Assembly (NCBI RefSeq): GCF_900143265.1
Contig: NZ_FRDJ01000001.1
Location: 372,001-436,000 of the forward strand
Reading direction: 5' to 3'
Source of the DNA: Fervidobacterium gondwanense DSM 13020
GTDB lineage: Bacteria > Thermotogota > Thermotogae > Thermotogales > Fervidobacteriaceae
Length of the DNA: 64,000 nucleotides
The translations under genes were made by a program, and so were the position numbers. Below the pieces are notes generated by a model, which worked only from the letters and a program-made list of their open reading frames with translations, ran no database searches and was not told the DNA's origin. Below, piece after piece: positions 1 to 64,000 of the stretch. The first letter of the stretch is position 1. Each line of letters opens with the position of its first letter.

Positions 1-1
1 A

Positions 2-214
2 TATCTAATCCTCGGCGGAGAACTTTCAGGTCTTGACGTGGAATTTTATGAATTGCTCGAGAAAAAGATAAAGGGCAGAGCTTTGGAAAATTCTGGAAAG
101 ATATTAAAAGTATTACCGCCAACGTTCACCCATGATACTTACCTGTATGGCGCGCTTTACGCAGTTATAGAGGAATATTTCATACCAAATGTGATCTCAA
201 AAGTAGCCAGATAA
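2..214 (+). CDS. C-terminal fragment of a probable ROK-family protein (5' end outside window)
   Basis: Only the last 70 codons are present, entering from the left edge and ending at a TAA. The fragment has an ILGGELSG segment followed about 40 residues later by a YLYGALYAVIEEYF segment. This arrangement is typical of the C-terminus of ROK-family sugar kinases and regulators, where a GG turn precedes the last helices and a GAA(x)A-like helix closes the domain. Thermotogales carry many ROK regulators of sugar genes, but whether this one is a kinase or a repressor cannot be told without the N-terminus. It is followed at once by a strong terminator. The family call is moderate to weak. Confidence 0.5.
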   Translation, partial: YLILGGELSGLDVEFYELLEKKIKGRALENSGKILKVLPPTFTHDTYLYGALYAVIEEYFIPNVISKVAR

Positions 215-218
215 TAAT

Positions 219-250
219 AAAAGCCCAGTTTCTAAGAACTGGGCTTTTAT
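219..250. terminator. Bidirectional intrinsic terminator
   Basis: A 12-bp stem (AAAAGCCCAGTT paired with AACTGGGCTTTT) has a 6-base loop and is flanked by A-rich sequence on the left and T-rich sequence on the right. It sits between the convergent ROK-like gene (+) and lemA (-) and can serve both. Confidence 0.85.
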
Positions 251-266
251 TTTCCATTTGAAAACC

Positions 267-830
267 TTAGAAATTTACTTTCGGTGCTTCTTGGGCTTCC
301 GGCTTTGCTTCGAAGAATTGCTTTTCTGTGAATCCAAACCTACTTGCGATCAACACATACGGGAATCTTTTAATCAATGTGTTGTATTCTTTCACAGCTT
401 CGTTGTAATCTTTTCGCGCAACCGCTATCCTATTCTCCGTACCGGCAAGTTCATCCATCAGCTGTCTAAAGTTGGCATCGGCTTTCAAATTTGGGTAGTT
501 TTCGACTATGACAAGCAACCTACTGAGTGCTGATGTTAATTCTGCGTCAGCCGTGGCTTGTTCATCTGGTGTCTTTGCTCCGGCAAGTTTCGCTCTCGCG
601 TTGGCAAGCGCTTCGAATATCTCCTTTTCGTGAGCTGCGTAACCTTTAACCGTCTCAACTAAGTTTGGAATCAAGTCGAGCCTTCTTTGGAGTTGATTCT
701 GGATCTGGCTGTAAGTTTCTTTAACGTTTTGGTCTAAAGCTACCATCTTGTTGTACGCACCAATTAGCCAGAAGATAATTCCAAGTGCGACAACACCGAT
801 AATAATTAACGCAATGACCCATCCTTTCAA
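267..830 (-). CDS. lemA: LemA family protein
   Basis: The protein begins with a single hydrophobic membrane segment (WVIALIIIGVVALGIIFWLIG). A long helical domain follows, with the LemA signatures YNKMVALDQNVKETYSQIQNQLQRR (given here only as a landmark) and DLIPNLVETVKGY. LemA proteins are membrane-anchored helical-bundle proteins whose biochemical role is still not established. The longest frame starts at GTG 839, but that GTG lies inside the GGAGGTG ribosome binding site. The TTG at 830 is six bases downstream of it and is the better start, giving 187 residues. The gene follows purM on the same strand with a possible promoter at the purM stop, so it may be transcribed separately from the purine operon. 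Confidence 0.85.
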   Translation of the reverse strand: MKGWVIALIIIGVVALGIIFWLIGAYNKMVALDQNVKETYSQIQNQLQRRLDLIPNLVETVKGYAAHEKEIFEALANARAKLAGAKTPDEQATADAELTSALSRLLVIVENYPNLKADANFRQLMDELAGTENRIAVARKDYNEAVKEYNTLIKRFPYVLIASRFGFTEKQFFEAKPEAQEAPKVNF

Positions 831-864
831 ATCGTTCACCTCCGTTTTATTCCACTGGATATCT

Positions 865-1800
865 TTATTGTATCACAATGTTAGTGTTTTGGCTTACTTT
901 ACCGATAACTTCTCCGTTCGTAATTTTTAGAACAGATTCAACGTCCTTTTCTGCAATGACCAATATCATTCCGTACCCCATGTTGAATGTCTTAATCGCC
1001 TCAGGTATTTCAACGTATTTTAGAATCCATTCTATGTAGGGTTTCAACGTTATACTTATTTCGTAACCTTTATCACCTAACACCCGTCTCAGCGCTCTGA
1101 GTATCCCTCCACCAGTAACATGCGCTATGCCTTTGATCAATTCAAAAACTTCGGTAACTTCTTTGTATATCTTCGTGCCGGCGAGTAAGTCGAAGGAAAG
1201 CTCTTCGATGCTGATGTTCTCGCTCTCAATTATCTTCCTTATCAAAGACCAGCCGTTCGAGTGGAATCCACTCGCTGGAAGACCTATAATAAAGTCACCA
1301 TATTCTATCGTCTCTATTGGTATTCGTTTTTCAAGTGTGCCAATGCAGAAACCGGCCGCATCCCAATCGTTTTCAGTATAGATTGATGGTATCTCCGCAG
1401 TTTCTCCGGCAACTAATGCCATATCATATTCGTCAAGCTTTCTAACAAGAGCTTCTATGAATTCATAGTGCTGCCTGTCTATTTGGTGAACGCCAAGGTA
1501 ATCGACAAATGCTCGCGGCTTGCCTCCAACACAGACGATATCGTTGTAGTTCATCGCTATTAAATCTTGCGCGGCATCTGACCAGCTTCTGTACTTTATA
1601 TGCAACAGCAATTTCGAACCTATGCCGTCAGCTGTTAAGACAATCTTAGGCGTTGTGAAATTCAAAATCGTTGCATAACCCGTCGGCTCTTTCAGTACCC
1701 AATCCGGAACTTTGATGACGTTTTTTATATGATCCGTAAAATCATCGTTTCTAAAGACATCAACACCTGAACCTGAATAAGTGTATTTTTCACTACCCAT
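865..1800 (-). CDS. purM: Phosphoribosylformylglycinamidine cyclo-ligase (AIR synthetase)
   Basis: It catalyses ATP-dependent ring closure of FGAM to AIR, the fifth step of de novo purine synthesis, in the cytoplasm. The N-terminus has the typical SGSGVDV-like segment. It is followed by KIVLTADGIGSKLLL (metal and ATP region), DLIAMNYNDIVCVGG, and ALVAGETAEIP, all landmarks of the PurM/ThiL/SelD superfamily. The C-terminal AIRS domain carries HVTGGGILRALRR. At 311 residues it is somewhat shorter than the usual 330-350 but all landmarks are present. ATG 1800 is preceded by AAGGAGGAAATTT. It is the last purine gene of the purF-purN-purH-purD-purM operon, 45 bases after purD. Confidence 0.95.
   Translation of the reverse strand: MGSEKYTYSGSGVDVFRNDDFTDHIKNVIKVPDWVLKEPTGYATILNFTTPKIVLTADGIGSKLLLHIKYRSWSDAAQDLIAMNYNDIVCVGGKPRAFVDYLGVHQIDRQHYEFIEALVRKLDEYDMALVAGETAEIPSIYTENDWDAAGFCIGTLEKRIPIETIEYGDFIIGLPASGFHSNGWSLIRKIIESENISIEELSFDLLAGTKIYKEVTEVFELIKGIAHVTGGGILRALRRVLGDKGYEISITLKPYIEWILKYVEIPEAIKTFNMGYGMILVIAEKDVESVLKITNGEVIGKVSQNTNIVIQ
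867..875 (-). promoter_or_regulatory. Possible lemA promoter (-10 only)
   Basis: On the minus strand the sequence TGATACAAT forms an extended -10 element overlapping the end of purM, about 36 bases upstream of the lemA start. I see no good -35 in the purM coding sequence, so this is tentative. Confidence 0.3.
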
Positions 1801-1845
1801 AAATTTCCTCCTTTTTCAACCTAACCAATTAAATATGATTAGATT

Positions 1846-3030
1846 TTAGATTTGAGCAATATCCTCTCTGTAGAACATTCCCTCGAACTTTACATTCTTT
1901 ATATTCTCATACGCTTTTCGTCTGGCGATCTCAAGTTCTTTCGCAATGCCCATCGAATGGAGAACCCTTCCACCTGAAACTAAAAGTTTCCCTTCTTTTT
2001 CTTTAACACCTGCATAGAAGAAGAAACCACCGTCAATGTCTATAGTCTGTCCTTTTTCCGGATTTTCTGGATAACCTCGCGAGGCTATCACAATATCAAC
2101 AGCAAAGTTTTCAGGCTTATATTCTCCAAACGGTTCGTTATTAAACGCCTTCAAAACGTTTTCAACAAATCTTTCAGGTTCCATAGCTACGATAACCTCT
2201 GTCTCCGGATCTCCAAGCCGAACATTGTACTCAAGAACGTAGGGCTTATTGTCTACAATCATGAGTCCTATGTAAAGAAAACCTCTGTAATCTACACCTT
2301 CTTTTTCAATTCCGAATAGCGTCAATTCAAAGATATCTTCGATTTTCCTTTTGAGCTCTTTATCTATCATGATAGGTCCGTAAGAACCCATTCCGCCCGT
2401 GTTCGGTCCTTTGTTTCCTGTGTATACCCTTTTGTAATCTCTTGTGAACGGAAGGAGTGCAAAGTTTCTTCCATTAACTATCGCTATCGCTGAAAGTTCC
2501 CAACCATTTAAGAACTCATCAACAACAACAGGTCCGCTTACATTTTCGATTAACTTGCCTTCTATAAGTTTCGAACCGCTTTCAAAAGCTTCTTCGTAAT
2601 CGTTAGCTATTATAACCCCCTTGCCTTGCGCAAGTCCGTCCGCCTTTATTACGTATGGTGGCTTAAAGTACTTTAAAGCATCTTCAAGTTCTATACTGTT
2701 GCGGGCAATAATGAACTTCGCAGTTGGGATGTTGTACTTTTCCATGAAGAGTTTTGCAAAACACTTCGAGCCTTCGAGCTTTGCACCATCAGAGCTTGGT
2801 CCAAAGACATTTTTCTTTCCGTCAGCAATACCTTTAACGAGAAAATCTTCTGAGCCAGGAATGACGAGGTCAAATCTATCTATCACATCTCCTTCAATGC
2901 TTGGTATATTTTCACCTACGAGTTTCGTACCTGCGTTACCTGGGTAGAATGAAACACTGTGCCCCGCTTTATTAAAAGCCCAACCAATTGCGTGTTCTCT
3001 TCCTCCGCTGCCAAGTATCAAAACTTTCAT
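1846..3030 (-). CDS. purD: Phosphoribosylamine--glycine ligase (GAR synthetase)
   Basis: The enzyme joins phosphoribosylamine and glycine with ATP to make GAR, the second step of purine synthesis. It is an ATP-grasp protein. The N-terminal domain begins KVLILGSGGREHAIGWA, the classic PurD start. The grasp region includes PPYVIKADGLAQGKGV, and NTGGMGSYGP lies in the middle. The C-terminal part holds LEYNVRLGDPETEV, which carries metal ligands. A longer frame starts at 3039, but the second ATG at 3030 is seven bases after GGAAGGTG and begins directly with the conserved MKVLILG, so I use it (394 residues). It sits 31 bases downstream of purH in the operon. Confidence 0.95.
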   Translation of the reverse strand: MKVLILGSGGREHAIGWAFNKAGHSVSFYPGNAGTKLVGENIPSIEGDVIDRFDLVIPGSEDFLVKGIADGKKNVFGPSSDGAKLEGSKCFAKLFMEKYNIPTAKFIIARNSIELEDALKYFKPPYVIKADGLAQGKGVIIANDYEEAFESGSKLIEGKLIENVSGPVVVDEFLNGWELSAIAIVNGRNFALLPFTRDYKRVYTGNKGPNTGGMGSYGPIMIDKELKRKIEDIFELTLFGIEKEGVDYRGFLYIGLMIVDNKPYVLEYNVRLGDPETEVIVAMEPERFVENVLKAFNNEPFGEYKPENFAVDIVIASRGYPENPEKGQTIDIDGGFFFYAGVKEKEGKLLVSGGRVLHSMGIAKELEIARRKAYENIKNVKFEGMFYREDIAQI

Positions 3031-3061
3031 ATCATTCACCTTCCATTTTTCACAGAGGTTC

Positions 3062-3988
3062 TCAGTGTCTGAAAAGTCTTATTGGCGATTTATAAAACGC
3101 AATTCCATGTTCTTTCGCAAAGTTCAAGACCTCTTCGTCTCTAATAGACCCAAGTGGTGCTGCAACGCATTTCACGCCAGCACTCATAAGTATTTCCAAA
3201 CCATCGGTGAATGGAAAGAACGCATCGGAGGCAGCTATCGCACCATGCGCTTTTTCTCCTGCTAATGTCGTTGCAATCCAAGCGGACCTCTTTCTCGATG
3301 GTTGTCCCCCACCTATGCCCACAGTTACCCCATCTTTCACCAATACAATTGCATTTGATTTGACTGCCTCAACAACTACAAGTGCGAACTTCACTTCGTT
3401 AATGTTGAATTCTTCACCGAAAAGTCGTTCCGGCTCTCCTTCGAATTTCCTTTCAGAGAGTACCAGGCTGCCGAACGCTACCTTGCCAGCAAAGGGTGTG
3501 TACTCAAGAGGTTTTATAAGTCGGACTTTCTTTTTTGATAGGTATTCGACGGCTTCATTATCAAACTCCGGTGCAACTATAACCTCCAGATACGTGTTTA
3601 TAGACTTTGCCATGTCCAAGGTGAGAGAAAAGCTTGTAGCGAGTATTCCACCATAACTCGATTCGCTATCTGCTTCTATAGCTTTTCTTATGACATTTAT
3701 CTTCTCTTCATCGGTATCGTTTCTCAAATACGCGACACCGCACGGAGTTTGGTGTTTGATCACCGCACAGCCTCCGCCTACTACGTTCAAATTCTTTGCA
3801 AGAACCCAAGCACTCTCAGCATCCAAGATGTTGTTATATGAGAGCTGCTTACCTTCGTGCAAGAGCTCAAACTGCGGTTTCCCGTAGACAAACGCTGCCT
3901 CGTGCGAATTCTCGCCGTAGCGTAAAGTCAAGTCCTGCCTTGGAAGCTCAACTTTCTCTCCTATCTCATTAAAAAAACCCATATCCAT
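3062..3988 (-). CDS. purH: AICAR transformylase domain protein (PurH lacking the IMP cyclohydrolase half)
   Basis: It should transfer a formyl group from 10-formyl-THF to AICAR, giving FAICAR. The 308-residue product starts with a short linker and then QDLTLRYGENSHEAA, where the AICARFT domain of PurH begins. The catalytic Lys-His pair is visible at about residues 78-79 (VIKHQTPCG). SSYGGILA and the C-terminal IGGGQPSRKRSAW and ASDAFFPF motifs are intact. Bifunctional PurH is normally about 450-520 residues and starts with an MGS-like IMP cyclohydrolase domain. That domain is entirely absent, and the upstream sequence is purN with only three bases between them, so there is no room for it. ATG 3988 is served by a GGGGGGTG site overlapping the purN stop, implying translational coupling. 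Confidence 0.92.
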   Translation of the reverse strand: MDMGFFNEIGEKVELPRQDLTLRYGENSHEAAFVYGKPQFELLHEGKQLSYNNILDAESAWVLAKNLNVVGGGCAVIKHQTPCGVAYLRNDTDEEKINVIRKAIEADSESSYGGILATSFSLTLDMAKSINTYLEVIVAPEFDNEAVEYLSKKKVRLIKPLEYTPFAGKVAFGSLVLSERKFEGEPERLFGEEFNINEVKFALVVVEAVKSNAIVLVKDGVTVGIGGGQPSRKRSAWIATTLAGEKAHGAIAASDAFFPFTDGLEILMSAGVKCVAAPLGSIRDEEVLNFAKEHGIAFYKSPIRLFRH

Positions 3989-3991
3989 AAC

Positions 3992-4615
3992 TTACACCCC
4001 CCACAGTACTTTTCTGCCCTCTATTTTGTAAGGCTCGTATAGGATCTTCCTTATTATTCTCCAGTAATGTTCATGTTCCAGTTTGTGTATTCTTTCTTCC
4101 AATTCATTCAAAGTCCATTTTTCATCAACTTCTATGGCCTTTTGGAAAATTATAGGTCCTGTGTCAACTCCACTATCCACAAAATGAATTGTAATTCCTG
4201 TGATTTTGACACCATACTCGAAAGCTTGGTTTATACCGTCCTTTCCCGGAAAAGCTGGAAGCAACGATGGATGTATATTCACAATCCTTGGAAAGTACTT
4301 TTTCACCATGTTCTCTGGTATTATGCGCATGAAACCAGCAAGGACTATTAAGTCAGGAGCGATTTCATCGGTTACTCTTTCAAAATCCTCATACCAAGGT
4401 TTTTTCAAAATATGCGATTCAATTCCCAGCTTCAACGCTCTTTCAAGAGCGAAGCACTCCCTATCTACAATCAAACATTCTATCTGTGCACCGAGCTCAC
4501 CGCTTATAGACTTTTCAGCGATTGTTTGAAAATTGCTCCCATTTCCAGAAGCTAAGACCACTATACGGGGTAGTCGAGATTGAAACAACCCATGCATATT
4601 CCATTCACCCCACAT
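3992..4615 (-). CDS. purN: Phosphoribosylglycinamide formyltransferase (folate-dependent)
   Basis: It transfers the formyl group of 10-formyl-THF to GAR. The motifs are RIVVLASGNGSNFQ near the N-terminus (phosphate binding), DLIVLAGFMRII, the catalytic segment PRIVNIHPSLLPAFPG (Asn and His), and GITIHFVDSGVDTGPI with the catalytic Asp. The coding frame overlaps the 3' end of purF. The start is uncertain. ATG 4615 and ATG 4597 both lie well inside purF, and a TTG at 4588 would start the protein close to the conserved RIVVLASGNGSN segment, as in relatives. The assignment itself is secure. The neighbours purF and purH lie on either side. Confidence 0.92.
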   Translation of the reverse strand: MWGEWNMHGLFQSRLPRIVVLASGNGSNFQTIAEKSISGELGAQIECLIVDRECFALERALKLGIESHILKKPWYEDFERVTDEIAPDLIVLAGFMRIIPENMVKKYFPRIVNIHPSLLPAFPGKDGINQAFEYGVKITGITIHFVDSGVDTGPIIFQKAIEVDEKWTLNELEERIHKLEHEHYWRIIRKILYEPYKIEGRKVLWGV

Positions 4616-5874
4616 CCTTCAAAGACTTCCTTGTAGCCGTCAACGGAAAGGTAGAACAACTTATCAGCTCCTACGTACTCTCTGAGTTTTTCAGCATCGT
4701 TTCTCGTTGCTATCAATTCACTCCTGCGTGACGTATCTATACCGTAATTGCACGAACCAATGACGGCAGGTGAATGTATTCCAACGTAAACTTTCTTCGC
4801 ACCAGCTTCTCTAACCATATCTACGATTATTTTCATAGTCGTTCCTCGAACGATGGAATCATCTATGAGGATTATCTCTTTACCTTCCAAGACAGATGGA
4901 AGTGGGGAGAGTTTCCTCCTGACTATCTCTTGGCGATTCTTCGGCATTATAAAGCTTCTTCCTATGTAGTGGTTTCTTATTAGCCCATATTCAATAGGTA
5001 TACCTGATACTTGACTGTAACCGAGAGAACCTGAGAAACCGCTATCGAGAACGGGGACGATAAAATCGGCCTGCACTCTATTTTCTTCATACAATTTTCG
5101 TCCAAGCATCTTTCTGACTTCGTGCGTGTTTACACCGTAGAAGTTACTATCCGGCCTTGCAAAGTAGACAAATTCAAAAGAACAGAACCTATCCTGTCTT
5201 CTTGAAAACTTGACAATTTCCGGCTTGTTACTATCGGTGAAAAATATAATCGTGCCAGGTTCTACCTCTTGGATTTCCTCACATTTGCAACCGATAGATC
5301 TCAGCGCCGAATCTTCAGACGCCACAATGTAACCATTTTCATATTTTGAATAAAAAAGAGGTCTGATTCCAAACTGGTCACGGGCAGCGGCAAGGAAGGA
5401 GTCATGGAGGATAACCAGCGAATATGCGGCTTTGATTCTCGACATGGCCCACTGGAGCGATTCTCTTGGATTTGTGTAAGGTGCAATAGAGAAGTAGTGG
5501 ATTATGATTTCCGTATCGAGAGTAGTGGAGAATATGCCTCCACTCTCCATTATGAATTTCCTTTTTTCGTTCGCATCTACGATGTTCCCGTTGTGCGCAA
5601 CTGAGATTCTGCCTTTGAGAGTGTAAGCTGTTATAGGCTGGATTTCGTCGAGTGAACCGTAAGTCGAATACCTTACATGACCTATGCCTCGATTACCTTC
5701 CAAGAACCTTTCATCGGTAAGTACGCTTTCTACGAGTCCTTCACCCTTGACAGTTTTAAATCCATTCACAACAACGCCTGCTGCTTGCTGACCTCGGTGC
5801 TGGAGCGAAAGGAGCAAGTCATGAATCACATTGTAGGCGTTATCAACGTTCCAAACACCAGCTATTCCACACAT
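4561..5874 (-). CDS. purF: Amidophosphoribosyltransferase (glutamine PRPP amidotransferase)
   Basis: This is the first committed enzyme of purine synthesis: PRPP plus glutamine gives phosphoribosylamine. The protein starts MCGIAGVW, so Cys becomes the N-terminal nucleophile after Met removal, and no propeptide is seen. The start at 5874 is preceded by GTGGGGGGAGAATT; a longer frame from 5919 would hide the catalytic Cys. The glutaminase domain has LSLQHRGQQAAG and HVRYSTYG. The PRPP site is ILIDDSIVRGTT at about residues 335-346. Cysteines in DRFCSFEF (about 231), IGSCNYG (about 375) and CMGC near the C-terminus match the four 4Fe-4S ligands of the Bacillus-type enzyme. It is the first gene of the purine operon. 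No purine or PRPP riboswitch fits in the short leader. Confidence 0.95.
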   Translation of the reverse strand: MCGIAGVWNVDNAYNVIHDLLLSLQHRGQQAAGVVVNGFKTVKGEGLVESVLTDERFLEGNRGIGHVRYSTYGSLDEIQPITAYTLKGRISVAHNGNIVDANEKRKFIMESGGIFSTTLDTEIIIHYFSIAPYTNPRESLQWAMSRIKAAYSLVILHDSFLAAARDQFGIRPLFYSKYENGYIVASEDSALRSIGCKCEEIQEVEPGTIIFFTDSNKPEIVKFSRRQDRFCSFEFVYFARPDSNFYGVNTHEVRKMLGRKLYEENRVQADFIVPVLDSGFSGSLGYSQVSGIPIEYGLIRNHYIGRSFIMPKNRQEIVRRKLSPLPSVLEGKEIILIDDSIVRGTTMKIIVDMVREAGAKKVYVGIHSPAVIGSCNYGIDTSRRSELIATRNDAEKLREYVGADKLFYLSVDGYKEVFEGCGVNGICMGCFNLDYPV

Positions 5875-5931
5875 AATTCTCCCCCCACGATTTACATCAC
5901 TTTTGTATTTTAATATCATTATCTATTTGAA

Positions 5932-5967
5932 TTAAAAAGAGGCAGAGGAACCTTTCGGTTCCTCTGC
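5932..5967 (-). terminator. Intrinsic terminator after rpoZ
   Basis: An 11-bp perfect stem, GCAGAGGAACC with GGTTCCTCTGC and a TTTC loop, is followed on the minus strand by CTCTTTTTAAT. It ends the yicC-remA-gmk-rpoZ operon and separates it from purF. Confidence 0.88.
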
Positions 5968-5980
5968 ACACACTAATCCC

Positions 5981-6211
5981 TTATTTGATGTCCGGCAGAA
6001 GTATTTTCAGGATATCTTCGTTCTTTATCCTGATGTACCCTTCCTGTAATTCTTTAAAAGCTATGCTTACTGAATAGCTATCAGGTGTCGAGACAAATGG
6101 TTTAGCGTAATCGTTTATTGCCTCAGCCCTTTTCGCAACAACGATTGGTATTGCGTACTTGTATGGTATCTTTTCCAAGAGCTTGTCGTATTGTACAACG
6201 AGTTTACTCAC
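5981..6211 (-). CDS. rpoZ: DNA-directed RNA polymerase omega subunit
   Basis: A 76-residue protein with the omega signature [16 protein letters not shown], the helix that clamps the beta' C-terminus, followed by a short divergent tail. Omega helps assemble and stabilise RNA polymerase. The start is GTG 6211, six bases after GGAGGTG and one base after the gmk stop, so it is translationally coupled to gmk. The gmk-rpoZ order is conserved in many bacteria and supports the call. A strong terminator follows. Confidence 0.9.
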
Positions 6212-6880
6212 TTATCGCACCTCCTCAAATAACTTGTTCACTTTAATTGTATCTCTTAACCTTTCATATTTCAACCTCTCGGCAAAAATTATCGATGAAA
6301 GGTTTCTGATAGACTCTTCGAGATCTTCGTTTATTATTAAATACTCAAATTCGGGAATGTGCAAAAGCTCCTTTCGTGCAGTATCTAATCTCCGTTGTAT
6401 CTTGTCCTCAGTCTCCGTTCCCCTTTTTTTGAGCCTTTCTCGCAGTACGCTGTAACTCGGAGGTGCAACAAACACAAATTTAGCACCAGAAAAATTCTTT
6501 TTAACCGTTAACGCACCTTGCACATCTATATCAAGTATCACGTCAATGCCTTTGTTTATATTCTCATATACCATCTCAGCTGGCGTTCCGTAATAGTTAT
6601 CATGCACCTTTGCCCATTCGATAAATTTCTGTTCTTCTATCATCTTCTCAAATTCTTCGTGCGTAATGAAGTAGTAATCTACACCATGTATTTCGCCCGG
6701 CCTCTGTTTCCTCGTAGTGCAAGAGACAGAAAAAACAACTCTGTCAACTCTTTCAAGCACAGACCTTATAATGCTCGTCTTTCCAACACCACTGGGACCG
6801 CTTATTACAAATAGTATTCCCTTGGCATTTTCAGAGATTTTCTCCGTATTCCAAGGAGCTGGAGTCTCGGAACTGTGCAT
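6212..6880 (-). CDS. gmk: Guanylate kinase
   Basis: It phosphorylates GMP (and dGMP) to GDP with ATP. It has the P-loop LFVISGPSGVGKTSI at about residues 25-38, the GMP-binding VSCTTRKQRPGEIHGVDYYF segment, and VILDIDVQGA. At 222 residues it is slightly longer than the typical 190-210 because of an N-terminal extension of about 20 residues rich in Ser, Thr and Glu before the P-loop strand. That extension may be real, because ATG 6880 follows AAAGGG at ten bases and no better start is seen. It lies between remA and rpoZ as in Firmicutes. Confidence 0.95.
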   Translation of the reverse strand: MHSSETPAPWNTEKISENAKGILFVISGPSGVGKTSIIRSVLERVDRVVFSVSCTTRKQRPGEIHGVDYYFITHEEFEKMIEEQKFIEWAKVHDNYYGTPAEMVYENINKGIDVILDIDVQGALTVKKNFSGAKFVFVAPPSYSVLRERLKKRGTETEDKIQRRLDTARKELLHIPEFEYLIINEDLEESIRNLSSIIFAERLKYERLRDTIKVNKLFEEVR

Positions 6881-6886
6881 GTGTTG

Positions 6887-7168
6887 TTATCCCTTTCTTA
6901 TCTTTTCAAGTTGCTTCTCAATCTCAGCCATCGATTCGATGAACCTTTGAGCGATTGTTTCAGGTTGGATAGCACTCAGGATGATATGGTTTGAGTCCGT
7001 TATGAGTATTGATCTTGTCTTTCTTCCATATGTCGCATCTATTAGTTTGCCTTCACCTTTTGCATCTTCCTTAAGCCTTTTGAGCGGTGCGCTCTCAGGA
7101 TTCACAATCGCAATAACCCTGTCACCTGCGATAACGTTTCCAAAACCGATATTGATCAATCCGAACAT
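6887..7168 (-). CDS. remA: RemA/DUF370 family regulatory protein
   Basis: A 93-residue protein starting [26 protein letters not shown], with the conserved SAPLKRL and [16 protein letters not shown] segments of the DUF370/RemA family. In Bacillus subtilis RemA is a DNA-binding regulator of extracellular-matrix and osmoprotection genes that forms multimeric rings. Its role in Thermotogae is not known to me. ATG 7168 follows AGGAGGTG by six bases. It is placed exactly as in Bacillus, between the yicC homologue and gmk, so the cluster order yicC-remA-gmk-rpoZ is conserved across phyla. Confidence 0.88.
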
Positions 7169-7243
7169 ACTCTACACCTCCTGAATTTGTTGAAAAATAC
7201 TAAAGTGTGTTTAGGCTTGAAAATTCTTGCTACAGATAGATGA

Positions 7244-8119
7244 CTATTCAACATTCATTATCTGCTCTTTAAACTGCGAAACCAAGTACTTCCCTTCTAA
7301 AGCAAGATTAGTTACGTTAGTAAATCTGCTCTTCGAAAGTATAGTGTTGAATTCTCTCAGAATCTCCTGAGATATAAAGTTGAGCATATCTCCTATCGGC
7401 TCATCCTTAATAAGAAGCTCTTTCGTGCGCTGTAAATGGCTATCCAACCTGACAAGCTCTTCCCTTATATCCGCTCTGTCTGCTATCAAAGCAACAGCGC
7501 TCTCGAAAAGTTCCCTATTCAACTCAACCTCATCAGGCAACAATTCTTTAGCGTTCGTTCTTATCCTCTGAGCGATGGCTTTCGGTATCTCATCAGCATG
7601 TTCACGGATTTTGTCAACCACTTCAACCATCTTATCAACCATGCTGTTCAAATCTCTCGTAAGTTTTTCTCCCTCGATTCTTCGCTCTTTAACTACCTCT
7701 CTGAGCGCTTCTTCCAAAACTTCTTTTGCTCGTTCCCAAGCCATGTCGATTTCTTCGTTTGTAAATTCGAATTGAAATGCGTCTCTGAAGTTGAGCAAAT
7801 GACTTAGTTCAACAGGTACCGGAATGTTTAGATTCTCTCGGATGTCGGAGAGTGTGTCATAATAAGTCTTTATGAGCGAGTAATCTACCGACACTTGGAT
7901 AGGCTTTATGAATTTCACCCATATCCTTGCACTTACTTTTCCTCGGCTTATGTACTCTTTTATCTTTGAAATCGCGTCGATTTCTTTCGAGCTCATGAAA
8001 TAGTTCATCGAAACATCTATCGTAAGTCCTTTTGAATTGAGCGTCTTAACTTCACATGTAATTTTGTAGTAATCTAAAACCTTCTGTATTTTCGCGTACC
8101 CCGTCATGCTTCTTGGCAT
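7244..8119 (-). CDS. yicC: YicC/YloC family endoribonuclease-like protein
   Basis: It begins MPRSMTGYAK, the invariant N-terminus of the family, followed by CEVKTLNSKGLTIDV. The C-terminal half has the DUF1732 landmarks REELVRLDSHLQRTKELL, PIGDMLNFISQEILREFNTILSKS and a closing region rich in charged helices. Escherichia coli YicC has been described as an RNase acting on small RNAs; activity here is inferred from family only. The 291-residue length is normal. ATG 8119 follows GGGAGTG. It is the promoter-proximal gene of yicC-remA-gmk-rpoZ. Confidence 0.88.
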   Translation of the reverse strand: MPRSMTGYAKIQKVLDYYKITCEVKTLNSKGLTIDVSMNYFMSSKEIDAISKIKEYISRGKVSARIWVKFIKPIQVSVDYSLIKTYYDTLSDIRENLNIPVPVELSHLLNFRDAFQFEFTNEEIDMAWERAKEVLEEALREVVKERRIEGEKLTRDLNSMVDKMVEVVDKIREHADEIPKAIAQRIRTNAKELLPDEVELNRELFESAVALIADRADIREELVRLDSHLQRTKELLIKDEPIGDMLNFISQEILREFNTILSKSRFTNVTNLALEGKYLVSQFKEQIMNVE

Positions 8120-8150
8120 TAATAAATCACTCCCAAATTCATCTGTTTAT

Positions 8151-8178
8151 ATTATACACTAATTCCCGAAAAATTCAA
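8151..8178 (-). promoter_or_regulatory. Promoter of the yicC-remA-gmk-rpoZ operon
   Basis: On the minus strand TTGAAT (8178-8173) and TATAAT (8156-8151) are separated by 16 bases, with TG directly before the -10. The -10 lies about 30 bases upstream of the yicC start. Confidence 0.65.
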
Positions 8179-8191
8179 AGTATTTCACGAA

Positions 8192-8232
8192 AAATTAAAA
8201 ATATGTGCGGAAGTTTGCCTTCCGCACATTGT
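8192..8232 (-). terminator. Intrinsic terminator after tkt
   Basis: An 11-bp stem, ATGTGCGGAAG (8203-8213) with CTTCCGCACAT (8219-8229), is followed on the minus strand by a T-rich run. It lies just after the tkt stop. Confidence 0.85.
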
Positions 8233-8237
8233 TTTTC

Positions 8238-10109
8238 TTATTTGCAACATAACTTTTCCATTATCTTCTCTGCTATCTTTTCGCCGCTAAGTCCGTATAT
8301 TTCGAAAAGGAATTTCGAATCGCCAGAAACGGGGAATTCACTAAGTCCAAGTTTTATGAACTTACTTGGCATCATTCTCATTTCAAAGTATTCCTGAGCT
8401 ATCAAGCTCCCAAGCCCGTTAAGTACGTTGTGATCTTCAACCGTTACGACGAAATTGGAGTACTTTCTAAGCACTTCTTCGTCTAAATCATATGGACAGC
8501 TGACATTGATAACCGCAAAGTTTATACCTTTTGACTTAAGGATTTCGTGAGCTTTTAACACGTTTGGAATAACAGAGCCTGTTGCGTATATAACTCCGTC
8601 TGTTCCGTCTCTGAGTATGTCCATTTTCCCGTACTCAAAAACATAGTTTTCATCGAAGAACAGCGAACCATCTTCTTTTCTGATAGGTTCAAGTTTACTC
8701 CTTCCAACTGCAACAACGAAATTGCCGTATTCTTTTGCTATGTATCTCACTACTCTATCGGTCTGGTTCGGGTCAGCCGGGACTATCACTTTGAACCCGT
8801 ACCACGCAAGCGGTGCGCCTATGTAATTGAGCGCGTGGTGTGTCTTTCCATCTTCACCAACGTCTATACCACAGTGTGTCACAACAACTTTCAAGTTCGT
8901 ATTGTTTATAGCATTTAATCTGTGCTGGTTGAATGTCTCGTCAACACCAAATACGCCAAAATCCGCAAAGAACGTAACTATTCCATCTGCGGACATAGCT
9001 CCCGCAAGTGCTGCTGCGTTGTGCTCCTGCACGCCAATCTCAACAATTCTATCCGGTCTCTCTTTATCTAAGAAATCAAGCTTTACTGAACCCTTCAAAT
9101 CACAATCAACAGCAACTACGTTATCATTAGCAATGGCAAGATCAGCAATAGCCCTTCCAAGTGCGCTTCTGTTATCCGTTGATTTATCATACACCCTTGG
9201 AGCACCTAAATTGACATCAACTTTGTAATACAGCTTAACTTTTTCGTGTGGTTTAACCTCTAACGTTTTTCTCATCGCTATGTACTTTTCAACGTCGTTT
9301 TCAATTCCCAATTCATTGAGTGCTTTATCAAGCTCATCCTTTGACAAAGCCTTACCGTGGTAATCAGGTTTATCTTCCATAAAGCTTACGCCTTTACCGA
9401 TAATTGTATGTGCAATGATTGCTGTCGGGTAGCCATCGTTTCGAGCTATTCTCAATGCAGAAAGTATCTGCTCATAGTTATGACCGTTAATTTCTATTGT
9501 CTTCCAGCCTGCTGCTTCGAATTCTGCTTTAATGTCAACGTACATTATGTCCCTTGCATGACCGCTAATTTGGATATCGTTGTAATCGACGATGACAGTC
9601 AGATTGTCGAGATGGTACTTTTTCGCAGTTCTTCTTGCTTCTTGTACTTGTCCCTTTGCGCTCTCGCCGTCGCTCATAACCACGTACACATGGTAATCCT
9701 TTTTCTTGTACTTTGCAGCCAAGGCAAATCCAACACCTGCCGATAAACCTTGACCGAGGTTGCCCGTTGTCCATTCGACGCCTGGTATCCCACGTGTTAT
9801 ATGTCCTTCGAAGATTGAGGCAGGATGCCTGAAACCTGAGATAACTTCTTCTCTATTTACAAAACCATATGCAGCTAAAGTCGAGTACACTCCCGGGGAA
9901 ATATGACCATGGCTCACCACTATCCTATCTCTGTCTTCGTTCCATGGATCTTCAGGAAATACGTTTGCAAACGAATACAAGCTGAGCAAAATGTCTATTG
10001 ATGACATCGAGCCACCTGGATGTCCAGAGTTTGCCACGTATGTCATCTTCAAAATATCTCCGCGACACTGTGTGCCTAATGCTTTAAGTTCTTCCAGTGT
10101 TTTCTTCAC
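8238..10109 (-). CDS. tkt: Transketolase
   Basis: A thiamine-diphosphate enzyme that exchanges two-carbon units between sugar phosphates in the pentose phosphate pathway. At 623 residues it is a complete single-chain enzyme. The N-terminal ThDP domain has NSGHPGGSMSSID, VVSHGHISPGVYS and the ThDP motif around MSDGESAKGQ to VDYNDIQ. The middle pyrimidine-binding domain has EIGVQEHNAAALAGAMS, with the catalytic Glu. The C-terminal domain begins near DGVIYATGSVIPNVLKA. The start is GTG 10109 after AAGGAGGTTAGCCAA. It lies 31 bases downstream of the alcohol dehydrogenase gene with no terminator between, so the two are probably co-transcribed. Confidence 0.94.
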   Translation of the reverse strand: MKKTLEELKALGTQCRGDILKMTYVANSGHPGGSMSSIDILLSLYSFANVFPEDPWNEDRDRIVVSHGHISPGVYSTLAAYGFVNREEVISGFRHPASIFEGHITRGIPGVEWTTGNLGQGLSAGVGFALAAKYKKKDYHVYVVMSDGESAKGQVQEARRTAKKYHLDNLTVIVDYNDIQISGHARDIMYVDIKAEFEAAGWKTIEINGHNYEQILSALRIARNDGYPTAIIAHTIIGKGVSFMEDKPDYHGKALSKDELDKALNELGIENDVEKYIAMRKTLEVKPHEKVKLYYKVDVNLGAPRVYDKSTDNRSALGRAIADLAIANDNVVAVDCDLKGSVKLDFLDKERPDRIVEIGVQEHNAAALAGAMSADGIVTFFADFGVFGVDETFNQHRLNAINNTNLKVVVTHCGIDVGEDGKTHHALNYIGAPLAWYGFKVIVPADPNQTDRVVRYIAKEYGNFVVAVGRSKLEPIRKEDGSLFFDENYVFEYGKMDILRDGTDGVIYATGSVIPNVLKAHEILKSKGINFAVINVSCPYDLDEEVLRKYSNFVVTVEDHNVLNGLGSLIAQEYFEMRMMPSKFIKLGLSEFPVSGDSKFLFEIYGLSGEKIAEKIMEKLCCK

Positions 10110-10140
10110 TTGGCTAACCTCCTTTAAGTTCTAATATATA

Positions 10141-11298
10141 TTATTCATACGCAATCTCATATATTTTTCTTATATCTTCCTTTGTCAATTCCTTAACCGT
10201 GCCAAACGGTGCATGTTTGTTAGCAATTTCTGTTAATTTTTCAATGTCTTCTTTAGCAAATCCAACTTCTTTTAAAGTAGTGGGTGCACCGATCTTCTTG
10301 TACCAGCATTTGAGTTTATCGATAACTTCTTCTGGCTTAACCTCTCTATCCAAACCAAATATATTCTTATCAAATTTAACCAACTTATGGGAAATCTTGT
10401 CTTTTACATAAGTCATCCACGCTGGAAAGACTATGGCAAGTCCCGCTCCATGAGCTACGTCTGGATTAAGTGCGCTTATAGCGTGTTCAAGTTCGTGAGA
10501 AGACCAATCTCCACCAGTCGTTCCCATACCTGTAAGTCCGTTGAGCGCTAGTGTGGTAGCAAGACAGAAATTTGCCCGAGCTTCGTAATTTTCTGGTTCT
10601 TTCAAAATTATTTCCGTTGCCTCGATAAGTGTCTTAATTATACCTTCGTCTATTCTATCAAGCAAATCACTTCCAGCAACATCGAAGTAATATTCCATAA
10701 CGTGACTTATAGCATCGATTGCACCGTAAACAACTTGATTTGCTGGCAAGGAATACTGCGTTGTTGGGTCAACAATCGAAACAACAGGGTAAACATGCTT
10801 TGAGCCGAAGTAGAATTTCTCCTGGGTAACTTCGTTCGTCACCACGCCGTTGCCGTTCATCTCAGTACCCGTCGCAGACATCGTTAGCACAACATACAGT
10901 GGCAGAGCCTTCTTAACGTTGTACCTTCCGATAAATGCATCCCATATGTCACCGTCGTAGTAGTAACCTGCCGCTACCGCTTTTGCACTGTCAACGACGC
11001 TTCCGCCACCGACTGCCAATATCGCTTCAACTTGATTGTACTTGGCTATCCTTATCGCCTCATGTACTTTTGAAAGCACTGGGTTCGGTCTTACACCGGA
11101 GACTTCAACCTTTTCTATACCGTTTTCGACGAGTGATCTTACAACCTTTTCATAAACTCCGTTCTTTTTTATAGAACCTCCACCGTAGAGCATTAACACT
11201 CTCTTGATTCCGTCTTTTTTTAAAAACTCTCCGATTTTCTCAACCGTTCCATTTCCGAAAACCAGTTTCGTAGGGTTGTGGAAAACGAAATTTTCCAT
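10141..11298 (-). CDS. Iron-containing alcohol dehydrogenase (butanol-dehydrogenase-like)
   Basis: A group III (iron-type) NAD(P)H-dependent alcohol dehydrogenase, likely reducing aldehydes or ketones in fermentation. It starts ENFVFHNPTKLVFGNG, as in the YqdH/BdhA-type butanol dehydrogenases. The nucleotide-binding segments are VLMLYGGGSIKKNGVY and AILAVGGGSVVDSAKA. Metal ligands are expected in YGAIDAISHVMEYY (Asp and His) and SSHELEHAISALNPDVAHGAG (His residues). The start at ATG 11298 follows AAAGGAGGGAATTTGT; the longer frame from 11334 has no ribosome binding site. Length is 385 residues. A clear promoter lies upstream and tkt follows. The physiological substrate cannot be read from sequence. 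Confidence 0.9.
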   Translation of the reverse strand: MENFVFHNPTKLVFGNGTVEKIGEFLKKDGIKRVLMLYGGGSIKKNGVYEKVVRSLVENGIEKVEVSGVRPNPVLSKVHEAIRIAKYNQVEAILAVGGGSVVDSAKAVAAGYYYDGDIWDAFIGRYNVKKALPLYVVLTMSATGTEMNGNGVVTNEVTQEKFYFGSKHVYPVVSIVDPTTQYSLPANQVVYGAIDAISHVMEYYFDVAGSDLLDRIDEGIIKTLIEATEIILKEPENYEARANFCLATTLALNGLTGMGTTGGDWSSHELEHAISALNPDVAHGAGLAIVFPAWMTYVKDKISHKLVKFDKNIFGLDREVKPEEVIDKLKCWYKKIGAPTTLKEVGFAKEDIEKLTEIANKHAPFGTVKELTKEDIRKIYEIAYE

Positions 11299-11369
11299 AC
11301 AAATTCCCTCCTTTCGACAATTTTGAACATTCACAACAATGAAATTTTCATTCAGAACCTTGCACCTAA

Positions 11370-11397
11370 ATTATACCACTTTTATCTATTTGTTGAA
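11370..11397 (-). promoter_or_regulatory. Promoter of the adh-tkt pair
   Basis: On the minus strand TTCAAC (11397-11392), 16 bases, then TATAAT (11375-11370) preceded by TGG, giving an extended -10 TGGTATAAT. It lies about 70 bases upstream of the adh start. Confidence 0.6.
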
Positions 11398-11444
11398 GTT
11401 TTCAATGATTAGCCCAGATTAGCTTAGGTAGGTCGCTTAGGGTG

Positions 11445-11450
11445 TATAAT
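11445..11450 (+). promoter_or_regulatory. -10 element for the PhoPQ-related hydrolase gene
   Basis: A consensus TATAAT preceded by GGTG lies 21 bases upstream of the ATG at 11472. No good -35 is visible. The leader would be very short and would begin at about the AGGAGGTG ribosome binding site (11457-11464). Confidence 0.4.
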
Positions 11451-11471
11451 TAATTTAGGAGGTGAGCAGAC

Positions 11472-12761
11472 ATGACTATACGTATAAAATCTTTTCAACA
11501 CATCATACTTGTGCTCTCAGTACTCATATCTCTCCACTCGGTCAGTTTAGGTAGTTTGCTTGAAAAATATCTCGATAATTCAGGAACGCCGTCGTATGAA
11601 ATACTTTCACTATCAAACTCACCTGTTGGTGGAAAATGGATACTGCTAAACATCCAAAGCCAAACATGGCGTGGTATAACATGGAACCACAAAGTTGCAG
11701 TGTATATACCGAGACGTTTACCACACAAGGAACATGGGATAATATTCGTCACAGGCTCAGCTCCTCGTGACCCGCTCTCAAGAGCAAACGAGTACACACT
11801 GGTTGCTGAAAGTATAGGCGCACCTTTTGCGATACTGTGGGATATACCTAACCAACCTCTCTTTGGTTTGAGAGAAGATGCACTAATTGCGTATACCCTT
11901 GCAAAATACTTGGAAACACGGGAAGAAGACTGGCCACTGCTCTTTCCGATGGTTAAGAGCGTCGTGGCTACAATGGATTGTCTGCAGCAAATATTCAAAG
12001 ACCAAGGTTTGAACGTCGAAAAATTCCTTATAACAGGCGCATCTAAGAGAGGATGGACAACATACTTGACCGGTGCGATAGACAAAAGGGTATTTGCTAT
12101 AGCCCCTATTGTATACGACAATCTCAATCTCCAAGAGCAGATGAAAAGACAGCTGGAATACTACGGAACGTTCAGCGATCAGATCAAAGACTACACAAAA
12201 CTTGGCTTGACCGAGTTAATGGTTAAGAATGACGAGAAGATTTTTGAAGTAGTTAAATCGATAGACCCGTATTATTATGATATAAAAGTGCCAAAGCTGA
12301 TAATTCTTGGTTCTAACGACCCATATTGGGTCGTCGATTCCTCTGAGGTTTACTTCGAAAATCTGGCGGCACCCAAGTACGTATTGGTACTGCCAAATGA
12401 AGGTCACAATATTTCAAATACGGTCGAAATATTCAATACAATAAGAGCATTCTTCGCAATATCAGTTTCGGGAAAGTATCCAGTTCTGCATTGGAAAAAT
12501 GAAGAAAGTTCGATCGTTTTGGAGACCGAAGAAGAGATAGAATATGCGAAAGGATGGTACGCAACGTCGAATAACTTGGATTTCAGAAAATCTTACTGGC
12601 AAAGTGTTGATCTTGAAATTCAAAATGATGGAGAAAAGTCTGTTGTGAAGTTCAACGCTCCGGATGCCGAAGGAAACGTTGCAATGTTCATCGAAGTCAG
12701 ACTTATTAAGGAAGGTTATACTTTAAGCCTAACAACTACACCAAGAGTTCTCAGAAAATAA
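11472..12761 (+). CDS. Secreted alpha/beta hydrolase of the PhoPQ-activated pathogenicity-related (PqaA) family
   Basis: The product has an N-terminal signal peptide (hydrophobic stretch HIILVLSVLISLHSVSLG), then segments typical of the PhoPQ_related family: NHKVAVYIPRR, RANEYTLVAESIGAPFAIL and LITGASKRGWTTYLTGAID. The GASKRG motif should hold the nucleophile Ser. GSNDPYWVVDSS and PNEGHNIS supply the likely Asp and His of the triad. The family was named from Salmonella PqaA; the substrate is unknown, though some relatives are discussed as glycan or peptide hydrolases. A predicted C-terminal beta domain follows residue 330. AGGAGGTGAGCAGAC precedes the ATG. The gene is alone on the plus strand, divergent from adh and convergent with an exported amylase. 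Confidence 0.85.
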   Translation: MTIRIKSFQHIILVLSVLISLHSVSLGSLLEKYLDNSGTPSYEILSLSNSPVGGKWILLNIQSQTWRGITWNHKVAVYIPRRLPHKEHGIIFVTGSAPRDPLSRANEYTLVAESIGAPFAILWDIPNQPLFGLREDALIAYTLAKYLETREEDWPLLFPMVKSVVATMDCLQQIFKDQGLNVEKFLITGASKRGWTTYLTGAIDKRVFAIAPIVYDNLNLQEQMKRQLEYYGTFSDQIKDYTKLGLTELMVKNDEKIFEVVKSIDPYYYDIKVPKLIILGSNDPYWVVDSSEVYFENLAAPKYVLVLPNEGHNISNTVEIFNTIRAFFAISVSGKYPVLHWKNEESSIVLETEEEIEYAKGWYATSNNLDFRKSYWQSVDLEIQNDGEKSVVKFNAPDAEGNVAMFIEVRLIKEGYTLSLTTTPRVLRK

Positions 12762-12772
12762 TAAAGATAATT

Positions 12773-12804
12773 AAAAACCCACCTCTTTAACCGAGGTGGG
12801 TTTT
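12773..12804. terminator. Bidirectional intrinsic terminator
   Basis: The stem AAAACCCACCTC pairs with GAGGTGGGTTTT around a 7-base loop, between the convergent hydrolase (+) and amylase (-) genes. It is flanked by A/T-rich sequence on both sides. Confidence 0.88.
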
Positions 12805-12820
12805 GTTAATTAACCAACTA

Positions 12821-15343
12821 TTATTCTAATTCGAGCCATACATCGTCCATTATAAGCGGATCCGTCGGATTGCCCCCACCCATTATGTATGCCTTAGGTT
12901 CTTGTTGCAATGGTCTGAATTTACTCTCTATTCCATCGTAATCCCAACTCGTTACGTATACAGTCCAGCCACTGAAAGATGAAGGATTTCCAACCCAGTC
13001 GCCTTTGACGATTATCTTCACCCAACCATCTTCAACAAAAACTTCAGGTGAACCAAGCTGTGTACCGAACTTGTCTTTCGTAGAACCTTGAGCTGTGTAT
13101 ATCGCACTCGACCAACCAGTTGCGAATACCTCCCAATCCCAATCCCAGTTGTCGAATGCATAGTTCTGCAGTGGAAGAACTCCTGTGCCTTTTCTGCTTG
13201 GATCATCTATGAATATCTGGTATGTAACATGGTCAAATCCGTTCGGTGGTCCCCAGCTCTTTGTTAAATCGCGTGGCTTCACGGATATTACTAAGGTACT
13301 TCCTATGCTTTCTACCTTTGCTTCAAGTATATCCATTTGACGCTTGAACGTAGCGTCTGTTGGATAGATGTATGTACCGCTTGGTCCTATATCATCATCC
13401 GCCGGGTCTTTTGCCTCTGCAAGCAACTTCTTTTCAAGCTCGACAATGAACTTAATCTCCTCAGTGTATACCGTGTCCCTTACGTTCTTTCCGACCGCCC
13501 TGACAAGGAGTACGTGTTCGCCGGGATCTAACTTGAATGGGTCAATAACAAACGAGAATTTTCCATTCTTCGGTTCTATTTTCTGCTCACTTTCAGCTTT
13601 TCTGTCAAAGTAGACATAGACTGTTCTCGCGTCTGTTTCTCCAAGAATTTCTTTCAGAGCCGTTACTTTTTCGTTTGGTTTAATGCTCACACTTACTTTC
13701 GTAGTTGGTTTATAAACTTCAGACTTGTCCTTCGAAATTGCGAAAACCGTAAATGTACGTGCAGGTATCCTTACTGTTATGTAACCGTTCTCCTTGACAA
13801 CTATAGGCGAGCTTATTCCACCGGTTGCGTTGTATATGGGTTCGAGTGTAGTTCCTGGCTCGTATGAAGTCTTGAAGTTCGATATCCTCGCATCGTTTGC
13901 GGTGTTCATGATTATAAAGAGTTCTTCTTCGGAGGATTTCAGCGTGTATACAAGCAGTCCCGCACCTCTTACCTCAGAGAGCAGTATGTTGACCTCGCCA
14001 TAGCGTGTTGCCGGATGGGCTTTTCTAAATTCTATAGCTTCTCTTATAAATCTGTACATATCGCTGTTGGTATTGAAATGGTCTTCCCCAAAAGAGCCCC
14101 AACCGCCTTTGAACATGCTTGCCCTTGTTTCTTCGAAATATTGTTCTGTTCCGTAATATATAACTGGCATACCCGGTAGAGTGAGTAAGAAGCCAAGTGC
14201 CTGCATTGTGATATTCGGTGTAACTCCTTTACCAAATCTCTCCATGTCGTGGTTATCGATGAACGTAACAAGTAAACCTTTCTTAAGTATTTCATTTCTC
14301 ACTTTCATACGGTACGCCAAAAATTCTGTTGGCTGACCGCCTTTTATAACCCTCCTTATCTCTTCCATGAGCGTGAAATCGAGCATGGAATTGAAGCCGT
14401 GATCAAAATACGATGCTATCTCCATATCCGATGTATATTCCAGAGGCTTCCCGGAAAGCCACGTCTCGCCAAATGCTATGAAATCTTTTCTAAGCGAGAA
14501 AATTCCTTTTTCACCTTTGAAGAACTTGTCGAAGAACTCCTTTGGAACGTACATCGCTGTATCTACCCTGAACCCGTCGACACCAACTTCTTTGATCCAG
14601 TAAGAGTAAGCGTCTATCAAAGCCTCAACAACTTCCGGATTTTCAGTATTCAGATCATCCAGTCCGCTCATCTGATAATTGAGCTTTTGGTTCGGATCAG
14701 AGTAATTTGTGATATCCGGTGTCCAGTGGTATATAGCCTTTTCTTTTTGCGCCGGGTCATTGTAGTTGTTCAAGTTAAACGGATACTGAGTAGGAGCTGA
14801 TGTTGGTATGCTACCAGTATTGAGCTCAAACTTTCCATTTCTGAATCTAAAGTAATTTCCAACATGGTTGACCACAATGTCTTGTATCAACTTCATACCG
14901 TTGTTATGCAGCGCATCAGCAAGTGCTTTGTAATCTGCAAGTGTTCCAAAATGTTCGTCCACCTTTTTAAAATCCCTCGCCCAGTAGCCGTGGTAACCAC
15001 CGTAATTGACCCACGGATCCCACCACTGGTTGGCAACAGGTGGAGTTATCCATATACCGTCTATGCCCATACCTCTTATGTATGTTATTTTATCGGTTAT
15101 ACCTTTCAAATCTCCACCGCTGTATTTTGCCCCATCCCTTGGATCGTACTCAACATTGGCTTGGTTGTTGTTTGACGGATCACCATCATTGAACCTATCG
15201 ATCATGATCATATAGAGCACTTTGTCCGCCCAACCGCCTTTATACTGAGTAAGTACGTCAGAAAGTGCAACCACAGAGCTCAGAAGCAACAGCAAAGTGC
15301 TCAGAAGGACAAGTAACTTTCTGTAACCAAACCCTTTAGCCAC
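12821..15343 (-). CDS. Exported GH13 alpha-amylase-type glycosidase with C-terminal glucodextranase-like domain
   Basis: An 840-residue exported enzyme acting on alpha-glucans. A signal peptide (KLLVLLSTLLLLLSSVVALS) is followed by a GH13 barrel. YMIMIDRFNDGD is region VI-like and DIVVNHVGN is region I. DGFRVDTAMY has the nucleophile Asp near residue 261, FGETW the acid Glu near 293, and FIDNHDMERF the third Asp near 366. A beta-sandwich follows at about 440-540. The last 200 residues (from DPADDDIGPSGTYIYP) resemble the Glucodextran_C / DOMON-like domain found in amylopullulanases, probably involved in glucan or surface binding. The GTG at 15343 is six bases after GGAGGTG; the longer TTG frame overlaps that site. 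Exact specificity (amylase, pullulanase or maltogenic) is not clear. Confidence 0.88.
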   Translation of the reverse strand: MAKGFGYRKLLVLLSTLLLLLSSVVALSDVLTQYKGGWADKVLYMIMIDRFNDGDPSNNNQANVEYDPRDGAKYSGGDLKGITDKITYIRGMGIDGIWITPPVANQWWDPWVNYGGYHGYWARDFKKVDEHFGTLADYKALADALHNNGMKLIQDIVVNHVGNYFRFRNGKFELNTGSIPTSAPTQYPFNLNNYNDPAQKEKAIYHWTPDITNYSDPNQKLNYQMSGLDDLNTENPEVVEALIDAYSYWIKEVGVDGFRVDTAMYVPKEFFDKFFKGEKGIFSLRKDFIAFGETWLSGKPLEYTSDMEIASYFDHGFNSMLDFTLMEEIRRVIKGGQPTEFLAYRMKVRNEILKKGLLVTFIDNHDMERFGKGVTPNITMQALGFLLTLPGMPVIYYGTEQYFEETRASMFKGGWGSFGEDHFNTNSDMYRFIREAIEFRKAHPATRYGEVNILLSEVRGAGLLVYTLKSSEEELFIIMNTANDARISNFKTSYEPGTTLEPIYNATGGISSPIVVKENGYITVRIPARTFTVFAISKDKSEVYKPTTKVSVSIKPNEKVTALKEILGETDARTVYVYFDRKAESEQKIEPKNGKFSFVIDPFKLDPGEHVLLVRAVGKNVRDTVYTEEIKFIVELEKKLLAEAKDPADDDIGPSGTYIYPTDATFKRQMDILEAKVESIGSTLVISVKPRDLTKSWGPPNGFDHVTYQIFIDDPSRKGTGVLPLQNYAFDNWDWDWEVFATGWSSAIYTAQGSTKDKFGTQLGSPEVFVEDGWVKIIVKGDWVGNPSSFSGWTVYVTSWDYDGIESKFRPLQQEPKAYIMGGGNPTDPLIMDDVWLELE

Positions 15344-15408
15344 CTTTACCACCTCCAAACAATAAGATACTTAATTCTACCATTAAAATATGCATGTTAA
15401 GAAAATTG

Positions 15409-15417
15409 TGGTATAAT
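15409..15417 (+). promoter_or_regulatory. Extended -10 promoter of the 15.4-28.5 kb plus-strand gene run
   Basis: TGGTATAAT is a perfect extended -10 element ending 24 bases before the ATG at 15442, with AAGGAGGCG as ribosome binding site. The -35 region is weak. Confidence 0.6.
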
Positions 15418-15441
15418 TTCCAAAGAAGGAGGCGAAGATAT

Positions 15442-16074
15442 ATGATAGATGTATTGGTGGTTGATGATGAAAAGCATGTCAGAAACCTTTTAGTTCGAAT
15501 GATTTCCACTATGTACGAATGCCAACCAATGGAAGCTGAGAGCGTTGAAGAGGCTTTAAAAATATGCGATAAACATAAATTCGATGTAATTACAACAGAT
15601 ATTAAGTTCAACGGAGAAGATGAACTCGACGGAAAAGAGTTCATCAAGAGGTTAAGGTTACGCGGAATCTTTACACCTGTGCTGATAATATCCGCATTTG
15701 CAACGCCGGAAGATATAGCAGAAGTGTGCAAGTACACGCCAGTTGACTATCTTGCTAAGCCATTCACTCAAGACGAACTCAGAAAGAAGTTGAAATCTCT
15801 GCTTGAGTACCAGAAGGAGAGTTTCGAGAAGTACTTGAGAGAAGCAGAAGGGTTGATACATTCGAATTTTCCTGGTGATCTCGATAAGGGCGAGCAGTTG
15901 GTCAGGGTCATGTTCTCTCTCATGCCTTCCTCTCCGATTCCTCACTATCTAATGGCAGAGATAATAGAAAAACGCGGCAACCACGAACTTGCTGAAAGGC
16001 ACAGAAATGCGGCAAGAGCCTTAGATGTTAATCAAAGAGGTTACAGAAAGGGTGAAGAAATTGACACGGACTAA
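15442..16074 (+). CDS. Response regulator with receiver domain and helical (TPR-like) tail, no DNA-binding domain
   Basis: A 210-residue protein. Residues 1-120 form a receiver domain: the acidic pair in VLVVDDEK, phosphoacceptor Asp in VITTDIKFN, conserved Ser in LIISAFATP, and Lys in DYLAKPF. The remainder is helical (EKYLREAEGLIHSNF, then GDLDKGEQLVRVMFSLMPSSPIPHYLMAEI as a landmark) and looks like TPR-type helices rather than a winged helix or HD-GYP. It therefore probably works by protein contact. The ATG at 15442 follows AAGGAGGCGAAGATAT; the upstream extension to 15394 is untranslated. It overlaps the next gene by 14 bases and heads a K+ uptake cluster, so it may link a two-component signal to ion transport. 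No kinase is adjacent. Confidence 0.82.
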   Translation: MIDVLVVDDEKHVRNLLVRMISTMYECQPMEAESVEEALKICDKHKFDVITTDIKFNGEDELDGKEFIKRLRLRGIFTPVLIISAFATPEDIAEVCKYTPVDYLAKPFTQDELRKKLKSLLEYQKESFEKYLREAEGLIHSNFPGDLDKGEQLVRVMFSLMPSSPIPHYLMAEIIEKRGNHELAERHRNAARALDVNQRGYRKGEEIDTD

Positions 16075-16528
16075 TCTCAAATTCTATGTTATAGTCGTTG
16101 GGTGCGGCAAAATTGGACTTGAGCTCGCGACAAGGCTTTCAAAAATAGGTTTCAACGTTACCATAATAGACAAAAATCCAGATGCACTTTCTTTATTGCC
16201 TGAAGACTATGGCGGATTCGTTATAATCGGTGATGCAACTGAACGTGAAACGTTGAGTAGGGCAAAAGCTGAAAGGGCAGATATAATAATAAGTACAACG
16301 GAGGATGACACAACAAACTACTTCATATCAACCGTTGGAGCAAAGATATTTGGAATACCAAAAGTTTTGTCGCTCGTTAACAATAAAGAAAATGTTGAAT
16401 TGTTTGAAAAAAGTGGCATAGAGGTTATTTCACCAATTCACCTTGCAGTTTACACGTCAGAGAGGCGAATACTCGAAGGTTTTGAAGTCCAAGAAGTTTT
16501 TGAGGACATGGATGGTGAGGCGAAGTGA
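16061..16528 (+). CDS. TrkA-N (RCK_N) domain protein, K+ uptake regulatory subunit, lacks RCK_C
   Basis: A 155-residue protein that is essentially one Rossmann RCK_N domain. It has a complete nucleotide-binding motif VVGCGKIGLELATRL, an acidic residue closing strand 2 (VTIIDKNPDAL), GDATERETL and DIIISTTEDD. There is no TrkA-C domain after it. RCK proteins form rings under TrkH/KtrB channels and gate K+ flux in response to NAD(H), ATP/ADP or c-di-AMP. The start is TTG 16061, six bases after AGGGTG and overlapping the receiver gene's stop. A frame from ATG 16025 has no ribosome binding site. It overlaps the next trkA gene by four bases (GTGA). Confidence 0.85.
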   Translation: MTRTNLKFYVIVVGCGKIGLELATRLSKIGFNVTIIDKNPDALSLLPEDYGGFVIIGDATERETLSRAKAERADIIISTTEDDTTNYFISTVGAKIFGIPKVLSLVNNKENVELFEKSGIEVISPIHLAVYTSERRILEGFEVQEVFEDMDGEAK

Positions 16529-17184
16529 AAGTAATAATAATTGGTGGAGAACGAGTACCTTACTTCCTTGCCAAGCGACTCATAGGGAGCGGTTATGACG
16601 TTTATTTTGTAAACAAAAGCAAAGAACTATGCGATGAATATTCAAGAACATTGAACGCAACAATTATAAACGGCGACGGAACTTCAAAATATGTTTTGGA
16701 TCAGTTACAAATAGAACCTAACGACATCATAGTGCTCCTAACAGAACGGGACAGAAAAAACTTCTTCATAGCGAGACTTGTCCAAGAATACTACAAGGTC
16801 AAGAACGTAGTAACGTTGCTTAATAACACAGAAAATGAGGATATTTTCCAAAGATACGGGATAAGGACTCTCAAGGTTACAGACTTGATAATGAACAACA
16901 TAGAACCTCTCCTCTTCGGAAATAAGGTGATGAAGGATTTAGAAGAAGAGCTCACGAATAAAGGCGCGGAAGTGCTAATGATTCCTATTGAATACGATTC
17001 AAAAATAGCTCATAAAGAGTTGAAAGAACTGAACGTACCTCAAGATATGCTTGTGGTTGGGGTTATAAGGAAAAACAGATTCATAATTTCTCGCGGCGAT
17101 ACTGTTATAGAACCAGGGGATGAATTAATTATTGTCTGTGCTTCAGAAAGGCGTTCGGAAGCTGAAGCGTTCTTCAGAATGTAA
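16525..17184 (+). CDS. trkA: TrkA family protein with RCK_N and RCK_C domains, degenerate nucleotide motif
   Basis: A 219-residue K+ uptake regulatory protein. Residues 1-130 form an RCK_N fold, but the glycine motif reads IIGGERVPYFLAKRL rather than GxGxxG, and strand 2 ends in Asn (VYFVNKSK). Nucleotide binding is therefore doubtful. Residues 140-219 form a TrkA-C domain, with AHKELKELNVPQDMLVVGVIRKNRFIISRGD and IEPGDELIIVCA. The start is GTG 16525 within the stop of the preceding gene (AAGTGA). Together the two neighbouring subunits carry one good nucleotide site and one C-domain. They probably form a mixed gating ring for TrkH, whose gene begins 33 bases downstream. Confidence 0.88.
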   Translation: MKVIIIGGERVPYFLAKRLIGSGYDVYFVNKSKELCDEYSRTLNATIINGDGTSKYVLDQLQIEPNDIIVLLTERDRKNFFIARLVQEYYKVKNVVTLLNNTENEDIFQRYGIRTLKVTDLIMNNIEPLLFGNKVMKDLEEELTNKGAEVLMIPIEYDSKIAHKELKELNVPQDMLVVGVIRKNRFIISRGDTVIEPGDELIIVCASERRSEAEAFFRM

Positions 17185-17217
17185 ATACGCAATAACCAAG
17201 GCGGTGAAATGACATAG

Positions 17218-18717
17218 ATGCTTGAACGATATTTGAGAATATACAAAGCCTTCACACTCGTTATATCACAATATGCTTTTATTGTAATCGCGCCCCTTAT
17301 ACTGTGCCTTTTTTATCCAGAAGAGCTGAGCAATTCATACGGTTTTCTTCTGCCAGCACTTCTTTCGGCAATTATATTCCTTACCGGTTTGATTATAAGA
17401 GTCTCCGATCCAGGAACAATAACTTATCGTGATGGTGCAGTCTTAACAATTTTCACATGGATTGTAATATCCATTCTTTCAGCTTTACCATACATGCTTA
17501 TAGGCAATCTGACGTTCTCACAATCGATCTTTGAGTCTGTAAGCGGGTTAACTGGTACGGGTTTAACTATGTATACAGACGTAACAAAACTGTCTAAACT
17601 CTTATTATTCTGGAGGTCTTTTACTCAGTGGGTTGGAAGCGCAGGTTTTGCCGTTTTGATGCTCGGACTTGTCTTGGGACCGCGTGCGGCTGGTTTCTAC
17701 AAGTCGGAAGGTCGTTCTGACAACCTTGTTCCAAACATAAAACGTTCAGCCCAAATAATTGTAGCGATCTATGTCTCTTATACAGTCGCTGGAACGATTG
17801 CCTTAAAGATTGCTGGCATGAATTGGTTCGAAGCGCTTAATCATACAATGACGGCACTTGCAACGGGCGGTTTTTCCACAAGAAATGGAAGCATAGGTGA
17901 ATTTAACAATCTTACAATCGAGATTATCGTAATAGTTCTGATGTTCTTAGGCGCTACCGGCTTTGGAATACATTACGCATTTTGGAAGGGAAATATAAGA
18001 GCTGTCTTAAAAAATGGCGAACCTTGGCTAATGACAATTTCCACATTCTTCTTTTCCATTATATTAACCATATACAGTCTCGAAAAATTCTTCAAGAATT
18101 TCGGAGAAGGCTTCAGATATATCTTTTTCCAAACAGTGTCTGCTGTATCAGGAACTGGTTTTCAAACACTGCCGCTGGGCGAACAGAAATGGATTTCTTT
18201 TTCTCCTTTTATGTTTGTCTTAGTCATGCTGATGTTAGCAGGTGGAAACATGGACTCAACATCGAGTGGTATCAAGCAATTCCGAATTTGGATTATCATA
18301 AATACCATTTATAACAGCATCAAAAATTTCATATTACCTAAGGGGACAGTTAAAAAGAAAATTCTGTTCAAGGGTGAACAACAATTGGTTATAGGAGATG
18401 AAAACGTAAAGGAAGCACTACTAATTTTTATGATGTACATACTGTCTCTCTCAATCGGGTCACTTATACTTATGCTACATGGGTATGATATGGAACGTGC
18501 TATCTTTGAATTTGCTTCGGCTATGGATGGTGTAGGATTGAGCTGCGGAGTAACTTCACCTGATATGCCACTGACAGCGATGTGGACTTTGATAATTGGA
18601 ATGTTTGCTGGAAGGTTTGAGTTTCTGATCGTGCTTTATGCAATTGGAAAAATCATATCAGATTTTAGGAACAAATCTAAGGAAAGATTCTTAATGAAAA
18701 ACTTGGTTGGGAGATGA
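17218..18717 (+). CDS. trkH: TrkH/KtrB family potassium transporter, membrane subunit
   Basis: A 499-residue membrane protein of the SKT superfamily that moves K+ across the cytoplasmic membrane. It has four pore repeats. Selectivity-filter glycine segments are visible as SGLTGTGLT, ATGGFSTRNGS, SGTGFQTLP and DGVGLSCGVTS. The helices FAVLMLGLVLGPRA and LAGGNMDSTSSGIKQFR are the typical landmarks after filters 1 and 3. Its length matches TrkH. ATG 17218 lies downstream of GGCGGTG. The two RCK proteins upstream are its expected regulatory partners. The first filter (TGTG rather than SGSG-type) fits a K+-selective transporter, but Na+ co-transport cannot be judged. Confidence 0.92.
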   Translation: MLERYLRIYKAFTLVISQYAFIVIAPLILCLFYPEELSNSYGFLLPALLSAIIFLTGLIIRVSDPGTITYRDGAVLTIFTWIVISILSALPYMLIGNLTFSQSIFESVSGLTGTGLTMYTDVTKLSKLLLFWRSFTQWVGSAGFAVLMLGLVLGPRAAGFYKSEGRSDNLVPNIKRSAQIIVAIYVSYTVAGTIALKIAGMNWFEALNHTMTALATGGFSTRNGSIGEFNNLTIEIIVIVLMFLGATGFGIHYAFWKGNIRAVLKNGEPWLMTISTFFFSIILTIYSLEKFFKNFGEGFRYIFFQTVSAVSGTGFQTLPLGEQKWISFSPFMFVLVMLMLAGGNMDSTSSGIKQFRIWIIINTIYNSIKNFILPKGTVKKKILFKGEQQLVIGDENVKEALLIFMMYILSLSIGSLILMLHGYDMERAIFEFASAMDGVGLSCGVTSPDMPLTAMWTLIIGMFAGRFEFLIVLYAIGKIISDFRNKSKERFLMKNLVGR

Positions 18718-18721
18718 TCAT

Positions 18722-19294
18722 GTGAATAGTAAGTCTGCACTATACATTCTAATATTTGTGGTTGTTTTTTTCTTAATCGTCGATATTGTTACTCTGTTTA
18801 TGCGAGGTCAGAACTTTACAATTGAATACTACGATTCCGACATATATGTTGACTATTCACCTGTTGCTACAATAACAACAACGAGTGGACTACTTTTCAA
18901 AACGGAAAAGAAGAAAAGTGAATATATTGAAGCATATAAACAGACATCTGCTGAAACTTTTAAAAAGTACTTCTCTGAAATCTCGAAAGAAATAGGAAAG
19001 ACGATAGACGTAGTTGATTTCAAATCTCAAGTTAACCATAAGGATGATTTACTGGAAATTGTTGAAGTCGTAACTCTGAGGGGGCTTGTAAAAGAAAATA
19101 ACTCAGCCTACGTGCTCGATATGGGAAATATAACGATGAACCAGCTACAAAATTCCAACTTGAAAGTCCATCTGCCCGAAGGTGCAGTCTTAGAAAGCGT
19201 TGAGCCAACACCGACTAAAGTTTTGAATTCTCTGATACTGTGGAAAGGTCAAGACATAAAATTCTTTCCGAAAATAGTATTTAAGAGGGGATGA
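18722..19294 (+). CDS. Uncharacterised single-pass membrane protein
   Basis: A protein of 190 residues with one N-terminal membrane segment (ALYILIFVVVFFLIVDIVTLF) and an extracytoplasmic domain of mixed alpha/beta character. Visible features are TEKKKSEYIEAYKQTSAETFKKYF (a charged helix), EIVEVVTLRGLV and LHLPEGAVLESVEP-like strands. I do not recognise a function; it resembles a family I recall as Thermotogales-restricted (DUF4897-like), but this is from memory. The GTG at 18722 follows GGGAGATGATCAT and overlaps nothing; a TTG at 18707 inside trkH is less likely. It sits immediately after trkH and may be an accessory or simply a co-transcribed protein. Confidence 0.7.
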   Translation: MNSKSALYILIFVVVFFLIVDIVTLFMRGQNFTIEYYDSDIYVDYSPVATITTTSGLLFKTEKKKSEYIEAYKQTSAETFKKYFSEISKEIGKTIDVVDFKSQVNHKDDLLEIVEVVTLRGLVKENNSAYVLDMGNITMNQLQNSNLKVHLPEGAVLESVEPTPTKVLNSLILWKGQDIKFFPKIVFKRG

Positions 19295-19297
19295 AAT

Positions 19298-19903
19298 ATG
19301 ACAGCGTTCAACTGGTTTGTTATACTTGCGACTATAAGCACACTTGCTTTTGCCTGGGCAGTATACCTTCTTCAAAATTTCAAAAGTCAGAATGAGAAGA
19401 CGAAGATAGAGGAGGAGGAGGAGAAACTCGTCGAACTTATAGGTAAAGTGCGCATCTTTGTAGATTCCAAACTTGAACAACTGGATAAGAAAATGGAAGA
19501 GACAAGAAGCTTAATAAAAGAACTAAACGAAATGTACATATCTCTTTCGGCACTACTTGTGAAAGCACCGTCCGAGGAGACTAACCAGCCAACTGAAAAT
19601 CCGTCATTAGTGAATCAAATTTACAAACCAGCGTATCAAAATATAGAAGTAGGAAGCTTGGATGCAAGTAATGTGAATAGCATTAAAGAGCTTGACAAAA
19701 AGGCCAAGAATGTCAAAAGCGAGGACGAACAACTCTACGAATCCTACAAAATGACTGAAGAGCTTGTGGAAGAAAAGAAGGAAAATATAATATTTGACAT
19801 GTACCTGAGCGGTATAGAACCTGTTGAGATAGCGAAGAGAATGAAAATGGGAGTAGGTGAAGTACAGCTTATCATAGACCTCATGAAAAGACAGAAAACT
19901 TAA
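19298..19903 (+). CDS. Membrane-anchored coiled-coil protein with C-terminal helix-turn-helix-like segment
   Basis: A 201-residue product. One N-terminal membrane helix (FVILATISTLAFAWAVYLL) is followed by a charged coiled coil (residues 30-90, with EEEEEKLVELIGK and LDKKMEETRSLIKEL). A low-complexity linker comes next, then a C-terminal helical segment IFDMYLSGIEPVEIAKRMKMGVGEVQLIIDLM. That segment reads like a simplified HTH of the type seen in membrane-anchored DUF6115/DUF2802-like proteins. No enzymatic motif is seen. Start ATG 19298 follows AGGGGATGAAAT. Function unknown; a cytoplasmic HTH on a membrane stalk suggests DNA or partner-protein tethering, but this is speculation. Confidence 0.7.
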   Translation: MTAFNWFVILATISTLAFAWAVYLLQNFKSQNEKTKIEEEEEKLVELIGKVRIFVDSKLEQLDKKMEETRSLIKELNEMYISLSALLVKAPSEETNQPTENPSLVNQIYKPAYQNIEVGSLDASNVNSIKELDKKAKNVKSEDEQLYESYKMTEELVEEKKENIIFDMYLSGIEPVEIAKRMKMGVGEVQLIIDLMKRQKT

Positions 19904-19941
19904 TTTCTTAAACAGATTAGTAACACAAGGGGGGGATTTGA

Positions 19942-20460
19942 ATGATAGGCGAGCACCCATTTGTAAGGTGGGCAATAGAAGTGATAGAGAATTATGTACT
20001 TCACAGAAAGAAAATAGAACCACATTCCGACTTACCAGAAGAGCTCTTTAAACGTAAAGCAGGGGCCTTCGTTACACTCCACAACCTCGATGGTTCGCTG
20101 CGCGGCTGCATAGGTACATTTGCTCCGGTAAGAGAGAACTTGGCGTACGAAATTCGGGACAATGCTATAGCTGCTGCAACTCAAGATCCGAGATTTCCAC
20201 CAGTTCAACCTCATGAGCTTGACAATATCGTAGTCAATGTCGACATTCTAAGCCCTTACGAGCCAGTAAGGAGCATCGAAGAGCTTGATCCAAAGAAATA
20301 TGGAATAATCGTACAAAAAGGCTGGAGGAGAGGGTTATTACTTCCAGACATAGAAGGTGTTGACACCGTTGAAGAGCAGATAAGAATTGCCAAATTGAAA
20401 GCCGGAATATACGATGACGATTTTGAAATTCTCAGATTCACTGTGGAAAGATACAGATGA
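19942..20460 (+). CDS. amrA: AMMECR1 domain protein (AmmeMemoRadiSam system protein A type)
   Basis: A 172-residue AMMECR1 domain. The diagnostic motif LRGCIGTFAP is at about residues 50-59, with KAGAFVTLHN before it, NAIAAATQDPRFPPV after it, and GWRRGLLLPDIEGVDTVEEQI towards the C-terminus. In many bacteria and archaea this domain is found with a MEMO-family protein and a radical-SAM protein (AmmeMemoRadiSam). Neither partner adjoins here. Its reaction is not established, though a redox or nucleotide-related role has been suggested. ATG 19942 is preceded by GGGGGGGATTTGA. The stop overlaps the next start as ATGA. Confidence 0.88.
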   Translation: MIGEHPFVRWAIEVIENYVLHRKKIEPHSDLPEELFKRKAGAFVTLHNLDGSLRGCIGTFAPVRENLAYEIRDNAIAAATQDPRFPPVQPHELDNIVVNVDILSPYEPVRSIEELDPKKYGIIVQKGWRRGLLLPDIEGVDTVEEQIRIAKLKAGIYDDDFEILRFTVERYR

Positions 20461-21791
20461 GTCGTGAACTCAAAAAGAAGAGATTAGGAAATGTTAGGGT
20501 GAAAAGTATGCGATCACTCGCTAAGAAGGAAAGACAACTGAATTCAAAAACAATCAAAGATATGATAATATTACTGTTCGGTGCTTTTGGCTTAGGCACG
20601 TTACTGCCTACTTATATTTATTCGATGTCATACCTCTTAAACACCTATGACTTACCAAAGGCTCTTCTGTTGGCAATTTTCTATTCAGAAATAGTAATTT
20701 TTATACTTCTGAGGCCATATTTAACGCTATTGTTAGAACTTACAAGAACAGCGATTGGCAGAAGAACCCCATACCTAATAGTATTTGGAACGCTGACAGC
20801 TTTTCTCTTAACTGTTGTGTACAGCATGATCGGAAATTTGACATCAGCCTCGATTCTCTTAGTTGTAATCTTCTTCTTCAATTTCTCTGTTTACGTATAC
20901 ACCCTTGCATTAGTAGGCCTGTTTTCTGACAAGCAAAATTACAATTATGACAACATAATACGATTTCAATCTAAAATGTGGTTCGTCATTGGAGCTTTGC
21001 TTTCTTACGCATATTCCATAAGTACTTATAAGCAAAAAGAGACGGTTTCATACCCGGCTATGATTTTTCTTTTCTCCGTTTTCGCAGTAGCTTTCCTCAT
21101 AGTGGAGGACAAGAAATATAAGATAAAGCTGTCACCTACAGAAAAGACTCAAATTTATGAAAGCACTAAGAAAAACTTCGTAAAATTGGATATATCCGAT
21201 TTGAAAAACATCTTCTTCAAAGAAGGCAAAAATCTCTCAATGCTTTTGAATAGTTACAGTTTTCAGTATCTTTTACCACTCTACGTATTCTTTAGAACTC
21301 AAGATATTTTTGCCTCCGCGTTCGCAATTTTTTATTACTTTTTAGGAAGTCTATTTGGTTTGGTTATCACGAAATTTTTCCAAAGAATTATTTCTGTTCT
21401 GGAAAATTTAACGCCGATGATTTTGGTTCTTACAGCTGCACTTTTGGTTTCAATTTATCTTACAACAAACATATCGCTAATATACTTAATAGTTTTCTTT
21501 GTAGCCATGCTTTTGGAAGTCACACTCAAATCGGTTGGAAAAGAAGTCGTGAAAAGCAATTCACTATTAACAAGTACAGACAGGTTCCAATTCTTAGAAG
21601 ACACTCGCGTCTGTGTTAATGCTGCTAACAATCTCTTGTTGTACTTAATCATCGTCCTAACCGGAGGACTACTTGATATTTTTGGCTCAAGAATAAGTGG
21701 TGTGGTACTGACTGTACTTATTCTCAGTAACATTATTGCACTTAAATATTCACGTGTTAAAATAGAAAATAAAGAAAAGAATAAAAGCTGA
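20457..21791 (+). CDS. MFS-like polytopic membrane protein
   Basis: A 444-residue protein with a basic N-terminal tail of about 40 residues and roughly 10-12 hydrophobic helices. TRTAIGRRTPYLIVFG, between helices 2 and 3, resembles the loop motif GRRRPY found in GPH and other sugar-cation MFS transporters. ALLLGLF-type helix ends and a central charged loop (residues 215-250) also fit an MFS 6+6 layout. The substrate is not recognisable and the sequence is divergent. It starts at ATG 20457, overlapping the AMMECR1 stop. The protein could also be a non-transporting MFS relative. Confidence 0.65.
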   Translation: MSRELKKKRLGNVRVKSMRSLAKKERQLNSKTIKDMIILLFGAFGLGTLLPTYIYSMSYLLNTYDLPKALLLAIFYSEIVIFILLRPYLTLLLELTRTAIGRRTPYLIVFGTLTAFLLTVVYSMIGNLTSASILLVVIFFFNFSVYVYTLALVGLFSDKQNYNYDNIIRFQSKMWFVIGALLSYAYSISTYKQKETVSYPAMIFLFSVFAVAFLIVEDKKYKIKLSPTEKTQIYESTKKNFVKLDISDLKNIFFKEGKNLSMLLNSYSFQYLLPLYVFFRTQDIFASAFAIFYYFLGSLFGLVITKFFQRIISVLENLTPMILVLTAALLVSIYLTTNISLIYLIVFFVAMLLEVTLKSVGKEVVKSNSLLTSTDRFQFLEDTRVCVNAANNLLLYLIIVLTGGLLDIFGSRISGVVLTVLILSNIIALKYSRVKIENKEKNKS

Positions 21792-21802
21792 GGTGGCGAA
21801 CG

Positions 21803-22657
21803 TTGATAAAGGATGGGGACAGAGTCTTACTCTACGGCGAAGACGGTACAAAATTCCTTGTAAAAGTTGAAGCTGGAAAAAAGAAAGGAACACATCTGGG
21901 TGTAGTTGAGTTCGACTCGATTATCGGCATGAACTACGGAGATATTGTCAAAATAGGAAAGACAAATAAGTCCTACTATATTCTACCGCCAACGTATATC
22001 GACGATATATTTTCAATGAAGCGAAAGACCCAAATCATTTACCCAAAAGATTCGAGTTACATATTGCTGAAACTTGATATAAAACCTGGAAAGAGAGTCA
22101 TTGATACAGGAGTTGGCAGTGGTGCAATGTGTGCTGCGATGGCTCGGCTTGTTGGAGAAAATGGAAAGGTTTATGCATACGAGAGGCGCGAGGATTTTTA
22201 CAACCTTGCAACTCAAAACCTTACCGAGTGGGGATTAATTGATAGAGTCGAGCTAAAACTCAGAGATATCTCTATGGGTTTTGATGAAACAAATATTGAT
22301 GCGTTGCTTCTCGACGTACCGGATCCAGAGAATTACATACAACAATGTTGGCAGGCACTTGCAGGTGGTGGAATGATGGGAGTCATATGCCCAACAGTTA
22401 ATCAAGTCTCTATGGTCCTTGAAAAGATGTACGAGCTCCCATTCATTGATGTTGAGGTTTGGGAATCACTCATGAGACAGTACAAGCCTTATCCGAACAG
22501 ACTCAGACCTGTTGATAGAATGGTCGCACACACAACATTTTTGGTCTTCGCAAGGAAGGTAAATTCATTTATCAAAACAGAAGAGATTGAACAAGTTTCC
22601 GAGAATATTGATAACGAGAAAGAAAATAGTAATAACAAATATTCTGAGAAGTTATGA
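21803..22657 (+). CDS. trmI: tRNA (adenine(58)-N1)-methyltransferase
   Basis: A SAM-dependent methyltransferase that makes m1A58 in the T-loop of tRNA, important for tRNA stability in thermophiles. The N-terminal beta domain has GKKKGTHLGVVEFDSIIG, and the TrmI landmark QIIYPKDSSYILLKLDIKPGKRVIDTGVGSG includes motif I (DTGVGSGAMC). VLAYERREDF-like motif II (here VYAYERRED) and LLLDVPDPENY (motif IV) are present. The 284-residue length is normal for bacterial TrmI, with a short acidic tail. The start is TTG 21803 about six bases after GAGGTGGCG. It sits inside the membrane-protein operon with no evident functional link. Confidence 0.92.
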   Translation: MIKDGDRVLLYGEDGTKFLVKVEAGKKKGTHLGVVEFDSIIGMNYGDIVKIGKTNKSYYILPPTYIDDIFSMKRKTQIIYPKDSSYILLKLDIKPGKRVIDTGVGSGAMCAAMARLVGENGKVYAYERREDFYNLATQNLTEWGLIDRVELKLRDISMGFDETNIDALLLDVPDPENYIQQCWQALAGGGMMGVICPTVNQVSMVLEKMYELPFIDVEVWESLMRQYKPYPNRLRPVDRMVAHTTFLVFARKVNSFIKTEEIEQVSENIDNEKENSNNKYSEKL

Positions 22658-22678
22658 ACCTGGAAAGAGGTGAGCTCT

Positions 22679-23899
22679 GTGAAAAGTGTGGTTAAGGGTA
22701 TTTTTTCATATGTATTTGTAATTGCAGTTGTTATCGGCTCAAGTCTTATATTATCGGGCGCTTCGGATACGCAGTTACTTAACTATATCTCCCCACTATA
22801 TGAAACGCTCTACAGAATAAATTACAACTATTACGACATCAAAAATGTGAACTTTGACAAACTCATCGATTCAGCAATTGATGGTATGGTTAAAGGCCTT
22901 GGAGATGACTTCAGCTACTACTATCCAGCTTCTCAGATGAACGAACAGCAGATAGAAATGGAGGGCCAATACGGAGGTCTTGGCATAGAGGTAACTTACG
23001 ATAGCGAAAACAGAGCTGTTAAAGTAGTAAGCCCAATGTACGGAACACCAGCTTGGCGTGCGGGATTACAATCCGGAGACCTCATAATCGGTATTGACGA
23101 TCAACCTGTCAGCGAGATGGAGTACATGGAAGCTGTGAACAAGATGAGAGGAAAGCCTGGGACAAGTGTCAAACTAACTATAAAGAGAGGCAATGAAGTA
23201 ATCGAAGTAACTATAGTCCGTGAAGTTATACAAATAATCCCGGTAAAATCTGGCATCACAACATACAATGGCAAGAAAATTGGATATGTGCTCATAACAA
23301 AGTTCAACGAACCAGTTCCAACAGAGTTGGATAAGGCTCTAAGGAAGATTTATGATCAGAAAGCTGATGCACTCATAATAGACCTAAGAAACAATCCGGG
23401 CGGACTTCTCGATGTCGCTATCAAGGTATCTAACATGTTCTTAGATTCTGGAAAAGTAATAGTTTCAGTCAAGGATAGAGATGGAAAGATAACAGATAGA
23501 TACATCAGTCAAGGCAACAACTATCCGAAGATCCCAGTTGTTGTACTTGTTAACAACGGTTCTGCATCCGCTTCTGAAATAGTTGCAGCAGCGATTAAAG
23601 AGAACAATAGGGGTGTTTTGATAGGTGAGAAAACTTTCGGAAAGGGTTCTGTTCAACGTGGCTTCCCACTGAGCAATGGTGGTACTGTGTTCCTAACAAT
23701 AGCGCACTACATAACACCTTCAGGAAAAGACATACACAAGATTGGAATTGAACCAAACATAAAAGTGACAGAAATTGCCACAAGTACTTCAAGAAAAGTC
23801 GAAGCTAAGTCTTATACTCTGACAGAAATTGAAGTCGACCAGCAAGATCCAGTCATAAAAACCGCTCTTGACTACTTAACACAGCCTGGTGGAAAATAG
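22679..23899 (+). CDS. ctpA: S41 family C-terminal processing peptidase with PDZ domain
   Basis: A 406-residue exported serine protease. It has an N-terminal membrane/signal segment (YVFVIAVVIGSSLILSGA), then YGGLGIEVTYD leading into a PDZ domain (SPMYGTPAWRAGLQSGDLIIGIDD). The protease core is ADALIIDLRNNPGGLLDVAI, NNGSASASEIVAAAIKENNRG with the nucleophile Ser, and LIGEKTFGKGSVQ with the general-base Lys. CtpA-type enzymes trim or degrade periplasmic proteins, often in envelope maintenance. The GTG at 22679 is six bases after AGAGGTG; an upstream GTG at 22670 overlaps that site. The last 30 residues end in a repetitive acidic tail. Confidence 0.93.
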   Translation: MKSVVKGIFSYVFVIAVVIGSSLILSGASDTQLLNYISPLYETLYRINYNYYDIKNVNFDKLIDSAIDGMVKGLGDDFSYYYPASQMNEQQIEMEGQYGGLGIEVTYDSENRAVKVVSPMYGTPAWRAGLQSGDLIIGIDDQPVSEMEYMEAVNKMRGKPGTSVKLTIKRGNEVIEVTIVREVIQIIPVKSGITTYNGKKIGYVLITKFNEPVPTELDKALRKIYDQKADALIIDLRNNPGGLLDVAIKVSNMFLDSGKVIVSVKDRDGKITDRYISQGNNYPKIPVVVLVNNGSASASEIVAAAIKENNRGVLIGEKTFGKGSVQRGFPLSNGGTVFLTIAHYITPSGKDIHKIGIEPNIKVTEIATSTSRKVEAKSYTLTEIEVDQQDPVIKTALDYLTQPGGK

Positions 23900-23905
23900 A
23901 GACGG

Positions 23906-24436
23906 ATGAAGTTAGAATTCTATGCTCTTGCAATATTCATAATTTCGCTGTTTGCTTTAGTAACGTTAACCTTGCACAAAAGGCCATTAACAGAGGAGGA
24001 GGTTCTACCTTCTCCCTCTGTTTTTGTAAAAAATCCTTACAAGCGTCTGTTAGAAAAGAAAGTAAATGAAATGAACCAACAGCTCTTCTTCTTAGAATAC
24101 AATATTTCAATAAAAATTCCCGAAAGTTCAAAACAACTGGAAAAGATACTTGACGGAATAAAAGATCCCCGCGCACTGAAACAGATCACAAAAAGAGTTT
24201 GGCACTATTGGTGGGGTTATGGAATAGAAAACATAAAATATAAAGTCAAGCATATAGAACTTGTCTGGTATCCAGCGATAAGTATTTCCACAAGTTCAAA
24301 TCTAACATTCGGAGATGCGCTATACATGGCGTTAAATGGAGAAAATTCATCGTTTAACCTTAATAAATCAGATATAGAACTTGTCAACATGATCTCAGAA
24401 AAGTACAAAGTTGAAATTATAATAGATGGAAAATAA
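23906..24436 (+). CDS. Uncharacterised exported or membrane-anchored protein
   Basis: A 176-residue protein with one N-terminal hydrophobic segment (FYALAIFIISLFALVTLTL), a charged helical middle (KRLLEKKVNEMNQQLFFLEYN) and an aromatic-rich central stretch with VWHYWWGYG. It shows no domain I know. It begins six bases after the ctpA stop and is followed 15 bases later by another small membrane protein, so all three probably share one transcript. The ribosome binding site is weak (GAGACGG). Confidence 0.6.
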   Translation: MKLEFYALAIFIISLFALVTLTLHKRPLTEEEVLPSPSVFVKNPYKRLLEKKVNEMNQQLFFLEYNISIKIPESSKQLEKILDGIKDPRALKQITKRVWHYWWGYGIENIKYKVKHIELVWYPAISISTSSNLTFGDALYMALNGENSSFNLNKSDIELVNMISEKYKVEIIIDGK

Positions 24437-24451
24437 GGAGCATAAACGGTT

Positions 24452-24856
24452 ATGGCAAAGACTAATTCTTTTGACGAGATGGTGAAGTCTATTTTAGCCT
24501 TGATTTTGCTTTTTGTACTCTACACGTGGTCAACAAGGGTTTTGCATCTAAATGTTTTCCTTCTCGATGCTGAACTCTTCAACTTTTTTATACTCTACCT
24601 TCCGTCGCTTATATTCTTTTCGAGCCTTTTTTTAGAACCGAAAGACGTCTTCAAAGAAGTCGAACGATTAATAGTATACTCTCTTACACCAGTATTCGCA
24701 TTTGTTATTGGATGGTACGGATATTCGTTCCACTACGGTTTTGTTGTTTCTTACTTACTTTCAAACCTTGTAAAGCCAAACTTAAAAAAACGCTATGTTA
24801 TAATTATATTCAACGGTATAGCGTTACTAATTCTATTATGGTGGAGGTCAAGATAA
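24452..24856 (+). CDS. Small polytopic membrane protein of unknown function
   Basis: A 134-residue product with about four hydrophobic helices (ILALILLFVLYTWSTRVL, LFNFFILYLPSLIFFSSLF, LTPVFAFVIGWYGYSF, VIIIFNGIALLILLWW). No polar catalytic motif is present. It lies one base before the RND exporter gene, which suggests co-translation. A partner role for the exporter is possible but unproven. Confidence 0.6.
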   Translation: MAKTNSFDEMVKSILALILLFVLYTWSTRVLHLNVFLLDAELFNFFILYLPSLIFFSSLFLEPKDVFKEVERLIVYSLTPVFAFVIGWYGYSFHYGFVVSYLLSNLVKPNLKKRYVIIIFNGIALLILLWWRSR

Positions 24857-24857
24857 A

Positions 24858-27206
24858 TTGGAAAGATTTGCAAGGTGGTATGTAGAAAGGATACTAAAAA
24901 ACTCTAAGAGGGTAATTATCACACTCTTTATAATCTCGATTGTTCTCGGCATTTACGCAGCATTTTCGCTCAAAGTAAATGCCGACATAACAGGTCTCGC
25001 TCCAAAAGATGACCCAAGATTCCAAGATTTGGTAAAGTACACCTCAGAGAAGGTGACATCAAATACTCTCATTATTGCCATTTCAGGAACTAAGAACCAT
25101 GATCCTGATTCGATCGCTCAAAAATTTAAAGAAACATTTGAAAAGAGTGGTTATGTATATCAAGCTGAACCTTTTGATAATCCAGAAACTCTCGTAAAAT
25201 ATGGAATGTTAGCATTAAGCGAAAGCTCTGTCGGAGACACTATAAAGTACTATCAGTCACTTACAAAAGTTGAACCAAGAACGCTTGTAGACTTCCGTTT
25301 TTGGAGAAATATAGGTGTGGCAGTGTATGACTTAAACAGCTATTTGGAAAGCCTTGTTGAAAAAGTTGGCATCAAAAAATACTACCTCCTCTCTCCTGAC
25401 AAAGATTTAATGGTAATGAATTTCTCCATGAAAAAACCGATGTCAGACGTAAAGTTTGTCACGGAAGCTGTTGAAAAGCTCAAAATCGAAGCAAAAAAGA
25501 TAGAGGAAAAAGAGAAACTAACTGTTTACTTCACAGGTGGCGTTATGTCTGCTTACGAATCTAATATACAAGCCAGCAAGGATTTCACGCTGACAACGTT
25601 CATTTCAATAGCAGCTATAGTAGTGATAATCCTCTTAGGATTTGGAAACGTATTAGAACTTTTGATACTTTTCGCTGGATTAATAATGTCTATGGCAATA
25701 ACTCTCGGACTGATAGCTGTATTTTTGAGAGAGTTGAATATTGTAACAACATTTGTCAACGCGATGCTTCTCGGAATGGGTATAGACTATGCAATGTACA
25801 TAGTCACAAGGATCCAGGAAAGATTTAACATAGATGGAATTTCTCAAAAGAGTATAATCGAAGCATTCGTAGAAAATTTCAGACCTGCATTTATCTCAAT
25901 GCTGACAACAGCTCTCGCATTCTTGGGAATGCTTTTAAGTCCTTCGAACGCAATTAAGCAGATGGGAATCTCTGTTTCGCTTGGTGTTTCGGTGTATTTC
26001 TTCGTATTCAACACATTTGTTCCAATCATGCACGATAAATTTATAAACAAATTCAGGAAAAGAGAAAGAGATACCTATATACGTATAGTGGATATCGTAA
26101 GAAAAAGCCGCGTATTAATGACCTTCACAATAATCCTCACATTAATACTAACAGGTATAGGTGTTTATTCGATATTGCACTTTTCTTACACTACGTCCAG
26201 TCTTATCCCGGAAAAATCTGAAACAAATATTGCAAGCAAGATTATTTCAGAGAAATTCGGAAGCGTTGCATCAAGCGATGTAGTCATAGCCGCCGAAAGT
26301 TCCGAAAAATTATCCGATTACATTAACAAACTCAAAGAAAGAGGGCTTATAACGTCAGATTTTTCGATACTTACGTTTATTCAAAACCCAGAAAAGGTAG
26401 CTGAAGAACATTCAAATATATACCTTGAGGTGCTCAAACTCACAAATACGCCTTTCTTAGAAGTTCTATTCAAGAAGCACGGTCTTTACGAAAGTTTCGT
26501 ATCAACAGTTGACGTGATAAAGAATATATCGAACTTGGAAGACCTCTTCAAAATCATGGAGAAGGATATACCGAGCCTTTTCTATACCGACATAACCGGT
26601 AAGAGATTACTCTTAGCATATGTTACGCCATCTGTGAATATATGGGAAGGAAATAACATTAGAATATTTTTTGATTCAATGAAAGATTACAAGGTCTACG
26701 GTTACTCTGTTTTGTTCTACAACATAATCAACGAGCTGCTGATGTCTACAATATTAGTTTTTGGATTGGTTCTTATAATTGAAATAATCGTGCTTTATAT
26801 GGATTTTAGGAATTTTGGGAAAGCGCTTAATATAATAGTTTTAACTATGTTAAATGCGGTCGCTGCTCTTGGCATTTCTTACATCGTTGGAATCAAGACC
26901 ACATTTATAACCTTCTTGACGTTACCGATATTCTTAGGCATAGGTGTCGACAGTTTAGTTGAGTTTGACCATAGCGTCAAATACGGTAAGGAAAGTATAA
27001 TAAAGACTGAAAAAGCTGTCATTATGTCGATACTTACAACCGTCTCATCTTTTGCAAGTTTCCTCGTTGCTCGCGGTCAGCTGTTACGAGAGTTTGGTTT
27101 TGTGACATCGGCCGGGCTTTTGGGAAGCCTATTCATTTCATTCTTCTGGTATCTAAACATGACAGAAGCCCTTCAAAAATCTCGGGAAAAAGGAAAGCAA
27201 AGGTAG
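24858..27206 (+). CDS. RND superfamily (MMPL-type) exporter
   Basis: A 782-residue membrane protein with two similar halves. Each half has one N-terminal helix, a large extracytoplasmic domain and a cluster of five helices. The first half carries GMGIDYAMYIVTRIQERF and the second GIGVDSLVEFDHSVKYG. These GxGxD segments in helix 4 supply the proton-relay Asp typical of RND/MMPL proteins. Relatives export lipids, hopanoids or drugs using the proton gradient. The start is TTG 24858, eight bases after GGAGGTC. Genes for a glycosyltransferase and small membrane proteins next to it hint at a lipid or envelope-glycan substrate, which is an inference. Confidence 0.88.
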   Translation: MERFARWYVERILKNSKRVIITLFIISIVLGIYAAFSLKVNADITGLAPKDDPRFQDLVKYTSEKVTSNTLIIAISGTKNHDPDSIAQKFKETFEKSGYVYQAEPFDNPETLVKYGMLALSESSVGDTIKYYQSLTKVEPRTLVDFRFWRNIGVAVYDLNSYLESLVEKVGIKKYYLLSPDKDLMVMNFSMKKPMSDVKFVTEAVEKLKIEAKKIEEKEKLTVYFTGGVMSAYESNIQASKDFTLTTFISIAAIVVIILLGFGNVLELLILFAGLIMSMAITLGLIAVFLRELNIVTTFVNAMLLGMGIDYAMYIVTRIQERFNIDGISQKSIIEAFVENFRPAFISMLTTALAFLGMLLSPSNAIKQMGISVSLGVSVYFFVFNTFVPIMHDKFINKFRKRERDTYIRIVDIVRKSRVLMTFTIILTLILTGIGVYSILHFSYTTSSLIPEKSETNIASKIISEKFGSVASSDVVIAAESSEKLSDYINKLKERGLITSDFSILTFIQNPEKVAEEHSNIYLEVLKLTNTPFLEVLFKKHGLYESFVSTVDVIKNISNLEDLFKIMEKDIPSLFYTDITGKRLLLAYVTPSVNIWEGNNIRIFFDSMKDYKVYGYSVLFYNIINELLMSTILVFGLVLIIEIIVLYMDFRNFGKALNIIVLTMLNAVAALGISYIVGIKTTFITFLTLPIFLGIGVDSLVEFDHSVKYGKESIIKTEKAVIMSILTTVSSFASFLVARGQLLREFGFVTSAGLLGSLFISFFWYLNMTEALQKSREKGKQR

Positions 27207-27237
27207 AGAACGATAAAACAGACAAGGGTGAAACATT

Positions 27238-28455
27238 GTGAGAGTACTGATGATTTCTGATACGTATATTCCTCAGATCAACGGCGTTGCTACTTCGATT
27301 TATCTGTCAAAAAAATACCTTGAAATGCGAGGTCATCAGGTTTACATAGTAGCTCCTGTTGCACCAGAAGATGATAAGAGTGTTCTCGTTGTCCCGGGAA
27401 TGCCTTTTTTGCTTGAAAAACAGCATCGGGTTGTATTTGCAAATCATATAAAAATACTTGAATTCGCACTTGAGCATAAGATAGACGTGCTCCACAGTCA
27501 TGATCCATTAGCACTTGGAATTAGAGCTTTGAAGGTTCAGAAAGATTTGAAATTACCGCACGTCCACACTTACCACACGTTGCTCACTGAGTATAGACAC
27601 TACGTCCCACCACCGCTCACACCAGACAGAAGATCTGTGGAAGAATTTTCGAGGTGGTTCTGTAACAAGGTGAACACTGTCATCGCACCGACTAAAGAGA
27701 TTAAAGACGAATTGATAAGCTACGGTGTGGAAAGACCTATCGAAGTACTGCCTACAGGTATAGATACCATTGATTTTTCCAAGCCTGCGCAAAGAGACAT
27801 CAGGGCTGAATATAACATCCCGAACGACGCTATATTGCTAATGTACGCCGGCAGATTGGCAAAAGAAAAAAATTTGGAATTCCTTTCAAAAGTAGTTTCA
27901 AAACACATGCATAATAACAGCCAGATTTGGTTCCTAATAGTAGGTGACGGTCCTGAGAGGAAAGAGCTTGAAAGATATTTCGAAGAGGAAGGACTTTCAA
28001 ATAGGGTAATATTCACAGGGTATGTACCACATAAAGAAATTAAGGACTATTATAAAGCTGCGGACTTATTCGTATTTGCATCGTTAACCGAAACTCAGGG
28101 TCTTGTTGTCCTCGAAGCATTAGCAAGCGGCACACCCGTTGTTGCTATCGCATACAAGGGTATAGCCAATGTTCTGGTAAACGGAGAGGGAGCAATAACA
28201 ACAGGCATAAACGAGGAAGAATTTTATGACGCCATAGCAAAAGCACTCGAAGAAAAAGAATTCCTCTCAGTAAAGGGCATTGAGTACGTTGAAAAACATT
28301 GGTCAATGAATACAATGGCTGAAAGACTTGAAAAGATATATTCGAAGGCGATAGCAGAAGGATACATAGACTTCCACATGCCTTCGATTATTAACACGTC
28401 TCTTCAGCTTAAAATTAGTAGGCTATTTAAGAAATTTTTGGAACTATTTGACTAA
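27238..28455 (+). CDS. GT4 family glycosyltransferase
   Basis: A 405-residue GT-B fold enzyme. The N-terminal domain starts RVLMISDTYIPQINGVATSI, with the glycine loop of GT4 enzymes, then VLHSHDPLALG and HVHTYHTLLTEYRHYV. The C-terminal domain has LLMYAGRLAKEKNLEFL and the EX7E motif in FVFASLTETQGLVVLEALASGTPVV. Close relatives include diacylglycerol glucosyltransferases of Gram-positives and Thermotoga, so a glycolipid acceptor is likely but unproven. The start is GTG 27238 after GGGTGAAACATT. It is the last gene of the long plus-strand run and ends two bases from the convergent rsgA stop. Confidence 0.88.
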   Translation: MRVLMISDTYIPQINGVATSIYLSKKYLEMRGHQVYIVAPVAPEDDKSVLVVPGMPFLLEKQHRVVFANHIKILEFALEHKIDVLHSHDPLALGIRALKVQKDLKLPHVHTYHTLLTEYRHYVPPPLTPDRRSVEEFSRWFCNKVNTVIAPTKEIKDELISYGVERPIEVLPTGIDTIDFSKPAQRDIRAEYNIPNDAILLMYAGRLAKEKNLEFLSKVVSKHMHNNSQIWFLIVGDGPERKELERYFEEEGLSNRVIFTGYVPHKEIKDYYKAADLFVFASLTETQGLVVLEALASGTPVVAIAYKGIANVLVNGEGAITTGINEEEFYDAIAKALEEKEFLSVKGIEYVEKHWSMNTMAERLEKIYSKAIAEGYIDFHMPSIINTSLQLKISRLFKKFLELFD

Positions 28456-28457
28456 TG

Positions 28458-29339
28458 CTAAACCGCTTGTTCTTCTTCAAGCTCGGTCAGAAATTTTAAG
28501 TAGCTCTCGTATCTGCTTTCAGGGATTTTCCCTTTTTCAACGAGTCTTTTTACATGGCATTCTGGCTCGTCTACGTGTAAACAATCAGGGAAGAAACACT
28601 TCTCGTTATCGAATTCCACAAACAGATCTCTGAGTTCGATCGGTTGTATGTGCGAAATTTCAAGGCTCGCAAAACCTGGCGTGTCAACCACCCAACCGCC
28701 AGAAGAGATTCTCAAAAGCTCTGCAGCGGTTGTGGTATGTTTGCCGCGCTCAAGTTTTTCAGAGATTTCGCCAGTTCTCAGTTTCAAATTTTCATCAATT
28801 GCATTTAAAAGACTGCTTTTTCCAACACCCGACATTCCTGCAAAAACAGATACCTTGCCATGTAGCTTATCTTTCAACTCATCGACACCAATCTTCTGAA
28901 GTGCACTCGTCTTAATTATGGGATACAACTTTCCGTAAATACTCTCAAATTCAGATATCTCCTCTTGACTTAACAAATCAACTTTATTGAGGACAATTAC
29001 TATTGGGAGATTTTCGTACTCAACAAGGACAATGAACCTATCGAGTATGTCGTATGGCACTTGCGGCTTTTCCAATGTAGTTACTATAACAACTTGATCA
29101 ACATTTGCAACACTGGGTTTTTTAAGCTCATTATTTCTGTTCAATATATTTTCGATAACGCCCTCATTTTTCACGATATGCAAGTACTCAACGATATCAC
29201 CAACGATAGGTCTTATACCTTGCTTCTTGAATTTGCCACGCAATTTGCAGAGCAAACGTTCTCCATTTTCCAAATCCTCAACGACAAGGAGGTTCGAATA
29301 GAACTTGACAACTCTTGCGAATTTTCTTTCAGACTTCAC
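28458..29339 (-). CDS. rsgA: Ribosome small-subunit-dependent GTPase A
   Basis: A circularly permuted GTPase that helps late maturation of the 30S subunit. An N-terminal OB fold (residues 1-70) is followed by G4 (VLNKVD), G1 (AGMSGVGKSSLLNAI), G3 (DTPGFASLEI), and a C-terminal zinc motif built from CFFPDCLHVDEPECHVK, with three Cys and one His. The 293-residue length is typical. The GTG at 29339 lies two bases after the stop of the PASTA gene, whose last codons hold GGGAGGTC as ribosome binding site. The order rlmN-PASTA-rsgA mirrors Firmicutes loci. Confidence 0.93.
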   Translation of the reverse strand: MKSERKFARVVKFYSNLLVVEDLENGERLLCKLRGKFKKQGIRPIVGDIVEYLHIVKNEGVIENILNRNNELKKPSVANVDQVVIVTTLEKPQVPYDILDRFIVLVEYENLPIVIVLNKVDLLSQEEISEFESIYGKLYPIIKTSALQKIGVDELKDKLHGKVSVFAGMSGVGKSSLLNAIDENLKLRTGEISEKLERGKHTTTAAELLRISSGGWVVDTPGFASLEISHIQPIELRDLFVEFDNEKCFFPDCLHVDEPECHVKRLVEKGKIPESRYESYLKFLTELEEEQAV

Positions 29340-29341
29340 GG

Positions 29342-30100
29342 CTAAAACTGACCTCCCTGTGTTGTTTCAGCTGAACTTTCTTGCCCATTTTCAAAACTAC
29401 CAGCGCCCTCTTCCTGTTGAAGTTGCTCCGACTGATTTTCTAAACTCTGGGACGTTCCCTGAGAAGACTCAATCGGTATCTCCGGTGGTATGACGTCAAC
29501 CGGTAACGATACATCCGTTGAAGGTTCTGACTCTTCAGATGAAGTCGTAGGCTGCTGGATTACAGATGCAGTTCCACTGCTAATAAACAAAGTCACCAAA
29601 TCTCCGTTCTTAACCTTGTTACCGGAAGTTGGCGCAGTAGAGATGACAACACCGTTTATCCCGGGTTCATTTGTGTTCCTGACGATAGTGCTAACACCTA
29701 TCAATTCAAGAATATTCTGCACGCTTTTGTACCAGATGCCTTTGAAGTCAGGCAATATAATGCTCTTTTCTACTATGCTCTGTGCAAAGAGCTTCACTTT
29801 CCTACCTTGTTTAACCACAGTATTGCCTGGCGGGTCCATTTTGATGACTCTTCCGCTTTCGCCAATTATTTCAACCCTAAAACCTTTCTTTGATAGCTCG
29901 TCTTTAGCTACCTGAACGTCCACCCCAACATAATTAGGAAGCAGTGCGGTCCCTTTTCGAGCATCTACGTACATCACAAGATAAAAAGCAAGAAATCCCA
30001 GAAAACTTCCGGCGAATATTGTTAGTATCAACAGTATTAAAGACCTTGCGGGTGCGAAATGTCCACGTTTCATATTTCCTTTCGCTCTCTTATCTATCAA
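29342..30100 (-). CDS. PASTA-domain membrane protein without a kinase domain
   Basis: A 252-residue protein: short basic cytoplasmic tail, one membrane helix (SLILLILTIFAGSFLGFLAFYLV), then two PASTA repeats at about residues 50-115 and 116-180. The first has LPNYVGVDVQVAKDELSKKGF and the second LPDFKGIWYKSVQNILELIG. A Ser/Gln/Glu-rich tail ends the protein. PASTA domains bind peptidoglycan or muropeptides and normally form the sensor of PrkC/PknB Ser/Thr kinases or the tail of PBPs. No kinase residues exist here and no phosphatase gene is adjacent. TTG 30100 follows GGAGGGATATGC; ATG 30073 (MKRGH) is an alternative. It lies between rlmN and rsgA. Confidence 0.85.
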   Translation of the reverse strand: MIDKRAKGNMKRGHFAPARSLILLILTIFAGSFLGFLAFYLVMYVDARKGTALLPNYVGVDVQVAKDELSKKGFRVEIIGESGRVIKMDPPGNTVVKQGRKVKLFAQSIVEKSIILPDFKGIWYKSVQNILELIGVSTIVRNTNEPGINGVVISTAPTSGNKVKNGDLVTLFISSGTASVIQQPTTSSEESEPSTDVSLPVDVIPPEIPIESSQGTSQSLENQSEQLQQEEGAGSFENGQESSAETTQGGQF

Positions 30101-30129
30101 GCATATCCCTCCAATTACAAGTTTTGTGT

Positions 30130-31179
30130 TTATGCTTTTTTCTTATCTATATGCCTTCTCCTCAGCTGACCACACGCGGCATCTATATCCGTACCCTTTT
30201 CTTTTCGTATCTCGTTTTCTATATTGTGCTTATCTAAAACCTCTTTGAACCTCTCGATAGCCCAGTGGTGCGGCCGCTCCATTTTAATCTCGCCAATGGT
30301 CGGTACCGGGTTAATAGGAATTAGGTTTACATAAGCTCCCATGCCCCTGAGAAGCTCTGCCAATTTCTCAGCATCGTCTACAAAATCATTGAATTCCCTG
30401 ATGAGAATGTACTCGAAAGTTACTCTGTTTTTTGTAATCCTTTGATATTCTTTTGCAGCATGAATTATTTCTTCTACAGAGTACTTTTTGTTCATAGGTA
30501 CTATCATATCTCTTTTAAAGTTCGTTGGCGCATGTAGTGATATAGCGAGCTTGACTTCCGGTAAGTCGTTGCCAAGTTGCACTATCCTCTCAGGGATTCC
30601 AACGGTAGAGATGGAAATCCTCCTCATACTCATGTTTTTGCCCTTCTTGTGATTCAACATCTTAACACTCTTAACAACTTCGTTGTAGTTCAGCAGAGGC
30701 TCTCCCATGCCCATGTAAACCACATTCCCTATGTTCACGCGTCTTTCCTTTTCCATAGCTATCACTTGTGCAACTATCTCACCAGCTGAAAGATTCCTAA
30801 CAAATCCGCTTTGCCCAGTCGCACAAAAAGCGCACTTTGCAGGACAGCCAACCTGCGATGAGATACAGGCCGTTACCCTATCAGGATGAAATAGCAAAAC
30901 GGATTCTATCGTGTTTCCATCTTCGAGCTTCCAAAGAAATTTCGTAGTCTTGTCTATCTGAGAAATCTGCATATCGAGAAGCTCCGGGATATTGATCAAA
31001 AATCTATCACTGAGAGCTTCCCTGTGCTCTTTTGAAAGGTTTGTCATTTCACTGAAAGAAAAGACTTTCTTTTTGTAAATCCAGTCCCAAACCTGATCCA
31101 CTCTGAATTTCTCCAATCCGAGCTTATTAAACTCTTCAATTAATTCTTCGTAACTGAAATCCAGTAAATTCTTCCTCAT
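30130..31179 (-). CDS. rlmN: 23S rRNA (adenine(2503)-C2)-methyltransferase
   Basis: A radical-SAM enzyme that methylates C2 of A2503 in 23S rRNA, and A37 of some tRNAs. The iron-sulphur motif is CPAKCAFCATGQSGFVRNL. GNVVYMGMGEPLLNYN and RRISISTVGIPERI are strong RlmN signatures. The C-terminal catalytic Cys lies in DIDAACGQLRRRH. The longest frame begins at 31239, but ATG 31179 follows AGAGGTGGTAGTAGT and starts the conserved MRKNLLDFSYEELIEEF segment. Length is 349 residues. It is downstream of two other radical-SAM genes. Confidence 0.94.
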   Translation of the reverse strand: MRKNLLDFSYEELIEEFNKLGLEKFRVDQVWDWIYKKKVFSFSEMTNLSKEHREALSDRFLINIPELLDMQISQIDKTTKFLWKLEDGNTIESVLLFHPDRVTACISSQVGCPAKCAFCATGQSGFVRNLSAGEIVAQVIAMEKERRVNIGNVVYMGMGEPLLNYNEVVKSVKMLNHKKGKNMSMRRISISTVGIPERIVQLGNDLPEVKLAISLHAPTNFKRDMIVPMNKKYSVEEIIHAAKEYQRITKNRVTFEYILIREFNDFVDDAEKLAELLRGMGAYVNLIPINPVPTIGEIKMERPHHWAIERFKEVLDKHNIENEIRKEKGTDIDAACGQLRRRHIDKKKA

Positions 31180-31217
31180 ACTACTACCACCTCTATTCGA
31201 TTCAAACATTGTCTTTA

Positions 31218-31979
31218 CTATTTTACATAGAATGAACAACAGCCTGTTTTGTCGTAACTTTTATTGACAGGCTTTACAACAAAATCAACTTTTCCGCACA
31301 ATCTCTTTTGTAGTTCTTTTCTGTACTCTCCTTTCGGATGCATACACCCTAAAACCACGTTTTCAAAAATTTCTCTCGCCTTATCGAAAACTTTTACAAC
31401 ATCATCTATGTCAGGTGCTGGGCAATTTTGAAACGCTGTATTCGGCGTAGGTATAAAGATGTTCAGAACGATACTTTTGAAATACTTAGAGAGCATTTCA
31501 AGGGCTGTATATTCGTGACTCATTTTACCACATAACACACCGATTGTGATGTGTGGAACTTTCTTCACTTTCAGAGGCAGAACACTTTGCAATATCTGTT
31601 CTGGTGTGCGCTCTATGCCGTAGATTTGTTTCAAGACATTTTCATCGCCGTAGAAATCAAAACTGATCAAATCAGCAACGTTTTCCAGTTCAAAAGGCGG
31701 ATCTTTCGGAAAGCCGATATGGAAGTTATAGGTCAAGTCATACTTTTCTTTCATCGTTTTCAAAAATTCCAGATACTCTCCAAACGGTATCTCGCCATTT
31801 GGAAGCATCCCGCCACTAACCAAAAACGACTTATACTTCTCGGCATATTTCTCAATTTCACTAACGTGAACCATGTGTTTTACGTAATGTCCACCGCAAT
31901 GAGCACAGTTAAGTGGACAGCCTTTTGTTACAGATATTGGTAATGTTGCTGATGGATCAATGCCTACGTAACAGCTCAA
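31218..31979 (-). CDS. Uncharacterised radical-SAM protein
   Basis: A protein of 253 residues with the radical-SAM cluster motif CPLNCAHCGGHYV near the N-terminus, LVSGGMLPNGE, and a barrel with DLISFDFYGDENVLKQIYG and HITIGVLCGKM. Three further Cys occur near the C-terminus (RLCGKVDF and TGCCSFYV), which could bind an auxiliary cluster or metal. It resembles the biotin-synthase-like superfamily in layout, but I cannot name the reaction. The frame can start at TTG 31994, ATG 31988 or TTG 31979. I prefer 31979, eight bases after GGAG and overlapping the upstream stop as TTGA. Translational coupling with the COG1313 gene suggests a shared pathway. Confidence 0.75.
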   Translation of the reverse strand: MSCYVGIDPSATLPISVTKGCPLNCAHCGGHYVKHMVHVSEIEKYAEKYKSFLVSGGMLPNGEIPFGEYLEFLKTMKEKYDLTYNFHIGFPKDPPFELENVADLISFDFYGDENVLKQIYGIERTPEQILQSVLPLKVKKVPHITIGVLCGKMSHEYTALEMLSKYFKSIVLNIFIPTPNTAFQNCPAPDIDDVVKVFDKAREIFENVVLGCMHPKGEYRKELQKRLCGKVDFVVKPVNKSYDKTGCCSFYVK

Positions 31980-32884
31980 ATTCTGCATCTCCAATCTACT
32001 GGAAAGGTTGTAACACGTTCTTTTTCATCAAGCTGCATCCAACCATCTAAATCAAGTTCTATGAGCTTATCGAGTGCACTCTCGTATTCATCTTTAGTGA
32101 TTTTCCTATTGATCAGTTCGTCCTGCTTCGCCCCAAAATGCGGTATGTACTGAGACATCAGCGCAACAGAAATCTTCTTATCAAGTGATGCGATAAACTC
32201 TAGCGCTCTATCGTGACCGCTGACGTTGTTTGGAAGGACCAAAATCCTGACTATTAGACCCCTCATCTTCTCTTCGTCAAAAGGACCAACCTGCCTGTAC
32301 ATTTCACGTATGGCTTTCTGAGTAACATCCCAGTAATCAGGTACTTTAGAATATTGCATTCCATAACTATTGTCAGTATACCTAATGTCAGCAAGATATA
32401 TATCTACGTACCCTTCAAGTGCCTTTATCACTTCAACACGCTCGTAACTTGATGTATTATACACAACAGGAAGCTTGAAACCTCTTTCCCTTGCTATATC
32501 GAGTGCCTTTACTATCCAGGGAATATGTGGTGTTGGTGTTACAAGGTCCAACGTTTGAGCACCAGCTTCTTGAACTCTTAAGAACGCGCAAGCGAGTTCT
32601 TCTGCGGATATCTCGAAACCGACACCTTTCTGAGAAAACCCCATGTTTTGGCAGTAAATACACTTCATCTGGCAGCCGGAGAAAAAGACAGCACCCGCAC
32701 CGTTCTCGCCAGAAAGCGGTGGCTCTTCTCCCTTGTGCAAGACTATATTTGAAACCTTCGGCAAATACCCAACACCGCAGATGCCTTTGGTAGTCCTTCT
32801 ATCCACTTGGCACATCCGAGGACAGAGCGTGCAACTTTCTAAAATCTCCAAATTTGACAACGACTTTAATTCGACACTTTCCAT
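31976..32884 (-). CDS. Radical-SAM protein of the PflX/COG1313 type
   Basis: A 302-residue protein. An N-terminal Cys-rich segment (ESCTLCPRMCQVDR followed by GICGVG) is typical of COG1313 proteins. The radical-SAM motif GCQMKCIYCQN follows, then TLDLVTPTPHIPWI and VVYNTSSYERVE. The family is annotated as pyruvate formate-lyase-activating-enzyme-like, but no glycyl-radical enzyme is nearby and the function is unknown. ATG 32884 lies eight bases after AGGAGTG; a GTG one codon upstream is equally possible. The longer frame up to 32950 runs through its own promoter. It is the first gene of the minus-strand run leading to rsgA. Confidence 0.82.
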   Translation of the reverse strand: MESVELKSLSNLEILESCTLCPRMCQVDRRTTKGICGVGYLPKVSNIVLHKGEEPPLSGENGAGAVFFSGCQMKCIYCQNMGFSQKGVGFEISAEELACAFLRVQEAGAQTLDLVTPTPHIPWIVKALDIARERGFKLPVVYNTSSYERVEVIKALEGYVDIYLADIRYTDNSYGMQYSKVPDYWDVTQKAIREMYRQVGPFDEEKMRGLIVRILVLPNNVSGHDRALEFIASLDKKISVALMSQYIPHFGAKQDELINRKITKDEYESALDKLIELDLDGWMQLDEKERVTTFPVDWRCRI

Positions 32885-32934
32885 CACAGTTTCACTCCTA
32901 ACCATTTCGAATTGAAGAATTATCCATTTAACAA

Positions 32935-32962
32935 TTATATCATGTAGCATCGATGCATGAAT
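32935..32962 (-). promoter_or_regulatory. Promoter of the radical-SAM/rlmN/PASTA/rsgA run
   Basis: On the minus strand TTCATG (32962-32957), 16 bases, then TATAAT (32940-32935). The spacer contains the 10-bp palindrome GCATCGATGC. The -10 lies about 50 bases upstream of the start at 32884. Confidence 0.5.
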
Positions 32963-32988
32963 TGATTTTTTGTATACGTTGTGTTGTG

Positions 32989-33057
32989 TATACTTTAAGA
33001 AAAATGCATTTTTCTGAACAATTTAGGAGTGTATATTCTAAGGTTGTGTGTTATAAT
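32989..33057 (+). promoter_or_regulatory. Two candidate -10 elements upstream of the M42 peptidase gene, flanking an 18-bp palindrome
   Basis: TATACT at 32989-32994 and the extended -10 TGTTATAAT at 33049-33057 both face right. Between them lies the perfect palindrome AGAAAAATGCATTTTTCT (32998-33015), a plausible operator. GTATAC occurs at 32972-32977 and 32988-32993. Confidence 0.45.
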
Positions 33058-33153
33058 AATTCTAAAGGATGTTAGGAAAGCTAACATGAGTTAAGAATTA
33101 ACCATCATATATCGTAAAATACCAAAAATCGTTATCGAACGGGGGTGTTTGTG

Positions 33154-34173
33154 GTGAAATCAACGTCATTAGAGAATTTGGTAAAAAGGCTAACAGAAAC
33201 TAAGAGTCCAAGTGGTAGGGAGTCACAGATCACGGCTGTTATTTTAGAAGAGTTGGAAGGAGACATCGACGGGTACAAAATAGACAAACTTGGGAATTTA
33301 ATAGTATGGAAGAATGGAAAGAGCGGAAAGAAAGTTCTTCTGGATGCGCACATGGACGAAATCGGTGTTGTCGTTACAAATATAGACGACCGGGGATTTC
33401 TCAAGATAGATAGAGTTGGGGGGGTCTCTCCGTACACTATATACCAGTCAAGAATCAGGTTTGGCGAAGTGGTTGGTATAGTTGGCATTGAAGGGGAAAC
33501 TTCCGAAGAATTGCAGACGAACGTCCAGAAGATGTCCTTCGAAAAGCTATTTGTCGACATCGGAGCAAAATCAAGAGAAGAAGCTGAAAAGCTCTGCCCG
33601 ATAGGAACGTTCGGTACATTCGACAGCTACTTTCATGAACAGGGAGATTACATGATAAGCAAATCTATGGACGATAGAATCGGATGTGCTGTTATAATAG
33701 AAGTACTCAAGAGAGTAAAAAAACCAACTAATACAATTTACGGAGTCTTTGCAGTCCAAGAAGAAGTTGGGCTCATAGGTGCACATGTGGCAGGTTACGA
33801 CATTGAGCCAGGTGTTGCAATAGCACTCGATGTTACAGGTGTCGGGGATACGCCAAAGGGATTGAAGAGGGTGCCGATGGAACTTGGAAAAGGTGCTTGT
33901 ATAAAAGTTAAAGATATGGCTTCGATAAGTAACAGATACATCGTTGAAAAGCTCAAAGAACTCGCACAAAAATACAACATACCACACCAGATGGAAGTTC
34001 TCATATTCGGCGGAACGGATGCGGCGGGCTATCAAGCAACAAAGAGCGGAATTCCGAGCGCAACGATATCGATACCAACGAGGTACATCCACACCCCAAG
34101 CGAAATGGTTTACAAACCTGACGTGGAAGCGACAATTGAATTAACAATCAAATACTGCGAAGAGGGGTTATAA
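33154..34173 (+). CDS. M42 family metallopeptidase (glutamyl/deblocking aminopeptidase-like)
   Basis: A 339-residue cytoplasmic metal-dependent aminopeptidase of the tetrahedral (TET) type, once annotated as endoglucanase M. Metal-ligand motifs are VLLDAHMDEIG (His near residue 66), SKSMDDRIGCAV (bridging Asp), VFAVQEEVGLIGA (catalytic Glu and ligand Glu), ALDVTGVGD and the C-terminal ISIPTRYIHTPSE (His). The GTG at 33154 is six bases after GGGGGTG; the GTG at 33145 overlaps that site. It starts a three-gene run with a SPOR-like and a ComEA-like protein. Peptide scavenging is its likely job. Confidence 0.92.
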   Translation: MKSTSLENLVKRLTETKSPSGRESQITAVILEELEGDIDGYKIDKLGNLIVWKNGKSGKKVLLDAHMDEIGVVVTNIDDRGFLKIDRVGGVSPYTIYQSRIRFGEVVGIVGIEGETSEELQTNVQKMSFEKLFVDIGAKSREEAEKLCPIGTFGTFDSYFHEQGDYMISKSMDDRIGCAVIIEVLKRVKKPTNTIYGVFAVQEEVGLIGAHVAGYDIEPGVAIALDVTGVGDTPKGLKRVPMELGKGACIKVKDMASISNRYIVEKLKELAQKYNIPHQMEVLIFGGTDAAGYQATKSGIPSATISIPTRYIHTPSEMVYKPDVEATIELTIKYCEEGL

Positions 34174-34179
34174 GAAGGC

Positions 34180-35148
34180 ATGAAACAAAGAACGCCTATT
34201 AGCTCGAGAAAGTGGAAGGATATAACCGATTTTGATTTAAAGGTCTTATCCATTGTAATAATAACCCTCTCACTAATTACTATAACACTTGTGCTGTACA
34301 CATTTTATCTCAAAGCCCAAAAGTCAAAGGTTGAGGTTGTAATAAGAGAAGTTGGTACAAATACAACACCACCAACTGAAAGAACTCTAAAAACCGCCAC
34401 TCAGACGGTAATAATCGTTGAGCCGGCTAAGGAAGCTACTTCCTTGGCCGTTTCTATCGATACAGCTGCTACAAGTACTTCAACGCAAATGAACCAACAA
34501 ACAGCCGAGCAGGAAGGAAAAGGAAAGAAAGATGAAAACTCACAGATGATAAAGCTCGAAACAGAAAGCAACGAGACGGCAAACGTTAATGTTCAACAGC
34601 CGCAAAAACAGTCTCAAGAACAAAGCACTCAAGCACAAGCGAAAGGCGAAAAACAAGAACCGCAACAGCCAGAGACAAATACTTATTTGAAAGACATCAC
34701 AAAATTCGACTACAACCTTCTTGTTTCAAGGATGGCTGAGAACTTTCCTGAAAGTGTGCTAAGGACTGTATATCTCTACGCAGTTGACGGTGAAACGGCT
34801 TTAAAGATTGCAAAGTTGACGCAGAACTATGTAATAGATAGATCTGGTTCGAAATACTACGTTTTGACCTTAAATAACGTAATGCCAGAACTTAACCCTT
34901 CAAAGTCGATTTACACAATCACTACTGACCCAATCTCAAGCTCGAAAGACGCTTTCAAATCAGTCGTAAATCTTAGAACTGTCGGAATCAGCGCATTTAG
35001 TATAAGCACAAAGTCCGGTTACATTATCTGCCTTGGAATATTCACTTCTGAAAATCAAGCGAAAAGCTTCTATTATTCACAGGATTGGACCGAATTGTCG
35101 AGATACGGTCACGTAAAAGGCGCGAAGGTATCTAAAATAGGGCAGTAA
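34180..35148 (+). CDS. Single-pass membrane protein with C-terminal SPOR-like domain
   Basis: A 322-residue protein with a basic cytoplasmic N-terminus and one membrane helix (VLSIVIITLSLITITLVLYTF). A long Gln/Glu/Thr-rich linker follows (residues 50-165, with repeated PQ and QSQEQ runs), then a compact C-terminal domain. Near its end GYIICLGIFTSENQAKSFYYSQ resembles the last strand and helix of a SPOR domain, which binds denuded glycan strands at division septa. The overall plan (helix, linker, SPOR) matches FtsN/DedD-like proteins. The domain match is by eye only. It begins seven bases after the M42 stop. Confidence 0.65.
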   Translation: MKQRTPISSRKWKDITDFDLKVLSIVIITLSLITITLVLYTFYLKAQKSKVEVVIREVGTNTTPPTERTLKTATQTVIIVEPAKEATSLAVSIDTAATSTSTQMNQQTAEQEGKGKKDENSQMIKLETESNETANVNVQQPQKQSQEQSTQAQAKGEKQEPQQPETNTYLKDITKFDYNLLVSRMAENFPESVLRTVYLYAVDGETALKIAKLTQNYVIDRSGSKYYVLTLNNVMPELNPSKSIYTITTDPISSSKDAFKSVVNLRTVGISAFSISTKSGYIICLGIFTSENQAKSFYYSQDWTELSRYGHVKGAKVSKIGQ

Positions 35149-35205
35149 TCACATTAAGTGATTAGAGCGTACAAGTGCGGGGGAATCTCGGGGGGACTTT
35201 TTTGT

Positions 35206-35952
35206 ATGATATTTTCAAACTTCGATAGAAGAAATAGCGGAGAAAACACTTCTAGTTCGCTGTTTGAAAATATAAAAGCACTGCACAAGAAGGCATCTGC
35301 AAGTCAAAGAGCATTCTTTATACTCTTTGCTTTGATTATAGTTCTCTCTGGTGTTTTGTATCAACCGAGCTATAACAAACTTGTTCAAGAAAGTGTCTAC
35401 GGGCAAGAAGAAAATCTAGAAGTAGCCGCAGAATCGGCACAGAGGAAATACACTTCCTCAGTTATAGACATCAACACCGCTTCACTTGAAGAACTCCAGA
35501 CACTTCCGGGAATAGGTCCTTCAAAGGCGCGGGCCATTGTAAAATACAGAGAAAAGCAACAGTTTTCGAAAATTGAAGATATCATGAACGTTCCAGGAAT
35601 AGGCGAAAAGACCTTTGAAAAGCTTAAAGATAGGATAAAAGTAAGCATACCAAATAATCAGTCTCTTCAAAACACCAATCAAACATTGGTTACCAACAAC
35701 GCGGAGAACCAACCAACAAACACCTATTCCACGCCACCATCGATTAACAAGACTGAACAGAAGATAAATATAAACACCGCAGGAATTGAAGAATTACAAA
35801 AGCTCCCTGGTATTGGTCCAGCAAAAGCACAAGAGATAATCAATTACAGAACAAAAAATGGACCTTTCAGGTCCATCGATGAAATTATGAACGTTAAGGG
35901 AATCGGCGAGAAAACGTTTGAAAAGATGAAAGATATGATAACGACAAGATGA
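35206..35952 (+). CDS. ComEA-like protein with two helix-hairpin-helix domains
   Basis: A 248-residue protein with a membrane anchor near residues 36-54 (AFFILFALIIVLSGVLY) and two nearly identical ComEA-type HhH domains. The first, at about residues 98-155, contains DINTASLEELQTLPGIG and IMNVPGIGEKTFEKLK. The second, at about 188-247, contains NINTAGIEELQKLPGIG and IMNVKGIGEKTFEKMK. ComEA binds incoming double-stranded DNA outside the membrane during natural transformation; most have one HhH unit. The ATG at 35206 is preceded by GGGGGGACTTTTTTGT; the 16 upstream codons are probably untranslated. No other competence gene adjoins. It could also bind DNA for another purpose. Confidence 0.82.
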   Translation: MIFSNFDRRNSGENTSSSLFENIKALHKKASASQRAFFILFALIIVLSGVLYQPSYNKLVQESVYGQEENLEVAAESAQRKYTSSVIDINTASLEELQTLPGIGPSKARAIVKYREKQQFSKIEDIMNVPGIGEKTFEKLKDRIKVSIPNNQSLQNTNQTLVTNNAENQPTNTYSTPPSINKTEQKININTAGIEELQKLPGIGPAKAQEIINYRTKNGPFRSIDEIMNVKGIGEKTFEKMKDMITTR

Positions 35953-35966
35953 TGAGCAATTGAACA

Positions 35967-37418
35967 CTATTTTATATACAGTTCTCTTATTTCATCGTAC
36001 TTTTCAAAGAATATTTTGCATATCTCAGGATCAAATTTCTTGCCTTCTTGATCCTTTATATATTCTAAGACATCATTTTCATTCCACTTGGGCCTGTAAA
36101 CCCTATCAGACATCAAAGCATCGTACACATCCACAATAGCTACTATGCGTGCTTCTACCGGTATGTCATCACCTTTTAATCCTTTCAAATATCCTGAACC
36201 ATCCCAGTTCTCATGGTGGAAAAGTGCGATATTGGAAGCTACCTTAAAAATCGGATGCTCAACTTGCGAGAGGATTTTATAGCCAATCAAAACATGTCTC
36301 TTCATGATCTCAAATTCTTCGTCTGACAATCTCCCAGGTTTGTTTAAGATCGAGTCCGGAATTCCTATCTTCCCGACATCGTGTAACATTGAAGCAATTT
36401 CAATAACGTCAAGATACTCTTCTCCAAATCCAAGAGAACCTGCAAATAATCTGCTCAACTTTCCTACCCTTCTGACATGCTCTCCAGTTTCCAACGACCT
36501 CGTTTCTGTTACTTCTGAAAGTATATAAACTATCTTGTAAAGAGTTTCAACTAAATCTTTCGATATAAGATAATTTGTAATGCCAGATGCAAAACGGTCA
36601 ACGATCACAGTCAAAAAATTTTTCTGGGTTTCTGTCAACTGTTTGGAAAATTCAGCTTTGATTACTTTACCTGAACCTACGGATTCAGAAACGAAAAACT
36701 CACAGATCCTATCATCCTTCCAAACAACTTCTGTGTGTTTCAGATTATCAAAAAACTTTATATCTGGTAAATCCACCAACGCATTTCTATCACTTTCCAC
36801 ATATTTAACAACAGCCTCATTATTTAAAATCCTGCTAAAATCATCAAAGAGACTTTCGATGTACATTTTATAATCATCAACCGATTTTTGACCGTCGCTG
36901 AAAAGCATTGATGAGTAGAAATTGCCCCTTTCTAAAAGTCTTTTCTGAATCTCAAGTTCTACAATGTCTCGATACTCGCGTAAGCGCGATATTATCATAG
37001 TGTAAAGTCCGTTGCTTGAGAGTTCAGCCTTTTCACGATAGTCATTTATGTCATATTTTACTATTATTTCCCTCGGTGGAGCGTATCCCGGTTGGCCCGT
37101 GCGGATAACAAGTCTGATAAGTTTATTTCCAATCTTCTCTCTGATGTATTTTACCAATTCAAGCCCGGCATCATCGCCTTCCATTACAACATCTATTATG
37201 GCCAATGCTATGTCTTCAACATTCTCCAAAATTTCCTTTGCCTCTTGCGATGAATAGGCACTGTACAATTTTACTTTCTTTCCTTCAAAAACTATGTCCC
37301 TTGCAACGACAGATGTTATCGCATGTACATCAGGCTCATCATCGACAACAAGGATTTTCCAGAAATCTTTCAGCTCATGATCTATTTTTTCACTACCCTT
37401 TTTGAGGAATTTCGCCAA
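35967..37418 (-). CDS. Response regulator with receiver, DUF3369-like middle and HD-GYP domain
   Basis: A 483-residue regulator. Residues 20-145 form a receiver domain (KILVVDDEPDVHA; phosphoacceptor Asp in LAIIDVVMEGDD; RTGQPGYAPP). Residues 150-300 look like DUF3369, often found between REC and HD-GYP. Residues 305-480 are an HD-GYP phosphodiesterase: ETGEHVRRVGKLSR, MLHDVGKIGIPD and LFHHENWDGSGY, which hold the metal-binding His and Asp residues. The GYP triad itself reads GYLKGLKG, with Leu for Pro. HD-GYP enzymes hydrolyse cyclic di-GMP. The start is TTG 37418 after AGGTAGGTG. It is downstream of a histidine kinase gene, the expected phosphodonor. Confidence 0.88.
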   Translation of the reverse strand: MAKFLKKGSEKIDHELKDFWKILVVDDEPDVHAITSVVARDIVFEGKKVKLYSAYSSQEAKEILENVEDIALAIIDVVMEGDDAGLELVKYIREKIGNKLIRLVIRTGQPGYAPPREIIVKYDINDYREKAELSSNGLYTMIISRLREYRDIVELEIQKRLLERGNFYSSMLFSDGQKSVDDYKMYIESLFDDFSRILNNEAVVKYVESDRNALVDLPDIKFFDNLKHTEVVWKDDRICEFFVSESVGSGKVIKAEFSKQLTETQKNFLTVIVDRFASGITNYLISKDLVETLYKIVYILSEVTETRSLETGEHVRRVGKLSRLFAGSLGFGEEYLDVIEIASMLHDVGKIGIPDSILNKPGRLSDEEFEIMKRHVLIGYKILSQVEHPIFKVASNIALFHHENWDGSGYLKGLKGDDIPVEARIVAIVDVYDALMSDRVYRPKWNENDVLEYIKDQEGKKFDPEICKIFFEKYDEIRELYIK

Positions 37419-37456
37419 TCGACATCACCTACCTGCAGTTCTTTAGAGGATGTGAA

Positions 37457-38806
37457 CTAATTGCCTTCCTTGATCGGTAATGTAATAATAAACTTCGTTC
37501 CTCTCCATAATTCACTTTGAACTTCGATAGTTCCGCCGAGTACTTCTGAGACCAACTGATAGACAATACTCAAACCAAGTCCAGAACCCGATTTTTGGTC
37601 TGTAGTAAAGAAAGGTTCAAAAATACGCTTCTGTATTTCAGGTTCAATCCCCTTGCCATTATCTGCAAAAACAAACATCAGTTCTTTGTTGTTCCCGCTT
37701 GTTATCGTTTTCATCTCAATTCTAATTTCACCAGGATTGTCATATTCAAAAGCATGAACAATTGCATTATCGATCAAATTCATGAGAATCTGAGTTATCG
37801 CTCCAGGAATAGTGTAAATCGTTAGGTTCTCCTCAATATCTGTCACTACATTGATCTTTGTTTTCCTAAGTTTTGGGTGTAAAGAATTGAGGACATCTGT
37901 GACTAATAATTTCAAATCGACATTCGCATAGCTTTGAACCATCTCATTCATGGCCACCCTTTTCAAGCTTTGCACAAGCTCAATAATCCTACGGGAGTTC
38001 CTCACCATCATATCATTCAGCTCGAACATCGTATTCAAACAATCCTTAAATTCCTCTTCAGTTAATTCGTCTTTCTCAAACTTATCTTTAATATCACTCA
38101 AGATCTTGTGTTGTTCTGTTAGAGAAGAGTATATTATTCCTGAAGGTGTATTCACATCATGTGCTATGTTCACCATCAACTTACCAAGTGCAGCCATCTT
38201 TTCCGAATTTATTATCTTGTTCTGCGCTTCTTCAAGTTCGTTGAACGCAAGTTCAAGTTCGTTATTCATCTCATTTAATTCCTCAACAAGCTCTTTTAAT
38301 TGTTCGTTCTTTTTCAAGTTTTTCATTAAAAGAATTAGAATAAAATACATACCGAGGAAGATCAAAGATATATAAAACAGAAAGACTCGCGGGACACTAT
38401 CGGTATATCTAAAACTCACACTCCCAACAAAAGTGTCGGCATAAAACAAGTTAATGTTCTTGTTATGCAACCTGACTCCGAGAACTTGCTCTAAAATGTT
38501 CGGAACATACGACTCATCAGAAGATCCCAACTCACGCCTTTTATCATCATACACAAAGACGCCAGTTATATCTGCTGACTGAGTTATTACTCTTGTCAAC
38601 TTATCTATTACCCTATTATCGTACGTCCACACAGGATAAGAAAGGGTCTCAGCATAATAATCCAGTCTTAAGAAAAGCTCTCTTTTCCACGATGAATAAT
38701 GATTAGTAGAAACTAACAAAAAAATCGCAAACAAAATCATAGGTGAAATAATACTGACAATTAGATGTATTTCGACTTTTCCCTTTTCAATACTTGTCGA
38801 ATTCAA
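37457..38806 (-). CDS. Sensor histidine kinase
   Basis: A 449-residue membrane kinase with two membrane helices (IVSIISPMILFAIFLLVST and VFLFYISLIFLGMYFILIL). They enclose an extracytoplasmic domain of about 110 residues with YYAETLSYPVWTYD. A coiled coil (NELELAFNELEEAQNKI) leads to the H-box NIAHDVNTPSG, where Asp replaces the usual Glu after the phospho-His. The catalytic domain has NLIDNAIVHAF (N box), FADNGKGIEPE (G1) and GSGLGLSIVYQLV (G2). TTG 38806 is six bases after AGAGGTG. It lies between a tandem solute-binding protein gene and the REC/HD-GYP gene. Confidence 0.9.
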   Translation of the reverse strand: MNSTSIEKGKVEIHLIVSIISPMILFAIFLLVSTNHYSSWKRELFLRLDYYAETLSYPVWTYDNRVIDKLTRVITQSADITGVFVYDDKRRELGSSDESYVPNILEQVLGVRLHNKNINLFYADTFVGSVSFRYTDSVPRVFLFYISLIFLGMYFILILLMKNLKKNEQLKELVEELNEMNNELELAFNELEEAQNKIINSEKMAALGKLMVNIAHDVNTPSGIIYSSLTEQHKILSDIKDKFEKDELTEEEFKDCLNTMFELNDMMVRNSRRIIELVQSLKRVAMNEMVQSYANVDLKLLVTDVLNSLHPKLRKTKINVVTDIEENLTIYTIPGAITQILMNLIDNAIVHAFEYDNPGEIRIEMKTITSGNNKELMFVFADNGKGIEPEIQKRIFEPFFTTDQKSGSGLGLSIVYQLVSEVLGGTIEVQSELWRGTKFIITLPIKEGN

Positions 38807-38877
38807 AATTCTCACCTCTTTTCAAAGCTCAGAGCCTATCCCAATTTTACCATAAACCTCCTAAGCAACGAAAGTAT

Positions 38878-40335
38878 TCATTTCCATAATTCTTCATACT
38901 TAACGCCATACTTTCTTAAGATATCCATATAATCAGATGTGTTTTTGAATCTTTTGAGTTGTTCAGAAAAGCTCTCAGCAAGGTACGAGCCATGAAAGTT
39001 CTTTGAAAACCCGACGTAATATACCATTTTCTCACCAAAAACAGGAGAATACTCTACTTCAATTTTCATCTCACGTGCAATATATTTTCCTACAAGCAAA
39101 TTGCATACGAATAAATCGATTCTTCCATTTTTCAGAAGCTCAAATCCAACCTCATCAGTGCTTACAGGAACTTTTCTAAACTCTGCATTCCAAAACCAGT
39201 CGCCATATGCATAACCATCACCATATCCGCAAAGCGCTTCTTTCGGAATTTTCTCAAGCGATGAAATGTCGATTTTCTTCGATTTTAATTTGAAAAGCAC
39301 ATCGAATCCCGCACTAATGGGTTCTCTTGGAAAAGTAAGGAAATCTTTCCGCTCCTCTATATCTCTAACACTCATGACTCCATCGTACATCTTCGTTTTC
39401 ATAAGCTCGAGACACCTTGTCCATGGAAATGATAGGAATACAGGCTTGAAACCAAGCTCTGAGAATACTTTCTTCACCACATCAACATCCATCCCAACCC
39501 AGTCCTTTTTATCCTTGTCGTACCATTCGTAAGGTTTCCAATCTACAAGCAGAATTTCCACAACGTTCCCTGGAAGTACGTAACCCTCTAACCCATACTT
39601 TTTTATCAATCTATCGATAACACCATTTATCAGGATCTTCCTGAGAGCTTCCTCTACAACTCTAATTACTTTATCATCTACCGACTTTGAGAAAACTATG
39701 TATTGATAACACTTCTCCGACGGTGCATTCATCGATTTGTACTTCCCTTTGCTTTGCGATATGTAGTATCCCAACGGAAGACTTGAAAGGAATAACGTAT
39801 CTACTTTTCCTTTCTCAAGAGCTTCCATTGCTTCCGTTATACTCTTGTATTCAACTATCTCTTGCTGTTGTGGCATATTCGGTATCTTTCTTGCTGTTAC
39901 TGTGCCACCGATTACTCCTATTTTCATACTGTCCTTATTATTCAAAACGTTTTCCATGTCTGACTTTATAACGAAAATTTCTCTCACAACATAAAGAGGC
40001 AGTCTAATGTACTTAACAGTCTTTTCCCACTCTTCACTGTGTGGTACACCCACGAAGATCTGAACCCCTTTGTTTGAAAGCGAACTAATTATTTGCTGAA
40101 TTGGCTTTGCCGTAGACGATTTGTACCTAATCTCTACGTTATCCTTCTTCAGTTCTTTGTTCAGCTCAACTATTATGTCATGACAAAAACCCGAAATGCT
40201 GTTTCCCTGAATAATGTACTTTGGTACAATATCCTGAGCATAAGTATACAAAATAACTGAAGATTGCGAAAAAGTGGCTATAGAAAAAAGAACAACAAGA
40301 ATAACAATTAAAAATTCTTTGAAAATTATCATCAT
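38878..40335 (-). CDS. Exported protein with two tandem family-3 solute-binding domains
   Basis: A 485-residue protein with an N-terminal signal peptide (FLIVILVVLFSIATFS) and two periplasmic binding domains of the SBP_bac_3 type. The first spans about residues 25-245, with GFCHDIIVELNKELKK and MKIGVIGGTVTARKI. The second spans about 250-485, with LLVDWKPYEWYDKD, GMDVDVVKKVFSELGF and MKTKMYDGVMSVRDIEERKDFL. Such domains bind amino acids or related small molecules. There is no ABC permease nearby. Its gene precedes a histidine kinase with a small sensor domain, so a role as ligand receptor feeding the kinase is plausible. ATG 40335 follows GAGAGGTGAGAT. Confidence 0.85.
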   Translation of the reverse strand: MMIIFKEFLIVILVVLFSIATFSQSSVILYTYAQDIVPKYIIQGNSISGFCHDIIVELNKELKKDNVEIRYKSSTAKPIQQIISSLSNKGVQIFVGVPHSEEWEKTVKYIRLPLYVVREIFVIKSDMENVLNNKDSMKIGVIGGTVTARKIPNMPQQQEIVEYKSITEAMEALEKGKVDTLFLSSLPLGYYISQSKGKYKSMNAPSEKCYQYIVFSKSVDDKVIRVVEEALRKILINGVIDRLIKKYGLEGYVLPGNVVEILLVDWKPYEWYDKDKKDWVGMDVDVVKKVFSELGFKPVFLSFPWTRCLELMKTKMYDGVMSVRDIEERKDFLTFPREPISAGFDVLFKLKSKKIDISSLEKIPKEALCGYGDGYAYGDWFWNAEFRKVPVSTDEVGFELLKNGRIDLFVCNLLVGKYIAREMKIEVEYSPVFGEKMVYYVGFSKNFHGSYLAESFSEQLKRFKNTSDYMDILRKYGVKYEELWK

Positions 40336-40338
40336 ATC

Positions 40339-40884
40339 TCACCTCTCTTCATATCTCCTCATAGCTTTTAACTTTTTAATTAAAAGCAAGGATAAAATAA
40401 CAAAAGTGCTGAATAACGAGCCAAAAAACGCACCCGTTGAATCGATGATAACATCGTTTAGCGAGGAACCACGTGCATAGAAAATTTGGTTGTATTCGTC
40501 GAATATTGCATAAGTTGAGGGAACCGTGAACCCGAGCAAGGAAGAAATCAGAAAAGACTTTTTCCAAGTGTGGAAAGCAAGTGATATCAAGAACGCAAAA
40601 ACGAAATAAAGCCCGAAGTGAGCGCTCTTTCTAATAACCATCTCCGCAGGGATATTCTCAGTTCCAAACCACCATTGCTTCAATTTCCTCTCTACTTTCG
40701 TAAAAAGCGCTGTACTTGAGAAGTCGAAAATACTGTCAAGCTTCTTAATTACCCTGTACGCAAACTGCGACTGTCTCATCGATTCAACAGGACCTCTTGT
40801 TGAGAAATAGTATATCAAGCCAAGCCAAAATAGAACGATACAAAACAGAGATAAGGTTAATATTTTGAGTTTTTTATCCTTCAT
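40339..40884 (-). CDS. VanZ-like family membrane protein
   Basis: A 181-residue protein with four or five hydrophobic helices and the VanZ-like landmarks RKSAHFGLYFVFAFLISLAF and FDEYNQIFYARGSSLNDVIIDSTGAFFGSL, in which the acidic and Arg/Ser residues are conserved. VanZ proteins were named for teicoplanin resistance; the function of most is unknown and may concern cell-envelope phosphates. ATG 40884 is six bases after AGGAGTG. The stop lies three bases before the solute-binding protein start, so the two are likely co-translated. Confidence 0.85.
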   Translation of the reverse strand: MKDKKLKILTLSLFCIVLFWLGLIYYFSTRGPVESMRQSQFAYRVIKKLDSIFDFSSTALFTKVERKLKQWWFGTENIPAEMVIRKSAHFGLYFVFAFLISLAFHTWKKSFLISSLLGFTVPSTYAIFDEYNQIFYARGSSLNDVIIDSTGAFFGSLFSTFVILSLLLIKKLKAMRRYEER

Positions 40885-40906
40885 TAAGCACACTCCTATT
40901 ACTTTG

Positions 40907-41833
40907 TTATTGCTTTCTCACATACTCCAAACGCCTATTTTCAAAAATTATTTGTGCATAGTCATTTTCAAACAAGTAATTGCAATAAGCCTTAAGCGTT
41001 TGCAACAACAAAACATAGCCTGTAGCATCTAAAGAAAGAAAAAATTTCTCAGCAACATGAGAAACAACGTCATCGATTGTCCTTGGCACATCGAGATAAT
41101 CTATTATAGTATTTAATGTTTCTTTTACGACGTTTTTGTTCGATTCTACAAGTTTTAAGAATTCTTCTTTCGATTCATCACTCTCAAGATTGTATACTTC
41201 ACCGTGACTTGGGACTATAAAAGAGACATCGTTTTCAACCCATAATTTTAGACTGTCTAAGGTCTTCAGATGTTGAGCGACATCAACTAAAAAATATACT
41301 TTGTACTTCTGTATGGTCTGAGAAGAAACAATTGAGTCTGCTACAAAAAATATCCGCTTGTCTGGTAGATTTGTTAGAATGCCGATCATATCGAATGAAT
41401 GTCCCGGAAGTGGTATTATATTAACATTCAGCTCTTCGTTAGTGCCATAATCGATAATATCTGTGACTACGGAAGGCTTTGCAAGGAGGAACTTGTTGTC
41501 AATACCTTTAAACGGAAGTGCACCCCAAAGATAAGCGGGCTCAAGGACGGGATTTTCTATAAACGCGCTCTCGAGCTTTGTTGCAAAGATTCTGCTTTTG
41601 TACTTGCTCTGCAAGAAACTGTTTCCGCCGATGTGGTCTGCATGCGAGTGCGTGTTGATTATCGATACTTTCTTCACTGCAAGTTCTCCCAAAACCCTTG
41701 CTATTCTCTTCGCATGGTCCGGACTACTCCCCGTGTCGATCAATACAGCTTCATCGCCCTTTAGAATCACACCGACGTTCACTGGTGATTTTAGAACAAG
41801 GAAACTTTCAGCAAGTTTTGCAACTTCGAACAT
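40907..41833 (-). CDS. Metallo-beta-lactamase fold hydrolase
   Basis: A 308-residue MBL-fold protein. Metal ligands are in INTHSHADHIGGN (HxHxDH), LPGHSFDMIG, FVADSIVSS and PSHGEVYN, complete for a dinuclear centre. The C-terminal third (from about residue 220) is helical and may form a winged-helix-like accessory domain, with TIDDVVSHVAEKF. Substrate unknown; glyoxalase II-like or RNase-independent hydrolases share this pattern. ATG 41833 is preceded by AGGGGTTGAAAGT; the frame extension to 41881 is not supported. Confidence 0.87.
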   Translation of the reverse strand: MFEVAKLAESFLVLKSPVNVGVILKGDEAVLIDTGSSPDHAKRIARVLGELAVKKVSIINTHSHADHIGGNSFLQSKYKSRIFATKLESAFIENPVLEPAYLWGALPFKGIDNKFLLAKPSVVTDIIDYGTNEELNVNIIPLPGHSFDMIGILTNLPDKRIFFVADSIVSSQTIQKYKVYFLVDVAQHLKTLDSLKLWVENDVSFIVPSHGEVYNLESDESKEEFLKLVESNKNVVKETLNTIIDYLDVPRTIDDVVSHVAEKFFLSLDATGYVLLLQTLKAYCNYLFENDYAQIIFENRRLEYVRKQ

Positions 41834-41884
41834 ACTTTCAACCCCTAATCTTGTCCTTGCATTTATTTTATCACAACTCACCAG

Positions 41885-43000
41885 TTAAATGATTTTCTTG
41901 CTTTTCAAAATGAAGTAACCGCTGAGGAACGTATTGTTCAATCCATTTCCAACAGCTGCCAACTTCTCGTATTTTCTTTGATATTCCTCCCAAAATAGCG
42001 AACATTGAACAGAATCGATTATCTTGAGATTATTCAAAGATATACCAATTTTTGAAATAGGATAGTTTCTGTACAGCTTTTTTGCAATATCTTCCACAAC
42101 CTTTGATAAAAGAAAAAAGTCATTCGTGTGAACTGCTAAGTTGTGCGAAAGAGAAAACGCGCCAAACCTGTCCTTTATATACAGCGCCACATTCTTCGCA
42201 CCGTACCTTCCTCGAATCAATTTGGAATAAATCCCAAAGAGAAGATAGTTAAAAACTGCATAAAGTTCTTCAAATGATTTTATTTCCTTATCCAGCGAGA
42301 GCGAATGTCCGATGCTTTTGGGCGGAACATGTTTAAAAAACTCTGGTTCCGTATATTCTTTCAACACCAGTTCGCGAAGTTTTTCAGAAATTCCACCATT
42401 TTTCAAAAAATCTTCCAAAGTTTCTATTCCAATCTCTTTAAAAACTTTTTGGCTCTTTTTACCTACTCCCGGTATATCTTTTATCGGCAATTGCTTTGCA
42501 AATTCATTCAAATCATCTACAACCAAAAACCCGTCTGGCTTAGCGATTTCACATGCGCTTTTTGCTATCACAGGATTAGGTCCAACACCAATAGTACAAC
42601 TCAACCCTAACCTCAGCTTTATTTCATCCTTTAAAATTTTCAACTTCTCAACACCGTCTTCAAAAACATCAACAGCAATGTACACTTCATCTATGCTCGC
42701 TTCCTTATACACCGGAAAGAAATTTTCAATGATCTCCAAAAGCTTGAGCGTTGTGAATTCGTACTGCGGATAATCAGCCTTTACGAACAAAATGTTCTTG
42801 CACAACTTTTTAGCTTCTGAATAAATCATCCCTGTCTTCACGCCGTGAATCTTCGCCAAATAATTCGCACTCAAAACGATAGGGTTCTTTCCTCCTCCAA
42901 CAACAGCAAGGGGCCTTCTTTTGAGAATCGGATTTTTTACCCCCTCAACGGACGCAAAGTAAGAATCCATATCTACAAGTGCAACCTTTCGATATATCAC
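41885..43000 (-). CDS. dinB: Y-family DNA polymerase (DNA polymerase IV)
   Basis: A 371-residue translesion polymerase. The catalytic motifs are VALVDMDSYFASVEG (steric-gate region and Asp), YKEASIDEVYIAV (catalytic Asp-Glu) and CTIGVGPNPVIAKSACEIAKPDG. A helix-hairpin-helix segment follows (IKDIPGVGKKSQKVFKEIGI), then a C-terminal little-finger domain with PKSIGHSLSLDKEI. No clear beta-clamp peptide (QLsLF-like) is visible at the C-terminus, which ends KSKKII. GTG 43000 follows AGGGGGTG; GTG 43009 overlaps that site. The promoter is overlaid by GTATAC repeats, suggesting regulated, perhaps damage-responsive, expression. Confidence 0.9.
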   Translation of the reverse strand: MIYRKVALVDMDSYFASVEGVKNPILKRRPLAVVGGGKNPIVLSANYLAKIHGVKTGMIYSEAKKLCKNILFVKADYPQYEFTTLKLLEIIENFFPVYKEASIDEVYIAVDVFEDGVEKLKILKDEIKLRLGLSCTIGVGPNPVIAKSACEIAKPDGFLVVDDLNEFAKQLPIKDIPGVGKKSQKVFKEIGIETLEDFLKNGGISEKLRELVLKEYTEPEFFKHVPPKSIGHSLSLDKEIKSFEELYAVFNYLLFGIYSKLIRGRYGAKNVALYIKDRFGAFSLSHNLAVHTNDFFLLSKVVEDIAKKLYRNYPISKIGISLNNLKIIDSVQCSLFWEEYQRKYEKLAAVGNGLNNTFLSGYFILKSKKII

Positions 43001-43023
43001 ACGGCACACCCCCTATTTAATTT

Positions 43024-43068
43024 TAGTATACAAAAGTATATTATATACTAATGTATAGTATACAACAA
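43024..43068 (-). promoter_or_regulatory. dinB promoter with overlapping GTATAC-type repeats (likely operator)
   Basis: On the minus strand TTGTTG (43068-43063), 17 bases, then TATAAT (43045-43040). The direct repeat TAGTATACAA occurs at 43024-43033 and 43056-43065, 32 bases apart. The 13-bp palindrome GTATATTATATAC (43036-43048) covers the -10. Confidence 0.65.
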
Positions 43069-43169
43069 AAGCGGTTGAAAAATCAAGTTTCACACAAAAA
43101 TCAAGATGCAAGATTTTGTGAATTTTCATTGAATATTTCCAATAAATTCCCGAGAGTGCCAAAATTGTG

Positions 43170-43178
43170 TGGTAGAAT
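43170..43178 (+). promoter_or_regulatory. Extended -10 element for murD
   Basis: TGGTAGAAT lies about 50 bases upstream of the murD start; no convincing -35 is present. Confidence 0.45.
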
Positions 43179-43229
43179 ATTCGAGGAAGAATTTTAAGAC
43201 AACAATAAGCTAAAAAGGAGTGGTATGCT

Positions 43230-44492
43230 TTGAAATACGCGCTTTTAGGATTTGGATTAAGCAACAAATACGCAGCGAAGTATTTGAAATCACTTGGTGA
43301 AGAGATATTTGTAAGTGAAGGTGGAAAGCTTTCCGAAGAAGACAAAAAATACTTAGAGGAAGCAGGCATACCATACGAAGAAGGCACAAACAGTGAACGC
43401 CTATTGGAAGCCGATGTTATACTAACCAGCCCAAGCGTTCCGTACAACCACCCAATCCTTATGAAAGCCAAAGAACTGAAAAAGCACGTTGACACGGAAA
43501 TCACATATTTCACAAAAAACCTTGACTGGAATCCGAAGATAATCGCAGTTACTGGCTCTGTTGGAAAGAGCACGACCGTATCGATGATCAATCACCTCAT
43601 ATCAAAGAGCGCAACTTCACAACTTTCTGGAAATATAGGGATTCCCATCGCGCAAGTATTACTAGAAGGCAAAAAGCCAGAATACTTAGTCATAGAAATA
43701 AGCAGCTTCCAGCTCTACTGGGCTGAGTATTTTAAACCGCACGTGGCAGTCATTACAAACATATACCCCAACCACCTTGACTGGCACCCTTCGATGGAAC
43801 ACTACGCAGAATGTAAGTTGAAAATAGCAAAATTCCAAGACAACGAGGATCATTTCGTATACAACCCAAAAGATATGGAGACGTTCAAGAGATTAGCCTT
43901 AGTTCAAGCAAAGCGTGTCCCGTTCACCGTCGATTTCAAATTCGAAGAGATACCGTTCCACATACGCACGAAACAGAACGTTGAGAATATTGCTGCAGCA
44001 AAGACTGTTTTGAAAGTTTTGAATCTCCCATTCAACATGAATATGCTCGAAGATTTTGTACCGCTACCACACAGGATGGAATACTGCGGCACGATAAACG
44101 GTGCGCACTACTACAACGATTCAAAAGCGACGAACGCAGCCGCTGTCGTTAAGGCGCTCGAGAATTTCGACAGCAACCTCTACCTCATAATCGCTGGAAA
44201 GGGTAAGAACGAAGACTACACCCAACTTGCTGATACTATCAAACAAAAATGCAAACACGTTGCAATAGTGGGTCCAATCTCAGATCAAGTTGAACCGTAC
44301 TTAAAAGATAGGGGTATAGATTATAGAAGGTATAAAAGCATCGAGGAAGCCGTTGTAGAGATTTCTAAGATAGCAGGAGAAGGTGATTTCGTGCTCCTTG
44401 GACCAGCGGGTGCGAGCTACGATGCTTACAAGAACTTCGAAGAACGCGGAGAACATTTCAAGTCTATTGTGAAGAAATTGATTGGAAGCTAA
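43230..44492 (+). CDS. murD: UDP-N-acetylmuramoylalanine--D-glutamate ligase
   Basis: A 420-residue Mur ligase that adds D-Glu to UDP-MurNAc-L-Ala in peptidoglycan synthesis. The N-terminal Rossmann-like domain (YALLGFGLSNKYAAKYL) is followed by the ATP P-loop IIAVTGSVGKSTTVSMI, in which SVGKST replaces the usual TNGKTT, and VIEISSFQLYWAEYFKPH. NIYPNHLDWHPSMEHYAECK follows. The third domain has PHRMEYCGTINGAHYYNDSKATNAAA. TTG 43230 lies nine bases after AAGGAGTGG. It is not in a dcw cluster here but alone, followed by the glucanotransferase gene. Confidence 0.92.
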   Translation: MKYALLGFGLSNKYAAKYLKSLGEEIFVSEGGKLSEEDKKYLEEAGIPYEEGTNSERLLEADVILTSPSVPYNHPILMKAKELKKHVDTEITYFTKNLDWNPKIIAVTGSVGKSTTVSMINHLISKSATSQLSGNIGIPIAQVLLEGKKPEYLVIEISSFQLYWAEYFKPHVAVITNIYPNHLDWHPSMEHYAECKLKIAKFQDNEDHFVYNPKDMETFKRLALVQAKRVPFTVDFKFEEIPFHIRTKQNVENIAAAKTVLKVLNLPFNMNMLEDFVPLPHRMEYCGTINGAHYYNDSKATNAAAVVKALENFDSNLYLIIAGKGKNEDYTQLADTIKQKCKHVAIVGPISDQVEPYLKDRGIDYRRYKSIEEAVVEISKIAGEGDFVLLGPAGASYDAYKNFEERGEHFKSIVKKLIGS

Positions 44493-44541
44493 TCTTAAGT
44501 AGATATGATTTGCAAAACATTCAAATTGGAGGGAACAGACG

Positions 44542-45906
44542 ATGATAGGTTACGAGATATTTGTGAGGTCCTTTGCGGACTCAAATGATGACGGAATTGG
44601 GGATTTCAAAGGCATCGCCCAGAAAGTCGACTATTTCAAGATGCTCGGCGTAGACTTAATCTGGTTAACGCCGCACTTCAAGTCACCAAGTTACCACGGT
44701 TACGACATAATCGACTACTTTGACACGAATGTCTCGTTCGGAACACTTGCAGATTTTAGAGATATGGTCGACAAGCTACATGCGAATGGAATAAAAATTG
44801 TCATCGACCTGCCGTTCAACCACGTCTCAGACAGGCACCCATGGTTCAAAGCCGCTATGAACGGCGAAAAACCGTATGTTGATTACTTCCTCTGGGCGCA
44901 GCCGCACTTCAATTTGAAAGAAAAAAGACACTGGGACGAAGAATTGCTTTGGCACACGAGAAATGGCAAGACATACTACGGCGTGTTCGGTGGTTCTTCG
45001 CCCGACTTGAATTATGAAAACCCCGAAGTTGTGCAAAAATCACTCGAGATAGTTGAATTCTGGCTCAAGCAGGGCGTTGATGGATTCAGATTTGATGCGG
45101 CAAAGCACATATACGACTACGATATCAAAGAAGGCAAATTCAGATACGACCACGAAAAGAATGTCGCCTATTGGCAACTCGTTATGGACAGAGCAAGGCA
45201 AATCAAAGGAGAAGATGTATTCGCAGTTACGGAAGTCTGGGACGATCCTGAAATCGTTGACAGGTACGCTAAGACAATCGGCTGTTCGTTCAACTTCTAC
45301 TTCACAGAAGCCATAAGAGAATCGATGCAGCACGGAGCGGTGTACAAAATCGTCGACTGCTTTCAGAGAACACTCACGAAAAAGCCATACCTGCCAAGCA
45401 ACTTCACAGGCAACCACGACATGCACAGACTGGCTCAGCTACTACCACATGAAGAGCAGAGAAAAGTCTTCTTCGGACTGCTCATGACAACACCCGGCGT
45501 TCCGTTCATATACTACGGCGATGAGCTCGGAATGAAGGGGCAGTACGACTCCACATTCACAGAAGACGTTATAGAACCATTCCCATGGTACGCTTCGCTA
45601 TCTGGCGAGGGCCAAGCGTTCTGGAAGGCTGTAAGGTTCAACAGGGCATTCACCGGTGCTTCTGTTGAGGAACACCTGAACCGCGAGGACAGTCTGCTCA
45701 AAGAAGTTATTAACTGGACAAAGTTCAGGAAAGAAAACGACTGGCTCACAAACGCATGGGTAGAGCACGTAACGCACAACACGTTCACAATCGCTTATAC
45801 GGTTACAGACGGCGACAACGGATTCAGAGTTTATGTGAACATAGCTGGCCACCACGAGACCTTCGAAGGAGTAAGTCTCAAAGCGTACGAAGTTAAGGTT
45901 CTCTGA
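44542..45906 (+). CDS. mgtA: 4-alpha-glucanotransferase (GH13, Thermotoga MgtA type)
   Basis: A 454-residue cytoplasmic enzyme that transfers alpha-1,4-glucan segments between maltooligosaccharides. From the start MIGYEIFVRSFADSNDDGIGDF to the end FEGVSLKAYEVKVL it follows, as I remember it, the Thermotoga maritima 4-alpha-glucanotransferase closely. GH13 motifs: LDLPFNHVS-like region I (VIDLPFNHVSD), DGFRFDAAKH with nucleophile Asp near 185, VTEVWD with acid Glu near 231, and FTGNHDMHRL with Asp near 293. No signal peptide is present. ATG 44542 follows GGAGGGAACAGACG. It probably acts on oligosaccharides imported after extracellular amylase digestion. Confidence 0.88.
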   Translation: MIGYEIFVRSFADSNDDGIGDFKGIAQKVDYFKMLGVDLIWLTPHFKSPSYHGYDIIDYFDTNVSFGTLADFRDMVDKLHANGIKIVIDLPFNHVSDRHPWFKAAMNGEKPYVDYFLWAQPHFNLKEKRHWDEELLWHTRNGKTYYGVFGGSSPDLNYENPEVVQKSLEIVEFWLKQGVDGFRFDAAKHIYDYDIKEGKFRYDHEKNVAYWQLVMDRARQIKGEDVFAVTEVWDDPEIVDRYAKTIGCSFNFYFTEAIRESMQHGAVYKIVDCFQRTLTKKPYLPSNFTGNHDMHRLAQLLPHEEQRKVFFGLLMTTPGVPFIYYGDELGMKGQYDSTFTEDVIEPFPWYASLSGEGQAFWKAVRFNRAFTGASVEEHLNREDSLLKEVINWTKFRKENDWLTNAWVEHVTHNTFTIAYTVTDGDNGFRVYVNIAGHHETFEGVSLKAYEVKVL

Positions 45907-45978
45907 GCTTCAGGTTATTGAAAGCAGAGCGCTTTGTGTGAAAAAAATCACTAATATGTAGAAAAACTTGTAGGAATG

Positions 45979-45987
45979 TGATATAAT
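45979..45987 (+). promoter_or_regulatory. Extended -10 promoter of eno
   Basis: TGATATAAT lies about 120 bases upstream of the eno ATG, implying a 5' leader of roughly 110 bases. I see no obvious riboswitch fold in it. Confidence 0.55.
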
Positions 45988-46088
45988 TTAATCTGTGCCG
46001 AAGATGGTAAATTATCAAGCATTTTCTCAACGGTTTTCAAATATGCGTTTTTTAGATAGTCTTGAGTGTTGTTTGTATTTGAAACTAA

Positions 46089-47402
<1,314 letters not shown>

Positions 47403-47429
47403 GAATCGAAAAGAGATTTAATTATTGAA

Positions 47430-47466
47430 AGACTCCCCCTGAAAATGAAAGGGGGAGTTTTTGTTT
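47430..47466 (+). terminator. Intrinsic terminator after eno
   Basis: The stem ACTCCCCCT (47432-47440) pairs with AGGGGGAGT (47450-47458), followed by a T-run TTTTTGTTTC. Confidence 0.88.
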
Positions 47467-47513
47467 CTACGTTACGTGTATGTCCAGAATGAACAATCGC
47501 GATAAATGGCAAA

Positions 47514-47541
47514 ACAACACCCCGCCTTCCGGCGGGGTGTT
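47514..47541 (-). terminator. Intrinsic terminator after ompB
   Basis: An 11-bp GC-rich stem, AACACCCCGCC with GGCGGGGTGTT and a TTCC loop, is followed on the minus strand by TTTTGCC. It ends the toga protein genes. Confidence 0.82.
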
Positions 47542-47565
47542 ACGTCTTATCGATAATTGATTGTA

Positions 47566-48915
47566 TTAGAAGCTTGCTGAGTATGTGAGTTTAAGATTCC
47601 ATGTTGGATCTGAATTAATTGTCCAACCAGCTCTATCATTGCCTGTCAATGTTCCGTAGAATCCTGTTACATTTACATTTGGTGTTAAGACGTATTTAAA
47701 TGATGCATTGAAGCCGTTGTTACTTGGAGTCATTCTGAAGTTTCCGCCTACTGTGAAGACACCTGGCACTACATTAACAGAACCATTGACGTGGATGTAT
47801 GTGTACGTTGCAAGTTCTGTTACATCTGCCCATTCTGCTTTTGCTGTAGCAGAGAGCATCGCATCAGCGTAATCTGCTTGTGTGTAGAGTGTGAATTTCA
47901 TTGTTGAATCAATTAAGTCTGTTTCTGTTGTCTTTACAAAGAGTGTTACAGGTGTAACTGCTACTTTTGCTGAAAGTTCGTTAAGTGGTACCTTAAATGT
48001 TGGTGTTGCTGGCTGCATATCGTACTTTGGTGTTACTTTTGCTGTTACTGTTACTGGTGCGAATGTTGTTGTGTATGTTACGCCAAGCTGTGCAAACTTA
48101 CCATCTGTTTTGGTGTTGCTCTTGTAAACGAGATTTGCAATACCATCGGTGTATTTGAGTGTCGGCGCAAGTGTTAAACCTGCAACTGGTGAAAGGCTTC
48201 CAGATACTGTGACACCGTAAACTGTTTTTGGATTTGCTGAAGATGCATCAACCATACCTGCAAAGACGTCAACTGATGGCTTGAATATACCGAGATCAAC
48301 TGTACCAAATACGTTGGCACCAACTGTGTAGTAACCACCAGCGACGTACATACCGCCAACAAGTGTGAATGGTGCAACTGGGTATTTCACTAAAAGCATG
48401 TCGCTGAACCAATTTGCGTAGTCTAGTGTACCTGTAATTTCTGTTGTGTTATCTTCAATATAAACTTCAAGACCTGCTACTGCTGGGAATGTGAGTTTGA
48501 GTGCGTCAGCAAATTCTGATTTAAATTCTGAATCCCAATCAGATATAGAACCATCTGAATTGTAAACTCTACCTGTGAAGTAGTCATTGACAAACTGTTT
48601 TCCTGTTGTGTAGTATGCGCCAAAATATGGTGTTGAGAATGTTATTGAACTGAGAGTAAGTGTAACTCCACTGAACGGTGTATAGGTAATTCCGAATGTT
48701 GCTCCTGCTTGCGTGTCTGATGTTGGTGAAAGTGAAAGACTTGCTAAAACATCTGATAGAGCTCCATTAAAGCTTACCCCATCCTTATCAGCCGTCAATG
48801 TGAAAGTAACTGTACCGGTATACTTTACGTTTGGTCCGAGTGTGAATGGTTTTTCTGCTGCGAAGATGCTAACTACCATGAGAAGCGCTACAAGTACCGT
48901 AAAAAGCTTTTTCAT
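47566..48915 (-). CDS. ompB: OmpB-like outer membrane (toga) beta-barrel protein
   Basis: A 449-residue exported protein with a clear signal peptide (KLFTVLVALLMVVSIFAAE). The mature chain is made of alternating polar and hydrophobic strands rich in Thr, Val, Tyr and Gly. Examples are FGITYTPFSGVTLTLSSITFSTPYFGAYY, shown as a landmark with its aromatic ends. It ends WNLKLTYSASF, a C-terminal aromatic residue typical of outer-membrane barrels. Almost no Cys is seen. It lies downstream of an OmpA-type SLH/coiled-coil gene in the order known for Thermotoga OmpA-OmpB, so it probably forms the porin-like lattice of the toga. ATG 48915 follows GGAGGAGGGAGAAAGGTT. Confidence 0.85.
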   Translation of the reverse strand: MKKLFTVLVALLMVVSIFAAEKPFTLGPNVKYTGTVTFTLTADKDGVSFNGALSDVLASLSLSPTSDTQAGATFGITYTPFSGVTLTLSSITFSTPYFGAYYTTGKQFVNDYFTGRVYNSDGSISDWDSEFKSEFADALKLTFPAVAGLEVYIEDNTTEITGTLDYANWFSDMLLVKYPVAPFTLVGGMYVAGGYYTVGANVFGTVDLGIFKPSVDVFAGMVDASSANPKTVYGVTVSGSLSPVAGLTLAPTLKYTDGIANLVYKSNTKTDGKFAQLGVTYTTTFAPVTVTAKVTPKYDMQPATPTFKVPLNELSAKVAVTPVTLFVKTTETDLIDSTMKFTLYTQADYADAMLSATAKAEWADVTELATYTYIHVNGSVNVVPGVFTVGGNFRMTPSNNGFNASFKYVLTPNVNVTGFYGTLTGNDRAGWTINSDPTWNLKLTYSASF

Positions 48916-49084
48916 AACCTTTCTCCCTCCTCCTGTGAGTTTAGGCTTTCTGCCCCTTTTTGTTTCTCTTTAGAAAACTTCTAAGTTTATAAATAAGGAA
49001 TATCAAATATACCTTAAAATGCTTCTTGCCATCCCCCCTTTTTTTTGCATAGTAAATTAAAAAGGGTATTCCTAAAGCGATTAA

Positions 49085-50377
49085 TTAGAACCATCCGAAA
49101 GCTTTACCTAATGCAATTATTCCAATTACAAGCCCGCTTACACCTGTGACGACTCCCCATGTTGCGAGTTGTCTTGTTTGTTCAAGCTCTTCTTTTGTTG
49201 CCAATTTGTTGCTGACTTCTTGCCTAAGTTCTTCGACTTCGCTCTTGTCTGCCTTCACTTCTTCTACAACTTGCGTTAAGCTGACGAGTTGATTCTCTAC
49301 TAAGTTAAGCCTATCATCGTGGTTAGCTACAAGTTCTTCGAGTGCTTCGATTCTGGTTGCCAAGTCGTCAACTCGGACGTCCACATAGGATGTAAGTCTG
49401 TCCTCAAGCGATTTTAAATCTTCTGAAAGTCCGTAAACCATGTCCCTGATCGCTGGTAAACCTGTGTCTATTGTACTCTGTATGTTTAGAACTTTTGTTT
49501 CAAGTTCGTCAATTCTTGCCGAGATTTCTTCTTTGCTCATTGTAAATTCCTCTTGTTGCCCGAGTATTGCATCTGACAGTGTTGCATAGTTGTTTGCTAT
49601 TGTCTCTTCAAGTTCTGCAGCTTTAGCGTTGAGTACTTCGATAGCAGAGGTGTTTTCTTCCAGTTTTGCGTTAATGTCATCTATAGACTTTTGCAACACT
49701 TCATCCTGACTTGTGACTTTCTTATCCAAATCCGCTATCTGTTTTCTCAGCAAGTAGTCAACATCGCCAAGCTGCGCCGCTAATCCGTTTAATATCTCGT
49801 TCATAGCCGCAACATCGTTTTTGAGCTCTGCAAGGTTGATCTCCGACTTTTGTCCTTCTTCATCTTCGTATGTGAATTTGTCTTGAATTGAATTTACCAA
49901 ATCGTAGAGCTTTACTATGTCTTGATCGTGTAAGTCGAGAACAAGTTTCATATCTTGAATCGTCACTTCAAGCTCTGCTTTGAATTCTTCAATCATCGCT
50001 TGAAGTTCGTCAAGTGAACTTACGTCTGCTTTCGTTTGGAGCGTGTCGTAAATCATGTTTGTGTATTCTTCTAAAAGCTCAATTCTATTTGCCAGAGTTG
50101 ATATTTTTTCGTCTGTATCTGCTGCAAGTTTGTTTACTTTATCAGATATGATCTGCTCAACATAATCAAGAGTTCTTACAAGGAAAATAGCTATCTGGTA
50201 TCTTGTTATAGATTCATCACCGCGGTATGTCCCGTCAGGAAAACCTGTAACAATACCGATTTCTTCAAGCTTTTGAACATAGCTTCCTGCCCAATGACCT
50301 TTAGGTATATCTCTGAAAGCTGCCATGGAAAGTGTGACGAGAAGTAACACTGTAAGTAACGTGAGAAGCTTTTTCAT
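49085..50377 (-). CDS. ompA: OmpA-type toga anchor: SLH domain, long coiled coil, C-terminal membrane helix
   Basis: A 430-residue exported protein. A signal peptide (KLLTLLTVLLLVTLSMA) is followed by one SLH domain (FRDIPKGHWAGSYVQKL to ITRYQIAIFLVRTLDYV, about residues 20-72). A coiled coil of about 330 residues with heptad Leu/Ile comes next, then a C-terminal hydrophobic segment (VVTGVSGLVIGIIALGKAFGWF). In Thermotoga this architecture spans the periplasm: the SLH end binds cell-wall polymer and the C-terminal helix inserts in the outer membrane. ATG 50377 follows AAAGGGGGTATAAAG; the frame upstream to 50527 crosses the promoter and is not coding. Repeats such as LLEEYTNMIYDTLQTK are shared with the paralogue at 58977. 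Confidence 0.9.
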   Translation of the reverse strand: MKKLLTLLTVLLLVTLSMAAFRDIPKGHWAGSYVQKLEEIGIVTGFPDGTYRGDESITRYQIAIFLVRTLDYVEQIISDKVNKLAADTDEKISTLANRIELLEEYTNMIYDTLQTKADVSSLDELQAMIEEFKAELEVTIQDMKLVLDLHDQDIVKLYDLVNSIQDKFTYEDEEGQKSEINLAELKNDVAAMNEILNGLAAQLGDVDYLLRKQIADLDKKVTSQDEVLQKSIDDINAKLEENTSAIEVLNAKAAELEETIANNYATLSDAILGQQEEFTMSKEEISARIDELETKVLNIQSTIDTGLPAIRDMVYGLSEDLKSLEDRLTSYVDVRVDDLATRIEALEELVANHDDRLNLVENQLVSLTQVVEEVKADKSEVEELRQEVSNKLATKEELEQTRQLATWGVVTGVSGLVIGIIALGKAFGWF

Positions 50378-50476
50378 CTTTATACCCCCTTTGTTATAGA
50401 ATTTACTTCCATTATATACGAATAAACAGCAATAAAAATGTACCGGTAGGAAGTTATTTACAAATTCAGCATCGAT

Positions 50477-50505
50477 ATTATACCACAAATTATTAAGCAA
50501 TGCAA
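50477..50505 (-). promoter_or_regulatory. ompA promoter
   Basis: On the minus strand TTGCAT (50505-50500), 17 bases, then TATAAT (50482-50477) preceded by TGG (extended -10). The leader to the ATG is about 95 bases. A second TATAAT-like element (50416-50411) has no good -35. Confidence 0.7.
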
Positions 50506-50568
50506 ATTTTTCAATGATTTTTTCCAAAGAAACACTCTGGTCCGTACGAAAGCTATTGCATCAATAAA

Positions 50569-51777
50569 TCACTTATTTGCTATAAGCTTTATAAATAAAC
50601 GTTTCCCAACTCTTACTATGTGCTCCCCTTGAACGCTGACAACGGCTTTAAAGTTGTCTATTCTATTTCCATCAAAGTAAACTCCACCTTGTGTTATGAG
50701 CCTTTTAATTTCGCTCTTCGTTCCGATTCCCAGTTCGAAGAGCAATTCTACAATGTTGTGTTCTCCAGAATTAGCAATCTTCTCCGGCATTTCTTCTGGC
50801 AGTTCTTTCTTCTGAAAAACGGTGACAAAATATTCTTCTGCTTCTTTTGCGGCTTCTTCACCGTGGAACTGCTTGACTATCTCTCTTGCAAGCCACATTT
50901 TGTAATCTCTCGGATTAACCGTCTTGGCATTTATTTCTTTTTCCATTTTCTGTATGAATTCTTCTGACGCATCCGTAAGCAATCTTGTGTATTTTACGAT
51001 GAGTTCGTCAGGAATAGACATCACTTTGCCATACATGTCCTTAGGCTCATCTGTAAAGCCTATGTAATTTCCATAGCTTTTACTCATTTTGAGCTTTCCA
51101 TCCGTGCCTTCTATTATCGGCATTGTCATGACTATCTGTGGTTTAAAACCATATTCTTCTTGTATTTTTCTTCCAACCATCAAGTTGAATAATTGATCCG
51201 TTCCGCCAAGCTCGACATCTGCTTGAATCGCAACCGAATCGTACGCTTGTGCCAGCGGATATAAAAATTCAGCAACGCTGATCGGCGAACCTTCCGCATA
51301 CCTTTTTGCAAAATCTTCCCTTTCGAGCATGCGAGCGACCGTGTATTTACCGGCAAGCTTGACGACATCAGCAAATGTCATGCTCCCGAGCCATTCGTTG
51401 TTGTATCTTATCTCGGTTTTTTCTTTATCCAAAATCATGAAAGCCTGTTCTGCGTAGCTTTTTGCATTCTCTACAACTTCTTCCCTTGAAAGCATAGGAC
51501 GAGTCGTGTTTCGGCCGGATGGGTCACCAATCATGGCAGTAAAATCACCAATGATTAACACAACTTGGTGACCTAAGTCCTGAAATTCTTTGAGTTTTTT
51601 CAAAACAACAGCATGACCAAGATGAAGGTCTGGTCTTGAAGGGTCAACACCAAGCTTAACTCTCAACGGCTTGCCAGATTTGAGCCGTTCAAGAAGTTCT
51701 TCTTCCGAGACTAAATCCACGCAATTTCTTTTGAGTATTCTGAGTTGTTCTTCGGTTGGCAGGTTCACTGTAGACAA
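50569..51777 (-). CDS. tyrS: Tyrosyl-tRNA synthetase
   Basis: A 402-residue class I synthetase charging tRNA-Tyr. It has the ATP motif PSRPDLHLGHAVVL (HIGH-type) near residue 45 and the KMSKSYGNYIG motif near 228. QAYDSVAIQADVELGGTDQLFNLMVGR is the tyrosine-pocket region. A C-terminal S4 domain follows (GIGTKSEIKRLITQGGVYFDGN). The LGVDPSRPDLHLGH layout marks the TyrRS type with the longer linker (TyrZ-like clade). The TTG at 51777 lies six bases after GGGGTG; the GTG at 51786 overlaps that site. It follows secG by 65 bases and is probably in its transcript. Confidence 0.94.
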   Translation of the reverse strand: MSTVNLPTEEQLRILKRNCVDLVSEEELLERLKSGKPLRVKLGVDPSRPDLHLGHAVVLKKLKEFQDLGHQVVLIIGDFTAMIGDPSGRNTTRPMLSREEVVENAKSYAEQAFMILDKEKTEIRYNNEWLGSMTFADVVKLAGKYTVARMLEREDFAKRYAEGSPISVAEFLYPLAQAYDSVAIQADVELGGTDQLFNLMVGRKIQEEYGFKPQIVMTMPIIEGTDGKLKMSKSYGNYIGFTDEPKDMYGKVMSIPDELIVKYTRLLTDASEEFIQKMEKEINAKTVNPRDYKMWLAREIVKQFHGEEAAKEAEEYFVTVFQKKELPEEMPEKIANSGEHNIVELLFELGIGTKSEIKRLITQGGVYFDGNRIDNFKAVVSVQGEHIVRVGKRLFIKLIANK

Positions 51778-51842
51778 ATGATACACCCCACTTCGAAATT
51801 TCTAAGAGTACTCTAAAACCACTAAACGTTAATATGCACTAA

Positions 51843-52076
51843 TTACCTGGAAAGCACCCAAGATGTCAGGAAGCACATCACAAAGAACGCAACCGCCAAA
51901 GCGACGGTAATTTTTCCCTGAGTGTCGAGGCCTTTTTTTCTACCAAACATCGTATATGCTGCACCACTTCCGAAAGCTCCTCCGAGCTCTGCAAATTTGC
52001 TCATTTCAAGAAGTACCATCCAGATCAGAGCACCTGCAATGATAGTGTGGACAATCAATAGTATGACTGCTAACAT
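51843..52076 (-). CDS. secG: Preprotein translocase subunit SecG
   Basis: A 77-residue protein with two membrane helices (VILLIVHTIIAGALIWMVLL and ITVALAVAFFVMCFLTSWVL). Between them lies the conserved SecG loop AELGGAFGSGAAYTMFGRKKG. SecG assists SecYE in protein export. ATG 52076 follows GGAGGTGTATTAG. A promoter with an extended -10 lies 70 bases upstream. Confidence 0.9.
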   Translation of the reverse strand: MLAVILLIVHTIIAGALIWMVLLEMSKFAELGGAFGSGAAYTMFGRKKGLDTQGKITVALAVAFFVMCFLTSWVLSR

Positions 52077-52149
52077 CTAATACACCTCCAGTAATGTCCT
52101 AATTAGTCTCTTAACTGCATATCCCCATAATCCTATAAATTCAAAGCTT

Positions 52150-52179
52150 ATTATACCACAAGAATTTTATGTTTTGCAA
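52150..52179 (-). promoter_or_regulatory. secG promoter
   Basis: On the minus strand TTGCAA (52179-52174), 18 bases, then TATAAT (52155-52150) preceded by TGG. The -10 element TGGTATAAT matches those at adh, ompA and the 15.4-kb operon. Confidence 0.65.
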
Positions 52180-52329
52180 TAGTTCTACATTTCTTTATTT
52201 TGTTTTTGATGGACTAATATTTACCAAAAGTATCCATCTTGTAATTTTTTCTCTAAGAAAGAATAAAAATACACGCTCTTGATAGTTTTTTCTACCGTTA
52301 GTATCAACTTTTTAAACGCACTTTCATCT

Positions 52330-55300
52330 TTAGAACAGTGTTACTTGGTCAGTCTCCGGAAGTTCTTCCAAAACTCCGAGTCTCTTTAGCATTTCAATTT
52401 GTGCTTTTGTCACCTTTCCACGGTTCATTAGGTCTTCCACCGATGTAAACATCTTTATATCCCTTTGCTCAACTATCGATTTTGCAACATTGTCACCTAT
52501 GCCGTGAATTTTGTTGAACGGGATTATCAAGCTCTTACCTTCGATTATAAATCTTGAGTGGTGGCTCTTCTTTAAATCCGGTTTTTTGAATTCAAATCCC
52601 CTCAGTAACATTTCAAGGGCTGCTTGGAGCACTTTTTCTTCGTTTTTCTCTTTTACGTCTTTCTTCATCATATTGTTTAGTTCTCTCAAACGTTCTTTTA
52701 TGGCTCCCTTCCCTCTAAGTATGAATTCGGCGTCGAACTCATCTCCCTTTGTTGAGAAGAATGCTGCATAAAACGCAAGCGGATAGTGGACTTTAAAGTA
52801 GGCAATTCTGAACGCCATGCTCACATAAGCAACCGCATGTGCCTTCGGGAACAGGTACTTAATCTTTTTACAAGACTCAATGAACCAATCAGGTACGTCA
52901 AATTCTTTCATCAACTGGACTTCTTCATCTTTTAATCCTTTACCTTTTCTTACATTTTCCATTATCTTGAACGCGTTTGAAGGTGGTAACCCTTTATGAA
53001 TCAAATAAATCATTATATCATCTCTACAAGATATGACTTCTGAAAGCGTCGCTGTTTTCTTTTCTATCAACGTTTGAGCATTGCCGAGCCAAACGTCAGT
53101 ACCGTGAGAAAGCCCAGATATTCTCACAAGCTCGGCAAATGTCTTGGGTCTGGTATCTCTCAACATTCCCATGACGAAGTCCGTACCGAACTCAGGTATT
53201 CCGATTGTTCCAACGTCCGTTCCAAGCTCTTGAGCGTCTATCTTCAAAGCCTTAAGCGATGAGAATATGCTCATCGTCTGTTTGTCGTCCATTGGAATTT
53301 TCATTGGATCTACACCGCTGTATTCGTACAGGAGTCTTATCATCGTCGGATCATCATGTCCGAGTGCATCGAGTTTCACGAGGTCATCATGGATAGATTC
53401 GTAGGCGAAGTGCGTCGTGTAAACGCCTGATTTCTTATCGTTCGCTGGATGCTGGTAAGGGGTGAAGTCGTGAATATCATAGTCGCTCGGGACTATCATC
53501 AGACCACCGGGATGCTGCCCTGTCGTTCTCTTAACACCGCTAACGTACATGGCCAGTCTTTCCTGTTCGGCTGGGTTTAATGAATTTACTACGTTTCCAT
53601 TCTTGTCTTCCATGTACGATTTCACGTATCCAATTGCACTTCTGTCTGCTATCGTGCTTATCGTACCGGCGCGGAAGACGTGTGATTTTCCAAAGAGTTG
53701 TTCAATGAACTTGTGAGCACGTTCTTGATATTCGCCGGAGAAATTTAAGTCGATATCAGGGACTTTGTCTCCTTCAAATCCCATGAATACTTCAAATGGT
53801 ATATCTTGACCAGCTTTTTCAAGTTTTGCACCACATTTCGGACATCTTTTGTCCGGCAAATCGTATCCAGAGCCCACTTCTTCGTGCAGCTCGAAATGTT
53901 TGCAGTCTGGACATCTGTAATGTGCTGGCAATGGGTTGACTTCCGTGATTCCAACCAAATGCGCAACTAAGGAAGAACCAACTGAACCACGGGACCCAAC
54001 GACGTATCCGTCTTCGCCCGCCTTCTTAACTATCAAGTGCGCAATCATGTAAAGAACAGCGTAACCATGCCCTATGATGCTGTTCAGTTCTCTTTCTATT
54101 CTTTTTTCAACTAATTCTGGCAGTGGATTTCCATACAGCTCATATGCCCGCTCGTATGTCATAGAGCGCAATTTCTCCTCCGCACCTTCGATCTTTGGCG
54201 GATGGAGTTTCTTCTCGAGCGGCTTTATCTCTTCAACCATTTGAACTATTTTCTTCGGATATTTAATGACTACTTCTTGAGCGATTGTCTCATCTTCGAA
54301 TATCTCCATCGCAGCTTGCAACATTTCGTCAGTTGTGCGTAAGAAATAGTTCGCACCTGCGTCTTCCACATTGCTCTGGGGTGCGAGTAATACCTTTCGG
54401 GCTTTTATGTCTTCCGGATCTAAGAAATGCGCATTTGAAACCATGACCACTGGAATGTTCAGTTCTTTACCCGCTTCATATAACAATCTGTAAGCTTCTT
54501 TCGCCTCTTCCTTCGTGAATTCTTCCGAAGATATAGTATCAAGAGGCATTATTTCGATGTAATCGTAGAATTTGAGAGCTTCTTGAAGCGAGGATTTGTC
54601 CTTTGACAGTGCAAGTTCAAAGACTTCCGAATTCGCACATCCGGTACCTATTAGCAAACCCTCTCTGTTCTTTTCAAGATCAGACCTCAAGACCTGAGGT
54701 ACTGTGAAGAATGTCTCTGTATGTGCTTTAGAGACCAATCTGTAAAGGTTCTTCAGACCCGTCTTGTTCTGGACAAGCACCGTAATATGTCGTGGGTGTT
54801 TTGAAAGTGGGTTGATGTGCTCTATCAACTTATTCAGCCTGTCAAATGAATTTACAGATTTTTTCCTAAGCAGTTCTACCAATTTCCAAAAAACTTTAAC
54901 CGTTACCCTCGCGTCATCAAGTGCTCGGTGGTGTTGGAACTTTCCGAGCTCGAAGTAGTCTACGAGTCTGTCCAAAGAAAACGATTTAAGTTTACTTCTC
55001 AAAAGAGCTTGCGAGAGTCTTAGTGTGTCAATGTATGGAGGATTGAACTGTCTTTGAAATTTAGAAAATGTATTTTTGAGAAATCCGACGTCAAAATCTG
55101 CGTTGTGCGCCACAATTACTGCACCATTGAGAAATTCAGAAAGTCTATCGATAACTTGAGAAATATCTGGTGCGTTTTCGAGCATTTCTTCCGTTATACC
55201 TGTTATTTGTAAACTTTTTTCCTTCAACTTAGAAGGCTTGACAAATGTATGGAATTCATCGATTATCTGGCCATTCGCCGTCTTCACTGCGCCGATTTCC

Positions 55301-56541
55301 ATTATTTCATCAAGCCTTGGGTTCAAGCCTGTTGTTTCAAGGTCAAGCACGACGTACGTTGCCTCGTCGATGTTCCCTTCGATTTCGTTAATCATTATCT
55401 TCTTCGGATCGTTTGCTATGTAAACTTCACAACCGAATATAGGTTTTATTCCGTTGCTTTTTGCAAGTTCGTACAGTTCTGGGATGCTTTGAACGTTTCC
55501 GTGGTCTGTAACGGCAACAGCCTCCCATCCCCATTTCTTTGCCGTCTTTATGTATTCGCTTATATCCAAGACGCTGTCCAGATCGCTCATCTTTGTGTGT
55601 GCGTGTAGTTCCACCCTCTTTTCTAAAGCGTTGTCGATTCTGTCAAGAGATGGAATTTCCGTAACGCTGTCGATTTTGAAGAATGTCGTTCCAAATTTAT
55701 CTGTTGTGAGCATTCCGCTGAAGATGTACCATTCACCAACCGAAAGCTTGTTTTCAATCTCTTGTGATTTAGAGTTGAACACTTTTCCAAGTAGCGAGTC
55801 CTTCTTATCGGTGATATATACATTTAGAACCTCGGGGTTTGGCCTGTCGATTTTGAAGACTTTTCCATAAAGTTTGAATTTCTTCTTATTTGAAGGAGGC
55901 ATATTGGAGGGTGAGTACAGACCGCCGAGCAGGTTTTTATCAAATTGTTCAATCATGTCTGACTCGTCACTCTGAGTTGGACCAGTCTTAACAGTTGCAT
56001 GGGTAATCTGTTTTTGAACACTTGAAAATCCATCTGTTTTCACGCCAAGCTGTTGACTATCCGGGTCATAACCGACTTTCATATCGTTAATCGCTTGGTC
56101 ATTCTGCTGATTTTCATGAGCGGTGACATCGATGACGTAGTTTTCAAATGGAAGAGAAGATTTTACCCTCGTCAATCGTTTTGAAATATGCGCCTTGGCG
56201 AATTCTCCAAGCGCGTATATTTTTAAAGTCTTATCTTCGATTTCTATGTGCTCTACGTATTTACCTGAACCATTTAGTTGTTGTAGCACGTAGCTCTTTA
56301 AACTCTCAACTTCATTTTGAACATCCTTTTCCTCGTCGACGACTACTTCAACAGCAATTTGTAAGAATTCTTCAAGAGAATCCTTGAAACTTTCTATATC
56401 TCCTTGAAAATTAGAAACAAAAAACGAAACTATTTCACGTTTTTTGTCGTAAGCTATTCGCTTTATAACCCCTGAAGCGTTTATTCCTATCTTTTCGGCT
56501 ATATCTCTTATATTTTTTGAAACATCGAAGGAATAGTACAT
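52330..56541 (-). CDS. polC: DNA polymerase III PolC-type alpha subunit
   Basis: A 1403-residue replicative polymerase with built-in proofreading. An N-terminal helical region leads to an OB fold (about residues 220-310, FKIDRPNPEVLNVYI). The PHP domain follows (VELHAHTKMSDLDS, VAVTDHGN), interrupted by an inserted 3'-5' exonuclease (TYVVLDLETTGLNPRLDEIMEIGAVK; IVAHNADFDVGFL; HHRALDDAR), intact for its DEDDh residues. A zinc motif (CPDCKHFELH to CPKCGAKL) and the catalytic PDIDLNFSGEYQ follow. It ends with a beta-clamp-like ETDQVTLF segment. The length matches Thermotogae PolC. ATG 56541 follows GGGGTGGGTTAG. It lies 39 bases after ruvC and is probably co-transcribed with it. Confidence 0.96.
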   Translation of the reverse strand: MYYSFDVSKNIRDIAEKIGINASGVIKRIAYDKKREIVSFFVSNFQGDIESFKDSLEEFLQIAVEVVVDEEKDVQNEVESLKSYVLQQLNGSGKYVEHIEIEDKTLKIYALGEFAKAHISKRLTRVKSSLPFENYVIDVTAHENQQNDQAINDMKVGYDPDSQQLGVKTDGFSSVQKQITHATVKTGPTQSDESDMIEQFDKNLLGGLYSPSNMPPSNKKKFKLYGKVFKIDRPNPEVLNVYITDKKDSLLGKVFNSKSQEIENKLSVGEWYIFSGMLTTDKFGTTFFKIDSVTEIPSLDRIDNALEKRVELHAHTKMSDLDSVLDISEYIKTAKKWGWEAVAVTDHGNVQSIPELYELAKSNGIKPIFGCEVYIANDPKKIMINEIEGNIDEATYVVLDLETTGLNPRLDEIMEIGAVKTANGQIIDEFHTFVKPSKLKEKSLQITGITEEMLENAPDISQVIDRLSEFLNGAVIVAHNADFDVGFLKNTFSKFQRQFNPPYIDTLRLSQALLRSKLKSFSLDRLVDYFELGKFQHHRALDDARVTVKVFWKLVELLRKKSVNSFDRLNKLIEHINPLSKHPRHITVLVQNKTGLKNLYRLVSKAHTETFFTVPQVLRSDLEKNREGLLIGTGCANSEVFELALSKDKSSLQEALKFYDYIEIMPLDTISSEEFTKEEAKEAYRLLYEAGKELNIPVVMVSNAHFLDPEDIKARKVLLAPQSNVEDAGANYFLRTTDEMLQAAMEIFEDETIAQEVVIKYPKKIVQMVEEIKPLEKKLHPPKIEGAEEKLRSMTYERAYELYGNPLPELVEKRIERELNSIIGHGYAVLYMIAHLIVKKAGEDGYVVGSRGSVGSSLVAHLVGITEVNPLPAHYRCPDCKHFELHEEVGSGYDLPDKRCPKCGAKLEKAGQDIPFEVFMGFEGDKVPDIDLNFSGEYQERAHKFIEQLFGKSHVFRAGTISTIADRSAIGYVKSYMEDKNGNVVNSLNPAEQERLAMYVSGVKRTTGQHPGGLMIVPSDYDIHDFTPYQHPANDKKSGVYTTHFAYESIHDDLVKLDALGHDDPTMIRLLYEYSGVDPMKIPMDDKQTMSIFSSLKALKIDAQELGTDVGTIGIPEFGTDFVMGMLRDTRPKTFAELVRISGLSHGTDVWLGNAQTLIEKKTATLSEVISCRDDIMIYLIHKGLPPSNAFKIMENVRKGKGLKDEEVQLMKEFDVPDWFIESCKKIKYLFPKAHAVAYVSMAFRIAYFKVHYPLAFYAAFFSTKGDEFDAEFILRGKGAIKERLRELNNMMKKDVKEKNEEKVLQAALEMLLRGFEFKKPDLKKSHHSRFIIEGKSLIIPFNKIHGIGDNVAKSIVEQRDIKMFTSVEDLMNRGKVTKAQIEMLKRLGVLEELPETDQVTLF

Positions 56542-56580
56542 CTAACCCACCCCGAGTCTAACTCTGCTTGAAAAAAAATA

Positions 56581-57105
56581 TCATTTTTCGATTTTCGGTA
56601 TATTTTGTGTATTAGTGTGACTAACAGCCGCGCACCATGCTATCGCAAGCGCGTCTGCTGCGTCATCTGGTTTTGGGATTTCTTGAAGCTTTAGCAAAAT
56701 TTTCATAACCTTCTGAATTTGAGATTTTTCAGCTCTTCCATAGCCGGTCACGGTTTGCTTGACTTGATGAGGAGTAAATTCTATAAAAGGCAAATTCGAA
56801 TGCCTTATTGCAAGGAGTATAACCCCACGGGCTTCCCCAACGAATATAGCAGTTTTGACGTTCTTGTAAAAATACAAACTTTCGACAGCAACAAGTTCTG
56901 GCTTATAATCTGATATTATCCTTCGGACTTCCGAGTATATGTATTCAAGACGTTCTTCAAAATGTTCTTCTTTGCCAGTTGTTATCGCTCCGTGTGACAC
57001 GTATGTTATTCTATTTCCCGTCTTCTCAACAACTCCGTATCCAACAATTCCGTATCCTGGGTCTATTCCTAAGATTCTAAATGGCTTTGTCTGTTCTTTC
57101 AACAT
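56581..57105 (-). CDS. ruvC: Crossover junction endodeoxyribonuclease RuvC
   Basis: A 174-residue Holliday-junction resolvase. Catalytic acidic residues appear in [14 protein letters not shown] (Asp), [12 protein letters not shown] (Glu) and [17 protein letters not shown] (two Asp). [12 protein letters not shown] is another family landmark. It resolves recombination intermediates with RuvAB. ATG 57105 is six bases after GTGGGG; the longer GTG frame overlaps that site. A TATAAT lies upstream at 57138-57133 without a good -35. polC follows. Confidence 0.94.
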
Positions 57106-57191
57106 GTTATTCCCCACCAGTATTTTTATATTATTATACAGCAGTAGCCTAACAATTTAATGTTAAGATTATAAACATGATTTGTGTTAAC

Positions 57192-58238
57192 TCAAAATAT
57201 GAACATCGCATCACCAAAAGAGAAAAATCTGTACTTTTCTTCGACTGCTATTTTGTAAGCTTGCATTGTCAGTTCATACCCGGCAAACGCACTGACAAGC
57301 ATGATTAAAGAAGATTTTGGAAGATGAAAATTGGTAATTAACGCATCGACAATTTTGAATTCAAACGGCGGATAAATGAATATATCTGTTTTTCCTGAAT
57401 AAGACCCGCTCTTTGGTTGCCTTGCTATTGTTTCAAGTGTCCTAACCGATGTTGTGCCTACCGCAATTACTCTACCGTTAGTGCTTTTAACCTCATCGAT
57501 TAAGTTTACTGTTTCTTCGGGCACGATGTAGTATTCTTCGTGCATTTTGTGATGGCGAATATCTTCGGCTTTAACAGGTCTGAACGTCCCGATGCCAACG
57601 TGTAATATGACTTCTGCAGTACGCACACCTTTGCTTTTTATTTTCTCAAGCAGTTCATTTGTAAAGTGCAAGCCCGCAGTTGGTGCCGCAACGCTACCTT
57701 CGTGCTTCGCATATACCGTTTGGTAGCGCTCGAATTCAATGTTTTCATTTTTTATATAATGTGGAAGTGGGATCTTGCCAAGAGAAAAGATTATGTGGTC
57801 ATCGCTCACTGAGAATTCTATTATCCTTGTACCTTCCTCAGCTCTTCCGACACACTTTCCAATTATGTTTCCATCAGGCTTATGAAAAACAATCTCCGTT
57901 CCCTCTTTGACCGCCTTTCCTGGCTTGACAAGACACTTCCACACTCCTAGGCTCATCTTCTCCAATAGGAGCAACTCAACAGTAGCGCCCGTTGTTTTCT
58001 TGCCGTAAATCCTTGCGGGGATGACCTTTGAAGTGTTAAAAACAAGGATGTCCTTTGGAGAAAGGTACTCCAATATGTCTTTGAACATCCTGTGTTGGAT
58101 ATTCCCAGTTGTCCTATCCAATACCATTAACCGCGAATGATCTCTTGGTTCTATCGGTTGTTGTGCTATCAATTCTTCAGGCAGGAAGTAATCGTACGCA
58201 TCGAGTTTGTAAAGTTTGGAATTTTCCATCTTGTCCAT
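57192..58238 (-). CDS. queA: S-adenosylmethionine:tRNA ribosyltransferase-isomerase
   Basis: It transfers and isomerises the ribosyl group of SAM to preQ1-modified tRNA, making epoxyqueuosine. The N-terminus DYFLPEELIAQQPIEPRDHSRLMV is diagnostic. LVFNTSKVIPARIYG-like (here ILVFNTSKVIPARIYGKK), AAPTAGLHFTNELLEKI, EVILHVGIGTFRPVK and LITNFHLPKSSLIMLVSAF follow. At 348 residues the length is standard. ATG 58238 follows GGGGAGATTCTAT. It lies downstream of rpsO, separated by a hairpin terminator. Confidence 0.95.
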   Translation of the reverse strand: MDKMENSKLYKLDAYDYFLPEELIAQQPIEPRDHSRLMVLDRTTGNIQHRMFKDILEYLSPKDILVFNTSKVIPARIYGKKTTGATVELLLLEKMSLGVWKCLVKPGKAVKEGTEIVFHKPDGNIIGKCVGRAEEGTRIIEFSVSDDHIIFSLGKIPLPHYIKNENIEFERYQTVYAKHEGSVAAPTAGLHFTNELLEKIKSKGVRTAEVILHVGIGTFRPVKAEDIRHHKMHEEYYIVPEETVNLIDEVKSTNGRVIAVGTTSVRTLETIARQPKSGSYSGKTDIFIYPPFEFKIVDALITNFHLPKSSLIMLVSAFAGYELTMQAYKIAVEEKYRFFSFGDAMFIF

Positions 58239-58261
58239 ATAGAATCTCCCCGTTTCAGCGA

Positions 58262-58295
58262 TTTTGCAAAATTAAAGGGCGGAATTCCGCCCCTC
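58262..58295 (-). terminator. Hairpin terminator between rpsO and queA
   Basis: The 16-bp perfect palindrome GGGCGGAATTCCGCCC (58277-58292) is followed on the minus strand by TTTAATTTTGC. It may be a partial terminator because no separate promoter for queA is evident. Confidence 0.7.
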
Positions 58296-58329
58296 AATGA
58301 CTGTGTTCCAATTGAGTATCGATATTTTT

Positions 58330-58584
58330 TTACTTTCTCAAAGAAAGCTTTTCAAGGAGTTCTTTGTAAAGCTCTGGGTCCTTTTTCATGAGGTACTTGA
58401 GCATTTTTCTTCTGCGCCCGACCATCTTCATGAGTCCACGTCTTGAGTGGTAATCTTTAGGATGATTCTTGAGGTGTTCCGTTAAGTGTCTGATGCGGGT
58501 TGTCAGCAATGCAATCTGAACTGCTGTGCTGCCAGTGTCTGCATCGTGGATCTGAAATTCCTTGATGATGTCCTCTTTGTTCAT
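58330..58584 (-). CDS. rpsO: 30S ribosomal protein S15
   Basis: An 84-residue protein with the S15 signature [29 protein letters not shown] and [22 protein letters not shown]. It binds the central domain of 16S rRNA. ATG 58584 follows GGAGGTGCAGAAAG; the longer frame to 58680 reads through the leader and promoter. The leader of about 65 bases may hold an autoregulatory fold, as S15 leaders often do, but I could not identify one. Confidence 0.95.
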
Positions 58585-58656
58585 CTTTCTGCACCTCCAT
58601 CTAATGTCCTCTTGCCAAGTATGGGAAAGATCCCTATACCGAGCAAGGGCATAGAT

Positions 58657-58685
58657 ATGATATAATGAAAGCTGATGCATGTCAA
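58657..58685 (-). promoter_or_regulatory. rpsO promoter
   Basis: On the minus strand a perfect TTGACA (58685-58680), 17 bases, then TATCAT (58662-58657). It lies about 70 bases upstream of rpsO. Confidence 0.8.
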
Positions 58686-58824
58686 GTATTACGATTTAAT
58701 TTTAAAATTGTTCCCACAAAGCAGTAAATTCGCATAAATAATGTTAAAACCCACTTATAGGTTAATTTTTGACGTTAAATACTCATTTTTAGAAGCGTTC
58801 TTTTGGAAACACTATAAAAAAGGC

Positions 58825-58855
58825 TTTACAAAATTCTTGTTTTTGGTGCTATAAT
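58825..58855 (+). promoter_or_regulatory. Promoter of the SLH-less OmpA paralogue
   Basis: TTTACA (58825-58830), 19 bases, then TATAAT (58850-58855) preceded by TGC, an extended -10. The transcript would have a 5' leader of about 115 bases. Confidence 0.65.
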
Positions 58856-58976
58856 ATAAATCGGATAGCTTTATTAATTAGTTTGTTCATATTGCTCAGT
58901 ACGCTCACCGCGGAATTCGGCTAAACATACGGTTGTTTCTCGGAATTATTACACTTTACTAAAGGAGGGAGTACTT

Positions 58977-60023
58977 ATGAGAAAACTGGGGATTCTCATT
59001 GCGGTTGTCTTTTTCGGGATATTTGTATTCGCCGAAGGTGTAGACATTGAAGCACTTTCAAACAGATTAGACCTTTTGGAAGAATACACAAATATGATCT
59101 ATGACACTCTCAACACAAAGCTTTCTGCCGAAGATCTTGATTTAGCCCTTGCGGAAATTAACGACAAACTTTTGGAACTTGACGCACTTACGAATAGGAT
59201 AGATTTGCTCGAAGAGTACACAAACATGATTTATGACACACTTGGTACAAAAGTATCCGCCGAAGAACTTGAAATGATGCTTGCAGAGTTTGATTCAAGA
59301 CTTTCTGAGCTTGAAACTCAATTGTTGAACGTATCAAGCACGGTTGAAACCGGATTACCAGCACTCAGGGATATGCTTTATGAACTTTCAGCAAATCTTG
59401 CAGCTATGGAAGACAGGATTACATCATATGTTGAGGTCTCCCTTGCAAGTATAAAAGAAGAAATGTTCGAAGAATTACAACCAATGTTTGACGATATCAA
59501 AGTAACGCTCGATATTCACGACAGTGACATTCTCAAGATTTACGACACACTCGGCATGCTTTCTGAACAAATCGCAGCAATTGAAGAGAAACTTGCAGGT
59601 TTGGAAGAAGCAAATATCGAATCACTTGCACTCAGACTCGACATGCATGACCAAGACATAGTTAACATCTATGACAACCTTTCAGCGAAGGCGGATAGAG
59701 AACAAGTAGACGCTCTTGAAAAAAAAGTAGCAACTCTTGAAGAAGATCTCGCTGGTTTGAGCGATGTAGTCACGGGGCTTGCAGCTCAGATTGGCGACAC
59801 GGATTACCTACTTAGAAAATCTATAGAAAATGTTCAAAAAGATTTGCAAGGTCAGATTGATACAACAAATAAAAACGTTGAAGGGCTCAAAGCTAGCATA
59901 GAAGAACTCAAAGCTAACAAAGCAGACACAAAAGCTGTTGAAGAAAAGGTTAACATGCTCAACATAATAGCGTGGCTTGGTCTCATAATTGGTGTAGCTG
60001 GTTTATTCCTTCCAATCCAATAA
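58977..60023 (+). CDS. OmpA-type coiled-coil exported protein without an SLH domain
   Basis: A 348-residue exported protein. The signal peptide (LGILIAVVFFGIFVFAEG) is followed directly by a long coiled coil and a C-terminal hydrophobic helix (IIAWLGLIIGVAGLFLPIQ). The segment LLEEYTNMIYDTL occurs at about residues 33-45 and 77-89, a 44-residue period. Blocks such as VETGLPALRDMLYELS, LDIHDSDILKIYD and LAAQIGDTDYLLRKS closely match the SLH-bearing protein at 49085-50377. It is therefore a paralogue that has lost, or never had, the SLH cell-wall anchor. It probably sits in the periplasm with its C-terminus in the outer membrane. ATG 58977 follows AAAGGAGGGAGTACTT. Confidence 0.85.
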   Translation: MRKLGILIAVVFFGIFVFAEGVDIEALSNRLDLLEEYTNMIYDTLNTKLSAEDLDLALAEINDKLLELDALTNRIDLLEEYTNMIYDTLGTKVSAEELEMMLAEFDSRLSELETQLLNVSSTVETGLPALRDMLYELSANLAAMEDRITSYVEVSLASIKEEMFEELQPMFDDIKVTLDIHDSDILKIYDTLGMLSEQIAAIEEKLAGLEEANIESLALRLDMHDQDIVNIYDNLSAKADREQVDALEKKVATLEEDLAGLSDVVTGLAAQIGDTDYLLRKSIENVQKDLQGQIDTTNKNVEGLKASIEELKANKADTKAVEEKVNMLNIIAWLGLIIGVAGLFLPIQ

Positions 60024-60027
60024 TAAA

Positions 60028-60055
60028 AGAACGGGGCGAAAGCCCCGTTTTATTC
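60028..60055. terminator. Bidirectional terminator
   Basis: The stem AACGGGGC pairs with GCCCCGTT around a GAAA tetraloop, with T-rich flanks on both strands. It lies between the convergent coiled-coil gene (+) and fliE (-). Confidence 0.88.
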
Positions 60056-60078
60056 TTATACTCTTCAATTGCACTCTC

Positions 60079-60378
60079 CTAAAACTGCATCCTCATAATC
60101 TCTCTATAAGCATCAACGATTCTGTTCCTAACTTCAACTGTAAGTCTGAGCGATATCGACGCCTTTTCAGCCTCGACAATCAGCTCGTGAATGTTGCTCA
60201 CTTTTCCAGTAGCAAAATCATCAGATAATTTTTCAACGTTCTTTTGCTGATCGTTGACCGACTTCAAAGCATCTGAAAGAATTTTTCCAAATTCACTGTT
60301 CTCACTTGTTTTTTGATTTCCCACATTAGTAGTTATATTCGGCCTTAACGGATTCAACCCACCAATCTTATCTACCAC
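60079..60378 (-). CDS. fliE: Flagellar hook-basal body protein FliE
   Basis: A 99-residue protein connecting the MS ring and the rod. It has the FliE C-terminal signature [29 protein letters not shown], with an N-terminal [16 protein letters not shown] helix. GTG 60378 is six bases after GGGAGGTG, and five bases separate it from flgC. It is the last gene of flgB-flgC-fliE; no fliF follows, since a terminator comes next. Confidence 0.92.
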
Positions 60379-60383
60379 TTACT

Positions 60384-60800
60384 TCACCTCCCTATCTGAA
60401 GGGCAGATGTTATCATTGCTTTCGTTGTGTTTATAGCTGTTGCGTTCGCTTCGTACGCTCTTTGTGCGTTAATCATGTCTACCATCTCGCGTATGATATT
60501 AACGTTCGGCAATCTCACGTACCCGTTTTCGTCTGCGTCTGGATGTGTTGGATCATAAACTATTCGAAATTGAGAAGGGTCTTCGTAAATTTCTTTGACG
60601 ATAACACCACTATTTTCTTGTCGCCCCTGGATATTTCTCAAAAGTTCCTGAAAAACTGGAACTTTCCTCCTATAGGGCTCTCCGTTCTCAGTTCTTGTAG
60701 TCTCTGAGTTTGCAATGTTTGTCGAAATTAACTCTATTCTAAACCTTTGCGCAGATAATCCTGTTGATGAGATGTTCATTATATTGAATTCGCTCTGCAT
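60384..60800 (-). CDS. flgC: Flagellar basal-body rod protein FlgC
   Basis: A 138-residue proximal-rod protein. The N-terminal helix has NISSTGLSAQRFRIELISTNIANSETTRTENGEPYRRK as landmark. The C-terminal helix has VDMINAQRAYEANATAINTTKAMI, both typical of FlgC. ATG 60800 follows GAGGTGATACG. It lies between flgB and fliE, the standard order. Confidence 0.94.
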   Translation of the reverse strand: MQSEFNIMNISSTGLSAQRFRIELISTNIANSETTRTENGEPYRRKVPVFQELLRNIQGRQENSGVIVKEIYEDPSQFRIVYDPTHPDADENGYVRLPNVNIIREMVDMINAQRAYEANATAINTTKAMITSALQIGR

Positions 60801-60831
60801 CGTATCACCTCATTGATATTTTACCACACTA

Positions 60832-61224
60832 CTATCTTGTATTCCTAATGACAGTGTTGTACCTGTCGATATTTGCACTCATCAATCTTGATAATACTTG
60901 ATATCTCAGTGCGTCTTTAACCATTTCTGTGACTTCCATGTCTATGTCCACGTTGTTGCCATCGTTTGTCAGAGATGTACTTTTTTGAGTTATCTGCTTA
61001 GCCGTTACTGTTTTTGGAAACGTTGGTCTGTGCTTTTCGTTTGTTGTTGTAAGTTTGAGTTTCATCTTCGATTCTTGGAGGTATTCTTCGAAAGCGATGT
61101 ACTTTTTCTTGTACCCAGGCGTTTCAGCATTGGCTATGTTTTGGGCGTGTAACTCTTGCCTTTTCATCTGGACATCAAGTGCCGTTTTCAGCGTATCAAA
61201 ATTCGAATTGAATATTCCCGCCAT
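60832..61224 (-). CDS. flgB: Flagellar basal-body rod protein FlgB
   Basis: A 130-residue proximal-rod protein with LHAQNIANAETPGYKKKYIAFEEYL near the N-terminus and NNVDIDMEVTEMVKDALRYQVLSRLM at the C-terminus, both FlgB landmarks. ATG 61224 follows GGAGGTATCTTT; the upstream frame to 61269 is untranslated. It is the first gene of the short rod operon. Confidence 0.94.
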   Translation of the reverse strand: MAGIFNSNFDTLKTALDVQMKRQELHAQNIANAETPGYKKKYIAFEEYLQESKMKLKLTTTNEKHRPTFPKTVTAKQITQKSTSLTNDGNNVDIDMEVTEMVKDALRYQVLSRLMSANIDRYNTVIRNTR

Positions 61225-61276
61225 AAAGATACCTCCGTCAAATCGTAATACCACAGACTCTCCATACATTTATAGT

Positions 61277-61306
61277 ATTCTACCATAACTTCTCAAATTC
61301 CTACAA
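61277..61306 (-). promoter_or_regulatory. flgB-flgC-fliE promoter
   Basis: On the minus strand TTGTAG (61306-61301), 18 bases, then TAGAAT (61282-61277) preceded by TGG. It resembles a housekeeping-sigma promoter; I see no sigma-28-type element. Confidence 0.5.
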
Positions 61307-61419
61307 GTTTTATTAAACGAAATCGTATATTGAATAGTCAAAATACGTATAAGGAGTTGTATTATAGAAGAGGGAACAAAAATAAATGGATAACTATATA
61401 ACACTGGGAGGTGGTTCAT

Positions 61420-63912
61420 GTGAAAAGGCTGTATCTGATTTTTTCGGTCGTGATCGTTGCACTTGTCATTTTCTCATGCGGTATAAAGATTCCAGAAAAG
61501 GCCCCTGAAAAGGTTAAATTGCAGTATACCAAACACTTAGAGTTTCCAATAACTACACTTGACTTCAAAATCAAAGACTTAGTAGACGATTTCGAGGGTC
61601 AGCTCGGTGCAGATATGACACTTGTAAAAACGGATCCTGTTGAGATTAAGTACGCAACTGAAGTTGTATTCAGCCCGGGCACTTTTTTGAAAGGCATCGA
61701 AAATGAGCTTCAGAATAAGCTCAGCGAATTTGGTGGAAGGTTTGATTTGAGTATCGATACAAACTACCTTGCCACGCAATTTCACGGCTCTATAGACCTT
61801 CCAGAATTGCAGCCAGTTGAACAAACTATAAGCAACCCAGAGATTGAAATTCCTGACCTTACAATCATTAGTGGTCAAGATCTGCCTGTGAGTTCTGGTC
61901 AGAACAATTTCAGCATTCCAACAAGTTTCTTGTCCACGTTGATTTTCGATGAAGCTAATTTAAAGAGTGTCGATGTGTATTTACAAATATCAAATGTCAC
62001 TGCATCTAATCCTGTACTTATCGTCGATGGTGTTTCGTATTCAATAACCCTTGGAACGAAGACTTTATCAAATATCCTGCTGAAAAAATCTTCAAGCGTC
62101 ATTCTAAGATTCAACTCAGCAAGCGCAGGAATAGCAAAAATAACCCTGGAATTTAGAAATCAAAAACTCAACTATTTCAAGAACCTTGATGCTTCGCAAC
62201 TTGATGAAGAAAAGATATCTTTAGATATAAGTCAATCAATCTCTGTTGTTTCGGGAACATGGAAATTGGCACTTGATGGAAACGTAGGTATCCAAATTAT
62301 AGTAGCAGGTTTCTCTGGAAATATAACTCAGACCTACACGGCAAAGTCTGGTTCATCAACGATAGGCTCCGGATCATCCTATTCCCTTAACGCATCAATT
62401 GCTCTTGATGAAACAAAGAAATTCACAGTGGGTGATGGTATACAGATTTCCGGAACGATTGAATTAACAGGAACAGTAAGTGCTGACTTCAGAATCGCTC
62501 CTAAAGTCAAATTCACTCCAAATGTTCAGGTTAAGAAAATAGAAGATTACCCAGTATCGTTAACAGTACCTCTACCAGAGAATGTAACTGCCCTGTCGTT
62601 TACCTCAGGCAGCGGATACATGCTTCTGAGTTTCGAAGGAATTAATATAACAGGTGTTTCTGGAACATTCGGCTCTAACGCTCTTGAAATGCTCTCCGGT
62701 CACATAAAAGTACCATTCGGTGGAATCTCTCTACCTGCTGTCCTTAATGCAAACATAAGCGGCGATGTAGGTTCTGGTGGGATTTTCTATTCATTATCTC
62801 TGCCGAATGACCAAAACATAATAATTGCCTCTGCTACAATATCTGGTGTAAGTGCTGATCCTGTGGTTATAAACCAACCTGTTCCGGCAGCTGTAAGTCA
62901 ACTCGCAGACAGCGCAACAGCAACGATTATTGTTAAGTTGAATTATGATGTATCGAACATAACCGGCTTGAATTTAAATATTACTTCTAATTTCTTTGAT
63001 GTTGGTAACGGCACGCATCCTTTATCTGGACCAGGAATAATAGAGCTTAAATCAGAAAACAAGAACTTTGATTTTTCGACTTTTACAAATTTCTCACTTA
63101 CTTTGACACCTAACATTCCAAGTGCGATTACTGTGAACAACGTAAATATCCGTGACGGCGTAAGGCTCTCGATCGAACCTGTTCTTGAAAAATTTGAAAT
63201 ATCATCTGTTGATATAAAACCGCAGACTTATTCTGAGGATTTCGGAACAGTTGTTGACTTTGGCGATGTTTTCAGTGGAGATTTCGGGTTCTTGAAAGAA
63301 CTTGATTTTGCATTAAATGCTTTACTTGGATTTGAGATCACTGAGTCAACGATTCCAGCAACGATGACTCTCTATATCTCAGGCGATCCTGTAAACCTAA
63401 CAAAGGGAGAAACGGCAAATATTGGTGATATGATAAAACAACTTATAAAAGATGGAAGTGCTCTAGAGCTAAGCATAACTTTGCAAACTGGTTCAGGAGA
63501 ACTTACGAAGGACAGTGAAATCAGAGCGTGGCTTGATTTAACTATCCCATTGCAAGCGAATACACCGAATACAGATGTAGTTATCAATGAAGGAACAATC
63601 GATTTGAGCACTCTCAATCAAGTGAAGGATATCGTTGAACTTGCTCAACTTAAATTCGGAACTTATTCGAACACGACAGGACTAAAAGCAAAACTGAAAC
63701 TCGGAGATGATGTAACGATTACTTTGACAGATACTCAACCAACAATAGAATTAAATAAGGCACAAATAGAAACCTTGGCAGATACTGCCGTGCCATACAA
63801 GATAATGCTTCCTGCGAATTCTACAATCGCGTTAAATTACAACGGTCAACTCAACGTTGCGCCTTACTTATCTGTAGATTTGAAAGTCGCAACTGAAGTA
63901 AGCCTTAAATAA
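61420..63912 (+). CDS. Large lipoprotein with beta-rich domains, function unknown
   Basis: An 830-residue protein with a lipobox: the hydrophobic segment YLIFSVVIVALVIFSCG places the lipidated Cys near residue 20. The rest is rich in Ser, Thr, Ile and Asn with repeated strand patterns (ATISGVSADPVVINQPV, LNLNITSNFFDVGNG, DIKPQTYSEDFGTVVDFGDVF), suggesting several beta-sandwich or repeat domains exposed outside the inner membrane. No enzymatic motif or Cys after the lipobox is visible. GTG 61420 is six bases after GGGAGGTG. A second exported protein begins 14 bases later, so the two may form a surface-protein operon. Confidence 0.8.
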   Translation: MKRLYLIFSVVIVALVIFSCGIKIPEKAPEKVKLQYTKHLEFPITTLDFKIKDLVDDFEGQLGADMTLVKTDPVEIKYATEVVFSPGTFLKGIENELQNKLSEFGGRFDLSIDTNYLATQFHGSIDLPELQPVEQTISNPEIEIPDLTIISGQDLPVSSGQNNFSIPTSFLSTLIFDEANLKSVDVYLQISNVTASNPVLIVDGVSYSITLGTKTLSNILLKKSSSVILRFNSASAGIAKITLEFRNQKLNYFKNLDASQLDEEKISLDISQSISVVSGTWKLALDGNVGIQIIVAGFSGNITQTYTAKSGSSTIGSGSSYSLNASIALDETKKFTVGDGIQISGTIELTGTVSADFRIAPKVKFTPNVQVKKIEDYPVSLTVPLPENVTALSFTSGSGYMLLSFEGINITGVSGTFGSNALEMLSGHIKVPFGGISLPAVLNANISGDVGSGGIFYSLSLPNDQNIIIASATISGVSADPVVINQPVPAAVSQLADSATATIIVKLNYDVSNITGLNLNITSNFFDVGNGTHPLSGPGIIELKSENKNFDFSTFTNFSLTLTPNIPSAITVNNVNIRDGVRLSIEPVLEKFEISSVDIKPQTYSEDFGTVVDFGDVFSGDFGFLKELDFALNALLGFEITESTIPATMTLYISGDPVNLTKGETANIGDMIKQLIKDGSALELSITLQTGSGELTKDSEIRAWLDLTIPLQANTPNTDVVINEGTIDLSTLNQVKDIVELAQLKFGTYSNTTGLKAKLKLGDDVTITLTDTQPTIELNKAQIETLADTAVPYKIMLPANSTIALNYNGQLNVAPYLSVDLKVATEVSLK

Positions 63913-63926
63913 GGTAGGTGATTGCG

Positions 63927-64000
63927 ATGAGAAAGAATATAAAGAATATCCTATTCTTAATCGTTCTAATTTCATGTGTTTCTATATTCTCAATGACAGT
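63927..64000 (+). CDS. Start of an exported protein (3' end outside window)
   Basis: Only 24 codons are visible: a basic start (MRKNIKN) and a hydrophobic signal segment (ILFLIVLISCVSIFSMT). GGTAGGTGATTGCG precedes the ATG. It is 14 bases after the lipoprotein stop and probably co-transcribed with it. The Cys in LISCVS is not followed by a good lipobox context, so an ordinary signal peptide seems likelier. Confidence 0.65.
   Translation, partial: MRKNIKNILFLIVLISCVSIFSMT

Follow-up and report, generated by a model that had tools for sequence, protein, structure and literature searches.

PASTA kinases are central wall sensors. In the literature they are presented as a Gram-positive feature (see, e.g., PMC4478028). 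The genome of Fervidobacterium gondwanense DSM 13020, a member of the Thermotogota, raises a question in this context: between rlmN and rsgA it carries a gene for a membrane protein with PASTA repeats, and in the Bacillota the same position is occupied by prpC and the PASTA kinase gene prkC. What is this protein, did its lineage ever possess the kinase, and what would it do without one? To answer this, we analyzed a 64,000-nucleotide stretch of contig NZ_FRDJ01000001.1 (positions 372,001 to 436,000; hereafter, the window), its source genome and the corresponding loci of other bacteria.

The PASTA gene and its protein

A sequence-only reading of the window had described the order rlmN, PASTA membrane protein, rsgA, and all three genes are indeed present on the minus strand (Table 1). 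According to the sequence, the PASTA gene begins 29 nt after rlmN and is followed by rsgA after 2 nt, and 6 nt separate the GGAGGG site from the start codon. Given the Shine-Dalgarno-like site, the TTG start and the two short gaps, rlmN-PASTA-rsgA has the appearance of a compact operon. Two radical-SAM-like genes in head-to-tail overlap immediately precede rlmN on its strand (window positions 31218-32950), the second of which was assigned by reading alone. This pair and the three genes possibly form one operon.

Table 1. Positions of the PASTA gene, its neighbors and its predicted parts in the window
Feature	Position	Strand	Basis or remark
Gene for the PASTA membrane protein (PrkC-type, kinase-less)	29342-30100	minus	252 aa, TTG start
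rlmN, upstream neighbor	30130-31179	minus	TIGR00048, 388 bits (cut-off 290)
rsgA, downstream neighbor	28458-29339	minus	TIGR00157, 241 bits (cut-off 100); PF03193, E 9e-57
GGAGGG, Shine-Dalgarno-like site of the PASTA gene	30107-30112	minus	Sequence reading
Membrane helix, residues 17-47	29960-30052	minus	AlphaFold2 model; alignment with the TM segment of PASTA kinases
PASTA unit 1, residues 51-106, loop shortened	29783-29950	minus	Pfam, AlphaFold2 model
PASTA unit 2, residues about 115-175	29576-29758	minus	Pfam, AlphaFold2 model
Disordered Ser/Gln/Glu-rich tail with terminal QGGQF	29345-29563	minus	Low pLDDT

In the Pfam scan, the protein matched PF03793 with 69.8 bits against a cut-off of 23.2 (E = 1.9e-19), in two units, and kinase (PF00069), PP2C and transpeptidase domains were absent. 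The AlphaFold2 model, in which pLDDT is at least about 90 for most of residues 21-174, shows the helix, the two PASTA units and the disordered tail. The earlier description is confirmed, in which the kinase and phosphatase domains were missing and a membrane helix and two PASTA repeats remained. The N-terminus ahead of the helix is rich in Lys and Arg, and this charge leads us to predict an N-in/C-out topology. The terminal QGGQF is identical in the window protein and in the proteins of two near relatives (L034 and L035), and it is a possible docking motif.

Comparison with PASTA kinases

The best NCBIfam match of the protein was the PASTA kinase model NF033483, aligned only over model positions 334-510, which represent the TM helix and the PASTA portion. 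The score of 59.5 bits lies below the 450-bit family cut-off, and the N-terminal Hanks kinase domain that the family requires is missing, so that the protein falls outside the family. A profile of the PASTA proteins of the phylum matched Bacillota PASTA kinases with an E-value of 3.7e-27 over columns 337-554, beginning at the TM segment of the kinases. The two kinds of protein also appear to share their architecture: the alignment is co-linear from about model position 333 onward, and in the predicted model the PASTA units directly follow the TM helix in an extended tandem, as expected of the PrkC type. Unlike PrkC, Stk1 and PknB, which have three or more PASTA units, the window protein has two, and it differs from them further in the absence of a kinase domain and of an adjacent prpC. 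An adjacent PP2C gene is typical, though not universal, for PASTA kinases; here rlmN directly precedes the PASTA gene, and the PP2C gene of the source genome sits in an accessory island. Overall, the comparison shows a protein that corresponds to the part of PrkC/PknB-type kinases formed by the TM helix and the extracytoplasmic PASTA units, and that lacks the kinase domain.

The likeness extends to the locus, rsmB-rlmN-...-rsgA-rpe. In four Bacillota-type loci (L225, L227, L228 and L245), the Zn-peptidase gene and rsmB precede rlmN in this order, and rlmN is followed by a gene of about 245 aa, the PASTA kinase gene, rsgA and rpe. The small gene at this position encodes a PP2C where it was scanned (L183, L193 and L224). 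In the phylum of one Bacillota-type genome, all 109 genomes had a PASTA match, and the best match lay in a kinase-length ORF in all but two. These two apparent stand-alone genes proved to be artefacts: L222 contains an assembly gap, and in L223 a frameshift leaves the kinase in another frame.

Distribution in the Thermotogota

PASTA matches were found in 99 of the 103 genomes of the source phylum and Pkinase (PF00069) matches in 27; among the PASTA matches listed, none coincided with a Pkinase match. Most of the genomes that carry a stand-alone PASTA gene, defined here as an ORF under about 330 aa, have no PF00069 match. Such genes adjoin rsgA in 56 of 63 cases among the matches listed. The order rlmN-PASTA-rsgA was present in nearly all of the 20 relatives' loci that we read, and rpe comes next after rsgA in most of the loci from families other than the window's. 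In one relative (L050) the full order is Zn-peptidase, rsmB, rlmN, PASTA, rsgA, rpe and ham1. When it is completed from such relatives, the window locus is, as judged by gene order, a Bacillota prkC locus from which prpC and the kinase domain are missing. The analogy to rlmN-prpC-prkC-rsgA that had been drawn from the sequence is thereby extended in the relatives, upstream to rsmB and the Zn-peptidase gene and downstream to rpe. The same reading was to be given up if the gene order were absent in all other Thermotogae; it is in fact widespread in the phylum. None of the relatives' loci that we read showed a remnant of PP2C or of the kinase.

Exceptions to this order were also observed. In six genomes of family f3 the PASTA gene and rsgA are not neighbors. 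In families f8 and f9 (L098-L106) the locus reads Zn-peptidase-rsmB-rlmN-rsgA-rpe, and the PASTA gene is cleanly absent between rlmN and rsgA. Therefore, the PASTA protein is dispensable in some lineages. Many f9 genomes also contain a second rsgA-like gene.

The number of PASTA units varies within the phylum. One relative (L047) has three full units, in f3 and f11 members the third is degenerate, and families f1, f2 and f10 have two units, the first of which has a shortened loop. In the window's lineage the protein has been reduced to two units and a tail predicted to be disordered.

Kinase-less PASTA proteins beyond the phylum

We also surveyed a domain-wide sample with one genome per family (G103-G244), in which PASTA matches were found in 54 of 72 and 51 of 70 genomes. 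Outside the phylum, 80 loci with non-PBP PASTA proteins were read, comprising 82 proteins. For 53 of the 82, rpe lies no more than 4.5 kb away on the same strand, and 59 are near one or more of rpe, rsmB, rsgA, rlmN and the Zn-peptidase gene. As many as 72 of these proteins are shorter than 400 aa, and they were counted as kinase-less because this length is too short for a kinase plus PASTA units; rpe is beside 49 of them, and rpe, rsmB, rsgA or rlmN beside 55. The order PASTA-rsgA-rpe occurs in three outside loci (L083, L088 and L139), and kinase forms occur at rsmB/rpe-type loci in L093, L152 and L153.

A scan with a 4-sequence alignment yielded loci of named groups. The order rsmB-PASTA-rpe, without a kinase, occurs in Desulfobacteraceae (L174) and candidate division KSB1 (L177), and the genomes of L174's group contain eight further loci with kinase-less PASTA genes at rsmB and/or rpe. 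Clostridia (L175, L183 and L193) have the kinase form, and Bacteroidota have stand-alone PASTA genes in other settings, for example, beside a pseudouridine synthase gene (L190). Two unusual arrangements were also seen: L117 (6164-7747) has two stand-alone PASTA genes in tandem, flanked by rsmB and rpe, and the rsmB-PASTA-rpe locus of L148 (6309-7733) encodes three units followed by about 240 more residues of unknown kind, with no kinase.

The profile of the phylum's PASTA proteins matched the outside stand-alone proteins with an E-value of 1.5e-32, which is far beyond chance. The outside stand-alones in turn matched the Bacillota kinases with an E-value of 4.6e-63 over 314 columns, that is, over the whole ectodomain: the TM helix, three PASTA units and the stretch that follows these. 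A homologue of this post-PASTA region had been considered for L047 and L046; the alignments give no support for it.

The window protein resembles the stand-alone proteins of other phyla in that it consists of a TM helix and PASTA units without a kinase, and in its neighborhood, with rlmN and rsgA adjacent in the window and rpe and, in L050, rsmB in the relatives' loci. It differs from them in number of units and in its C-terminus: they mostly have three full units, in many cases with additional C-terminal sequence, whereas it has two, the first with a short loop, and ends in a disordered tail. The proteins of other phyla carry the generic name 'PASTA domain-containing protein' and presumably correspond to COG2815. 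Taken together, the shared architecture and neighborhood show the window protein to be a member of a widespread kinase-less PASTA family of the rsmB-(rlmN)-PASTA-(rsgA)-rpe neighborhood. Given that kinase-less versions are common in many bacterial groups, the window gene is no local oddity. In the open literature that we searched, we found no description of stand-alone PASTA proteins at this type of locus.

Gain or loss of the kinase

If such proteins are so common, then which came first? We tentatively consider that an ancient stand-alone PASTA protein in the rsmB-rlmN-rsgA-rpe locus predates the PASTA kinases, a reading that is plausible rather than probable. On this account, prpC and a Hanks kinase domain would have been inserted upstream of it once, toward the Bacillota, giving PrkC, and the source phylum and many others would retain the pre-kinase form. 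One gain is simpler than many losses given the breadth of the kinase-less loci, and this judgment depends on the root of Bacteria.

It is possible, and we think rather unlikely, that the protein is instead a relic, left as a bare ectodomain when an ancestor with a full prpC-prkC pair lost the phosphatase and the kinase domain. Such a loss can be seen at the corresponding locus of a Bacillota-type genome (L224, 5143-6607; G325), where a PP2C gene is followed by a gene for a kinase-less 192-aa protein with two PASTA units, and a PASTA kinase is encoded elsewhere in the genome (L242). This arrangement indicates what appears to be a clear recent loss of the kinase domain with the phosphatase kept, and therefore the relic route does occur in nature. 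In addition, a tree joining the phylum's proteins with the Bacillota kinases was not rejected (AU p = 0.967). However, the relatives' loci that we read showed no trace of a phosphatase or kinase, the 103 genomes of the phylum show no PASTA kinase among the PASTA matches listed, and kinase-less versions prevail among the families that we sampled elsewhere, so that many losses or one very deep loss would be needed.

Phylogenetic trees contributed little: those of single units and of the ectodomain gave little resolution on gain versus loss. An arrangement that placed the phylum's proteins with the stand-alones, away from the Bacillota kinases, was withdrawn because forcing them together with those kinases gave a better-scoring tree than the unconstrained search. 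The sequence-only reading had offered a relic or an ancestral stand-alone protein as the two choices. Its relic route has a precedent in L224; what it missed is the kinase-less PASTA gene at the same locus in many bacterial families.

Penicillin-binding proteins as an unlikely source of the PASTA units

PASTA units also occur in class-B PBPs, and their descent from a protein of the SpoVD/PBP2x type that landed beside rlmN would be a further, very improbable, explanation. The evidence for it comes from unit 1, for which, across most of the phylum's members, PBP units score about as well as the first unit of stand-alone proteins, and which shares a short loop with the PBP units; the ambiguity is probably due to this shortened loop. 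The rest of the protein is unlike SpoVD, PBP2x and FtsI in all but the PASTA fold. It has no transpeptidase domain, its N-terminal TM helix stands directly before the PASTA units, its predicted tandem is extended and packed in another way, it matches kinase ectodomains co-linearly, and its locus is of the prkC type. The profile of the phylum's PASTA proteins matched the phylum's PBPs in one unit only (E = 4e-6). In a Foldseek comparison, in which domain placement derives from the predicted structure, the model grouped with the PknB and PrkC ectodomains, with an rmsd of 3.3-3.4 to PknB PASTA1-2 and of about 13 to the PASTA pairs of PBP2x and PBP1. Given the architecture, the locus, the tandem fold and the profile scores, we reject a PBP origin. 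A grouping with PBP-type PASTA domains, which would have counted against the first reading, is found neither for the whole protein nor for its tandem fold, and unit 1 alone is ambiguous.

A genome scan found no other PASTA-like sequence in the source genome than a degenerate C-terminal unit on its FtsI-type PBP (L269, 808-2577; G000:C1:258417); the counterpart of this unit in related families is well conserved. Because the FtsI-type PBPs of the window's family retain the degenerate unit, it has become less likely that the family lost its PBP-attached PASTA and depends on the stand-alone one.

Function and significance

The explanation that we favor, and regard as probable, is that the window gene encodes a reduced, kinase-less member of the PrkC-type family that serves as a wall-binding adaptor and not as a phospho-receptor. 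It is a single-pass inner-membrane protein, and its PASTA region is predicted to lie outside the cytoplasm. Interactions with fragments of peptidoglycan are described for PASTA families (PMC4478028 and references therein), and by analogy the protein may bind peptidoglycan or lipid II as an adaptor on the periplasmic side and may position or modulate wall-synthesis enzymes. Such an adaptor role seems most likely, rather than that of a phospho-signaling receptor. The protein has no phospho-output of its own, and therefore signaling would need a partner.

A search for a separate Hanks kinase, which had been proposed as a check, yielded one in the source genome, of 372 aa and without PASTA units. 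It is encoded in an accessory island (L094, G000:C18, 4835-14976), in which cas1 is followed by the kinase gene, two genes without a Pfam match, and PP2C, FHA and VWA genes. Signaling by the PASTA protein through this kinase, as a split receptor, is the least likely of the explanations considered, given that the kinase gene belongs to that island and that PF00069 is missing from most genomes with a stand-alone PASTA gene.

By comparison with its homologs, the F. gondwanense protein is one reduced member of a broad, little-described family. Because the complete PrkC ectodomain is found without a kinase, in the same neighborhood, across many other bacteria, we suggest that this PASTA region plays a role in its own right. 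The kinase-less loci also provide a concrete and testable model for the origin of the kinase, and kinase-independent roles of PASTA could be studied in organisms that lack it.

Follow-up and report, generated by a model that had tools for sequence, protein, structure and literature searches.

The stretch of DNA analysed here (the window, 64,000 nucleotides from Fervidobacterium gondwanense DSM 13020, whose genome, designated G000, is 2.15 Mb) contains dinB, which encodes a translesion polymerase, and a murD-like gene that starts at nt 43230 and runs in the opposite direction. GTATAC-type repeats overlap the dinB promoter in the space between the two genes, which raises the question of whether they form the operator of a repressor and, if so, which regulator reads it.

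Palindromic boxes at the dinB promoter

The initial annotation divided the repeats into two copies of TAGTATACAA flanking a 13-bp palindrome, GTATATTATATAC. These strings were indeed present, at nt 43024–43033 and 43056–43065 and at nt 43036–43048, respectively, but the division into units was wrong, as they turned out to be pieces of another palindromic unit, TATAC-N4-GTATA, of which two perfect copies were located 17 bp apart (boxes A and B, Table 1). The 13-mer joins the right arm of box A to the left arm of box B across three bases, and was rejected as an operator since it represents the facing arms of the two boxes. Similarly, TAGTATACAA was rejected as a unit, with 7 matches in the genome (4 + 3) versus 6 (3 + 3) for the reversed control; in whole-window shuffles it was rare, with a mean of 0.17 and at least two matches in one of 100 shuffles, and GTATATNATATAC had a mean of 0.01. 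TATAC-N4-GTATA had two exact matches in the 64 kb, both at the dinB promoter, versus a shuffle mean of 0.03. None of the 100 whole-window shuffles contained two or more matches, and not even one box was found in 5000 shuffles of the intergenic stretch (nt 43010–43229).

Table 1. Coordinates of the dinB promoter region, the neighbouring genes, and the sigma-like gene
Feature	Position	Strand	Description
Box A	43027..43040	.	TATACAAAAGTATA, exact TATAC-N4-GTATA; downstream of the probable start site
Box B	43044..43057	.	TATACTAATGTATA, exact TATAC-N4-GTATA; across the probable start site
Lone extra GTATAC	43058..43063	.	Adjoins box B and overlaps the probable -10; lacks a partner arm
Probable -10 of dinB, TATACT	43057..43062	-	Conserved in f1 orthologues
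Probable -35 of dinB, TTGATT	43081..43086	-	18 bp from the TATACT -10
Alternative -10, TATAAT	43040..43045	-	With -35 TTGTTG at 43068-43063, 17 bp; outside the conserved position of the orthologues
dinB	41885..43009	-	Y-family DNA polymerase, 374 aa; PF00817 E=1.1e-35, PF11799, PF11798
Metallo-beta-lactamase-fold gene	40907..41881	-	Immediately follows dinB; a shared operon is possible, judging by spacing
VanZ-like gene	40339..40893	-	Possibly in the same operon as dinB, judging by spacing
Sigma-like gene	L178:3159-3569 (G000:C1:107158)		Orthologues L215-L232; adjoins an AAA ATPase gene in G000

A promoter of the form TTGATT/TTGACT/TTGACA-18-TATACT was the best call in six of the nine dinB orthologues of family f1 (G000, G001, G002, G004, G009, and G013); G003 had the same promoter with a spacer of 19 bp, while in G007 and G008 the 18-bp version was the second call. 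The scan returned one promoter at the G000 dinB versus 1.4 on average in shuffles, and, since this count is not above that of the shuffles, the support for the conserved promoter is its conservation. With TATACT as the -10, the start site falls within box B, and box A follows a short way downstream. The 13-mer had been thought to cover the -10; it does contain a perfect TATAAT, which may serve as one, but the orthologues indicate that the -10 of dinB is probably elsewhere. The metallo-beta-lactamase-fold and VanZ-like genes are packed against dinB (nt 40339–41881) and may share its operator.

Conservation of the box at dinB and other genes

Within 250 bp upstream of dinB, a box with at most one mismatch was found in all nine f1 orthologues (six exact) and in three of the five from family f2 (one exact), and in none of the four from outside the order. 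Exact boxes were present in seven of the 18 dinB stretches versus a mean of 0.01 in dinucleotide shuffles, which ignore genome relatedness, and six of the nine f1 promoters had a further box, with no more than one mismatch, 15–17 bp from the first. The initial annotation had proposed a multi-site repressor-type operator on dinB and had regarded absence of the motif from orthologous dinB promoters as evidence to the contrary; the conservation in f1, the two tandem palindromes over the promoter, and the occurrence of the box at other damage-type genes agree with the proposal. As judged from these sequences, TATAC-N4-GTATA is a well-supported candidate operator on dinB.

In nine genomes, the exact 14-mer occurred 43 times and its reversed control 40 times; there was thus no genome-wide enrichment, and true sites can be told only by their conservation. 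Seven exact boxes were found in G000: two at dinB, one at rsmH, one at a gene for a sigma-like protein, two inside ORFs, and one intergenic (L136:1501–1514; G000:C1:26502) before a dehydrogenase-like gene. One-mismatch sites of G000, represented by 20 stretches among the matches listed, fell mostly within ORFs, and no recognisable repair gene accompanied them.

Genes of family TIGR03916 ("putative DNA modification/repair radical SAM protein"), which we take to be the family of COG4277, scored above the cut-off in 10 of 61 genomes, G000 not being one of them. Their promoters carried the box in all nine f1 genomes, eight exact and the ninth with one mismatch, and the tenth gene, from outside the order, had none; the eight exact boxes in ten promoters compare with a mean of 0 in dinucleotide shuffles, which again ignore genome relatedness. 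The COG1573-COG4277 repair pair is listed among the SOS genes of Bacteroidetes, Verrucomicrobia, and Alphaproteobacteria in a previous study (PMC8565304).

The sigma-like protein is 110–136 aa in length and resembles region 2 only of sigma-70 (E=2.3e-4 and 5.9e-7). Its panel consisted of 26 of the 39 genomes with a match, L233, L239, L242, and L244 being left out as lying outside the order or as fragments. A box of at most one mismatch was located within 250 bp upstream in 13 of the 16 f1 genomes (11 exact). In G015, a second copy of the gene also had an exact box, approximately 75 bp before its match. No box lay within 250 bp of the f2 and f3 copies (0/10); exact boxes of the copies in G034 and G028 were farther upstream. 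Degenerate extra copies of the gene were observed in G007 and G008.

In front of the rsmH-ftsL-ftsI division operon, in which ftsL and ftsI were named by sequence reading, an exact box was present in all ten genomes of genera g1 and g2, a one-mismatch box in two of six genomes from other f1 genera, and a box of at most one mismatch in seven of eight (two exact) from f3, the T. maritima-like family, whereas none was found in the seven f2 genomes. This panel consisted of 31 of 36 genomes, those without a locus, except G000, being left out. A 17-mer, ATACTATACWTWAGTAT, derived from orthologous dinB sites, led to the rsmH sites and was itself rejected, with 38 matches at three mismatches in G000 versus 44 for the control. 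The f2 rsmH stretches (L246, L247, L250, L252, L259, and L269) share another element, similar to TGTAAACATgAGATTAC.

At one mismatch or fewer, the reversed control matched 5 of 26 sigma-like, 2 of 31 rsmH, 1 of 10 TIGR03916, and 0 of 18 dinB stretches. In nearly all promoters called in g1 and g2 for dinB, TIGR03916, and the sigma-like gene, the box lay at or just after the -10 (0–9 bp), and the same was true of most of the others.

LexA as the candidate reader

LexA was detected above the Pfam cut-off in 54 of the 61 genomes. The G000 protein matched PF01726 (E=2.5e-19), PF00717 (E=9.5e-28), and TIGR00498 (E=1.6e-54), and thus possesses both the DNA-binding and the self-cleavage domain. Other features of a LexA operator were also found, namely a palindrome covering a translesion polymerase promoter, with two exact boxes in G000 and a box in every f1 orthologue, and, in the relatives, the same site at a further DNA-repair gene, TIGR03916. 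The recognition helix was read in 44 loci: all 37 within the order had TPRG and were one residue shorter than the seven outside it, which had SSPSG (f5), ASPRG or SSPRG (f8 and f11), or SPRAA (f9). An f3 LexA (L028, G031) matched PDB chain 3k2z without a difference over 102 residues; this chain is described as the LexA of T. maritima (PMC6182141).

The lexA and recA genes usually belong to the LexA regulon, although this is usual rather than strictly defining, and here neither was included. No box was found in the 28 recA upstream stretches, from a panel of 28 of 45 genomes (L192, L195, and every recA genome that lacked a locus being left out), and none of at most one mismatch in the 9-kb stretch of the G000 lexA operon; both promoters were thus rejected as targets. 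The recA gene sits behind other genes in an operon, and lexA is located behind gyrA-like and archease-like genes. The LexA of T. maritima is cited as not autoregulated in PMC3789691.

Comparison with known systems revealed both likeness and difference. The Gram-positive (B. subtilis-type) LexA box is GAAC-N4-GTTC. It shares with the Thermotogales box the geometry of two arms of 4–5 bp around 4 bp (ATAC-N4-GTAT in the latter) and the location over promoters of dinB-type genes; the arms differ, being CGAAC/GTTCG versus TATAC/GTATA, and by reading boxes A and B lack GAAC/GTTC arms, while recA and lexA were without the box in the stretches examined here. Petrotoga miotherma, of the same phylum and with a LexA-type regulator, has a differing motif, GANT-N6-GANNAC, which is not an N4 palindrome, according to PMC3789691, which cites Mazon 2006; the f5 LexA proteins, from two class-level relatives that may or may not be kin of Petrotoga, have SSPSG in place of TPRG. 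The Leptospira box, TTTGCTATACAAA, is likewise AT-rich and contains TATAC, with different arms and spacing; recA is reported as its target and lexA as not autoregulated (PMC3789691). Another SOS-type network, which includes dinB and the COG1573-COG4277 pair, differs in its motif and in its regulator, which is no homologue of LexA. The literature search found no TATAC-N4-GTATA-type motif for Thermotogales; Mazon et al. 2006 may contain relevant boxes. The repeats had been described initially as not matching the LexA boxes of Firmicutes or Proteobacteria; they are unlike the boxes of other phyla, but most likely constitute the LexA box of Thermotogales nonetheless.

Judging by the sequence evidence, LexA is probably the reader of the box, and with about the same probability the dinB promoter carries tandem TATAC-N4-GTATA operators bound by a dimeric repressor, most likely the Thermotogales LexA. 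The box is shared by dinB, TIGR03916, the rsmH operon, and the sigma-like gene, and is therefore most likely part of an SOS switch. The dimeric repressor, most likely LexA, would bind boxes A and B, and its presence on box B at the start site and on box A just downstream would block RNA polymerase; after DNA damage, RecA would trigger the self-cleavage of LexA, turning dinB on. We infer LexA binding, repression, and damage induction at the box.

The division operon and alternative readings

At rsmH, the start of the box was 105–109 bp upstream of the start of the proximal -10 in 16 of 17 sequences from f1 and f3, and 113 bp upstream in G010, with the proximal promoter picked by eye among the calls; in G006 and G014 no proximal promoter was called. 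The distance from box to gene varied, and the intervening sequence was without obvious conservation (f1 and f3; L179, L245-L273). The fixed spacing, about ten helical turns, points to either action at a distance or the involvement of another factor, and plain promoter blocking is no explanation for it. Two systems with look-alike boxes, one in which LexA serves dinB, TIGR03916, and the sigma-like gene and one in which another factor serves rsmH, would account for this spacing as compared with the 0–9 bp elsewhere, for a TTTTAC flank to the box that is conserved at rsmH, and for the different distribution in f2 (3/5 at dinB, 0/7 at rsmH). This arrangement appears rather unlikely, as the 14-bp core is identical and co-occurs in the same genomes.

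Still less probable is an operator of the same damage-type gene set with a reader other than LexA, such as a GntR-, XRE-, or WYL-family protein. Some GntR-family operators typically have TTGTATACAA-like cores, and the lack of a box at recA and lexA would also fit such a reader, but dinB and TIGR03916 make up a gene set of the SOS type, LexA is found throughout the order and has a recognition helix peculiar to it, and the three neighbours examined (murD-like, metallo-beta-lactamase-fold, and VanZ-like) are not regulators. That there is no operator, the palindromes arising by chance in AT-rich promoters with TATACT -10 boxes, is highly improbable: -10 hexamers do supply TATAC in several sites and genome-wide the box occurs no more often than its reverse, but exact boxes at dinB and TIGR03916 far exceed the shuffle means, and the box lies apart from the -10 at both TIGR03916 and the sigma-like gene.

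Returning to LexA as the reader, a wider picture is conceivable, though on balance doubtful, in which Thermotogales possess an SOS circuit with its own TATAC-N4-GTATA operator and without recA and lexA, linking damage to translesion synthesis, radical-SAM repair, a sigma-like protein with region 2 only, and rsmH-ftsL-ftsI with the repressor some ten helical turns upstream. If the reading of the boxes as LexA operators is correct, it would define the SOS box for a thermophile order that includes model hyperthermophiles, provide a natural case of the LexA DNA code changing along with a recognition turn shorter by one residue, and predict that both the division operon and an unstudied sigma-like gene are under damage control.

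The surroundings of the sigma-like gene also showed a recurrent arrangement. The PHROGs database had no family for DUF1659 and DUF2922 proteins, and literature searches on the two and on SigO/RsoA returned nothing useful. In several f1 genomes, DUF1659- and DUF2922-type genes, themselves preceded by boxes, lie ahead of the gene, and in Thermosipho-like genomes (L317:9407-9938, L312:4956-6617, and L300:7213-8399) a DUF2922 gene, sometimes with DUF1659, is followed by the sigma-like gene, with boxes before the set and before the sigma-like gene.
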